DNA of 64,000 nt from Thunnus maccoyii (lineage: Eukaryota; Chordata; Actinopteri; Scombriformes; Scombridae). The stretch covers positions 14,575,425 through 14,639,424 of the forward strand of contig NC_056546.1 in assembly GCF_910596095.1 (NCBI RefSeq). The letters are read 5' to 3'. Position numbers and translations under genes: made by a program. Below the pieces are notes generated by a model that was not told the DNA's origin, did not search any database, and worked only from the letters and a program-made list of their open reading frames with translations. Shown in pieces: positions 1 to 64,000 of the stretch (the stretch's first letter is position 1; the number at the start of each line of letters is the position of its first letter).

Positions 1-71
1 GGAAGTAACCCAGGTAGAGTCACCCGCTGTAATGTTGAAAGTGCTCATTCACTCACAACACTGAAGCAGAC

Positions 72-3000
72 ATGAGTTTTATTCCTCACCTAATACTGGC
101 TGGACTCATTGGTAAGTCAGCTAAGATTCTAATATGAATGCTATGCATAAATGATAGTCAAGTTTGTAATTAAAACAATATTGTTGGTACTGATATATGT
201 ATTGCTGTTGAGTGATAAAATTTGAGTCTTACATTTAAAGTGACAACTAGCCACTAATTTTAAATTTTTAATATTGTGTTTTAATAAAATTCATGATACT
301 AACCTGTAACTGATATTCATACATACAATGCATTTGAAGGCATCACTACAAGATAAATGTCTGTTGTTGTTTTGGCAGGAATTCACTGTAAAATTATTAC
401 AGTGAGTCGAGTTTCAGTTAAGGCTGGAGGCTCCATCTCTATCCCATGTCTCTATGACCAGTACTACAGAAACCATGTGAAACACTTGTGTCAAGGATAT
501 AAATGGCAGTCGTGTCATATAGTAGTTGACACAAACCAACGAAAAAGTAGTTCAGGAAAGTTTTCAATCTCTGATGATACAAACCAAAGAATCTTCACTG
601 TGACTATTAATGAAATAACGCATAAGGACACTGATTTCTGGTGTGTTGTGGAGAAATGGGGGGAAGATGTCGGACAGTATTTTCAGCTGTCAGTGACCAC
701 AGGTAAAATGCCTTAAATGTTTTAAACACATTTTAAATCCTTTCTGTGAACAATTTGGTGGGGAAGAAAACTAAGAATGTGTCTAATTTTGAATTATCTT
801 TTTGAAGGTATGTCAAATCTGTACGTGGACCAACAAGAAATTACCGCATTTGAAGGAGGAAGTGTGACTATCAACTGTCACTATAAATACTCAGCAGAAA
901 GAAAGTGGTGCAGACTGGGCCGCACCTGTGTGACAAATCAGTCTGGATCAATAGATGGAACAGCAGTGACCATCGACGCCAGTGTCTCTAATGATTTCAC
1001 TGTGACCATGAGTAAACTGAGGACAGAGAGCAGCGGCTGGTACTGGTGTGCTGCAGGAGACTTACAGATGCCATTGCACGTAACTGTTAATGAATTACCC
1101 ACAGCAAGTAAGATTCAAACCATTTTCTATTCTCATAAATTAGTGACCAGTAAGTGGACGCAACAAAAGTGACAAAAATGAAACCCTGATATATCATTAA
1201 TAATAATATTATTATTAAAATTTAACTTGTACATCTGGGAGTTACAGTATTATAATCCATAATATACAGTATCATCAAAATACGGTGATACAATTCTTGC
1301 ATTAACATGGCTTTTTACATGAATTTACTTTGACTTCACAGGGACACTTTCTACCACTCACCAGCATTCCTCCTTGCTCATGAGTGTTGAACCATGTACT
1401 GCCCAGCCCTCAAACACCACCATAACCGGGGCTGGTGGAGAGAGCTTGCAAGATGAACACAAGAGGTTACTACTCTTTACAACTTCAATGTATTTAAATC
1501 TGATTTACAACCTGGATTTGTACAAAAACATTTGCCCCTTTATTCTTGATGAAATGTAGGCTACCTTCCAGACCCACTACAATGACGATTCTCATCACCA
1601 TCCTGGTCTTACAGCTGTTAGTTGTTCTCACTGTGTTTTTTGGATGGAGGATGATAAGATGCAGTAAGTCTGTTGCAAGCTAATGCAAACTGAGGAATGA
1701 AATATCTGTTTCTGTAAAATAACTTCCTCAGAAATGTATGTGTTTGTTATAGATAAGACCAAACCTCGGACGTCTGACATCACAGCGGTAAGTATAGTCA
1801 TGTATTTCCCTTATTATGTTTGCTGATAAGAAATTTGGATTGGTCACACAACACAGAAAGTAAACAGCATTTAAGGAACTTGACCATGCAAGTGTAACTG
1901 TACAATATACCTTATTTAACTACATTAACTGTTTGTTGGCTATAATTTCCTTGATTTACATCAGCATGGTAATTCTGTGAGTTCTGTAAACAGTTGTACT
2001 ATTTAAACCAGAACATTACCTGTCCGGGCCTGTGGATATTACAAACCTGTCTAATACCAGCTAAATACATCAAAATGGAGGAGCTGGAAAATCATGATAT
2101 TTTAAGGGAATTTTTAGACGACATAAAATAATAATAAATGGCGTTGTCCTGCAAGTTAGCTCATTCTTAGAGGCGAAAACCCAGGGCAAAAATGTCACTG
2201 GGTTTCAAATTACTGTAAGTACTAGCTGCTACCCAATGCTGTGAGTATCTGAACATCTGGAGACGACCCTGATGAGTATGTGATCTTTCCTCCTCAGGAT
2301 TATGACAGCCAGACAGTAAGAGGCCACCGTTTAGACAGATTTTAGCAAGTCACTCAGACTAACTGTAAAACTTAAACAAAATCTGTGACATGTCAGATTC
2401 TGTGACATTAGAGGGTCAACAATGGAAAAAATATTGATGCACTGGAGGTGGCAGGCTCCATCACTGCTATCGAAATGTGTGACCCTAACTAAATATTATG
2501 AGATCACCAATTGTGCTAACAGCTATGAAAATATGTGACCTATGTACATCCTGTGGAGTCACCATTTTAGGTAGCAATCACAATATAATACGTGACCCTG
2601 GCAAAAACGTTTGCAGTGGCAATTAAGCCAACTGAGCATGATCAAGTCAGAAAGTCCAATTAAAACAAAAGAATCACTCACCAACAGTCCATCATAGTCC
2701 ATCCGGCATAGGGCTCACAAACTGAAAGTGAATTTGTTAGTTTGTCATGTTGAGTCAGAGTAAGTTGGACCAAAAGCTGTGTCGACCAGGCTTCCAAAAT
2801 TGACCAAATTTTCATCCCAATCCCCCTCACACACTCGCTTCAAAGAAAGAATTTTTCAAGTCTGTCTGAAAACAAGAGTCATTCTACGTAAAGGTGTCCA
2901 TATGAACATTGAAACAGGTTTTGCTTGCTTTAATCTTTTTTTTATTTAAAAGATTTTAAAATTTAAAAGATCCCATCCTAATGTGCTTCCAATTTAAGTG

Positions 3001-4275
3001 ATGGAGGACAAAGTCAAAGGATTGTTTTGTGCAAATATGTGTTTAAAAGTTTGTATGAAGCTAATTTGAAGCTTCAGCAGACTTAACTTGAGCAAATTAG
3101 TCAAATCAAATGTAAACTTTCAAAGTTACAGTCTTTTTAGTAGCTACTGTGGACGGATAATAAGAAAAAGAGGTAATTTGGCACTAAAAAGACAGTAACT
3201 TTAAAAGATACCCACTTGATGTGAATCATTTGGTTGGCTGAAGCTTAATATTAGCCTCAGATAAACTTTTAAATACATTGTTGCATTACATTGAAAGTGC
3301 ACCATCCCCCAAGTGTTGTAGGAGTAAATAGGTGTGCAAAGAACGTTGTGAACTTCACAACTTCAGTTCACAACTTTCTAAAGGTGTGAACTTTATGTTG
3401 AATGCTCTTATGTGTGAATGCTCCTTACAAGCAAATAATTGTGCAGTTAGACAGGAGAAAGCAACTCATTGTAAGATAGCATATGATGAGATTGATGCTA
3501 CATTTCAAATTTGTCCATCATAGGTCTCACAAACTGGGAGTGATGCTGACGTGCGCTATACCACTGTTGTTGTATATGTGGCCTGGAAGGTAAACCAGGC
3601 AAGAAAATAATATTTTTTTAACACAGTATAATTTGCCCACATTTTATTTGTCCGCCTTCATTTTTTCCCCTGAAATTTTATCACTTTGACCTTGTATTTT
3701 GTCCAGCAGGACCAGACACCCAAAGACAGTGTGAAATACAGTACTATTAATAAAAGGGATGGTGCGAAGCAAATGGTATGTGATTTATTTTAAACTCATA
3801 TAAGCCTCTCAATCATGGAAGATTTAAAATGCCTAAATTAAAACAAATCAAAGATAGAAATAAAGTGACATGCAATGTGTCAAAATTAAATGAAAAACAT
3901 ATGTTGAAAGGACAATTATTTAGCTTTTTCAGCCAATACTACATGCAAAGCACTGTCACTGAAGCTCCCCTGCACCTCCTCATGATAATGCATATACACA
4001 AATGCATACATAAAAGGAAATACATCTAACAATGTGTGTTTTATTTCACTTTGTTTCTTTGGTTAAATTGTTTTAATTTAAGAATTTTAAACCTCCCACA
4101 GTTAATATTTAAACTATCTCTTAATAAAGCAAATGAATTTCTGTTGTGTTTTTCATCATTAGGTCATAATTATTCAGTAGTCTGTGCTCTTTTTTCTCAT
4201 TAGACTGAACCAGAAGATGGAGTTGTGATCTACAGCACAGTGGGTCAACACTCAAATAGAATGAAAAAGTTCTAA
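72..4275 (+). CDS. CD300/CMRF35-like (pIgR-like) inhibitory receptor, gene A
   Basis: Exons read by eye: 72-111 (signal peptide start), 379-702 (Ig V domain 1), 808-1107 (Ig V domain 2), 1342-about 1559 (Thr/Ser-rich stalk), 1572-1663 (membrane segment), 1753-1787, 2298-2315, 3524-3589, 3710-3775 and 4204-4275 (stop). Domain 1 has the canonical Cys pair (PCLY and FWCVV), the extra Cys pair typical of CD300/pIgR domains (HLCQGY and QSCH) and the DTDFWC motif. Domain 2 has NCHY, KWCR, TCVT and GWYWC. The membrane segment runs from MTILITI to the basic stop RMIRC. Three ITIM-type tyrosines lie in the last three exons: VRYTTV, VKYSTI and VIYSTV, which in this family recruit SHP phosphatases. The phase joining stalk and membrane exons is unresolved: the stalk reading frame meets TAG at 1557-1559. 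Family assignment is from domain pattern; ligand and exact orthologue are unknown. Confidence 0.75.
2715..3300. repeat. Foldback repeat in intron, 3'-truncated
   Basis: This intronic block shares sequence with 4405-5072. It contains inverted arms, AGTTACAGTCTTTTTAGT near 3123-3140 against ACTAAAAAGACAGTAACT near 3182-3199. The right end is missing compared with the equivalent copy in gene B (about 10,530-11,165). It looks like a non-autonomous palindromic element; the family is not recognised. Confidence 0.6.
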
Positions 4276-4597
4276 TGAGAAGAAAAGCTGGGAGGACATT
4301 AATCCTGCAAGTATGGCAACATTGATGAGGTCATTCTGATGTGTCCTGCATTTTATTAGTTGTATCTCAGTTCACTTTGATAAATCAGTCCTGCAGGCAC
4401 AGGCATATTTCATGATAAAGATGTGATGTGGTGAATTTGTCTGTATGTCATGTTGAGCAAGAGAAAGAGTTGGACCAGAAGCAGTGTGGACCACAGGCCT
4501 CTAAAATTGACCAAATTAAGGAATTGGCCTTGTGGCCAACTTACTCCATTGTGAAACTTCTCCAAAAATGTAAAGAAGAATTTTGAAGTGGCTTGAA

Positions 4598-5072
4598 GAA
4601 GTCTGTCTTAAAACAATAGTCAGTTGTCAGGAGCTTTAATCATTCCTCCTGTTTATACTGGCTGTAAAAAGATCCTAATGTGCTTCCAGTGTAGGTGATG
4701 GGGGACAAAATCCAAGGACCTTGTTTTGTGCAAAAATGTGTTTAAAAGTTTATATGCAGTTAATGCTAATTTGAAGCTGAATTAGTCAAATCAAATGTAA
4801 TCTCCCAAAGTTACAGTTTTTTTTTGTGTAAAATTCCTTCTTTATGTTTCTCCAGACAAATCTGAATCATTTGCATGGCTGAAGCTTCATATTAGCCTCA
4901 GACAAACTTTTAATACATTTTTGCAGGGAAGGAGGACCATCATTTACATTGAAAGTGCATTAGAGAGAGATCTTTTAATGTCCGATATGAACAGGAGGAA
5001 TGATTAAAAGAAGAAAAACCTGTGTGAATGTTCATTTTGGGTACCTGACTATTGTTTAAAGATGGACTTAAA
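4598..5072. repeat. Palindromic (foldback) MITE in 3' flank of gene A
   Basis: The left arm (aagtctgtcttaaaacaata) is the near-perfect reverse complement of the right arm ending near 5072. Further inwards ctttaatcattcct pairs with aggaatgattaaaag. An equivalent copy lies in gene B's 3' flank at about 13,050-13,530. Family unknown. Confidence 0.65.
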
Positions 5073-5254
5073 AAATTGATTTTCTAATGTCATCTAGTAG
5101 TTGATCCAGTAGTACAACCTCAGGCTCTGCTCGGGGTGTGGTGTAATATTAGGCACAAACAAGATATGGAAGGTTCAATCACTTTGTGTTTTGATCATAG
5201 ACTGCACATTTTTTTTGTTTTGTTTTGATTCTTATTATGCTTCATTACTGTGCA

Positions 5255-5409
5255 AATAAAACTGTTTTTTAAAAACATGCATCTCCATAGCTATTAATTT
5301 GATCTAAAGCATTTCGTTGATATTTAGTTTGTTTGTATTTTTTGCTTGTGATTTCTTTTCATTGTTGTAAAGGACTTTGTCACTCAGATTTAAAAAATCT
5401 TCTAATAAA
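5255..5409 (+). other. Polyadenylation signals of gene A
   Basis: AATAAA occurs at 5255-5260 and 5404-5409, about 1 kb past the stop codon, with GT-rich sequence following. Equivalent signals occur for gene B. Which one is used cannot be told from sequence. Confidence 0.5.
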
Positions 5410-7789
5410 GTTTAACTTACAATGTACAATCATGTAGCTTGTCATTATTTGCTTCATCAACAAACTCGCTACAGCCTCTGAAAGACAGTAATTTCACCCG
5501 CAGATGCCGGCATCCTCGGGGAAGTGGAAGAGGTTAAACCACAGTGACAGACAAGTCTTGTCTCTTGTTACAACTACTGTGCTGCTCTGCACAGCACTAT
5601 CACATACCTTCCATAAAGTGTTGTCAAGTAGAGTAAAAATAGACTTTTTTAGACTCCTGTGACTTGGGTTATGTCCCCGGATCAAGTCCAGTTGGGGACT
5701 TTTATTGCATCTCTCTACTGGCTGTAAAAAAGGCTTTTTTTTTTTTTCCACCTAAGCCTCAACTGGAAACACTATACATATATATGTATATCTCACATTC
5801 TGTAAAACTCCAGACCAGGATTCAGTATTCTGTATTACAGATACATACACTCCATAACACCAAGCATCTGCAGCGCAAAGAGAATAATCCAGAAATATTC
5901 AAATTATGCAACAATTTGTGGATTTGATAGGAGAAAGCAAATAATTTGAAAATAACTGGTCATATTCTAACATAATCAATCAAGAGTTGGTTGAGTGGTT
6001 TTAAGGTAGAAACAACTTTTGTCAGATATGCACAACTGTGTGTCATAGGCACACATGACTGCTGTGCATGAACATACACACACAAAGAGCTTAATTCTGG
6101 AAGCTGCTTTAATGGATTAGTATTTTCTCATTTAACTTGCCAAAAACAGGACTTCTATCATATTCATTTTTTCTTCTTTTAAACAGATAGTTTACATTTT
6201 ACCTGAAGAGAATGATCAAGAGAGCAGGAGACAATTTAACCAACAAAATACACTTTGGTAGCCCCTCTATGCACCTTAAGAACAGTAGTTAACATTATCG
6301 CTAAACTCTGTGGTTTCAACTGCTTATCTCTTCCACTGGCACTATCTAGATTTTATGGTGTTTTCTGAGTGTAATGCAATTACGAGTTGGTGTATGATGG
6401 AGACAAAGTAAACATTTCAAATGAACTTCCACCATTTAAAAATATATTTTAACAATAGCTGAAACATCCAGTGAGCTATGTCTGTATACTATGTTAAACC
6501 TCAGGTTCTACAGGCCTGTCCTCTCAGAGAGTTGATTTGTCCAAGACAACTCATGAGTTTTCTGCATTCAATAAGATGGTGCATTTATGAGAGACCACAG
6601 CAAAGCTCATACAGTAACCTATATTTAAACCATCTCAAAACTGTCCCCAGTCTTTGATCACTGAAGCACCGAAACACTATGAAGCATCACTGTTTCACAG
6701 CATGTTATACAGTCAAAATGTTCACATGTGCTGAGCAACTCTTGGTATTGCATTTGTGTGGATGTATTCAATCTGAAACCATGATGAAACCGTTTATCTG
6801 TTGGTCATTTTGTTCAGTCAAAGTCTATATTCTAAAAACTGATCACTTTTACTTTTTGGATGCAATTTAAGAGACTTGGGATGCACCCATGGATGTATCA
6901 TGCAGGGCTGCCACCATTTGTGGCACCCGCAACAGAAAGTGTCATTTGGGGGGAAAGCAGGGAGAGTCTTTAAGCTTATTCTCATCTCAGATTTAGACTA
7001 TACTTCACTGCTATTTTATCACAATATTCTATTGTGATATTAATTTTGAAAAGCAGAAATATATCATATGCAGAAGACAACAATCCTGTCTCTATATTAG
7101 GGCACTATTTCCCTCTTCAAAATCAATTTATCACTAGGACCAATATGTCAGTTTTGTGAAAGAAGAATACATGTGGATCTTTATAATTATTAGTGAGTGA
7201 ATGCATGTAATTGGCACACAAAGCGCATAATTTCTCATCCTGCAGCAAATCCCATTTTCACTTAATTCTGCATCATAACAAAAAATTGAACTGCAGTAAA
7301 ATGACATATCAAATTTACCTATGATATAATAAAGATACTTGAATATAAATCTAGTCTTTCGTGAGCTGAGTTGCTTTGTTTTGATGTTCACCTAACATGG
7401 AGATTATGCTCAGGATAGTAGGCTATACAAATAAATAGAGTGAATATGCCACAGGGAGATTAGAGGTTTACTCGTCATAATACACCATTATCTGTCTTTT
7501 CCCTTCTTTCTTAAACTTAATGGATTGAAATAAACTGAAAAAATGCCCATTTATTTGTGTAGATTAGAAAGAAAGTTTTGAAGGAAAAAAAATCTGTATA
7601 TATACATATATATTATTATTAAAATTACATATATAATTTAAAAAAACTTTTTAACAAAAAAGGAATAGGTCTTAGTTACTCATTGTGTGACTATAAATGA
7701 AGTAAATAAAACTCATGGAATAATAAACTAATTTTTTTTATAACCACTAAAACTGTTACTAGTAGATTTACTGCAGGAACTGCTTGAAT
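5410..7789. other. Intergenic spacer between genes A and B
   Basis: No gene is supported here. Short open frames lack splice sites or recognisable protein motifs. Most of it up to 6944 is repeated almost exactly at 13,860-15,388; 6945-7789 is AT-rich sequence unique to this spacer. Confidence 0.7.
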
Positions 7790-7797
7790 GAGGAAGT
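7790..7797 (+). promoter_or_regulatory. PU.1/ETS-type site upstream of gene B
   Basis: GAGGAAGT, the classical PU.1/ETS core found in TATA-less myeloid promoters, lies 66 bp before the gene B start codon. No TATA box is seen. The duplicated promoter of gene A begins inside the same motif at base 1. Functional use is inference. Confidence 0.4.
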
Positions 7798-7862
7798 AAC
7801 CCAAGTAGAGTCACCCGCTGTAATGTTGAAAGTGCTCATTCACTCACAACGCTGAAGCAGAC

Positions 7863-10800
7863 ATGAGTTTTATTCCTCACCTAATACTGGCTGGACTCAT
7901 TGGTAAGTCAGCTAAGATTCTAATATGAATGCTATGCATAAATGATAGTCAAGTTTGTAATTAAAAAAATATTGTTGGTACTGATATATGTATTGCTGTT
8001 GAGTGATAAAATTTGAGTCTTACATTTAAAGTGACAACTAGCCACTAATTTTAAATTTTAATATTGTGTTTTAATAAAATTCATGATACTAACCTGTAAC
8101 TGATATTGATAAATACAATGCATTTGAAGGCATCACTACAAGATAAATGTCTGTTGTTGTTTTGGCAGGAATTCACTGTAAAATTATTACAGTGAGTCGA
8201 GTTTCAGTTAAGGCTGGAGGCTCCATCTCTATCCCATGTCTCTATGACCAGGACTACAGAGACCATGTGAAATACTTGTGTCAAGGATATAAATGGCATT
8301 CGTCTCATATAGTAGTTAAAACAAAGCAACGACAAAGTAGTTCAGGAAAGTTTTCAATCTCTGTTGACACAAACCAAAGAATCTTCACTGTGACTATTAA
8401 TGATATAACGCATGAGGACACTGATTTCTGGTGTGGTGTGGAGAAATGGGGGGATGATGATGGACAGTATTTTCAGCTGTCAGTGACCACAGGTAAAATG
8501 CCTTAAAAGTTTTAAACACATTTTAAATCCTTTCTGTGAACAATTTGGCGGGGAAGAAAACTAAGAATGTGTCTAATTTTGAATTATCTTTTTGAAGGTA
8601 TGTCAAATCTGTACGTGGACCAACAAGAAATTACAGCATTTAAAGGACGTAGTGTGACTATCAACTGTCACTATAAATACTCAGCAGAAAGAAAGTGGTG
8701 CAGACTGGGCCGCACCTGTGTGACAAATCAGTTTAGATCAATAGATGGAACAGCAGTGACCATCGATGCCAGTGTCTCCGATGTTTTCACTGTGACTATG
8801 AGTGAACTGAGGACAGAGAGCAGCGGCTGGTACTGGTGTGCCGCGGGAGACTTACAGATGCCAGTGCACATAACTGTTAATGAATTACCCTCAACTACAA
8901 TGAGCCCCAGTACAGCAAGTAAGATTCAAACCATTTTCTATTCTCATAAATTAGTGACCAGTAAGTGGACGCAACAAAAGTGACAAAAATGAAACCCTGG
9001 TATATTATTAATAATAATACTATTAATAAATTTTAACTTGTACATCTGTGAGTTACAGTATTATAATCCATAATATACAGTATCATCAAAATACCGTGAT
9101 ACAATTCTTGCATTAACATGGCTTTTTACATGAATTTACTTTGACTTCACAGGGACACTTTCTGTTGAACCAAGTACTGCCCAGCCTACAAAAACCGCCA
9201 TAACCGGGGCTGGTGGAGAGAGCTTGCAAGATGAACACAAGAGGTTACTACTCTTTACAACTTCAATGCATTTAAATCTGATTTACAACCTGGGTTTGTG
9301 CAAAAACATTTGCCCCTTTATTCTTGATGAAATGTAGGCTACCTTCCAGGCCCACTACAATGACGATTCTCATCATCACCCTGGTCTTACTGCTGTTAGT
9401 TGCTCTCACTGCATTTTTTGGATGGATGATGATAAGATGCAGTAAGTCTGTTGTAAGCTAATGCAAACTGAGGAATGAAATATCTGTTTCTGTAAAATAA
9501 TTTCCTCAGAAATGTATGTGTTTGTTACAGATCAGACCAAACCTCGGACGTCTGACATCACAGCGGTAAGTATAGTCATGTATTTCCCTTATTATGTTTG
9601 CTGATAAGAAATTTGGATTGGTCACACAACACAGAAAGTAAACAGCATTTAAGGAACTTGACCATGCAAGTGTAACTGTACAATATACCTTATTTAACTA
9701 CATTAACTGTTTGTTGGCTATAATTTCCTTGATTTACATCAGCATGGTAATTCTGTGAGTTCTGTAAACAGTTGTACTATTTAAACCAGAACATAACCTG
9801 TCCGGGCCTGTGGATATTACAAACCTGTGTAATACCAGCTAAATACATCAAAATGGAAGAGCTGGAAAATCATGATATTTTAAGGGAATATTTAGACGAC
9901 ATAAAATAATAATAAATGGCATTGTCCTGCAAGTTAGCTCATTCTTAGAGGCAAAAACCCAGGGCAAAAATGTCACTGGGTTTCAAATTACTGTAAGTAC
10001 GAGCTGCTACCCAATGCTGTGAGTATCTAAACATCTGGAGATGACCCTGATGAGTATGTGATCTTTCCTCCTCAGGATTATGACAGCCAGACAGTAAGAG
10101 GCCACCGTTTAGACAGATTTTAGCAAGTCACTCAGACTAATTGTAAAACTTATACAAAATCTGTGACATTTCAGATTCTGTGACATAAGACGGTCAACAA
10201 TGGAAAAAATATTGATGCATTGGAGGTGGTGGGCTCCATCACTGCTATCGAAATGTGTGACCCTAACTAAATATTATGAGGTCACCAATTGTGTGAACAG
10301 CTATGAAAATACATGACCTATGTACATCCTGTGGAGTCACCATTTCAGGTAGCAATCACAATATAATACGTGACCCTGGCAAAAACGTTTGCAGTGGCAA
10401 TTAAGCCAACTGAGCATGATCAAGTCAGAAAGTCCAATTAAAACAAAAGAATCACTCACCAACAGTCCATCATAGTCTATCCGGCATAGGGCTCACAAAC
10501 TGAAAGTGAATTTGTTAGTTTGTCATGTTGAGTCAGAGTAAGTTGGACCAAAAGCTGTGTCGACCAGGCTTCCAAAATTGACCAAATTTTCATCCCAATC
10601 CCCCTCACACACTTGCTTTAAAGAAATAATTTTTCAAGTCTGTCTGAAAACAAGAGTCATACTACGTTAAGGTGTCCATATGAACATTGAAACAGGTTTT
10701 GCTTGCTTTAATCTTTTTTTATTTAAAAGATTTTAAAATTTAAAAGATCCCATCCTAATGTGCTTCTAATTTAAGTTATGGAGGACAAAGTCAAAGGATT

Positions 10801-12726
10801 GTTTTGTGCAAATATGTGTTTAAAAGTTTGTATGAAGCTAATTTGAAGCTTCAGCAGACTTAACTTGAGCAAATTAGTCAAATCAAATGTAAACTTTCAA
10901 AGTTACAGTCTTTTTAGTAGCTACTGTGGACGGATAATAAGAAAAAGAGGTAATTTGGCACTAAAAAGACAGTAACTTTAAAAGATACCCACTTGATGTG
11001 AATCATTTGGTTGGCTGAAGCTTAATATTAGCCTCAGATAAACTTTTAAATAAATTGTTGCATTACATTGAAAGTGCATTTGAGTAGGAAGATCTCTCAA
11101 TGTCCAATATGAACAAGAGGAATGATTCAAAGAAAAAACTGTTTGAATGTTCATATGGTGCCATATGTTTATATGGTGGTATTGTTCTGTTCCTACAGCC
11201 TTTGTGCTGATCTAAACCGCAGTTTGACACACCATCCCCCAAGTGTTGTAGGAGTAAGTAGGTGTGCAAAGAACGTTGTGAACTTCACAACTTCAGTTCA
11301 CAACTTTCTAAAGGTGTGAACTTTATGTTGAATGCTCTTATGTGTGAATGCTCCTTACAAGCAAATAATTGTGCAGTTAGACAGGAGAAAGCAACTCATT
11401 GTAAGATAGCATATGATGAGATTGATGCTACATTTCAAATTCGTCCATCGTAGGTCTCACAAACTGGGAGTGATCCTGACGTGCTCTATGCCACCGTTGT
11501 TCATGCGGCCAGGAAGGTAAACCAGACAAAAAAATAATATTTTTTTAACACAGTATAATTTGCCCATATTTTATTTGTCCGCCTTCATTTTTTCCCCTGA
11601 AATTTTATCACTTTGACCTTGTATTTTGTCCAGCAGGACCAGACACCCAAAGACAGTGTGACATACAGTACTATTAATAAAAGGGATGGTGAGAAGCAAA
11701 TGGTATGTGATTTATTTTAAACTCATATAAGCCTCTCAATCATGGAAGATTTAAAATGCCTAAATTAAAACAAATCAAAGATAGAAATAAAGTGACATGC
11801 AATGTGTCAAAATTAAATGAAAAACATATGTTGAAAGGACAATTATTTAGCTTTTTCAGCTCTTATGTGTGAATGCTCCTTACAAGCAAATAATTGTGCA
11901 GTTAGACAGGAGAAAGCAACTCATTGTAAGATAGCATATGATGAGATTGATGCTACATTTCAAATTCGTCCACCGTAGGTCTCACAAACTGGGAGTGATC
12001 CTGACGTGCTCTATGCCAACGTTGTTCATGTGGCCAGGAAGGTAAACCAGACAAAAAAATAATATTTTTTTAACACAGTATAATTTGCCCACATTTTATT
12101 TGTCCACCTTCATTTTTTCCCCTGAAATTTTATCACTTTGACCTTGTATTTTGTCCAGCAGGACCAGACACCCAAAGACAGTGTGACATACAGTACTGTG
12201 AATAAAAGGGATGGTGCGAAGCAAATGGTATGTGATTTATTTTAAACTCATATAAGCCTCTCAATCATGGAAGATTTAAAATGCCTAAATTAAAACAAAT
12301 CAAAGATAGAAATAAAGTGACATGCAATGTGTCAAAATTAAATGAAAAACATATGTTGAAAGGACAATTATTTAGCTTTTTCAGCCAATACTACATGCAA
12401 AGCACTGTCACTGAAGCTCCCCTGCACCTCCTCATGATAATGCATATACACAAATGCATACATAAAAGGAAATACATCTAACAATGTGTGTTTTATTTCA
12501 CTTTGTTTCTTTGGTTAAATTGTTTTAATTTAAGAATTTTAAACCTCCCACAGTTAATACTTAAACTATCTGTTAATAAAGCAAATGAATTTCTGTTGTG
12601 TTTTTCATCATTAGGTCATAATTATTCAGCATTCTGTGCTTTTTTTATCATTAGACTGAACCAGAAGATGGAGTTGTGATCTACAGCACAGTGAGTCAAC
12701 ACTCAGATAGAATGAAAAAGTTCTAA
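7863..12726 (+). CDS. CD300/CMRF35-like (pIgR-like) inhibitory receptor, gene B, five ITIMs
   Basis: Exons read by eye: 7863-7902, 8169-8492 (Ig V 1), 8598-8918 (Ig V 2, 21 nt longer than in gene A), 9153-about 9337 (stalk), 9350-9441 (membrane), 9531-9565, 10076-10093, 11454-11516, 11637-11702, 11979-12041, 12162-12227 and 12655-12726 (stop). The tail exons are all phase 0 and encode VLYATV, VTYSTI, VLYANV, VTYSTV and VIYSTV, so five ITIM-type tyrosines against three in gene A; the extra pair comes from a 525-bp internal duplication. Domain 1 keeps the canonical Cys pair but the second extra Cys is Ser (HSSH, where gene A has QSCH), leaving the Cys of YLCQGY without its usual partner. The stalk frame meets TAG at 9335-9337, as in gene A, so a soluble form or an unseen splice is possible. 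Confidence 0.75.
10530..11165. repeat. Foldback repeat in intron of gene B, full-length copy
   Basis: This is the same element as 2715-3300 but with its right arm preserved (gtccaatatgaacaagagg and following). The equivalent arm in gene A has been lost. Confidence 0.55.
11335..12384 (+). repeat. 525-bp tandem duplication carrying two ITIM exons
   Basis: The unit 11,335-11,859 is followed directly by a near-identical unit, 11,860-12,384. Each contains both ITIM exons with acceptors and donors intact. The junction joins ctttttcag of unit 1 to ctcttatgtgtg of unit 2. Gene A has only one unit, so the event came after the A/B duplication or was lost from A. Confidence 0.93.
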
Positions 12727-13049
12727 TGAGAAGAAAAGCTGGGAGGACAATAATCCTGCAAGTATGGCAACATTGATGAGGTCATTCTGATGTGTCCAGC
12801 ATTTTATTAGTTGTATCTCAGTTCACTTTGATAAATCAGTCCTGCAGGCACAGGCATATTTCATGATAAAGATGTGATGTGGTGACTTTGTCTGTATGTC
12901 ATGTTGAGCAAGAGAAAGAGTTGGACCAGAAGCAGTGTGGACCACAGGCCTCTAAAATTGACCAAATGAAGGAATTGACCTTGTGGCCAACTTACTCCAT
13001 TGTGAAACTTCTCCAAAAATGTAAAGAAGAATTTTGAAGTGGCTTGAAG

Positions 13050-13530
13050 AAGTCTGTCTTAAAACAATAGTCAGTTGTCAGGAGCTTTAATCATTCCTCC
13101 TGTTTATACTGGCTGTAAAAAGATCCTAATGTGCTTCCAGTATAGGTGATGGGGGACAAAATCCAAGGACCTTGTTTTGTGCAAAAATGTGTTTTAAAAT
13201 TTATTTGCAGTTAATGCTAATTTGAAGCTGAATTAGTCAAATCAAATGTAATCTTCCAAAGTGACAGTTTTTTTGTGTAAAATTCCTTCTTTATGTTTCT
13301 CCAGACAGATCTGAATCATTTGCATGGCTGAAGCTTCATATTAGCCTCAGACAAACTTTTAATACATTTTTGCAGGGAAGGAGGACCATCATTTACATTG
13401 AAAGCGCATTAGAGAGAGATCTTTTAATGTCCGATATGAACAGGAGGAATGATTAAAAGAAGAAAAACCTGTTTGAATGTCCATTTGGGTACCTGACTAT
13501 TGTTTAAAGATGGACTTAAAAAATTGATTT
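13050..13530. repeat. Palindromic (foldback) MITE in 3' flank of gene B
   Basis: This is the counterpart of the element at 4598-5072, with the same inverted arms. It was carried along by the segmental duplication. Confidence 0.6.
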
Positions 13531-13702
13531 TCTAATGTCATCTAGTAGTTGATCCAGTAGTACAACCTCAGGCTCTGCTCGGGGTGTGGTGTAATATTAG
13601 GCACAAACAAGATATGGAAGGTTCAATCACTTTGTGTTTTGATCATAGACTGTACTTTTTTTTTGTTTTGTTTTGATTCTTATTATGCTTCATTACTGTG
13701 CA

Positions 13703-13858
13703 AATAAAACTGTTTTTTTTAAAAACATGCATCTCCATAGCTATTAATTTGATCTAAAGCATTTCGTTGATATTTAGTTTGTTTGTTTTTTTTGCTTGTG
13801 ATTTCTTTCATTGTTGTAAAGGACTTTGTCACTCAGATTTAAAAAATCTTCTAATAAA
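13703..13858 (+). other. Polyadenylation signals of gene B
   Basis: AATAAA occurs at 13703-13708 and 13853-13858, in the same arrangement as downstream of gene A. Confidence 0.5.
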
Positions 13859-15785
13859 GTTTAACTTACAATGTACAATCATGTAGCTTGTCATTATTTG
13901 CTTCATCAACAAACTCGCTACAGCCTCTGAAAGACAGTAATTTCACCCGCAGATGCGGGCATCCTCGGGGAAGAGGAAGAGGTTAAACCACAGTGACAGA
14001 CAAGTCTTGTCTCTTGTTACAACTACTGTGCTGCTCTGCACAGCACTATCACATACCTTCCATAAAGTGTTGTCAAGTAGAGTAAAAATAGACTTTTTTA
14101 GACTCCTGTGACTTGGGTTATGTCCCCGGATCAAGTCCAGTTGGGGACTTTTATTGCATCTCTCTACTGGCTGTAAAAAAGGCATACATTCTTTTTTTCA
14201 CCCAAGCCTCAACTAGAAACACTATACATATATATGTATATCTCACATTCTGTAAAACTCCAGACCAGGATTCAGTATTCTGTATTACAGATACATACAC
14301 TCCATAACACCAAGCATCCGCAGCACAAAGAGAGTAGTCCAGAAATATTCAAATTATGCAACAATTTGTGGATTTGATAGGAGAAAGCAAATAATTTGAA
14401 CATAACTGGTCATATTCTAACATAATCAATCAAGAGTTGGTTGAGTGGTTTTAAGGTAGAAACAACTTTTGTCAGATATGCACAATTGTGTGTCATAGGC
14501 ACACATGACTGCTGTGCATGAACATACACACACAAAGAACTTAATTCTGGAAGCTGCTTTAATGGATTAGTATTTTCTCATTTAACTTGCCAAAAACAGG
14601 ACTTCTATCATATACATTTTTTCTTCTTTTAAACAGATAGTTTACATTTTACCTGAAGAGAATGATCAGGAGAGCAGGAGACAATTTAACCAACAAAATA
14701 CACTTTGGTAGCACCTCTATGCACCTTAAGAACAGTAGTTAACATTATCACTAAACTCTGTGGTTTCAACTGCTTATCTCTTCCACTATCTAGATTTTAT
14801 GGTGTTTTCTGATTGTAATGCAATTATGAGTTGGTGTATGATGGAGACAAAGTAAACATTTCAAATGAACTTCCACCATTTAAAAATATATTTTAACAAT
14901 AGCTGAAACATCCAGTGAGCTATGTCTGTACACTATGTTAAACCTCAGGTTCTACAGGCCTGTCCTCTCAGAGAGTTGATTTGTCCAAGACAACTCATGA
15001 GTTTTCTGCATTCAATAAGATGGTGCATTTATGAGAGACCACAGCAAAGCTCATACAGTAACCTATATTTAAACCATCTCAAAACTGTCCCCAGTCTTTG
15101 ATCACTGAAGCACTGAAACACTATGAAGCATCACTGTTTCACAGAATGTTATACAGTCAAAATGTTCACATGTGCTGAGCAACTCTTGGTATTGCATTTG
15201 TGTGGATGTATTCAATCTGAAACCATGATGAAACAGTTTCTCTGTTGGTCATTTTGTTCAGTCAAAGTCTATATTCTAAAAACTGATCACTTTTACTTTT
15301 TGGATGCAATTTAAGAGACTTGGGATGCACCCATGGATGTATCATGCAGGGCTGCCACCATTTGTGGCACCCGCAACAGAAAGTGTCATCAAAAGTGCCA
15401 CAACTTCCTGCCACAGTCTGTGGGGTTTGGTTCTCAGAAAAGGTGAAGGGTCATATATTTTTCTGTTTACTGAAGGGAGGATAGTCTAAACCATGATGAA
15501 ACAGTTTCTCTGTTGGTCATTTTGTTCAGTCAAAGTCTATATTCTAAAAACTGATCACTTTTACACAGCCTGCAGCTCAGAATTCAAACACTGTGCCATA
15601 CTAAGAAGCTGAATGGCTGAATTCCATTTAGCTGCTTGGCTTTCAGGGTCCTCGTATTACGCACAATGGCTCACTAGAACACAGCCTCTAATTCTAATAA
15701 TGTTATAAGTAACACTTGTGCTTTTCCATTTATGACAAGTCACAACATTTCTGTGAAAAAGGCCATTTGTTTCAAATTCATTAAG

Positions 15786-16041
15786 GTCTCACAACCAAGG
15801 TGTGATTGTGAAGTGCTCTATGCTACTGTTATTCATAATCAACATGTAGCAGTTCAGAAGGTAAACAAGATGACATAATACTATTTTGTGCAGTGCTGGT
15901 GCTTGAATTGTCTGTTAAAAAAATCTTACTGCAAGGACATTGATATTGTTGTCATGATTAGTCCATAGTTTTTATCATCAAATACCTCATAAGATTGAAC
16001 CAGCAGAAGGAAGTGTGACCTATAGTGAAACATGTAACTGA
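15786..16041 (+). pseudogene. Orphan ITIM-tail exons of a lost or fused CD300-like paralogue
   Basis: Two tail exons stand alone between genes B and C. Exon 15786-15860 is open in phase 0, starts VSQP, contains VLYATV and ends at a GTAAAC donor. Exon 15994-16041 is preceded by AG, reads EPAEGSVTYSET and ends in TGA. They resemble the first ITIM exon and the last exon of genes A and B, but no Ig, stalk or membrane exon belongs with them. They are either the remains of a deleted gene copy or alternative terminal exons reached from gene B; their open frames leave the second option alive. Confidence 0.65.
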
Positions 16042-16786
16042 TATTTACAGACCCTCAGTCACAGATTCATGCAAATCTGCACATACAGTACATCAAATAA
16101 TTTTGAAAAAATATTGAGATTGTTCTTTTTTCATACCTGCCTAAATGTGAGAAGTTCAGAGGGGTAAGAGTGTCTTAATATTAATAAGACACTCTTATGT
16201 ATTTAATATGTATATAATACAGCATTTAACTGTTTCTATTTAAATTTCTATTTTAAATCTGAATGGAAGATGGAACAAATAAGTTTATAACTCTTCTACA
16301 TTTTGGCACTCTAGCCCTTAGACCAGAAGGTAAATACTAATGTTCAGAGTGAATGATGTGAGATAAATTTGTCATTGTTTTCTGTAACTCTCAAAACACG
16401 AATTTCTTATATATAACTGAAGAGAATTTCCTACCTGTAACCTTCATAGTGGTCCGCAAAGACAAAGACAAAATACCATTTTATAATAAAAGGATTTACA
16501 CACATCTGTTCTGATTCCCCAAGTAATAATTAGTAGAGTATATAGGAGTATTAGAAGCTGAACTAAAATCAATAAAAAGGAGGCGTGCGTATTGTCCTCC
16601 AAATGCTTGATAAGATGGGTCATGCTATTAACTGTGTCATTGGTGCTTCTCCATTGTCTTTATAAAAATGTTTGGTGCATAAATGAATCTGTCACTAGAA
16701 ATGTGTTTATAGAGACAGTATTGCAGTGCTCAGTTAAATCTTGGGGTTTGCACCTGAGGTAGAAATCATTCAGTTCATTAGCTTTC
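16042..16786. other. Intergenic, no gene seen
   Basis: AT-rich sequence with no supported exon. A short inverted repeat at about 16,166-16,200 (agtgtcttaatattaataagacact) is a perfect hairpin-like palindrome but has no obvious role. Confidence 0.6.
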
Positions 16787-17156
16787 TTAAAGGACCAGTG
16801 AGGTTGCAGATTGCAACCAAATGAATATCCCCTCCCCACTCACCCTCCCTTTCCAAGCATGTAGAAGAACCTTTGGTGGCCGCAAAAAAAATGTGAAAGG
16901 CTGTCTCTAGAGCCAGTGTTTGATATGTCCGTTCTGGGCTACTGTAGAAACATGCTGGTACAACATGGTGGGCTCCGTGGAAGAGGACTCACTCCCTATG
17001 TAGATATAAAGGGCTCATTCTTAGCTAATGAAAACACAATAATTCTTATTTTCAGGTGATTAGACACTAATGAAAACATACTTATGAATATTATATTCCA
17101 TTTCTCCCAAGTCCGTTCCACTAGATGCCACTAAATTCTACACACTGCACCTTTAA
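16787..17156. mobile_element. TTAA-flanked MITE (piggyBac-like TSD), copy 1
   Basis: The element is bounded by TTAA on both sides and starts AGGACCAGTG; its right end is CACACTGCACCT. The body matches 29,589-29,947 inside vdac2. It has lost about 25 bp just inside the left terminal inverted repeat. TTAA target duplications are typical of piggyBac transposons; there is no coding capacity. Confidence 0.75.
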
Positions 17157-18445
17157 AGATCATCTGTAGTGTTCATTGTAGTAAAATGTTGCTCAATAAT
17201 GTCCTTTTGTTGTTTCCTGGCCTCTTTTAGCAGCTCATAGCTGAGCCCTCTCATGATTTCTGAATGCTACTTTTTCCTCTTGATGTAATTATCTCTTTAG
17301 TAATGTGCGGTTTGGTGGCCTTTTTGGGAAGTGTCTTATTTACACAGAAATTTAGGGAACCAGTTTTTCTCTCTTGGTGGCCTCATCAGCGTTCATGTTA
17401 TGAAAAATGTTCCAGTTATTGCACAGGATGCAACCTTTCAGTGTTTCTACCATAAACCTGTAACTTGCTAAGTTAATGCAAAGTTTTTGTATCGGGGCCA
17501 GTTTTTCCCAGAGGGGGTTCTGATCTAATAGTGTAGGCATTTTTAACATTTCCATAGCATCTAACTAAAATTCTGTTATCACATGTTTTTCACGTGACGT
17601 GGTCAAAAAAATGGAGTGACTGTTCAAGTTTGCTGTCAACAAAACTGCCCAGAATAAAAACAGGAACACCTGTTGTGCACTGCAGCTGGAATGTAAACAG
17701 TGCAAACAGCAATGTTACAATGATAATGTAAATTACAATGACATAAAACTTCAACATCAGGGCGACAGACAGTCTCTCTGGTTGTGTTGTATGCACTAGT
17801 TATCACTTAGAAACACTGCCGTAGCACCACCTCCATTTTTCCCTGACAAGTTGTTTCTGTCCAGGAGAACCCCTTGACTTCAACCAGTGAGTTGGGGATG
17901 CCCTGGCATTGTTCCTCTCTTTGCTTTGGAATGAGGCATTGGAGGTCTGCCCCCATGTCGTCTTAGCAAAAGCTTTAAAAATTTAAAGTAGGTACTGTTT
18001 TACTCTTCCTCGCCTGCCTTTTTACCGCAACTGCTTCACATGCTCAGGGTGCAGCCTTACAACTATGGTTAGGTCCTGGAATGAGAGTGAACCCAACATG
18101 AAGCGCTAGCGACGCTGTAGCTTTTCAGCAACAGTCCCAAAATAATCATTACCAGGAGGATAACTTGAATGTACATTGACATTTGGACTTCAGATGTTTA
18201 TAATAATAATAATAATAATATATTATACATTAAACGTAGAAAAAAAAACCCACAATAAAACAACTCTAAAACAAACAAAATGCAGCACCATGTGAGGCTG
18301 GGCCGCAAGCAGAGCAGCACCACCTGAAGCTTGAGCACAGGTGCAGAGTTGAGTAGTGCTGTTTTAAGACTCTAAAATTAAAGATGTGATGTGGGGAATT
18401 TGTCATTGTCACTTTGACTTGTTGAGTCACAGCAAGAGCAAGACT
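17157..18445. other. Intergenic, no gene seen
   Basis: Short open frames on both strands lack splice context or recognisable motifs. An (AAT)n run lies at about 18,200-18,222. The block at about 18,380-18,440 matches part of the interspersed repeat at 4405-4480. Confidence 0.6.
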
Positions 18446-19340
18446 TTAAAGCTATAATATGTAACTATTCTGCATTAAAATGTCTAAGAACAACTAGACC
18501 TATGTTAGATATCTTGTTGAGTTGTGTACTTACATTATCCCAAATGTTTCCAATAATTTTCAAACCCAGAGAAATCAGTAATTTTAATCAAGGTAACAGT
18601 CTGTTTCATTTGGTCGCCTGTCAATGGCATCATACCCCATCTACCAAAGAGAATATACATACAAGATGCAGGCGTCAGCGTTGTGGTTGTCCGCTACAAT
18701 GGCCTCTATCGAAGTGTACACACATACAAGATAATTCATCATCAGTATTGTGGTTGTCTGTCTTGTATGTGTACACTCTCTACCAAAGAGTGTACACATA
18801 CAAGATAAAACATCGGCATTGTGGTTGCCTGCCAGTCATAAATTGACTTTTACTCAGTTTTAAGCCACATTTTTATGATAAACTTTTTAGATCTTGGTTG
18901 TTTTTAACTGTATCTTTTAACCGGATGAAGGATTTTAGTCACTGGACATCTGGATCTTAAGTTATCAGAGAAACAAGCTGAGCAAACGTTAACAGCAGCT
19001 CGGCTTGCAGCCCCTACCGGACGTCCTGTGTCTACTGAACAGCGTCAAAGACACACTGATTTGTTACGTGAAACCGCTTTATTCAGTGTTTTTACCCATT
19101 TTAATCACGGGCTTTGTTTGTTTTGGAGAGGAGGAGACCTCTGCGGATAATTTGACTCCTGATAAAAACATCCTGATATGAACACTGAAGTAATCCTATC
19201 TCAGAGAAGCTGGTTGTTTAACAATGAAGACAACAACTCACATGATCCCACGCTACTTCACACTGTCATCACACTCCGTCTTTTGTTATTGTTTTGATTG
19301 AGAGACCCCTAGCAGCAGAAATTACATATTGTGCCTTTAA
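18446..19340. mobile_element. Second TTAA-flanked non-autonomous element, about 895 bp
   Basis: The left end reads TTAA then AGCTATAATATGTAA; the right end is TTACATATTGTGCCT then TTAA, so the termini are inverted repeats with TTAA duplications. Inside, at about 18,640-18,840, a unit containing acatacaaga and ttgtggttg is repeated about three times, partly as a hairpin. No transposase is visible. Confidence 0.7.
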
Positions 19341-19860
19341 ATATGCACCAAAAGCAGATCAGATCAGAAGTGGCTTTTACCCAACCACTGAGTTGACATC
19401 TTTCCATTGAACAAGATCTAGATTGAGGGAGAAACTTAAAGCATCATTATCCCTCAACCCCCCAACAGTTTTAACAAAATCTTCCATGTACCTGATTATC
19501 TAATAATTTTCATAAATGATCTCCAGTGTTACCTGGCTAGCAGATATTGTGCAGAATGTTGGATTTATAGGAAAACACTAGGACAACAATCAGCTTGCCA
19601 GAAAATGGATGGGCAGATTACTTAGCAGGTACAATGCTCACTTGTAATTACTTACCCAAACCACCTTGTGGCAACATGCCGAAGTCAGACAGTTGCATTT
19701 CACAAGTTCGCTCATGATGTAAATAAGCCAACTTATGAAACGTGACTGTCTGACTTAGGAGGAGGAAAGATTGTAACAGCTGCAATTGCATATTTAGGAA
19801 GCTCAGGAGGTAGAAAATCAGTCTCTGTGCCTCAGCTCATGTTCAGTTCTGCTTTCTGAC

Positions 19861-22602
19861 ATGGCTGCTCCTCTCCACTTTCTCCTCATCCTCACTGGAC
19901 TCACAGGTCAGTCACAGGGGCAATTTTTAACTGTCAAATGATGATAATGACAGCGATAATATAATCCCTTGTAATTACATACCAATGTTTTATTTCATTA
20001 ACTGTGGAGACAACTCTAATTTAATATCTCACACAACAGTTAATAGAAATATCTAGTAAGTAAATTAATATGAAAGAAGAATATTGGTAGCAACTATGTG
20101 CGCTGAAATGCTGTTCTTATTTTTGTTGCAGGAATTCACAGCCTGACTACAGTCAAAAAAGTGTCAGTGAAGCTTGGAAGCTCAATCTCTATCCCATGTC
20201 TTTATAGTTTGAAGTACAAGAACCATGTGAAATACTTGTGTAAAGGATATTACAGGCACTCCTGCTCTTATGCAGTTAAAACAAACCAAGACAGTAGTTC
20301 AAAAAGGTTTTCAATCTCTGATGACCCAAACCAAGGAATCTTCACTGTGACTATAAAAGATCTGACAACTGAAGACACTGATTATTGGTGCTTTGTTGAG
20401 ATCAATGGAGGAGCAGATGTTGGAGAGTATTTTCAGTTGTCAGTCACCAGTGGTAAGATCCCTTAAAGCATCTTTAAGCACATTTGAAATACTTTGTGAA
20501 ATTTTAACGATTTAGAGGAAAAACACTGAAGAATTTTTGCTAAAATTATTATTTTCTCACATTTACTTTGTAAGTCAAACGTAATGACAATAAATGTTAA
20601 GACAGAATGAATTATTTATCTGCTAGATGTTATTATATGCAAAACACATACATTTGAAACATTACCAGCATGTATCAATTATTAGGATACCCACAATTTT
20701 CTATTGAATATTATTCATCTTCCATTAAGGTACACCCCGTCTCTCTGTGACTCATCAGAAGATTATGGGATTTTATGGAGACGAAAAAACCATCAATTGT
20801 TCTAACTGTATCACTGGAGTAATTAAGTGGTGCAAGCTGGACAGGTCCTGTGTGTCAAATCAGCCTGGATCAATAGATGGAACAAACGTGACCATTGTCA
20901 CAGGAATCTGCAATGACCGTGTGACTATGAGTGGACTGAGGATAGAGAGCAGTGGCTGGTATTTATGTGTTAAAGGAGACTTTCAGATGCCAGTGCATCT
21001 GACTGTTAATGAAAAATCTACCACTAGTAAGTATTACACCATTTGTAAATGTTTTGGTGGATTTATTGTTGTCATATTACTCTACAACATTGTCTTATTT
21101 TGAATTATAGCCAAGGCCACAGCCATAGTCACAGCCACAGCCACAGCCACAGCCACAACCGGACATACTCAAACTTTATGCTGCAGTGTTGCAACGAGCC
21201 TCATCATCACTCTGAGTTTGTTGATCTTCATTGTTACGGTGGCCTTGTTCATCTGTTTTTTATTGAAAAAGCACAGTAAGCCCAACCTGAATTTTAATCC
21301 AATTCATGCCAAAAGACTTGTTATTCTTCAATATTTTCACTTTAAAGTTAGATTGTTGTGTATTATACTGTATATTGTGCATTGCACATTGAGTGTCAGT
21401 TACAGGACTTTTCATTGTTTAACTTTTAGAACAGACCAAAGAAGACTCATCAGCTACAACAATGGTAAGATATGCTGATTAATTTCCCAATATAATTTTT
21501 CATAGAGAAGACTGTAAGGTTCCACAGTATAAAGGTAAAAGTGCTTTCCTGATCATGTGCTTCAGTGATGCCAAGATAATTGTATAACTGAATTAAGTTT
21601 CAACATTTTCAGTGAATATGTTGTCTCTTTGCATCACAGAATAGGTGGCAGGACTAAACTGTATAATTGTACAATTGTAAAAATGGTTTACTTGATTATT
21701 TAAAAAAGCATGGTAATGATAGAATCTAATGTAAACTGTGAGAAACAAAATCAAAGAGGTGAAAATGAACGGCTTCAGACTGCTAACATTTGGTTTGCTC
21801 CTTCAACACAGGCTGAAGAGGAAGTAACTTACAGTACTGTCAATGTTAAACACAAGAGAAAAAGGTCTGGCCAGGTAACTCCAACTTCAATGTTCAGAAC
21901 ATTTTCAGAGGATATATTGCCCCTGTACAGTCTACAGGACTATACTGTGCAATTGCAGATGGATATCTATCTATCCTATAACATAAAATACATCCTAATA
22001 TGCAATATTAAAATAAATTTTAATGGGGCTGCAACTAACAGTTATTTTCATTATCAAATAATCTGCTGATTCTTTTCTCGATTAATTGCTTAGCCAATGA
22101 AATGTTAAAAAATGGAGGAAAATGATGATTATTATTATTATTATTATTATTATTAGTAGTAGTAGTAGTAGTAGTATATCCAATTAACTGTCATATATGA
22201 ACATCTTCACATTTGAGAAGCTGGAACTATCAATATTTGTCATTTTTAATTTGTGATAGCTCTATTTAATGTTTATGGTAATTCCTTGATTATGATATGT
22301 TTGCCTTAAAATTAAAGTATTTCTTATTTCTGTGAATGACATTTGCTCTTTCAATGCAGGCTGTACCGGATGCAATATATGGTAATGTTGATAACACGAG
22401 AAAAGCCTCAGTCCAGGTAACCATAACACATTAAAACTATAATTTGTCTTACATTATACAAGTACAACTTCACCCAGTGCAACTGTATAAAACAAAAACT
22501 TTTCATATCTATCTCCCCTTCTTTACCCAGAGGCCATGTGCTGAGAGTGATGTGAATGTGATATACACTGCTGTGGTTACCCAGAAGCAACAACATGTTT
22601 GA
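19861..22602 (+). CDS. CD300/CMRF35-like (pIgR-like) inhibitory receptor, gene C
   Basis: Exons: 19861-19906 (signal peptide MAAPLHFLLILTGLTG), 20132-20452 (Ig V 1), 20730-21026 (Ig V 2), 21111-21275 (stalk plus membrane), 21430-21464, 21812-21874, 22360-22416 and 22531-22602. All phases agree and the joined frame is open. Domain 1 has PCLY, the extra pair YLCKGY and HSCS, and DTDYWC; domain 2 has NCSN, KWCK, SCVS and GWYLC. The stalk is coded by an (ACAGCC)n microsatellite giving alternating Thr and Ala. The membrane segment runs about from SLIITLSLL to FICFLLKKH. Tail motifs are VTYSTV, AIYGNV (imperfect) and VIYTAV. The exon plan matches genes A and B, but sequence divergence shows an older split. 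An inhibitory myeloid-type receptor is the likely role; its ligand is unknown. Confidence 0.8.
22024..22250. mobile_element. TIR MITE fragment in gene C intron
   Basis: It begins ggggctgcaactaacagtta and contains the characteristic cacatttgagaagctggaac, shared with copies at 25,030, 28,636 and 30,787. It is interrupted by a (TTA)n/(TAG)n microsatellite at about 22,126-22,176. Confidence 0.6.
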
Positions 22603-22814
22603 AAGGTAAATATTTAGAGACCTGCTTCTAACCTCATATTGTTTCTCTCATCCTGTAATTCAGTCGTTTCCTATCATTTTGTTGGCGATCTCATTATGTC
22701 TGAAGATTATGCCTTGTCATTGAACAAGTTACTTTTTTTTTTTTAGTAGACTTGAACAGGTTTCATTTTTGCTGTTCCTTCCTTATTGTCATATCCGCTT
22801 CTGTTTCACAACAG

Positions 22815-22844
22815 GTTGAAGCAGAAGATAAGGATGTTACCTAG
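22815..22844 (+). pseudogene. Decayed terminal ITIM exon of gene C
   Basis: After a good acceptor (cacaacag) the frame reads VEAEDKDVT and then TAG, followed by TTLP. By analogy with VTYTTLP-type ITIMs the stop sits where the tyrosine codon would be. Upstream, exon 22531-22602 ends in TGA just before a donor-like AAAG|GTAAAT. The gene therefore appears once to have continued into this exon and now stops earlier. Confidence 0.55.
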
Positions 22845-22849
22845 ACCAC

Positions 22850-24230
22850 ATTGCCTCAGCGCTGCCAAAAGATGTAAATGTTTATATATGTTTGTCCATC
22901 TCACTATTACTGGACTCTTTTTGTAAAGTGTTGCAATGTTGTGCAGTAACTTGAGCTGTAGCACATTTTGTCCTCTTCTGCATTGCTGCAACACATTTCA
23001 AAGAATTATTAACTACACCATTGACAACATGCATCTGTCTTCATACTTTAATGTGCATTCAGTCATACTGTGTGATTAAAGAATAAATTACTATGCAATG
23101 TAACTGAATATTGCTGAAAGAAGAAACTTGCAGTGTACAGAGTAGTTCTATGACCACCATCAAGATAAAACTAAGCAAGAAAACAGTTGAAACTTGCAGT
23201 ACTGTAAAGATTTTCATTCTCATCTCTCTGTCACTGCACAGATAGTGATAAAATGATTTGTTAGGGGATTTAATTATCACTATGCCTTCAGTTGCCAATT
23301 AACAAGAAAAGAATGCAGGCCTGTCTGAGCCCCGGTGAACTCGGCTAATTTTCCACTGTTTTGAGGTTGGAAAATTAACCAATCAAAACACATGGCAACC
23401 TGTGACTGTGACACCTTCAACATGATATGTGGTTAATGAAACACATTTTTTCGATTGAGGATCATTCCTTCTCTCTCAACCGTCAAACTGAGGGTCTGTT
23501 TCAGAAATCATGATCTTATTTCACCTTCTTTGTGAACACAAGGCGCTATAACCATAGATATGTTAAGTACAAACGGGGTGGTATATAACACATAATCTTA
23601 CATACATGATTAAGTGTTTAAATTCAGTATTTCTTGGTGATCTTAGTATCCTGGGCAGGGAGACTATCCAAAAATTCAAAGTATGTCAATCATATTTTTT
23701 TACTGTACAAGGATTTTGACTTAATTCTTCAGGCTTACTGCGCTTAAAATAAAAGATTATCCACTGGGACCAATGAACATACAGTTTCCAGTGATTTGTA
23801 AACAGATTTCCATAGTTCAGATAAGGTGCATCACAATTCTGTGTTTCTACTATCAACATAGAACTTATCCAAAGGTTGAAAAAGATATAAAGTTTGATTG
23901 ATGACAGACACCAGAAAGTATTCAATATTTTCAAGTGTTTCTGGGTATTATCAGAGCATAATGAATATTGATAAAGAATAGAACTAACAGGGCAAACATT
24001 TTGTTGCTACTGCCATGTTTTAATAAATGAACACATTTCTGTCCATACACCAGGAGCGCTGATCTTTTATTTATTTATTTAGAATCCACTGCACCTTGCA
24101 TCTGGTCTATTGTTCAAACTATATTCTGAAAGTACACTCTAGCTGCATAGATATTTAAATATTTTCTAACCAGTGTAAAGCAACTTCCCTACAGCAGGAG
24201 GAAGAAAGATTGTGACAGTTAACTTGCGTA
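22850..24230. other. Spacer between gene C and the pseudogene
   Basis: The stretch includes the probable 3' end of gene C, with an AATAAA-type signal near 23,080. No other exon is supported; open frames on the minus strand lack context. Confidence 0.55.
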
Positions 24231-24234
24231 AATA

Positions 24235-24780
24235 GAAAATTGCTGCACTTTCTTCTCATCCTCATTGGATTCACAGGTGAGTCACAGGGGTCAACTTTCA
24301 TTGTTAATATACTGTATGTGATATCTTACCATTGTGATGGTTATTTCAGATGATAACAATGTTTTTATTTAATATATTGTGGAGACAAGTATAACTTAAT
24401 ATGTAAAACAAAGTTAATATGAATATCTAGTCATAGGAAGGACAAATATTGTTAGCTTAAATAGCAGGCTCTGTTTGGTCTTGTTACAGGAATTCACAGC
24501 CTAACTACAGTTATTAAGGTGTCAGTGAGTATTGTGAACACTTGTGTAAAGGATGTCATTGGTTGTCCTGCTCATGTGTAGTTACAACAATCAAAAGTCA
24601 TTCAGGAAAGTTATCAATCTCTGATGACAAAAAACAAAGTCATCAAACAAACAAAAAAAACTTAGCAGTAAATATTACTGATCAGATGGATAAAGAAATA
24701 AAAGATAAAGACATTTGGTTGGCTGAAGGGGAAGTGACATATACTGTACTGTTAAGCACAAGACCAAAACTTCAGGCCAG
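24235..24780 (+). pseudogene. CD300-like pseudogene (gene C relative), deletion-fused
   Basis: A signal-peptide exon remnant (24,235-24,276, reading LLHFLLILIGFTG) has lost its ATG but keeps its donor. The next exon begins at 24,490 like gene C (GIHSL) but a deletion removes the first canonical Cys region and shifts frame. Near 24,715 the Ig sequence (KDIW) runs directly into EGEVTYTV, which matches ITIM exon 21812-21874 of gene C and ends at the same donor. An internal deletion therefore removed domain 2, stalk and membrane exons. Confidence 0.8.
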
Positions 24781-25029
24781 GTAAGGGACTATATGGAAAT
24801 TATTTGTGTGGGGAAGGGGGGCTGAACCTTCTTTCTTTGGACCCTCCTCTTGACTCAGAAGAAATATTTTACTGTCCCTTTGCAGAACAGTATACAGTAG
24901 GCCGCAGAACTACAACTGCAGATCACACCAGAATTTCCTCATGGACACAGGCAACTGGGATAATGAGGGGCTGCAGCATTCCCTAAAATCAGGCATGGGC
25001 TTTCATACTTATTTATTTACAATTGTGAA

Positions 25030-25341
25030 GAGCTGCAACGATCAGTTGATTAATCGATTAACTGCCAACTATTAAATTAATCGGGAACTATTTTGATAAT
25101 CAATTAATTGGTTCTGTCTAAATTATCTGATTCCAGCTTCTCAAATATGAATATTTTCTGGTTTCTTTAGTGTTCTGTGATGGTAAACTGCATATCTTTG
25201 TATTGTTGGGCTTTGGGAAACAGTGATCGACATTTTTCACCATTTTTGTGACATTTTTTGGACCAAACAACTAATCAATTAATCAAGAAAGCAATCGACA
25301 GATTAATCAACAATGAAAATAATCATTAGTTGCAGCGCTAC
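25030..25341. mobile_element. TIR MITE (gctgcaac family), full-length-like
   Basis: The ends are inverted: agctgcaacgat on the left and attagttgcagcgct on the right, with many attaatcga-type words inside. It is the same family as 22,024, 28,636 and 30,787. It carries no coding capacity. Confidence 0.7.
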
Positions 25342-25699
25342 AGTTGTGCACACATCAGTTACAGTTGATCCAAATTGATTTACCTGGCAAGTTTTTTTTT
25401 TCTTTTCTTGTTGCAACATAGGAACAGAACAGTACAAACATACAGGTAGACAAAAGGCTCAACATTGCATGAAACAAGAGTCACAGAAACAAAAGAGTCA
25501 GATATAAATATCAAAACAAGCATACAAACAAAAATAAAACAAACAGGCAATAGATTTGTAAAAGTTAATAAAAGCAGCAAGAGGATGAAAAGTGGGAAAA
25601 CAAACAAACAAACAAAAGGCACATACGTATGAGGCAAAAATCAGATATGTCATAATACAACATTAGTCATTCATGGAGAAAAATAAACCATATGAGCCC

Positions 25700-26280
25700 A
25701 GCATGGACTTAAGATAAGACTTTACTGAACCCCAGTGGGGAAATTCACATGGTACAGCAATGTAGAAAACAAGGAAACAGATAAAAACCAGAAGTTATAA
25801 ATGCAAACAAAATAAGAAGTCAAGTAAATGGAATTCAATCTATATACATTATAAACATTACAGTACTTAGGCTATGTGCAGAAGTAATTGCTCTGGTAGG
25901 TGTAGCTGTAGTTATATATTTATATGTTATAAAGGTGAGGTAGTGAATACAAAATATGAATGAAATATGCAGCAGTGTTATCTAAAAAGGCCAGCTATAT
26001 TTCTACTTATTGTATATTACTATTTATTGGGCCCTCACAGCTGTTTTATCCTGTTGTCACAGTTCTCCTGTTCTCACAGTCTGATGGCAGTGGGACTTCT
26101 TATTTTTAAGAAATTTAACAGTGGTGAGTAAGGAATCTATTTCTGCCAAGAAATGAGGTATGTTTGGTACACATGTCAGTACTCTTTGGTTGTGTAAAAA
26201 AAAGAAAAGAAAAAAGACATTGACCACATAATCAAGTATTAGATTGTAAATGTGTATGTGCAATGAGAGATATATAAATA
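25700..26280. mobile_element. Degraded interspersed repeat
   Basis: Contains agactttactgaaccccagt followed by ggggaaattcac, and further on ctgttgtcacagttctc and ctgatggcagtgggacttct. These words recall a widespread fish repeat starting with a 'tttattgatccc' type motif. Boundaries and class are uncertain. Confidence 0.4.
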
Positions 26281-26304
26281 TTCTAAATAAGTAGAAAAAT
26301 AAAT

Positions 26305-26311
26305 GATGATG

Positions 26312-26360
<49 letters not shown>
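26305..26360. repeat. (AAT)n microsatellite
   Basis: A nearly perfect run of ATA/AAT triplets, followed by AAAT-rich sequence. Confidence 0.95.
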
Positions 26361-26362
<2 letters not shown>

Positions 26363-26739
26363 TAATTAAATAAATAAAAATCTCAAGGTCAGACATTAGT
26401 AAAGAGCAATTGACCTGACTTCAGGGGGTTTCATCAAATTCTGTCATATTCTCAGAACCTGTCGCTTTTTTATTATTTATAAGAGAGTTAAGCATTGAGT
26501 TCAATTCACTCAAAAAAAGAGGGAAAGAGGGTTGTGAAACAAAAAACTTCTGTTTATGAATAAAGACAAAAAAAAAGAGGAAAAAAAACTATATAGTTTA
26601 CAGATTTGTTACTCATGTTGTCATGGTAACAAATTATTTATTTAAGAGTAAAACGGTGGTGGAAGCTATTTCAATCAGACTAAAATGTCATTGTTATTTT
26701 ACACTGATATCTTATTGCTCATCCTGACGTCTAGTCATG

Positions 26740-26944
26740 CACTGTGTGACGTAAAAGTCTTTCTACTCAGGCACAGCCTTGAACGTCCCTGGTCCTCCGC
26801 CGGAGATGTGATAGGTCTGGACTTCGTTGCGGTGCAGTCTCCTTCAGCTCGCCCTCCAACCGGTGACGCCTCCCTCGGCCGTGCGGTGTGAGGAACATCT
26901 CTAATAAAGTCGCTTTTCGTGTACCTCTAGCCCTTCTTCTACCG
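26740..26944 (+). promoter_or_regulatory. vdac2: vdac2 promoter region and 5' non-coding exon
   Basis: GC content and CpG frequency rise sharply here and no TATA box is seen, as expected for a housekeeping promoter. A non-coding exon ends at 26,944 with the donor CCG|GTAAGA. The exact transcription start cannot be fixed by eye. It is separated from the start-codon exon by a 1.17-kb intron. Confidence 0.55.
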
Positions 26945-28120
26945 GTAAGAGACGTATTTTAATCTTTTTGACACTGTTAATCCACTTAATTATGCGAGAA
27001 ACCGGCGATTTAGCTTTGCTTTACACACACCGGTACTCTGCAGGCTAGCAAAGTTAGCTGAGCTAGCTATACTCGGCACGCTGCGTCTGACACATCTCAT
27101 GATAAAAAACAGGGCAGCTTTGCGTTGTGTTACATGTATCATGTTGCTGAAGTAGTGGCGTATGTTCTGCAGAGATACCCCAAAGAAAAAAAATGATAAT
27201 TTTCTTGTATAATGTCAGCGAATATTATGTTATCCTCCCTACGGCCTAGTTAACAGGAGTGTGAGTGAGCACAGATAATTAACACATCCTGCTAATTGGC
27301 ACCGGCATGTGCCTCGCCACGCCTGGCCGTGCAGGCCAACTAATGTGGAGAAGTTAAATAAGAAGAAGCAGGCCCTGACCTAGGTACACCAGTGCGGCAA
27401 AATGGCTCCTCTACCTCGGTAACCTTGTTCACAGGCTGTCAGGCACTTGTGCTGCTGTTACTACCTGGAGCTCTGTAATACTGGCGTGAAATGCAAAGTG
27501 AAACCAACACTGTCAAATAAGACTTCGAAAGTGGACTGATTAACACTTGTACCCTCAGATTGTTAAATTGATCCATATAGGAGAGAAGAGTTTGATGTGC
27601 AGTAGAGGATGTATTTTCCATAGTTTTGCAGTAAAAGCTGACTGGTACAGGAGATGCAGGCCAGTCTGTGCAGTGAGGAAGGCCCGTGTGTCCAGTCATC
27701 CACAGGGCAGCAGCCTCGTATAGGTTGTAAATGTCAAACCCTATAATGCAAGGCCTAACTGTCTGCTCAGCAGTGGTGGCAACTGTAGGAGGACCATATA
27801 CTGTTGCAGTTGACATGTGAATCAGTTTTCTTTTTCTTTAGGATAAATGCATCAGCTATATTAGCAAGAATTCACACACTACCTTTACGGCTGTTCACTA
27901 TAATCTCTTTTGCTATAATTTATTTCTTTTCGTCATGCAAAAACACTCACCCATTCAGATATCTCACTATTTTCTACTGTCAGAACTTGCAATTGCAGCT
28001 GTTAAAACATCACCATGTCATTATTATTTTTTCTTTAAAAATGTACACAGTCTAGTGGAAATACATTTTAAATCAGGAGAATAATCACAATTTATTATTT
28101 TTCTTCTGTCTACAGAAACG

Positions 28121-31100
28121 ATGGCTGTGCCTCCCTCATATGCTGATCTGGGCAAGTCTGCCAAGGACATCTTCAACAAAGGCTATGGTATGGTTTCTCA
28201 CAGTTTGACCGCAGTGATGTTAAAATGTCTGTACTGCCAAGTCTAGTTGATATTGTAGAGTAGCTCTGAAATAATTTGAGCAAAATATTTCTTTCTTTCA
28301 GGATTTGGCTTGGTGAAGCTTGATGTCAAGACGAAGTCAGACAGTGGAGTGGTAAGATAATTTCTCTGAAAAATACAAAACTAGAACTTAATCTATAATC
28401 ATTAAAGTGTTGAAACTGCACATTAAAGTCACATAAGATGATGTAGGTTTTTCATTAGGTGACAAAAATTTGTTTGACACTTCTGTGTGATGGCTCTGTT
28501 TTGAAAAGATTTACTTTTTTTTACTATGGCATTGTCAACCATAAAGGTAGCAAGTCATCACCCAGAACAATGGAGTTCAGCCTCACGAACGTGTCAGACC
28601 TAATATCTAACAAAACCCAGCCATGTTAATTTTAAGGGCTGCAAATTAAGATTATTTTCATTATCAGTTAATCTATTGACATCTTCATGATTATCTGTTT
28701 TGTCTATAAAATATGACGGAGTGAAAAATATCCATCACAATTTGTTGTGTACAAAGTATAGAAGTGTAAAGCCTCACATTTGAGAAGCTGGAACCTGCAA
28801 CTGTTATGATTTGTTGCCTGATGAATTAACTAATCCATTATAGATAGTGTTGTAAGTAGTTAGTTGATGAATCATCCCAGTTCTATAGATTACAGGCAAT
28901 AATATTTGTTGTTTTTAACTTTAAGGGAATACATGCTTATTGTGATTTTCTGTCATTTATGTACTGTTATGTCAGATGTCCGTGTTAAACATGGTCAAAC
29001 CTCAAAACCTTTAGGTGAAAGTCGTGTAAAAAAGCTCCAAAAGACAAAGGCCCAGGTTTCAGTCTGCCCTGAACACTTTGTTTCCAATGTTGTAAATATA
29101 ATGAGAGAACATTGAAAGAACCAGTTTCTTTGTAATTTGTCTTTACATTTTTCTTGTCATTGTCATTTCTCTAAAATTGTCTCCTGCAGGAATTCAAAAC
29201 ATCTGGTTCCTCCAACACTGATACCAGCAAAGTTGCAGGCAGCCTGGAAACTAAATACAAGAGGTCAGAATATGGCCTGACCTTCACTGAGAAGTGGAAC
29301 ACTGACAACACCCTGGGAACAGAAATCACAGTTGAAGATCAAGTGAGGAAAATATTCAAACATTTTCAACATAATAGCCAAAATTGTCTTCTCAACATTT
29401 TCTTTCTTATGTCAAATGGTTTGTAATTGATTCTCACAGATTGCCAAGGGACTGAAGTTGACTTTTGACACAACCTTCTCACCGAACACTGGGTAAGATG
29501 ATTTGTTACATAAAACATGAGATTTACTTCTTAGAATATACTGCAAATGTTTGATGAAAATTTAATTTGAACTCACTGGTCAACATACTTAAAGGACCAG
29601 TGTGTAGGATTTAGGAGCATCTAGTGGTGAGGTTGCAGATTGCAACCAACTGAAACCCCCCCCCCCCCCCGTGTAGGAAAACCTATGGTGGATGTGAAAA
29701 AGGTGAAAGGCCTTCTCTAGAGTCAGTGTTTGGTTTGTCTGTTGTGCGTTGTAGAAACATGGTGGCCTCCATGGAAGGGGACCCACTCCCTATTTAGATA
29801 TAAAGAGCTCATTGTAAGCTAATGAAAACACAACGATTCCTATTTTTTAAGGGATTATACACTAATTAAAACATATGAATATTATATTCCATTTCTGCAA
29901 AGTTCGTTCCACTAGATGCCACTAAATTCTACACACTGCACCTTTAACAAATGTAGTTTACTCTGGCTGCTGCCTCTCTACAAGACTAGTAGTGGCAACC
30001 TGATCTGTGCTGCACATGCTTCTGACAAGTGTCGTTGCAGGCCATCTGACCCCTGTCCCCATATGGAGCAACTCTGTTGTAATACATGACTATGATTTGC
30101 TGTCATGTTTTTCACCTTTGTTTGCTTGAGTTATTACAGTTTTTTTTTCTTGGAGGAATAGAAATCTGCCTTACTAGCGTGCCCACATGCTCAGGCAATC
30201 CTGTGTATTTTGCTTTCTGTGAGGTGTAAATCACTTGAGGAGTATGGCACACAGCCTATAGGAAGCTTGTCCTCATGTTGAGTGCGGGGTGGTTTGTGAG
30301 GGTGGAGTTATGTGACTACATTGAGACAGCATGTTCGAAGCTACAATGTCATGCTAAGACTGGGAAATAAAACACCAGCATCAAGCCAAATGCCGGTTAA
30401 AAATAAAAAATAAAAAAAAGAGATTCTCATCGTGGTGGTTACTCAAGCTGACAGCTGGTAGAGAGCCAAGGTGTGGAATTATCTCGGGGATCGTAAAACC
30501 TTGGCTGTAGACTATATGTTATCTCATACTGACTGAATTGCAATCAGGTGATTTACAGTCACAATTTGGATTTGGAGCATTGAGATCATTTGTGTTTTTA
30601 TTGCATTTACGTAAGATGTTTCGCAAAAGATTTTTTTATATCCATTTCCACCAGGTAACCTGTCAAGATTTGTTCATTTAAAGGCTTTGTAGTAGCATGT
30701 TAAATGGACTAATGGCGTACTGAAGGAAATGTAACTTATCCCTTGTACAAATTATTTTTTTAATAGCTAACCTGACTTGTTCGGGATTAGGGCTGCAGCT
30801 AACAATTATTTTTGTTATTGATAAAGTAATCTGCTGACTATTTCCTCGATTATTCGTTTGGTCTATAAAATGTTAGAAAATAGTGAAATATGACTAATTT
30901 TCCAGAGTCCAAGGTGTGACATCTTCAGCCCAAAACCCAAAGATATTCAGTTTACTGTCATTTGACAAAGAAACGCATTCTTCACATTTGAGAAGCTGAA
31001 ACCAGCGAATATTTGACATATTTTGCTTAAAAAATGACTCAAACAATTAATCAATTATCAAAATACTTGCAGATTAATTTTCTGTCAATTGATTAATTGA

Positions 31101-33057
31101 TTAATTGTTGCAGCTCTAAACGAGCTTTCACTTTACGATTGACCAAAGCCATATTTGTCATCAACAGCAAGAAGAGCGGCAAAGTTAAGACCGCCTACAA
31201 GCGCGAGTATGTTAACCTGGGCTGTGATGTCGACTTTGACTTCGCTGGCCCCACCATCCACGGAGCTGCTGTCGTCGGCTACGAGGGTTGGCTCGCCGGT
31301 TACCAGATGACCTTTGACACTGCCAAATCCAAGATGACCCAGAACAACTTTGCTATTGGCTACAAGACAGGAGACTTCCAGTTGCATACCAATGTGTAAG
31401 TAGAAAACTTTCCAAATAAAGTTTGGATTTGTACCATCTAGTTGGACCTTTTCAGTTCAGTAATTCAGAGGCACAAACCTAAATTTTATCTTGATCTAGA
31501 AAGTCCTTTATAATCTACAAATACCTATGCATGTGATGTATTGTACAGTGCCTGAAGTTACCAAAAACATGAGGTAACATGGTATTTTTAGTATTATATT
31601 CAAATGTATCAAAGGCCACGAAGAACAAGAATGAAACGACCAAAACGTAATTAAAAAAAAAAAACAAATACACAAAGCTCAGGTTGCTAAGGTGATGCAT
31701 TCCCCATTGTGACTCAAAGATCAAACAACCATAGGACCTTTTTAACATCCGGAAGCAAAAATGTCGCAGAGCAGCTTCTTGTTCAACATAGAATTTATTT
31801 ACTTGTGCCAAATGCTCACAAAACATGAATACAGGTGAGAGAATACAATAGCTTTAGCTTAGTTACGTGCACCAAACTGAATAAATAAGGCAACCCAATA
31901 AATAATAGGGCCTGTATTTTATTGTATGTCTGTAATTAAGCCAGAGGGAAGGCAATGGACACATTTAAACATTGTACTGTACCAGTAAAATATGCGGTGT
32001 TATTCTGTCACTGACACTTTTTTATTTGCACAAAATTGTCTGTTGCTGAGCTCAAAAAAATGTCAGCAAGGCCAGTTGGTTTTGAAGCTATTGATTACCA
32101 ACTTAAAAGTGCAATTCAAATGTGCTTATTGTCATTGTTAGCAAAATCCAGCAGAATGGCAGGTTGTTTTTTTGTTTTTTTTTCAGATTTCATGCGCAGC
32201 CCGGGGAAGAGCAATATTCTGCAAATAAAACTAAACAGCTATTGAAGACTGCAATAAAAACCTGTTTAGTCAGAAATCCCATTGTTTGTGTTTCTTGTTG
32301 TGTGAAATCTCTCTCTGTCTCTTATGATCTTTAAAGCAACGACGGATCTGAGTTTGGAGGCTCCATTTACCAGAAGGTGAGCGACAAGCTGGAGACAGCA
32401 GTCAACCTGGCATGGACCGCTGGTAGCAACAGCACACGCTTCGGCATCGCAGCCAAATACCAGCTGGACAAGGATGCCTCTGTCAGCGTAAGTAGTGCAG
32501 CCAAGACTTCAAGTGGATGAGGCCAAAGAAGAATGTACTGTAAATTGTCAACAACTGACTGTCATGTTTTTTTTCCATAGGCTAAAGTGAACAACAATAG
32601 CCTTGTTGGTGTTGGATACACCCAGACTCTTAGACCAGGTAAGTTGGGTTTTACAGGTTAATGGAAAGCTTAAGGATGTTTACAAAATGTGTCAGTTAAC
32701 AGAAGTTCTACAGTTATTTACCTCTGTTTTTAGTTGATTTCCTGTATCACAACTGTAGGCTCTACACTAGTCTTCCCACACAGCAGTTCACTTTTGAGCA
32801 GATGGTCTATAAATGACTTGACCTAGAATAGAGTCATTTATAGCAACACTAAACAGCCTACGTTTCCAGCTAGCTCTCATTCTCAGAAATCTAACCTGTG
32901 TTTGAGAATAGTAATGTTTTGTTTACACATGTAATGGCTAATGTCGGTTCCTCTTTCCTGCGCAGGTGTGAAACTCACCCTGTCTGGCCTGGTCGACGGC
33001 AAGAACATCAACGCTGGAGGCCACAAGCTGGGTCTGGGCTTGGAACTGGAAGCCTAA
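28121..33057 (+). CDS. vdac2: Voltage-dependent anion channel 2 (mitochondrial outer-membrane porin)
   Basis: Coding exons: 28121-28187 (exon begins 28116), 28302-28351, 29190-29342, 29440-29492, 31168-31395, 32337-32487, 32581-32638 and 32966-33057. They sum to 852 nt, giving 283 residues, the standard VDAC length. The protein starts [12 protein letters not shown], the N-terminal helix of VDACs, and ends GLGLELEA. Residues [14 protein letters not shown] and TGDFQLHTN favour VDAC2 over VDAC1 or VDAC3. Glu73 of the TFTEKW motif, which faces the membrane in VDAC1, is present, and so is GLKLTFDT. The product forms a 19-strand beta-barrel that passes ATP, ADP and other metabolites. Unlike human VDAC2 no N-terminal extension is seen. 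It is adjacent to comtd1, as in human. Confidence 0.95.
28636..28878. mobile_element. TIR MITE (gctgcaac family) in vdac2 intron
   Basis: Begins gggctgcaaattaagattat and contains cacatttgagaagctggaac. The right end is degraded. Confidence 0.55.
29589..29947. mobile_element. TTAA-flanked MITE, copy 2, in vdac2 intron
   Basis: TTAA is found at both ends. The inverted repeats are about 36 bp: AGGACCAGTGTGTAGGATTT on the left against the reverse complement of the right end, AGGTGCAGTGTGTAGAATTT. This copy keeps the left repeat that copy 16,787 has lost. A C15-type homopolymer lies at about 29,657-29,670. Confidence 0.8.
30787..31119. mobile_element. TIR MITE abutting vdac2 exon 31168
   Basis: The ends are inverted: gggctgcagctaacaattat on the left and attaattgttgcagctcta on the right. 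The right end lies only 48 bp before the acceptor of the largest vdac2 exon. Confidence 0.75.
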
Positions 33058-33948
33058 ACTTTCGTCATACTGCAAGGGACTAGGGAATATCAGAAGAATC
33101 TGGCCTTAAAATGTATTTCCAACCAGCAAGGGGATATCTTGGAGAGATTGGTTCAAAGGCTACAACAACAAACTGAGTACCACCTTAAGTTGGTGCTTTT
33201 GTCATTGGTATATTTTACCTCTGTTGCTTTTTACTTTGTAGTTGCATCTATTCAGGAGTCAGTGGGTGGCATATTATTTATAAATCATGTCGTTGTTCCT
33301 GTCCAGCACTGCCATAATAATAATGAAATCAATACAATCCCATTGCCTGTCATCAACTCTGTGTGGCTTTATTGTGATAATCCCAGACACTCCGTTTTTT
33401 TTTCATCAGTTGACGGTTTTGTGTGGTGAGCGTTGTCCTACCTTCTCTCTGACTTTTACAATCACTGATCATCTGATATTCCTTTGTCATCCAAACAGTT
33501 TTCATTTGCAAACCTCGTGAAGTACACTAGACTATTTGTGCTATTATTTAAAAACTGCTGCAACCTTCCTGTTCATGCACACAAGGACAAGCTAAAGCTC
33601 TGTTATGTTTTGTTTTGTGTCGGCCATCGGGGTTTGTGATGTTCTGTTAAAGCTGTACACGTGACCTTCCCTTAAACTGGGCAGTTTTTGGGTTGCTTAA
33701 AGTTTGGTCTGTAAGTTTGAGAGGAACCCATACACTTGGCCGACCAAGCAGAATTAGTTTTGTTCATTCTGTACTAACAGACAACTGGGGGCACATAATT
33801 ATTGTTCACAGAAATGCCAAACTATCATGTCCGGAAGAGGTGTAACCAAGAGTTACATGTGTGCACTCTCAAAAGTGCTTCCCTGTGCTGGGCGGAGACA
33901 GAGCCCACAGGAAGTCTTGGAGGTCCTTATGTGTATGTATAAATTTTC

Positions 33949-33954
33949 AATAAA
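33949..33954 (+). other. vdac2: vdac2 polyadenylation signal
   Basis: AATAAA about 890 bp past the stop codon, within caataaagactttgaact. The 3' untranslated region therefore covers about 33,058-33,975. Confidence 0.7.
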
Positions 33955-33975
33955 GACTTTGAACTCCATAAATGT

Positions 33976-35300
33976 ATTTTTATTATGTGGTGATGCAGTA
34001 CAACTAACAACTAGACATGTAATGACTTGCTTGGTTCGTCACACGTTGTATGTGTCAGTGTGTTTGTTGGTACATGTCAAGAGTTCACATTGCAAACACA
34101 TCTAACATGCTTAACTACTTCATAATGAAAACTGATTTCATTTAAAAATCTGTTGTCAGCACAAAATGTTCTCAGTATATCTCATTTTTCACACGTTTTG
34201 TGTAATAATTAGAAATGTTACACTGTCCCATAGTGACAAAGTAGAATTTCTGTGATCTTTTAAAAAAAAAAATAGTCAAATTTGTTTGTACAGATGGTTG
34301 ACAAATTGAAGGAGAAACAAAAATGAAGTCTCTTAGCAAACAGCTTCAGTGCTCCTTGAAGTCTCTGGAACTGTACTAAGAGGCCCCATACTTCCTCGTA
34401 TAGTTTTGATGATGAAGGTGATGAAGAGTAATGTTAAACATTCTGTCCAAAATCTCCCACAAATGATAAACTCAGTTGAGATCTGGTGACTGTGAAGGTC
34501 ACAGCATATGGTTCACATCATTTTCATACTCAACAAACCATTCAGTGACCCCTCTTGCTGTGTGTGGAAACATCCATAAAGCAAGAATTTGTTCTTACTT
34601 TAATTTGGCACTTATCTTGTATGTTTCAATTATTGATTCATATTTTTATAGTGGCCCCACTGACAGCAATCACAGCTTGTCACATCCTTCCTTGCGTATC
34701 CTCTCCAGTTCTGTCAAAACTGATACTCTGAGGTTGTTTAGGTCTTTAAATTGGGGTTGAATCACGGGGCTTTGACTGTCAAGAATTCTCAGAAACTTGC
34801 TTTGAAGCCAATCAAGCAATGTTCTGACATGTAGATCAGGTGTTAGAAGTTATTTTTGGCAAAAAGATGTATAATAATTCCACCGCCCCCACTGAGATTA
34901 TGCATAATGTTGGTGTACTGACTTTTAATGCAGTTGTCAAACTTTTGTGATTTGTGTGGAATAGCATTACCTTTGGCTCGTGTTAAATTATTATTATTGT
35001 AATTGATTCAGTGATCTGATATGGATGTACAGCATTTGTTTTATTTAGAAGACAAACTATCAGCAGTTCAGTTAGTCTCAAGATTTGATGAATGGAGGTT
35101 ATTTGGATACAGAGTCATGAGGGTAAGAGATGCTGGTATTGACTTTGATAGAAAGTTAAAACCACAAAACTGCAGTAAGTGGACTTATATATTGATATCA
35201 GTTGAGTTATCCATGCTAGAAACATGAGCAAGTTTTATTCGCATTATAACTGTGTGAGGTGCGATCAACAAAATATGTAGAATCACAGAATCATTTGATA
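33976..35300. other. Spacer between vdac2 and the intermediate filament gene
   Basis: No exon is supported. The stretch at about 34,300-34,600 (including gttgagatctggtgactgtg) resembles the reverse strand of a decayed fish DNA transposon, with low confidence. The rest is AT-rich. Confidence 0.4.
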
Positions 35301-35718
35301 TTGTGTTTATTTGTCAGCACATACCAAAGCAAATAAATATAGATGCAAATTCAAAATTCACCCTGCATCTTTTACTCTCGTAATTGCAATAGTTGAAGTA
35401 GTGAGTCAAAAGATTTGAATACATGACAAGATTTAAAGTTCAAGGGCAAAGCTGTTGCAAACGTTAGAAGAATCATGCTCTCTTCTGTTGAAATGGTCTT
35501 TCTAAAGAGAAGAGCTTTCCCTTCACTTGGCTCTGCTGATGACTTGACTTTGATTGGATCAGATGTAACCTGTAACTCAGCTGCAATGGTTAAGCTGTTA
35601 AGCTGTGTTTAGCTTCACTATTTGATATTTGATATATGTCCCTCAACTGTCATATATGTCATATGAGGTGGAAATGATCCTTGCTTCTTCAAATATCCTT
35701 CTGTTTGATATTTTCTTC

Positions 35719-38700
35719 TTATTTCTCTGACTTCTCAGTTTCACCTTGGGGATCATTTATGTTCTCTGAGCCTTCAAACTGCTTTGATTTCTGAACCTGG
35801 CTGCTCTCGGTCGCCCTCTGATGTAACTCTTTGACTTCTGCAGTTACAGTTGTCTTTTCCTTTGGCAACATAGTTTGGACTGTTTGGATTTTGTCACCAC
35901 TGTCTGGCTTTTGATCGCCCACTTCAGGAAGACTTTTTACATCAGATTTAAGCAATGGCTCTTTATCTTGGCCCTTACTGCCATCATCCCTGGCATCTTG
36001 AATGCTTTTTGCAAGTTTATCCTGATCTTTTAGAGGTTCAGATTGACTGTTTTCCTTTGGCTCTGAATGACTGTGTTCCTTTCCCTCACTCTTTGGTAGT
36101 ATATTTGAGGTTTTTTGAGCCTTATTTTTTGAAAGATCCTCAGTCTCTGCGGTCAAAGTGCTCTTTGGCTCTGCTGTAAAATCTGTGGTTTTCTCAACTG
36201 TTTCTGAAGCCAAAGTGTGAGCCTTATCTTTCACTTGAACACTGCTGCTTAGAATTTTGTCTGATTCCTTAGACTCTTTGATCGAAGTCTTATCAACATG
36301 CTTCTTCGCTTGAGCTGGGGTCAGACTATCTTTTAGATCAGCCTTCTCAGCGTCTTTTTCATCATCCTCAGATTTTTTCAGAAGTTTTTCCTCCACAGGG
36401 ACCTCTAGTTTTAAATCCTCTGGTTTTGAAGGGAAATCTTTCTGAACTGTTTGCACTCTTGCTGCATCTTCTTTCTCTTCTTTTGTGTTTTCAGCTACTT
36501 TTTCATATTGCTCATTTTCTTCTGTATTATGGCTGTCAATTAACTCGACCTTGCTTTGAGTATTTTTATCTACACCATTGTCCTCATTGTCTGCTCCTGT
36601 TTCTTCTGACTCCTCTTTACTTTTGTCACCTTCATCATCCACCTCACCAGGACTCTCCCCATCCCCATTCACAACAATTTCCTCTGATTCTACGTGATTC
36701 TGCTGACTATCAGACACCTGCTCACCTCTGTCCTCTCCACCATCTTTATTATTATCCTTCTCTTCTTCGCTACCCCCTCTATCTCTTTTAGTACACTCCT
36801 GCTCATCTTTTCCCATTTCCGTCTCCTCTGATCCTGTCTCCTCAAATTCTGACATCTCAATTTCCCTGGTGGTCTCCGTTATGATCTCCTCTACAAACTT
36901 GTACTGGGGCTCTGCTCGCCTTTGTGGGCCTCCAGGCCGACTGAGGCAAGGGAGGGTATACACAGGCGACTGGTGGTAGATGTAGGGCAACGAGATCTGG
37001 GTGTCCGACATTGTGGACAGCCGAGCCTCTTCGCCACAGAGAAGTTTCCTGCAAGATAGGAGATTGTTACAATATTTATTTTGATCCTTATTAATGAAAA
37101 TACTTGAGACAAGGAGACATGGGTGACTTTTTCCTTATCTGAATCAAGGATGTTCAGATTGTAAAACCCTTTGAGGCAAATTTGTGATTTTGATTTAGGG
37201 CTATATAAATAGAATTCAGATGATATATTAGTATATTTTTGGTTTTTGCAATTACGATTCCCATAGTGCAACACTGTAGTTATTTGCACCAGAACCTTCC
37301 ACCAGTACCTTGTGGATTGTATTGTACTTTAAATGTTAAATGGGCGGCTGTGGCTCAGAAGGTAGAGCAAGGTCATCCACTAATTGGAAGATTGGTGGTT
37401 CAATCCCCAGCTCCTCCAGTCCCAAGTGTCCTTGGGCTGGATACTGAACCCCAAATTGGTGTGTGTGTGTGTTTGTGTATGTGTGTGTGTGTGTACATGT
37501 GTGTGTGGATGTGCATTAGGTTAGATCCTGATAAGCAGGTTGACACCTCTGCCATCAGCATATGAATGTGTGTGTGAATAGGTGAATGTTGTCATGTATT
37601 GTAAAGCACTTTGATTGGTCAGAAGACTAGAAAGGTGCTATATAATTGCAGTCCACTAACCATTAAACACACAATTTATGATAGTCTGTATACCTAGATG
37701 ATGACAGTGAAAGCAGAAGTGGAAATGTCTGTGCAACAAGGAAATTTATGGAAAACTGATATTTTTTCACCCCAAAAATGTTTCCCATACCAACTGTTGA
37801 AGAGTTCCTGGGCCTACTGTATCTGGATTTAGTGCAGCTTACCTGTAAGACAGTATCTCCACATCCAAAGCCATCTTCACATTTAACAGGTCCTGGTACT
37901 CCCGCAAATAACCAGACATATCAAATTTGCAATTTATGAGCTCATTTTCAAGTTCTTTGATTGTGTTCTGGAGGAAGAGAGGAGAGAACATTTGTTACTG
38001 GATACGATATGCAGGTCTGAACACTGAAATAACTTTTTTTTAAATCCACTCTATCTAGTGTTACCTGGTATTGAATTATTTCTTCTTTGTGGCGATCCTG
38101 GACGTCATGAAGTTGCTTTTCCATTGCTTCCCTGGTGCCTTTAGCGCAGTCCAGTTCGATGTTCTTGGCCTGCAGGAGCTTCCTGTACTCCTGAATCTCT
38201 TGCTGGGTCGCTTTTAACGCCTCTCTCTTGGTCTCGGCTTCTTCGGTTAATTTTGCAAACTGAGATCGGAAAGTTTCTCCTGCTTGCTGGACGTCGGACA
38301 CGGCATGACCTTCCAGTTGTGCCCTGATGTCCCGAAGTGCCGCAGTGACGCCAGGGCTGCCAAATTCGTGCGCCCTGACGGTCACCTGCGCATTTTGGAT
38401 TTGGTCAAACATCACTTTCACCTCGGCCTCATGGTTTGTCTTCAGAAAGTAGATTTCATCCACGAGAGACTGCGCTTTCTTGTCAAGCTGTAGTTTGGCC
38501 TGATACGCGTCACTGATGTCCTTCTTCAGGACCATAATATTGCTCTCTGCGTCTGATCTGCTGCGCGCCTCCTTTTCATGTTTTCTTCTCAACTTGGACA
38601 ATTCTTCCTCCAAATTCTGATGTTCTATTTCAATCTGATGCTTCTGGTGTGTAATGTCCTGGATCAGCTCTCTCAATTTTCCGAGCTCTGGTCCATACTC

Positions 38701-39006
38701 CTGCTCCAAACAAGATGCGGGTTTTGCTTTCCCTTTGATCTCCTCGATTTCACTCTCCAGCAGGTGATTGTGGTGCTCCAGCTGGTGCACCTTCTCTATG
38801 AATCCAGCAAGACGGTCGTTCAAGCCATGCAGCAATTCTTTCTCGTTGAACTTTCCAGATAACGGGCTGCTCAAATCCATACCCGCGGATGTCCCCCTAA
38901 TCATGACACCGGTATCGAATTCCAGGTTTTTTGATTTATATTGTAAATACTCAGATTGAGTTTTTCTCTGCGGAAAGTCGAATCTGTTCTCCATGCTGTG
39001 ACTCAT
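35719..39006 (-). CDS. Type IV (neurofilament-like) intermediate filament protein
   Basis: Three exons on the minus strand: 38065-39006, 37843-37967 and 35719-37048, joined frame open, about 798 residues. The 125-nt middle exon and two-intron plan match type IV neurofilament genes. The rod opens with [19 protein letters not shown], the helix-initiation motif, and closes with [17 protein letters not shown], where the usual motif is YRKLLEGEE (Glu replaced by Cys). Coil segments are heptad-rich throughout. The tail contains [16 protein letters not shown], similar to the NEFM tail start, then a long Glu/Lys/Ser/Asp-rich region without KSP repeats. It should assemble into cytoplasmic, probably neuronal, 10-nm filaments. 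NEFM-like is my best guess; the rod is divergent, so orthology is not claimed. A probable polyadenylation signal is TTTATT at 35306-35311. Confidence 0.85.
37342..37660 (+). mobile_element. tRNA-derived SINE
   Basis: A tRNA-like head begins gggcggctgtggctcagaag (A box) and carries ggtggttcaatcc (B box) about 45 bp on. Next come a SINE body (ccttgggctggatactgaac), an internal (GT)n, and a tail with gtaaagcactttgattggtc and gctatataattgcagtcca. It lies within intron 2 of the filament gene, opposite to the gene's direction. Confidence 0.85.
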
Positions 39007-39051
39007 GCTGTGTGCTGCTGTGGGAATGTCTGCAGATTCGCTCCATGCGGA

Positions 39052-39060
39052 CTTTTTATA
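39052..39060 (-). promoter_or_regulatory. TATA box of the filament gene
   Basis: On the minus strand the sequence is TATAAAAAG, 46-54 bp before the start codon at 39,006. This implies transcription starting about 20-25 nt before the ATG and a very short leader. Confidence 0.65.
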
Positions 39061-39321
39061 CCCGTCGCCATCTGCTCGGTATGCAGAACGGAGCTGTCCG
39101 CGGTGCTGAAAAGGTGTAGCATCAGCTGCTGGTTTAATGAGAGCTTACACTACGTTTTGTCGCAGACAGCAGTGACGTAGATGAGCTGGCTGTATGTCAA
39201 CAATTATCAATTAACTCTCTTGTATTATTATTATAACAATGTGTGACATGTGTTTTAATTGTTATTAAACCCCTTTTCTAATACTAGACCACAGTCAACC
39301 CGTTTTAGTGCTTTTAGCAGA

Positions 39322-39329
39322 TGACGTCA
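39322..39329. promoter_or_regulatory. Consensus CRE (CREB/ATF site)
   Basis: TGACGTCA, a perfect palindromic cAMP-response element, about 262 bp upstream of the TATA box of the filament gene. Activity-dependent control is a reasonable inference. Confidence 0.5.
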
Positions 39330-39345
39330 TTTTCTCATTCAAATC

Positions 39346-39400
39346 CTTCTTCTTCTTCTTCTTCTTCTTCTTCTTCTTCTTCTTCTTCTTCTTCTTCTTC
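39346..39400. repeat. (TTC)n microsatellite
   Basis: About 18 TTC/CTT triplets, all pyrimidine on this strand, 16 bp beyond the CRE. Confidence 0.95.
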
Positions 39401-39598
39401 GATTTTCTCCCCTCCAAAGTTTTTCACAATAATTCTTTGTTTTCAGTGGTGAAATGTAACTAAGTACATTTACTCCTGTACTGTACTTTGTTTTTATAAA
39501 ACTGAGGTACTTGTGACTTACTTACATTATATGCTACTTTATTTCTACCTCGCTACATTTTGGAGGGAAATACTGTACTTTTTACTCCACTACATGTA

Positions 39599-40056
39599 TA
39601 CACCCACTGACCACTTTATTAGGAACACCTGTGCAATCTAATGCAATCCAATAGCTCTGCCATAAATTCTACATTTATGAAGTTTATACATTTTCAGTTT
39701 CTTTTGACATTGTCAGAAAGGTGATAATTCTACTTAATGTTTATTACTGAGCTTGTAGTAGGTGGTGGTGGTGGTATACTACAGTGCATTATATTGAAAA
39801 GTGTTCCTAATATTTTGCCCTCCTCATGTATGTTAATGGAGTGGACAAAATATTAGGAACACTGTTCAATATAATGCACTCCAGTACACCACCACCACCC
39901 ACTACAACCTTAATAATAAACATAAAGCAGAATTATCACCTTTCAGACAATGTCAGCAAAAACTGAAAATGTATAAGCTTTGTAAATGTACAATTTATGG
40001 CAGAGCTGTTGTATTGGATTGCACAGGTGAACCTAATAAAGTGGCTGGTGAGTGTA
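39599..40056. mobile_element. Near-perfect palindromic MITE with TA target duplication
   Basis: The left half (cacccactgaccactttatt through to ttcctaatattttgccc) is almost the exact reverse complement of the right half, around a short loop at about 39,820-39,843. TA occurs at both outer borders. Ends of the form cactgaccactttattagga are common in fish genomes and suggest a Tc1/mariner-type foldback element. Confidence 0.85.
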
Positions 40057-41260
40057 TTACAGCTAGAGTGGCTAGTTACTTTGCATTTTCAGGTTTTACA
40101 TGCAAACAGCTTAAAATATGATGCATTATTGAGTAAAGAACCAAACTTTATGTAGTAAAAATGAGCTCTTTTTTGACCAACTACAATGTTATAATGCTGT
40201 TTACATATTAGTGCATCAGCAATAATAATTCAATAAAATTATGTATAATGTAAAACACTTACAGGGGCTGTTCTGCACAATCAGTACTTTTACCTTTGAT
40301 ACTTTTACTTTTAGTACATTTCGCTGATAATACTTTTGTGCTGACTTAACTTTAGAATGCAGTACTTTCACTTGTCATAGAGTATTGCTACTTTTATTTT
40401 AATTAAATGATCTAAATACTTCTTCCACCACATTTGTTTATCTTCTAATTTAATGCTAGCATGTATATTCTGTAATTTTCAATTAATTTAAGAACATTGG
40501 TATAACACATGAAATATGATTGTTATTCAAGATTTTACTGTCTAACTGTACTGTGTAATGTTCTCTGATTACATGGTCTTTGAAAGCATAAAATTATGCT
40601 TCATTTTGCCCTACTGCTAATTACACTTGTAAATCAAAACTTACATTTCATACAACACTCATGTTGTGAAGGCTTTCTATGTGTATTTACATGTGTCTGT
40701 ACTAATAAACTGTAACACCTCAGGCCAGTGTAGACTTGAATCATGCCCTTGTTTTTAAAGACATGGACTCCTTGAATGTGAGCTGCTTGCCTTCAGCTAG
40801 TAATAGAGCAAGAATGTAAAACATCCTTGCCATAGTGTAATTCAAGTGGAATGTTACAGTATTTCAGACCCAGCTGTAAAATGGTACATAAAAAGCGTAA
40901 TGTATATTAAAAACTAAAGATCACAACAATTAAAAACACTCAACTGTGAAATAACATATGCAAAGGCTTCTGTGTTCATCTTCCTATAAAGAGCTTAACT
41001 GTAGCGTCTTTAAAAGATTTAGTCTTGAGTTGTTTTCAGCTTTATTCCCCATACATCATATTTGTTTTTTGATGTGTGAGATGTTGTGGTTACAGTAATG
41101 TAGCCACAAAAAGAGCTGATCATATCAGCCTGTAAACAAAATGAGATGTTTCATGTTCTGTTACAATAACAAGAAAACTACTATTTTTTATGTTTATCTG
41201 ATCCTGAGATGCACAGGTATTTATTGATTTGGGGCATTTTTGATGCTTGAAATGGTATAT
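40057..41260. other. Spacer, no gene seen
   Basis: AT-rich, non-coding. Repeated words such as gtacttttac and atacttttac at about 39,460-39,600 and 40,280-40,440 flank the palindromic MITE. They suggest that it inserted into an older repeat with inverted halves. Confidence 0.5.
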
Positions 41261-41498
41261 TTGTTTTATTTAGCACTTTTATGATTGCTGTCCTTGTGAA
41301 GACATTCAACACAGTGATAAGAGGAAGCTGTTTTAATGTTTAATCTGCAGTTGAAAAAGCATTCCTTGGATGATTGTTGTAGCTGACAAAAAATACAGAA
41401 GGCAATATAATCCACATATGACATTCTAAGCTTATATTCAATATCAAAACTAATGCACCATTATAACAAACATGTAACTTTTTTTTAATCTTGTGATT

Positions 41499-44498
<3,000 letters not shown>

Positions 44499-44599
44499 TG
44501 CTGTATGTGCTCTGCTCTGGGTTTAGTTAAAGAAAAAGTTGAATGGTTGGTTGTTTGAGCCCAGTGAATCTCTCTCTCTGAGTGTCAGCTCTATTTGTA

Positions 44600-46479
44600 C
44601 TGGAAGGGACATCAAACAGTCTGTGTTTGTTGTACTTAACCTTTGAATGGGAGGCTAAACCTCTTGATTTTTTAATCATCTTGCAAAGATAGGGACTTCT
44701 TTTAAGTTGATTTCTTTAGGAATTTAGAGAAGTTAAAAAACAAAATACATCTATGCAAGTGTTAAAATTTAGTTACAATAAGTTTAAATAGATGAAAATC
44801 ACAGTAGAGTTCTCTGGGAAAAGTCTTTAAAAAATCTGCAGATTGTCTGTTGGTTATTTTGCAATCCAAACAAGCACATGTTCAAACTATTTTATCTGTG
44901 TGTGTTGTTCTGACACACTTCCTGAGTATACACTATATCTAAGTACTGTATATCAGTGCAGTTCATTTGTCATGTGTTTCAAATTTTCATGTATTTAACA
45001 AGGCAGCATTTCCCTCACTGTGAAAATTCCACCATACTTGGTCATTTGCAAGTTTATCCAGCTGCAGTTTGTTTTTAAATGTGATCATAAAAAAGAAAAA
45101 AAATAACAAACTGCAACCAGGAACCTGAGAGAATAAGCTAGCAGCTGTGCTTTCAAAGAAGCTGGAAACTTGAAAGAGGTTTTGTTTGATGTCAGATGAG
45201 CTACAGCACTGTGAGTATAAGTGGATAATAACTCTGAAGGGCTTTCTTCAAAGTGGTAAAAATAGCACAATTTTACTTTTGAATGATTTCAACTCAATGA
45301 AGCAAGACTACCACACTCTTTCTCTGTTCATAAAAGCTTTATAAAGCATCCAAAATTAGTCCCAAATTTATGCTGGCAGAGTGCATAAATCATCATGAGA
45401 CATCATGAGTGTTTGGGGCCCAAATAGATATGTCTAATTTATTTTCATGAAATAGTGAAGAAAATTACATGAACCAACACTTCACTGAAGTCGTGGCAGT
45501 TACATTTTGTGCCTTCCAACACTGCCTCCTAGTGGGAAAATGGTGAATTACAGCAATGTCTTTGTCCAGCATTTTGCTGAACTCACAAGAAAACTTGTTT
45601 CCTCTTAAAGGTATGGCTGTGGAAATGGCTATGTAGTTTCACCGCAAAACGGACAAAAGTCGTCAGCATTAAAGAGCCATTGAACTAAGAATTTATGTTA
45701 TTCCTTTGATCCCAGAAATGATAATGTGCAGAAATGTGCAGAAATCAGAGATAAATTAACCAAAATATGCAAGATCACCAAAAGTTAAATACTGGGTTGT
45801 ATGAAAAGCAGTTCCATACTTAGTGAGACGTGCTGTGTGTTCACAAGCATTGACTGAGTTGTCTTGGGTCACAGGAAGTCATTTAAATGTCCAACATTTG
45901 AATTTGTAAAACAGGTGAGGAGGAGCTGAGCAGGTTGTGAGTGATGGTATGAGTCCATAGTCTCAGCTGATGCTTATTATAGTATGTGGACCAGCACTGG
46001 TGTTATATTTCAAAGGCAGGTGTGTGGACAAACCATTTAAACCATTATGTGCAGTCTGAAGGTCAACAAATATGAGGCAAAACAAAAGTTTGTTCAAATA
46101 CAGCAGGAGCCTTAGCTATAGAAGTACATGGACATGTTTTCAGATTGTTTGAAATGACTTTTAACACAACGACCAATCATAGCCATCTACAAAAGAAGAA
46201 ACGCTTAAGACCACTGAGGTTTCCATGCTCTCATATGTTTGATATAAAACTGGACACACTGCTTTAGAGACAGAGGTCATCATGCACACTTAATCCTGTC
46301 AAACTGACAGCAACAGCAATAAAAACTACAGGAAATTAAGAAGCCGGTGAAATAAGTTGAGCAGTGATACTGAAATCAAAGCCAGGGCTTTGCAAGAAGA
46401 ACTGAGTTTAAGACAGTTGCACAGAAATGTAACACCTATGGAGGGAGCGAACTACATAGAGACACTACAGCTGCATGAG
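44600..46479. other. Intergenic, no gene seen
   Basis: No splice-bounded open frame and no protein motif on either strand. Sequence is AT-rich and mostly unique. Confidence 0.6.
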
Positions 46480-46761
46480 CTCTAAGACAGTGGCTCTCAA
46501 AATTTTTCACATCACGGACCCCTAAAATGACACAAATTAGACCACAGACCCCCATCTGATAAGATTTTTGCTTTAAAATGTTTTATTACAGAAAGTGTAT
46601 GAAACCATGACCAAAATAGTCATATATTCTGTCATTGCATTACTTATGGTTGGAATTATAGTGAAAATTAATTATTGCCCTTTTTGCTGGGGACCCCCTG
46701 GAACACCCTCAAGGACCCCTGGGGGTCCCTGGACCCCACTTTAAGAACCCTTGCTCTAAGA
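46480..46761. mobile_element. hAT-type MITE with 8-bp target duplication
   Basis: The element itself is 46488-46753. It starts CAGTGGCTCTCAAAA and ends TTTAAGAACCCTTG, an imperfect inverted repeat of the CAGTGGTTCTCAAA type. It is flanked on both sides by CTCTAAGA (46480-46487 and 46754-46761). An 8-bp duplication and CAG ends are hallmarks of hAT elements. A related right-end fragment (gggggtcccaaccactga) lies at about 51,781-51,798. Confidence 0.88.
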
Positions 46762-49400
46762 CATACAGTGCCTTGAGCTGAGACTGGTGCTAATTTCTTT
46801 GAGTCGAACAACAGTCATATAGTAGCAGATTACTTCTCTTACAAGCAGAGTCATTGAAAAATTTACTTAGAAAACAACAGTAGTGCTGACTGAAGTACAT
46901 ATTTATCCTGCGGCATATGATCAATGGTTAAGGCTGATAATATTCCCCAACTTTTGGTTTGTTGCATTTGAGTTTGCTTTCACATCTCCATGATGTGATT
47001 TAAGAGTGAAGGTGAATTTCTTTTCTTTTTTTCTTTTTCTTTTTTTTTTTTTTTTTTTTTTAGCAAAAATGCACTAATTGTGTTATTATCATACTTTGGG
47101 GCCTACATTGGAAATGCACCCCTGTTGACTAAATCTCCACTGGTTCTGGCTTGTCATCAGCCAGCAAACAGCCCATGGCTTCACTACACAATATCACGTC
47201 TGTGACGCAATGTCCTAAATGAAGTATAAACTTCCGAGAACCCTGAGAGTCTGGATGATTAGGATGGGGCAAAATAATCCCTGTCCTGCTCTACTAGTTT
47301 CAGAGTTCACATTTTTGGGTACAGGTGTAATAAGAGAATTAAATGTTGCTGCACAAATTCTTATGTCTGTGTGTGACTGTTTGACCCTGAGGCACACCTG
47401 TGGTCAATACCTGTTGGTTGTTTTTTTTAATTGTAGCCACAGTAATAAAGAATTTTTAAAGCAAACAAACAACAACAAAGCAATTTACCATGAATTTTTG
47501 GCGTAATCCATCTCTTTTACTGTGGATAGTAGCCCACCTGATCATCAGGAACACCTGATTTGTGTTTTATTCTTGTCATCCAAGTATCACTTCCTACTTT
47601 TGTTTTTCATTTTGACTTAAAAGGAGTTACCTTTTTGAATATAACATTGGTAGAAATCAGTAAAATATACAATACAATATACAACATTTGCAGGAACCTG
47701 TCAAGGTTGGTATTGTGTGGCTTGGAAGATGTGTTTAAAAAAAAAGTAAATATTATTCTTTTGATTAGAAAAAAATCCAAGTACAACACATTTACAGTAG
47801 TGTCAGCGATTGGCTGTCTGACTCTTGTGGACTTTATCAGGGGATGGTTTTGGTGACCAGGCTCTACTTTAACCTTTTTGAGCTATATGTCTTGCAACAC
47901 GATCATTAAGCCTATTTCTACTCATCTACATTGTTGTGTGATAGTTCACCTTGAAAATGAAATATTTAAAGAGTAATTCAGCCTTCTAAAGGTGACCCTC
48001 ATGAGCTTCCTCCAATATTCTTACATCAGATCATGTCATATTAACCCGCATTAGAAAGGAAGTGTGTTTCCTGATTCTCCTTCCATGAGTGATTGTTTTG
48101 AAACACTGAGCAATTTTAAGATTTTCCCTAAACTTATCTGTCAAGCAGGCGAAGACTGGTTCCATACTTTCAATCACCTCATGCTGCAACCTCAAAACGG
48201 AAACAGGGAAGATGGTAGCCAGGAATGTTCAAAAAGGAATTTTGGGGATGTGAGTGGGATGTGAGGTCTCCCCAAGGACACAGAGCTTCCTCTGTCTATT
48301 CCCCAATTAAGAATGCACAGATACAAACAAAAACACGCCGCCGACAAGAACACATCAATTAAATGAGCCATGACACAAACTGTCTCTAAAAAAAATGTTC
48401 GAGTTGTGACGAGGAGAGGAAGGGGATGTCTCACAGTGTGCACACAGCTCTGCTAAGGTCCTCTCAGTGAAAATGAGATGCCGTGTTTTTTCCACCATCC
48501 TCTCTCCCTCTTTCTTTCTCTCTCACTCCCGCTGCTTCGGGCCTCTGCTTATGTGACGCTAATTGTTTCTGCTACTTGTGCCAAGTACCTACTCTTCCCC
48601 AGCACATTCTACAGACAGGCCCTGGTCCCTCAGCTGCTTTTTGTGTCTGTTTAAGGAATGAAAAAATGTGTGCTGCCATCTGCAGCGAGCACACCACTGT
48701 TCCTCCTCCCGGCCGTGACTGTCAGAGTGCCACAATGATACACATTCACACACTCTCTCGGAGGTAGAAAAAACTGTGTGGTGGAGAAACAAGAAAACAA
48801 AACTGACATATACAACTGCTAATATGAAACAAAATAATTCAAGAGGTTCCTGTTTTGATGCATTTAGCGTACAGGAGGGAGCACACTGTACATCTGAAAA
48901 AGACCTTTAAATTTTGCAAAACATTCAGAGAAAAAATGTAAGCATGGAGTTGATTTAAAGCGAGACACATTTAAACTTATGTGCTGGTCTGTTTCAAGTA
49001 TTAGGTAGAAAAACAAAATCCCTCTTTCATCACAATTAAATATTTTACTTTTTAGGCCTTTCAATACACCCAAATGTGTTTTAGCTGCATTTTCCCTTTA
49101 TTTTGTTGTTTAGTACCTAAATCTGAACAGCAAGTGGCAGTGTTGTTTAGCTAATCCACAGTCTGCTCCATGCAAACACATGCTCATGGCACAAAGAGAG
49201 TAAGGCCTTCACTCCCTTGTCTGGGAGGTAATATCACTTTCCCCTTGTTGAATTGACCTGTGACACCATCACAGAGTACACATATTGACATGCTTGTAAT
49301 GCCAAATGGCTGTTACATCATCCGTATGTTTATCACAGGGAGCCCGCTTGTGATGCACTCTAATAACAGCAGTCAGCTTGGCACAGTCTTAGCAGTCAGA
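46762..49400. other. Gene-free stretch
   Basis: Holds a poly-T/CT tract at about 47,020-47,062 and otherwise mostly unique sequence. Open frames here do not show coding character. Confidence 0.6.
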
Positions 49401-49423
49401 TAAGCGCGCATGAATATTAAGTG

Positions 49424-49439
49424 ATGCTAATCACAATGG
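49424..49439. promoter_or_regulatory. Adjacent POU and SOX motifs
   Basis: ATGCTAAT (octamer-like) is followed directly by CACAATGG, which is CCATTGTG on the other strand (SOX core CATTGT). The pair sits within a mixed-composition block at about 49,320-49,480. The spacing and order resemble SOX/POU composite sites of neural enhancers; this is inference. Confidence 0.35.
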
Positions 49440-49672
49440 AGAGACCAACGTCAAGCCGTCTGACAGACGTTTCTCGGCATTCAATTGACATCCTCAGATT
49501 TGTCCTCCATTTGACAGTAGCGTCTCCCAACATGACAAGTCTGTTTAAAGCTTCCGGAAGAGGCTCGCACACGTGCATGTGCACCAGCACGCACGATTAG
49601 AGATGCACTGACACTGATTTTACTCGAACTGGGCCACTGTGCTGCTGTGCAAGACCCAACCAAGTGTCTCTC

Positions 49673-49675
<3 letters not shown>

Positions 49676-49702
<27 letters not shown>
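49676..49702. repeat. (CA)n microsatellite
   Basis: About 13 CA units. It creates a spurious open frame of alternating Thr and His. Confidence 0.9.
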
Positions 49703-49703
<1 letters not shown>

Positions 49704-50792
49704 GTGCAAACAAAGAGTATCAGTTTATGTAGGCCACTTGAAGACTTGCAGAATGTAGATGAGGACGTAACAAAATATTCTCAAAAACTGTTTTTCAATC
49801 ATGGAAATCTGGATTTATCGCTGCTGTATTAAACCATAGTGTATTTTGGAGCGTGAATGTTGAGGATAAGCCATTCAATTCATTATCATCCTCTCTTTGT
49901 GCATTCAAGCCACACAGAACAAAACAGGATCTGCTTTGGCAAAGAAAAAAAAAAAACAGAAATGAATGGCAGGTGTGGTTGTTTGACTTTCAAATCACCT
50001 AGGCATCTATTCTATTAACCTGGCGTGTAAATAAATACAGAATTCAATTTCCATGGAGTCACACACTAAGTTGACAGTCCTCAAAAAGATCAAACAGGCC
50101 GCTGCAGGGCACGTGAGCCACAGTAAAAAAAATCTTGGGTGTATGAAAGGTGTTGACACCTTGAGCAAGCCACAAAAAAAAGACAAATGTCATATCCTCA
50201 GAGACAATTACTGGGTGAACCACCGGTTTTTAACCCAGCAGGTCTCCCAGATATATTATTGTGTGATTGGAAATACACATACTGGAATGTATACAGTAGA
50301 GCTCACAGTGGTTGTCAGTCAGAGAAGGGATGCTCTCTCTTTGTAGCTGCACTGAATACTAATATTTCAACTGCCCATTTCCCTCTTCACCATGTGCTTC
50401 CTAAAGTGTATTGTGTATAGAAAGTCTATCTCATCTTTATTTGCTTGTATCTCCACAAAGACAAACTCAAATCTTTGCCTCAGTTCCTGTCCAGAGTCAC
50501 TACATCCTCCCTTCCTGTTAGTCTCACTCTCATCTGACTGCTGTGTCCCATTGTGACCACACTTGAGGCACTAATGATAATGTTATAACCCAGACCAATT
50601 TACCATGGCGATCAGACTCACTTAATTGAGTTGATTATAAGCTCTCTGTCTGAGATGACCCCTCTGGACTCGAAAAAAAAAAAATGGAACAGAGAGAGAC
50701 GGAGGGTGTGGATGCAGGGTTGCAGTGTTTCTTCAGGCGTTCCATCACTGCGCAGGAGACACATGGGATATGACTGTTTGGAGAGCAGAGGC

Positions 50793-50795
<3 letters not shown>

Positions 50796-50840
<45 letters not shown>

Positions 50841-50842
50841 GT
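50796..50842. repeat. (GT)n microsatellite
   Basis: About 20 GT units with one GC interruption. Overlapping open frames on both strands are artefacts of it. Confidence 0.95.
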
Positions 50843-52269
50843 GTCCGTGACAATGCTTCGTGTGTGTGGGCTGTTGGGAGTTGGCGTGTAGGGAGAGAGC
50901 AGGCCTTCAGGGAGGTGTAAAGGAGGAGAGGGGTGGGACAGTGGCTGGAGGAGGCCGAGTGGAGGGGGTCGGGCTGGAGGTTCGAAATCACAACACAGCC
51001 TGTGTAATAGACCCGGACACACACCACATCTGAAGTTAATCCAATCAGGGAGAAGCACGGCGCTCCTATCCGCTCAAGACACACAAACATAAGGTCAAGA
51101 GCAGCTTGTATTAGCGTGATGATGTCAGGGAGAAGTGGTGTAGATAATTGACTTTCAACATGTTTAAAAGGCTAAGAGAGATAGAGAAATGAAGGAAAGC
51201 AGAGGGTTTGTAGCAGGTCCAGGCAAGCAGATGTGAAGTGAAGGCCAAATGAGACAGTGTTTTACCAACATTTTAGACTTTGACCGTTTCACTATTTGGC
51301 TTTTGCAGTTCTGTAGACCAGTATCTGGTCATTTCTGGTACAAAGCAGCTGTGTCTGTAGTGCCAAGTATTCAAAAGATCACTCCTGATTTAAATCAAAA
51401 TTTTAGGCAAATTTCTTGTGTGGTTGCTTGTATTCAGACAACATTTGACAGTTTGGCTTTGAAGTTTGGCTTCTTTTGTAAAACAAAAAAAGGGTTTTGC
51501 AGAAAAATAATAATATTCCTCAGATTAAAATATCATAAAAAGTTGTTGTTGTTTTTTTTTCTGTAATTCAGCTATTGTATCAGCACTATATACATTTTTT
51601 AAATGATACCCAGCCTTTCTCATCACAGGAATGAGCTGTGAATAGTTGTAGTCTAGTAGTGATTTTACCCTAAAAGGAAATAAGCAAATATTAGAGAAAA
51701 GTCAAAAAAATCACCATCATTTTGTGTAGCAGAATTTGGTTATTTCTTGCTACTCCTTTAGTCATCACTTGACCCCTTGTGGGGGTCCCAACCACTGATT
51801 TAGAGAAATTACAGAGACACAGGAAACAGTTTTACACACTTAGTCACCTACTTTATTGCATTTTATTTATATGAGCAAAAAATAACAGAATAATTCAACA
51901 TATAACAGACAGCTGCAATTATTCATCCAGTGTCATTTTGCTGAAGGTGCTTTGGTTCAGTTGGGTCTGTAATATATATGCATTATATTGTGTACGAATA
52001 TAATGCATACACATCACCTTCTAACTCGGCCACATTACTTACTGCTTTAGCGCTAAAACCAAAGTACATGAACCTAGTTACATCTCTGTACGTGTAAATG
52101 CTTGTTTAGATTATAACATTGGGGGACAACCATGGCAGGACTGTGCTGAGAACTGTACTGTTTCATTTACAGTAAAAGGAGGACACACTAATAAGGGACA
52201 CAGAGCACAGTGCCATAATATCTGGGGTTGGAAAGCAAATGTGCTTTTGAGAGCTGAGTATACTGGTCG

Positions 52270-52560
52270 CTTTCATAGGCGACTTGGTTCCACCCATGAT
52301 CGAATGCAACATTCTAAAAGGACTATTTACTCTTTTCATTTCCTCTTGTGTATTACAGATGAAGGAGCGTGTGGCTTGCTGTATGAAAACAGGGCCTGGC
52401 CTAATGTTGCATGAAGACCATGGTGAATTCATATTGATGGGAAAGCAGCCTCTGAAGCCCAGCAGCCATGATTTTTTCATAAGCCACCAGGAACAAGAAG
52501 TCAGTCAGCTGACAGGTGCTAACGCCGCCAATTGTGCCGTGGATAAGAGATGGGACATGG
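52270..52560. other. Candidate conserved non-coding block
   Basis: Unique, balanced-composition sequence with an open frame of 113 codons on the plus strand. The frame runs into a (GA)n repeat and has no domain, so I read it as non-coding. Only alignment to other fish could confirm conservation. Confidence 0.3.
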
Positions 52561-53806
52561 AGAAAAGAAGGAGAGAGAGAGAGAGAGAGAGAAAGCAAAG
52601 GCAACAACTGGCTCCTCTTTTCTAAGCACCTCTGTGTGCAGAATGTGTACGTGCTGCGTTGTGTGTGCTCCCTGCACCCTGTTCCCTTCTGTAGCTGGAG
52701 AGGATTTTACGGAGGAGACTGTGTAAACACCAGAATGCATGTCAAATATGATGAGTCTTGATAGCTGTAAAACATACCCAAGGACTGCTCCTCACTTATT
52801 ATCTACAACCAGAGCCCTGGAGCTATGTCTGCATCCTTCTGCCTTCCCTCCACGCATGTCGCGCCACAAGTCCCTCTCTGGAAAGCATTGATTATTTTGG
52901 CATGAGCCAGGGAGAAAGAGAGGTGTGATTTCTTTTGTGTTTCCTCAAGAAAAATCAGCAAAAATAAATATTTTTGTGAGCATGTTGCAGCCACGAGAAA
53001 AATATGAGCACATTGGGGAAGAAATAAAGATGATGGATTTGCTAGCTGATGTGTGCGTATGCTTGTGTAACTGTGTGTGTGTGTGTGTTTGTGTGTTTGG
53101 GCTCTGCAGAGCTTTTTGGCTGCCACAATTGGTGCATTGTTTTTGCTCATGTGCATGTTGTTTTCTGAACTCTACATCTAGAAATGTATTAGCTGTGTTT
53201 AATTGTGCACCTCTGTTTGCTGTGTCCCTGAATGTGTGGTGTATATGTGAAAGAGGCCAAAAAAAAAGAGCACGTGCAGAAGAGAGTGGCCGAAGCTGCA
53301 GGCGGTGTGAGGCTCCAGGGAACCACTTGAGATTGCAGGCAGAGGGACTGATAAGGCAGCTAGCCATTCATCAGGCCAAATGAAGGCAGTAAAGTTGACT
53401 GGATGAACCCAGGCATCGCCCCAGGATGGCAGTCGGCCTCTCAGTGGAGACCTGTGACTAACACATGCGAGCAGGCGTGCATGCATGTACGTACACACAC
53501 AAATAGCTGAAGAATGGGGAGAGAAAGAAGAATGAACTGGGAGGAGGTGTAGGATTCAGGACTTGGGCTCAGGAGAGGAAGAGGATAGAAGTATAATAGA
53601 CCTCCAGGAGCAGAGGCCCCATCTCCTCAGAGCTACACCCAGCGACTGAGGCTCCCGTCTGGGGTACACGTGGCCCGCTCCACTCAGAAAACATCCATCA
53701 GACAGATATTACTGTAATCCAGAGGTGATACATTAGCTTGGGTGCCAGGGGGACAGTGTGTGCGAGTGATGGATACCTCTAGAGCGCCCTGCCGTTGTCA
53801 GAGAGA

Positions 53807-53807
<1 letters not shown>

Positions 53808-53851
<44 letters not shown>
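53808..53851. repeat. (CTG)n trinucleotide repeat
   Basis: About 14 uninterrupted CTG units in non-coding sequence. Confidence 0.95.
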
Positions 53852-53852
<1 letters not shown>

Positions 53853-53859
53853 AACTCAG

Positions 53860-54400
53860 CGCGGCTAACGCTTTTTGAATTTATTCCATAGTAATGCTCC
53901 TTGTATTTTATTCTTAATCACACCACCCAAAGGATGGAGACATATTTCCGCCAAAGAAAGTGCTGCAAAGTTGCACACTTATGAAAGCAATACATTATTT
54001 AAGCACTTAGGCCAGCCAAAGAGGAGAGATGAAGCTACTTTAAAGTGTTGCCCGTGTGTTTATAAGACTATATTAGTGTCTCACTGGTGCTTTGATAGAG
54101 CTTGTACCATCAATTTGCACAAAGACTCTATCTTTGCTTACACAAATCCCACCTCGGGGTTATTATGAATCTGATTTATTTGCTCCGCTTATGTTTATTA
54201 TTGTGTTTTATGGTTTATATTCTGTGTTAAACGCCATCAATAGGACTGCAGAGCATGTGTGTCTCATCCTGCAAGGGATGAAAATGGTTTATGGAGCTTT
54301 GAGTGCCAATAAACAGGCAGCCACAGCCTTTTGGATGTACATCTTTAATGTTTTATGCATGATGAACTCAATAGTTTAGCACAGGTTCAAGGCCAAATGG
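53860..54400. other. Candidate conserved non-coding block
   Basis: About 540 bp of unique, non-repetitive sequence rich in homeodomain-like AT cores (ttatt, taat) interspersed with GC-containing words. It follows directly on the CTG repeat. It has no coding signature and looks like developmental enhancer sequence; this is inference. Confidence 0.35.
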
Positions 54401-55159
54401 TAAGCGCTGACAGGACTTCCCGAAGGCAGCTGCACACTACAGGCACAGAACAGAGATTGAGCTGTGTGCTTGAGCAGGGATCCTGTCATATTTAGTTGAT
54501 CTGTCTGCATGTGTACCTGCCAAACAGACAGAGTGAAGCAAGACACAAACCAAACAAAACATACAGGTTAGGCAGAAGGAGCCAGTGTCTCCTCCTCTGC
54601 CTGTCCAGTGGTGATCTGGTCATCTGGACACAGTCATCCTGATGCTGTCTTGGACCAATAAAGAGGTGTGGTGTGAGAACTGTAGGCCATGTAAGTGATC
54701 TGTTTCAGACAGGAAGAAAAGCAGACAGTCAACCAAGGACAGCAGGACAGATTGATGTTATCACCAAAGCAGTGTGCACTGACATGCACTCTTCAAAATG
54801 TTCTGTAGCAGCCAGCAGTAATAGGAAAATAAAAAAGCAACCAGCAGGATTTTCTTTAAATAGATCACCGCCCAATCGATCACAATATCGACCATTGGAA
54901 ATATACAGCTGTACTGTTTTCTGTTGAAATGTTTCACCTGCTGAAGTGCTTTTGATGCATGACTAACCAGTCAAACATGTACTGCAGAATGATTTGTCTT
55001 TTGTAGTCTAAGAGCTACTAAAATTGACCAAAGGAAAGCAAACAAATCAGACCATTAGGAGTGTTGTTTGTACTGGAGACATGTTTTATTCCACAAATAT
55101 CAGCAATGTAATAGCAATATCGTGTGTTTCAAGACTAGTTTCACAATTACCCCTGTCCA

Positions 55160-55860
55160 TGTGGTTCAGTAGCTAGTAGTTAGGAATTTATTAATGCTTT
55201 ATAGATCAACAATAAGACATTAATAAGAACATTGTGAAAGTCTCTTTAGCTAGTGTGTGTCCTACTCTAATTTAAGTTTGTGTGTTTAATTAGCTCTTTA
55301 ATTAATCATCCAGGACAGTTTGACCACTTGCAAAACTTAAGAAAATTTGGACCAACATCCATTTATTATGAATGTATCAACATTTATAACTGCAGTTTTT
55401 TTTTAATGTTATTTTTTCCACCGCCACCACCCCTCTTTGTCAAACAGCTATTTGAATACCTATTATAATTACTTTTAATATTATTTGTAACATATGAATG
55501 AATATGAATATTATCAACATTTATCGGACTGTTTGGTTAAACAATTATGAACAAATTGTAGTGGAAGTACCCTATGAATGATTCATGATTCAGACAAACA
55601 TTTATAACTGCATACATCATGGCTGATTATCAACTGATTGTATTATGACTCTTGATTAATGACTTTCTAATAAGGCAGCATGATGACATAAAGAGACAGC
55701 TAAAAAGAGAAGGCGAGGAGAATATTCACCAGACAAAGGGACCTGGCAACACTAATCTGTAGCTCTCTACTAATCTATAAAGCATTACTAAACCATTTAT
55801 TAACCATTAATAAAGCCATTAGTTATACATGAATAAAGTATGCTTTACTAGAAAGTGGCA
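55160..55860. repeat. Degenerate palindromic repeat
   Basis: The left side has tttattaatgctttatagatc; the right side has aatctataaagcattactaaa, its near reverse complement, about 580 bp away. AT-rich sequence lies between. It is probably an old foldback MITE; the ends are not clean. Confidence 0.5.
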
Positions 55861-57477
55861 TCATGCAACCTAAAGTCCTGAAATAAACAGAATAAAATAG
55901 AATGCAGTGCTATGACTATGAAAGCACAGTTAAAATATTTTTTCCAAACTGCCAAATCACTTCAACATATTTATTGCTTCAAGGCCAGGTGAGAATGATA
56001 GCATCCATCATAATTCACAGACCCAGATTTCACAAAGTTTATATGCCAGGTGTAAATGAGAGAATGTGTGGATTTCCTCGTGTTTCCACCCTGGCGCCTG
56101 TCTCTGCTGTGAGTGAGTCTTTGATAGCTGTTACACTGTGAGACAGACAGGCCTGTGCCAAGACGATGGCATCAAAAAGCCGACGATTGACAGCTACTGA
56201 CAGCCATCTTCCTCCTAAACACACTTCAGGTCCCCTGCGCGCGCGCTCTCTCTTTCTCTCTCTCTCTGTCTTTTCTCTCTCTGTCGGGGGAAATTGAGGA
56301 GACTCTGAGATAAAGAGAGGGATGTCGTAAACTGGCACCTGTCATCGTGTTTTGTTTTGGTCAGGGTACAGAGAACACTTGGAAAGTTTTAAAAGACATT
56401 TTGAAGGATTTAGTACTTTCACAGCTACAATTTGAATCTCCAGGTGATCTACACAGTCCCTGACACTGGTTTGTGTCATTTTTGGGCTTAAGTTTAAGCA
56501 TAAGTGACGGTAAAATAGAAATGTACGTGTAGGATATATAATCAATAATTTTGCATGCACACAAATGAACAGCAATTAATTTTTGTCATTAATTTGCCTA
56601 AACATGCTAAGACAAAGTATTTACCGGAAATATTTAGCCGTCTTAGTTTTGTTTTCCGAGACATGCCACCTCAATGTGAAATGCTGTCACCAAGACCGAG
56701 ATGCCTGACATGAAAGACAAAGAAAGTGAGATCTTTGGCAGGCAGATATGTACATGCAATCACACATATACCTACAAAAACAGGCATGGCATTCACGCGC
56801 GCAACCACACATTCAAATTCATACACGTTGCACGCCACATTTGTGCTAGCATCTAAGCAAACACAACACATAAACATGCACGCACCTGGATTTCTCAGGT
56901 TGTTGCTGTGTTTCATCAGCTTCAGTCGCAGGAGCCAGTGTTTCTTCACCATGTTCAACCTGTGAAGCCATTATCTTCCGACACACTTATCTTCCTCTAA
57001 ATGATTTCTCTTCATCTTCTGCAAGTCACCTAATCAAAGTTGAAAGAGGAGAGCTTAATGCCATTCAGAGATCTCCTTGCTTTCAACTCCATTCACTGTC
57101 ATTATGAAAATGAATGGCGGCAGCTGAGAACTCAGATGTTCTTTCATATCATGACAGAGTGTCTCTTATTGTGTCTTATGATCTTTACTGTTGCTGCCTT
57201 TGACTGAAAGCCCTGGTTGGGGACTCGACTAATCACGTTTCACATCTTACACATTACATTTGGTTTCTATATCTGCTTTGTGTCTCCCTTTCTCACCTGC
57301 TCTCTGTCTCGCCGCCATATGTGTTGCTCATCGAGATCATTAGTACGTGTTGAAAAGAGCACAGACAGAAGGGAAATATAAAGTTTCACTTGTTTTGAAG
57401 CTGGTGGTCTCTTCGTGTAATGACAGAGCATCCAAGGACTCTAATAAGGCGGGAATTGTCAAGTTCCTCATTGGGCA

Positions 57478-57514
57478 GAGGAGGAGGAGGAGGAGGAGGG
57501 GGAGGAGGGGGAGG
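57478..57514. repeat. (GGA)n purine tract
   Basis: About 12 imperfect GGA units, giving a poly-Gly open frame on one strand and poly-Leu on the other, neither real. Confidence 0.9.
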
Positions 57515-58039
57515 ACTTGAGGTAAATGTCTCTCTACTCTGGAAACCTGGCATGGATGTTCACAAATGTTACTGTTACATGTCAGCACTGCAAAAACAAA
57601 AACAATCCACAGTAGCTGCAAAAAAGTGAAGTGACTGACTTATTTCGAGGTATTTACGAGGATTAAATTCAAGGTGTCCTCGTTTTTAGAGTGTTCCATT
57701 AATAAGATATTATACTGAAGCAAGTAAAACTATCTCAGTATAAGCTCAGTGTGACACGTTAATTAGTTTTCGAGGTCGTCATGTTTTTTTGTTAAGTAGA
57801 GGTGTTGACGTTTCTCAGCACAACTCTGTGAGTTTGTCTTTGGGTTGTCAGTGCTGTTCAAGCAGTAACTTCTGCACAGTGGAAATTTATTTAGAGACTT
57901 TTTTTTTTATTGAAAGAACCTATCACCAGCTGTATTTTTTTAGAGTTATCTTCCAGATGTGCCATTGTGAGGATGGGATGACATCTCCATCTCACCCCTA
58001 ATCCGCGGCCGTCTGCTGTGCGTGTTTGCTTAGGTTTTA

Positions 58040-58620
58040 TATGTGTTTACAGAGAATGTAATTACCTCTTTTAGACATGCAGCTGTTAGAAAAACTGATT
58101 TTATGGATCATGGCCATTGCCAAAAAATGTAAGCTCCATGGGCTTAATTTGTCAATTATTAAATCATAATTACATTTCCTTTAAAGCCATTAGCTACAGG
58201 GTTTTAACAATCCTTTTGTGTTAGTACGTTTTAACTTTTTTCTGTGCTTTTCACAAAGAAAAAATGTAAATCTTAATGATATGTCTGGATTATTTCCCCC
58301 AATTTAGCTAACAAAGTGCAAAGATGATTCATGGCAGATGAAGGCATACTTCATAATTAGATTACAGCTTGATGGACTAGAATTTATTAATTATGAAGAC
58401 ACATGCACACAGCCTTTAACGCAATTTTTCTCCACAGTTCCTTTTTCCCCCTACGACCTCATTGGCACATTGCTCATTCATCTGTAGTCAGCTGCTGGGT
58501 CGAGTTACCAAGTTGTGGTAACACATTGTTACAACAAATTATGCAAGAGCACGGACAGGGCCAGCCTCTAAGTGATGGCCACAATATGCATTTGCCTTTA
58601 AAACTTAAAGGGGGAGTTTA
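58040..58620. other. Candidate conserved non-coding block
   Basis: Unique sequence with many TAATTA and ATTA cores (for example cttaatttgtcaattattaa and cataattagattacagcttg) and no repeats or open frame of note. It resembles homeodomain-rich enhancer sequence; this is inference. Confidence 0.35.
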
Positions 58621-59599
58621 ATTTATCGAGGGTGTCACATGGCAGGAGTGAGTAATTATTCCCAACACCCCTGTGGACCACAGTGGTTAATGTATTCCAG
58701 GGCCCTAGGGGGAGCTGTCAGGAGGAGGACACCCTCACTGCTGCTCTGCTCACTGACCATGTTGGATGGTTCAGGACAACGTTCCCAACACACAACCACA
58801 AATCACTGTCGGATGGTATATAATTGTGCTTTTTCCCCACTGAAACCTCTTCTCTGGTTTTCAACGTCTGCTGCTCTGAATTAACACTAGGGTGTCGATT
58901 TTATGTTGCTTAGGATATGCTTTCTAAAGTTTCTTTGAGATACTTTCTACTGCTTGAGAGGCATAACAATTGCTGGATGAGTATTTATAGTAGGTTTGTG
59001 TTTGTACACCTGTTTTTTTGGTTTTGAAGTTTGAGCAATCAAACATTTGTGTTGAGACAACCATTGTTTTGTCGACTTCCTGCCTACTGTTCAATCTGAG
59101 TTTCTGGCAACTGGTCATTTCTTGTTCGAGCAGCTGTTGACAATAACTTATCAAGCTGGAAAATACAAACTCTCCCTTTGATCTCTGCATTGTCTAGGGA
59201 AATGGTCAGTAACTGGGTCAAATTGGTTTTACAATTCTGCTTCCCTTGTAACCCACTTAAGGTAACAAATGGGTCGACAATATAAAGGTTCAGTTATTTC
59301 TGTGTTGTTATCTCTGCCTTCTTTGTTTGGCCACAGCATGTGTATAATTTATAATAATGATGCATTCAATTATCTTTTCTCAGCAGCTTTAAAGCTTTTT
59401 ATGTATCAATGGACCAAAAGTTCACCTCGGCTCTACAGAGCATTTTAGCGTCTTTCAGCACATTGCATTTATTGAGTTTGTGGAGAAAAAAACAGAGCTA
59501 AAAGGAGAGTGCACGTTTTAATGGTGACCAGAGATGCAATTTCAAATGCTCCATCTCTGCTGGTTGTGTAAGTTTAGAAACTCTTTGCTAAGTTTCAAC

Positions 59600-59680
59600 T
59601 TAATGGGTAATAATATGTCAGTGTTGTGTTTACCGCTTGTTTCCACTGCCCCCAAGTGGCCAAAGGAATACAATTAATGT
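59600..59680. repeat. Interspersed repeat fragment, copy 1
   Basis: The words atgtcagtgttgtgtttacc and ccactgcccccaagtggcca recur in altered form at 62,790-62,850, showing a shared dispersed repeat. Confidence 0.5.
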
Positions 59681-60179
59681 AGGTTTAAAGTATAAATACT
59701 TGAAAGCAACTCAAAGCATTTGTTTCTGAAAGACTAAAATAAGACAAAAAAAAAATTATTCTGCTTGTGGATCCTCATCTGCATCTAAATACAGTACACA
59801 TAGTGACAGAAAACCATTAGGACACATGCAAGAGATTTTTTAAATTCAAGTAAGGGATTAAGTTTATCACAAAATAGTGAAAATATTCTTCTTTAACCCA
59901 TAGCCTCACCTTATTTCTCTTGAGAGTTTTATGCTGCTAACTGACAAGTAAGCACTGAACAACCCGTCGTCATGAGTTGACACGGTTTAGAACAGGGTGT
60001 CGGGGGCATTTGTCTGGAAACCACTTTCACAGGGTTCAAGCAAAGTGTAAGTTTTATTTCTAGTCTCTGCACTACCCATGAGTGTAGCTTGAAGACAAAT
60101 AAGAGGCTTTGCTCTTTTAAACAGCACTGATAATAACTGTGCCTTTTGCATCCATGAGAAATCTCCCATTATCTATTGA

Positions 60180-61320
60180 TTCAGTCTCACCCTGTGTCTC
60201 GGTGACTTACGCCTCCCTCTAATTCCCATTACCGGGAACACTGTACCCTTATCAAGGGAAACAATAAGCCACTTGTCAGCGCAGCAAGAAAATATGAGGA
60301 AGCATCTGTCCGGTCCAGAGGAACTCATGACTCTGTGGTGTAAAATTGCTCCGCCTCCCTCCTTCTGTCTGCCCTCCCTCGCGTTAGCCCTCCCCCTTTG
60401 TCAGTCCTCCCCATGACCTTTAGGAAGGCGTGGTGGCAGGGTGGCAGTAGTGGTGTGGAGGCAACTGAAAAGCAAAGTAAATCTGATCATCAGGGGATAT
60501 GTTTGAAATTGAATTTTGCTCCCTCTACGGGAGGCCGGGTTTTCACGTGCTGCAGTTTGGGGATATGTGTGGGATGCACAGGTGGCAGACAAGGGAGGGG
60601 AAAAACCCACGCTTTCTTGTCTTCCACCCCCAAATAGAAGCCCTGCTCCTGAGCTGTAAACCTGTCACAGAGATATGTCTCTGTCGATGATGGCATCCAA
60701 CTTCTTTTTTTTCCAGCCGCCTGTGTGCTGCATGGACTGGCTGTTATCTCCTTCCTCCCTGCTATGTCTCCCTGCTCTTTAAGACAAAGGGTAATAAAGC
60801 TATAAATTGTGTGGTCTGCGGAAGGTATGGACATTCTGTCTGGGAGACGCTGTAAGAACTGCCATAAAGCACCCTCAAAGTCATAGCTAAAGATTTACAG
60901 TTATTTAACATCCTCCTCTTCCCCTAAATCACAGTGATAAGAGAATTAAGTGATGGCTATAGGTTCTTTGTCCTTAGTCTATTGATTTTCTTCGCCCCTC
61001 AGAAGGATCCTGAACATTATAATTATTGAGCCCTGCAGTTTGATGCAGGTTTACAGAGTAGGAGAGGTGCCCTCAGTTCGATTCTAACACAGTTAAAACA
61101 AAAGGCACCCGTTTTTCAATTTGGTAATGGGCTTCCAATTATGCTTCATTTACCTTGTTTGGCCAGAAAATGGTTTATCTGAGGCCTCTGTGCTATAAAC
61201 AGCTTCTTAGTGTGGTGACAAAACCCCAGTAACAGCTCTATTTATCTTGAATCCAGGGCCCTGCTTTTTCAGCAATTATTCAGCCGTGCGGATAGAGGGA
61301 TTTTTTTGCAACATGGTTTT
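60180..61320. other. Candidate conserved non-coding stretch
   Basis: Mostly unique, balanced sequence with no splice-bounded frames. Sub-blocks at about 60,190-60,310 and 61,100-61,310 look most constrained by composition. This is inference only. Confidence 0.3.
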
Positions 61321-62789
61321 TCATTAAGAGCGTGTCTCCTGTTGTTGGTCATTTTCTCGATACAGTGATCTGTGACATCATGAAAGCCTCTCTGTTAGAT
61401 AAAAATCAAGATCAACTGATGTGTGACACTGTTTATCCCCACATTATGAAAGCTTTATCCTCAGTGCACACTCTGGATCTGAAGATAGAACATAACATCA
61501 TCTTGTCTCTCTGCCTGTGTGTGTTTTAATATACGTGGCTTTACCCACCTCAAGTGTTGACTCCTTGTTTATGAAGGTGAGTGTTCTGCCAATAGAAAAG
61601 CTCTCATCTCCCATGAGCAAGGCATCTGATGCAATATGTCATCAATATGTTTCATCCACAGCAGACTAAGGACAATTCAGCAGCTGCAATCTTTCTCCTG
61701 TAGTAAACAAAACACATTTGATACAGTATTTCTCCATTTCAGGACAAGTGTGAGTCTATTCAGAGGTTTGGGTGAACATGGGCATTTTTGAAAATGCATA
61801 ATATTTAGATGGAATTTGCGTAATTTTGGGACCTTGGATCTGCCCATTATTCTTGGATTAGGAAGTTGTATTTTTTTTACATTCACCCATTTTGGTGAAT
61901 TTCAAATGATGATGTCTAATTGAGCCTGAAATTAACTGTTTACCATGTAACTAAGAGTCCCTATTTTAATGTGACATATGAACACAAACTACTGTAGATA
62001 GCAGCTTCTCATGTTCTTCCAACATCGGTTAGTCAAAAAAATGCATGTTAAAGTCAGTGTAAAGCAATGATATATATTAGTTTTTCACACCACAGAATAA
62101 TGTGTTATTAACCACCTGGCCAAATTTGAATGGTTAAAAAAATCACAGAGTAAATAAAATTAGGTTTCAAAATCATGGAAAAACAAGCAGCATTCTGACC
62201 TCTGAAATACTTGGGGCGTGTCTGCTGAAGGCGCTGAAAACGCGTCCCCAACTGAACAGCCTCTACACCTTTGAATTTAACAATGCTCATGCTAAGACAA
62301 GCAACATGGATGATATTTTAAAAATAAAGTAGGAGTGCTAGGAGCTACTGTTTAATCTGGAATCTATTTTATAAGTAAATGTGGATTTATTTTGGTAAAA
62401 ATGTAACTTAAATGACTAGTCAACAAGTGATCCATCACCAATGGATCAAATGACTTCGTACAGGCCTAACATGAAATGGGTTGGTAGTAATGGTGAATCT
62501 ACCAAGAAATTCAGCAATTTTAAGCCATGATAAATTGACTGTACACCATCTTTCCAGCACTAAACTATATACAGACAACAAACTGGTGAACATGGTAGGT
62601 CATAGTAGTCTACATAGTAGTATCTAGCAGCTAACAAGTCAGATAATTCCCTCAGGAGTTGGTGGAGACTTACATTCATCAGGTGTCCAGAAGCACGACT
62701 CTGTACTAATGCTGTTGCTAATGCTTCACATCCTACTGTTAATAGGCAACTGTTTGCTAACACCATGTCAACATATCAACTTTATATGA

Positions 62790-62960
62790 CGATATGTCAA
62801 TGTTGTGTTTACATCGTGTTCTACTGCCCCCATGTGCCCAAAAGAAAAAAAAAATGCTGGTTTAAGGTGTGGTTAAGTTTAGGCAACAAAAACTACCTGG
62901 TTAAGGTAAGAAAAAGACTGTGGTCATGTTTAAAAGAAACCATCATTGACTCCACCCAAG
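62790..62960. repeat. Interspersed repeat fragment, copy 2
   Basis: Contains atgtcaatgttgtgtttaca and the phrase gtggttaagtttaggcaaca, a motif common in fish dispersed repeats. Its start matches the fragment at 59,600. Confidence 0.5.
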
Positions 62961-64000
62961 AGGTTAAGTGCTTTTACAACGTCATACTACTTCTGCCTTT
63001 TCATTCTCACACAGGTCGGTCTGTATGACTACAAGAGGTCAGGAAAACCAGTGCTGTAGTTTTTTTTTGTATGAGGGCAGTCTCAAACTAGCAAATAGAT
63101 AGCCACAAGTACATTCTTTTAAGTATACACTACGCAGATACGCTATCTCTCTCTTTCTTTTAATTTTCTATCTCTCTTTTTTATGTAAAAAAACACACAC
63201 AGAAAAACAAACATGCACACACACCCACACATGCCTCAGGCGCCACAGAGGGCCACAGCCCCACTTAACAGAGACGCAGGGAATATAATTAAATCATTTA
63301 CCTTTGATACTCAGCCAGCTTTGTAATTAATTAATTCACCCAGGGTGTGCAGGAATTACATTCGCAGAGAGACGGGGGTGGAAGAAAAAAAAAAGTCTTT
63401 CTACTGCACACTTTGGGGACAAAACCCAGCTCTGTGCCCTCCCCCGTCTACCTTGCCGCAGAAGCGTCCTCAGAGACAGGGAGTAAAGAAGTTAAGTGCT
63501 TCTCTAGTTGAAATAATGACCCTGCTCTGATGTTGTAGGCCTCATCAGCCAGAGTGCCTGAGGCCAGTGCAGGCTATGGCAGGAGGACAGGCCTTGCTTA
63601 CACATCCCTCTCATTTGGACCTGACCTTTGCGGTGGCTGTGATGTGGGAAGGCGATTGCTGTCAACATCATCAGTGTCACACGGCACCAGAAATAGCCTC
63701 TGTGCAGATCCGCAGTACCTTTGGAAGAGCAGGGCATAATGAACACTGGAACATGGATACAGCTTATGATGTAAAATCCAAACAACATGTCAAAAGTTGC
63801 CTTACGTAACAAACAATAGTGACAATGTCTGCATGGCACTGCAGTCAATAAAATGTTTATTGTTTCTGCAATAGAAAATGATTGTGTACAGTTCTTTGTG
63901 TTTTGTTTGCAGGTACATTTTGCAATGAATTATGAATTATGCATTATGAATAAGTGTTTTTTTGTTTCTTTTTTTGGAATGTACTTTGTGCTGTCTCTTA
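62961..64000. other. Gene-free end of window
   Basis: A CT-rich and CA-rich simple tract lies at about 63,145-63,230. Several overlapping short frames on both strands at 63,345-63,850 show no family motif or splice context, so no gene is called. Confidence 0.5.

Follow-up and report, generated by a model that had tools for sequence, protein, structure and literature searches.

Evidence for diversifying selection on the first immunoglobulin domain, and for exchange among copies, in a tandem array of CD300/pIgR-like receptor genes of Thunnus maccoyii

By sequence, the solved structures nearest to the genes analyzed in the present study are those of the polymeric immunoglobulin receptor (pIgR), followed by those of CD300/CMRF35-like molecules (CLM). 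Mammalian CD300 usually carries one immunoglobulin (Ig) domain, and CD300/pIgR-like domains feature a second pair of cysteines, located in the C-C' segment. Teleost pIgR and pIgR-like proteins have two V-set domains, as does the array gene described here, which differs from pIgR in the two to five ITIM-like motifs of its tail. The CD300/CMRF35-like receptors (CLM-1/CD300LF) share with the array gene an ITIM-like tail and a V-set domain whose CC' segment follows the pattern C-Q-G-x4-S-C; however, the array gene has two Ig domains, unlike mammalian CD300, and its copy B is without the second CC' cysteine. In a single-sequence search of the PDB, domain 1 (D1) and domain 2 (D2) of gene A both had as their best match 5f1s, which we take to be a teleost pIgR, and the same entry came second in a profile search. 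The 16 best of 22 PDB matches, and likewise the 16 best of 100 profile-search matches, were pIgR/secretory component or CMRF35/CLM entries. On this likeness in sequence, we call the array gene a CD300/pIgR-like receptor and keep both names side by side.

The window, that is, the whole stretch of 64,000 nucleotides analyzed here, lies on contig NC_056546.1 (C14 below) of the 782-Mb assembly GCF_910596095.1 and opens inside a receptor array. When the D1 exon of gene A was used as a DNA query, nine places were found, all lying in a stretch of about 64 kb: seven tandem units (G1-G7) spaced 7.8-8.3 kb apart, of which A is G6 and B is G7, accompanied by an older paralogue (G8) and a relic (G9). Ten exon types are common to the seven units, with the splice sites kept in all seven, and the encoded protein comprises a signal peptide and a transmembrane segment (TM), both assigned by eye, two V-set domains, a stalk and a tail (Table 1). 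D1 and D2 of A and B all match the V-set of Pfam above the cut-off. Scored against the ITIM consensus, the tails of all seven copies contain two to five ITIM-like motifs, and the array receptors may signal as inhibitory (ITIM) receptors. The reading frame is open in six of the seven copies, including B once both of its tandem tail-exon pairs are counted in; in G3, D1 is interrupted by a TGA nonsense codon with the splice sites intact (G000:C14:14551899-14552225, L005), and this copy is probably a recent null. Several smaller differences among the copies were also observed. The tail exon pair 7-8 is tandemly duplicated in B (window 11454-12227) and G3 likewise has an extra pair; B has five ITIM-like motifs, compared with two or three in the five copies other than B and G3. 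The N-glycosylation sequon NIT at D1 codon 78 is found in G1 only (G000:C14:14536215-14536541, L003), and the sequons of D2 vary from copy to copy. Elsewhere in the window, self-comparison revealed an inverted match of about 470 bp with 83% identity (39595-40061).

Table 1. Array features within the window, with positions counted from its first letter
Feature	Position	Strand	Remarks
Gene A (array copy G6), predicted	72..4275	+	382 aa; frame open; three ITIM-like motifs
Gene A, coding exons 1-5	72-111 (signal), 379-702 (D1), 808-1107 (D2), 1342-1465 (stalk), 1560-1663 (TM)	+	
Gene A, remaining coding exons	1753-1787, 2298-2315, 3524-3589, 3710-3775, 4204-4275 (tail)	+	
A D1 exon, V-set	379..702	+	same sequence as D1 exon of upstream copy G5
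A D2 exon, V-set	808..1107	+	
Gene B (array copy G7), predicted	7863..12726	+	five ITIM-like motifs
Gene B, first six coding exons	7863-7902, 8169-8492 (D1), 8598-8918 (D2), 9153-9243, 9338-9441, 9531-9565	+	
Gene B, last six coding exons	10076-10093, 11454-11516, 11637-11702, 11979-12041, 12162-12227, 12655-12726	+	
B D1 exon, V-set	8169..8492	+	
G8 D1 exon (older paralogue, outgroup)	20132..20452	+	65% aa identity to A; bounds by eye
G8 D2 match	20741-21028	+	bounds by eye
G9 partial domain-1 relic	24530..24718	+	38-45% aa identity

An earlier note on this DNA described a burst of amino-acid replacement in D1 between A and B, and its counts were accurate. The two D1 exons, both 324 bp, align without gaps and differ at exactly 17 bases; 14 residues are changed as a result, and a single codon (66) is wholly silent. 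The 267-bp intron before the exon, put at about four differences, has three in 266 aligned bases and one 1-base indel. From A to B, the replacements are Y28D, N31D, H35Y, Q43H, C45S, D50K, N52K, K55Q, D65V, E78D, K82E, V89G, E95D and V97D in A's domain-1 numbering. Counted by shortest codon paths favouring silent steps, the pair differs by 15 replacement and 2 silent steps, a bias that is not significant for this pair alone (15:2, P = 0.11). The 15 replacement steps over about 237 sites exceed the 18 differences over 787 intron sites (Fisher P = 0.005), and the D2 exon diverges equally between A and B (16 of 278 bases; 11 replacement and 8 silent steps). When the 17 sites were compared across the seven copies, both bases were present in other copies at seven sites, six bases were found in B only and four in A and G5 only. 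All six B-only bases are replacements, including the loss of Cys45 in the CC' segment, and at codon 82 G8 has the base of B; the A/G5-only bases comprise three replacements and one silent change, and at codon 89 G8 has the base of A. The D1 exon diverges more than the preceding intron in 20 of the 21 copy pairs, the remaining pair, G5 and A, showing zero in both; the contrast is therefore array-wide, and the idea of a burst specific to A and B has to be given up. In 200-bp windows across the seven copies, the mean pairwise difference was 4.2-6.2% over positions 400-1000 of the unit, a stretch that takes in almost the whole of D1 and roughly two thirds of D2; the remaining windows up to 7.0 kb had values of 0-2.8%, with two exceptions (3.8% at 2.4-2.6 kb and 3.9% at 3.4-3.6 kb, the latter with a tail exon); windows from 7000 on, which are not homologous in G7, were left out of this profile. 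Over the first 1.8 kb, G5 and A differ at three bases in D2 and one in the stalk exon, and nowhere else. In a search of the open-licence literature, no report of such an exon-intron contrast in fish CD300 arrays was found.

The minimum numbers of changes per codon column in the seven copies were 39 replacement and 7 silent for D1 and 34 replacement and 13 silent for D2; tested against the share of silent changes expected, these counts give P = 0.036 and P = 0.53, respectively. The mutation expectation was taken from the array's own non-coding DNA in AT, GC and CpG classes, and the P values derived from it assume independent changes, with just 56 non-coding sites in the CpG class. Against this expectation, replacements in D1 were 3.6-fold (P = 3e-11) and silent changes 1.7-fold (P = 0.12, not significant), the replacements relative to silent changes standing at 2.1 times expectation, and in D2 replacements were 3.0-fold (P = 5e-8) and silent changes 2.85-fold (P = 0.0009). 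A joint excess of silent and replacement changes, as in D2, is not what selection on amino acids alone produces. Codon site models were fitted with our own implementation of the standard models, and for D1 the comparison of M1a with M2a favoured positive selection (LRT 26.5; six sequences, G5 omitted as identical to A, one hand-placed codon gap), in line with the earlier note, which had proposed a codon-model estimate of dN/dS for this exon. Nine columns had a posterior above 0.8, namely 10, 28, 41, 43, 50, 92, 94, 95 and 96, where columns above 92 equal A's residue number plus one. The LRT rose to 51.4 on a star tree and to 29.0 when codons 91-99 were removed, and fell to 18.7 when the nonsense copy G3 was dropped. 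The mean omega of D1, 2.06, was not significantly above 1 (LRT 2.64), and without codons 91-99 it was 7.9, which is significant (LRT 7.4). In D2, the site-model signal was absent (LRT 1.69) and pN/pS was 0.66; the corresponding ratios of 1.19 for the stalk, 0.73 for the transmembrane segment and 0.99 for the tail indicate that these parts are not strongly conserved.

Since the copies recombine, null simulations were made for D1. The largest null LRT was 5.4 without recombination (n = 24), 9.8 under M1a when the tree was reshuffled at intervals of six codons (n = 24), and 20.5 (n = 24) and 17.1 (n = 52) under neutral nulls reshuffled in the same way; the nominal cut-off was passed by 0/24, 2/24, 4/24 and 15/52 of these simulations, respectively. 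The first 72 were run with one optimizer start and had a mean of 39-42 variable codons, compared with 29 observed, and the further 52 had two starts and a mean of 32. Recombination thus inflates the site test badly, 21 of the 100 shuffled D1 simulations passing the nominal cut-off, and the chi-square P values are unusable because recombined nulls pass so often. None of the 124 simulations, 100 of which had the topology reshuffled, attained 26.5, and the harshest null (neutral and reshuffled, 76 runs) gives a bound of about 1 in 77. These results support diversifying selection on domain 1 of the array, in the form of defined sites at which replacements outnumber what silent and non-coding changes would predict. 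The selection suspected in the earlier note is upheld in this respect by the seven-copy array and by the second array described below, and not by the A-B pair alone, from which it had been proposed.

The loop names used for the window array follow an AlphaFold2 model of A's D1 made with a three-sequence alignment. The model has a mean pLDDT of 81.6, lowest at residues 1-10 and 51-60, and contains strands B (19-24), C (34-38), C' (48-50), F (85-92) and G (95-106), with letters assigned by us, together with a CC' loop at 39-47 and an FG turn at 93-94. On the basis of these modelled strand limits, codon 28 is placed in the BC loop, codons 41 and 43 in the CC' loop, codon 50 at the end of C' and codon 10 in the first strand, and columns 92 and 94-96 (A residues 92-95) are placed at or beside the FG turn. 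By plain count on the model, seven of the nine hot codons fall in or beside the BC, CC' and FG loops. In the predicted proteins, both cysteines of the CC' segment are present in six of the seven copies, and the second is lost in B (C45S). This segment reads C-Q-G-Y-K-W-Q-S-C in A, as placed by eye, and C-Q-G-V-P-Q-R-S-C in CLM-1/CD300LF. According to the accessible text of PMC7431780, the V-P-Q-R residues differ between two mouse strains, decide the function of CD300LF as a murine norovirus receptor in macrophage-like cells and, with CDR3, flank the phospholipid pocket of the protein.

A second array of V-set exons was found on another contig at C2:32089055-32135137 (32.09-32.13 Mb), with eight places (L029, L035, L036, L038, L041, L042, L044 and L046) at a spacing of mostly 6.5-7.8 kb. 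A Pfam V-set match was obtained in both of the two copies checked, and one copy checked matches pIgR and CLM-1 structures. Six of the eight places were compared, L029 and L046 having been left out by choice, before counting and without a test. The V-exon showed minimum changes of 43 replacement and 5 silent in the six copies (P = 0.0046). Its replacement rate was 18% per site, compared with 4.3% in the 3' flank (1030 bp), which may contain further exons, and 6.1% in the 5' flank (428 bp), and its silent rate of 5.8% was not above that of the 3' flank (P = 0.58). The mean omega was 5.1 (LRT 11.1), and the M1a-M2a LRT of 46 was attained by none of 46 neutral shuffled simulations (largest 17.6; two optimizer starts, mean of 35 variable codons), 13 of which passed the nominal cut-off. 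Among the 14 codons with a high posterior, six lie in the CC' (41, 43, 44) and FG (96, 99, 103) stretches and eight outside them (7, 8, 10, 12, 23, 30, 62, 107), four of these near the N-terminus; codons 41-43 stand opposite Pro-Gln-Arg of the CLM-1/CD300LF CC' loop in a HMMER alignment. Related V-set exons form a third cluster, with both orientations represented, at C3:32864492-33039093 (L031, L033, L034, L037, L039, L040, L043, L045 and L047); eight of these nine places were submitted to alignment and did not align. Further places occur on contigs C4 and C12 and at 31.47 Mb of C2.

Exchange among the visible copies of the window array is real, by conversion or unequal exchange, and each unit is a mosaic. 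When windows of 400 bp were compared, the copy closest to A was G5 in the first 2.4 kb (4 differences) and G2 at 2.4-5.2 and 5.6-6.4 kb, and from 2.8 kb onward G5 and G4 showed at most one difference per window. The closeness of A and G5 thus spans the first 2.4 kb and not the exon alone, which means that the two share a longer stretch. The longest identical run reached an uncorrected permutation P of 0.022 or less in 7 of the 21 pairs; the run shared by G3 and G4 crosses the end of the D1 exon, and that of G1 and A lies inside D2 (unit 830-900, window 829-899; uncorrected P = 0.022), which suggests a short exchange tract. In a PHI-type test over all informative sites, nearby sites were more compatible than chance (P = 0.0005 at 30 bp, 0.029 at 100 bp). 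The test gave P = 0.0005 at 30 bp and 0.62 at 100 bp within D2, and was not significant within D1 alone (P = 0.17 at 30 bp, 0.13 at 100 bp).

Herein, we propose that a young tandem array is being homogenized by unequal crossing-over and conversion while diversifying selection keeps its Ig exons different, and we consider this the probable explanation. Unequal crossing-over and gene conversion among the seven copies would homogenize the young array, and diversifying selection would maintain the Ig-exon differences among them; in domain 1, positive selection would be site-specific and act mainly at the BC and CC' loops, at the last part of strand C' and near the FG turn. Short exchange tracts would carry part of the variants between copies, and because of this the exons would look old and mosaic and the introns young. 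The loops would be expected to contact ligand, and pathogens or changing ligands might be the driver. Homogenization might also act without positive selection, with conversion erasing the intron differences and purifying selection against conversion preserving old exon differences. This account, which we regard as rather unlikely, is favoured by the silent excess and the low pN/pS of D2, by the mean omega of D1 and by the precedent of the gibbon L/M opsins, in which silent and replacement exon divergence both exceed intron divergence in the accessible part of PMC3213168. Against it stand the excess of D1 replacements relative to silent changes, a D1 site signal above that of all 124 simulations, and a second array in which silent divergence does not exceed that of the 3' flank and replacements are about four times the flank. 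The silent excess of D2 suggests that its exon lineages are older or have been exchanged, or that the introns have been homogenized, and together with the exchange observed it makes selection plus conversion a better fit than selection alone.

The earlier note had offered, as the other source of the A-B difference, conversion of the exon from an unseen paralogue. The identity of the D1 exons of A and G5 could be read in this way; however, their closeness extends beyond the exon, the D1 exon of B is found whole in none of the other copies, and the longest identical run of B with each other copy, the one run considered per pair, falls outside the D1 exon. In a protein search of the assembly, 8 of the 30 matches listed lie in this array, all with at least 65% identity, and none of the 22 listed outside it exceeds 40% (counts that are lower bounds), which makes a hidden whole-exon donor in this assembly unlikely. 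Such a donor was thus rejected as a candidate, and the proposal as a whole seems very improbable to us; conversion among visible copies is the part of it that stood. Relaxed constraint or a mutational hot spot across the Ig exons has an equally slight chance of being right. In its favour, the G+C content of D1 and D2 (40% and 46%) is higher than that of introns (28.5%), as is their CpG density (1.5 and 2.3 per 100 bases, compared with 0.25), and the CpG rate used for correction comes from few sites. Nevertheless, the replacement excess survives correction for the CpG, GC and AT classes, by which base composition as the sole cause was rejected, silent change shows no significant increase in either D1 or the C2 V-exon, and six of the seven frames remain open with splice sites kept in every copy.

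The two arrays, on different contigs, might have diversified independently at the same pocket, beside the CC' and FG loops that in mouse CD300LF bind a virus, perhaps in an arms race over the pocket in which the cysteine loss of B reshapes it and array-wide conversion shuffles its variants; this is a tentative idea that we hold to be possible rather than likely. In mouse CD300LF, strain variation at the CC'/FG pocket influences the entry of norovirus; selection may target this pocket in the present arrays as well, and the hot codons of D1 name residues that can be tested. This genome, in which both tandem arrays of related receptors combine young introns with pocket loops that change quickly, offers a replicated test case, and studies that sequence such arrays with short reads will confuse the copies with one another. 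The process is of a known kind, here shown in two arrays of one genome. The accessible text on the herring CLM2 cluster (PMC11088111) also describes fish CLM genes that lie in a cluster and are unusually diverse in coding sequence, together with pseudogenes and one copy with a nonsense mutation; that cluster has four genes, and the same text contains no exon-intron or replacement-silent analysis. Likewise, clustered homologues with high polymorphism are described in the fathead minnow CMRF35-like cluster, without a copy-by-copy analysis in the accessible part of PMC9420404. Conversion between CD300 paralogues is known from primate CD300A/CD300C, where, in the text available from PMC12447643, it keeps the ectodomains alike, whereas those of the present array stay different. 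In the gibbon L/M opsins, the exons of tandem copies are more divergent than the introns owing to conversion, as in the array; however, positive selection was not found there, and replacement divergence is not above silent divergence, in the accessible part of PMC3213168.
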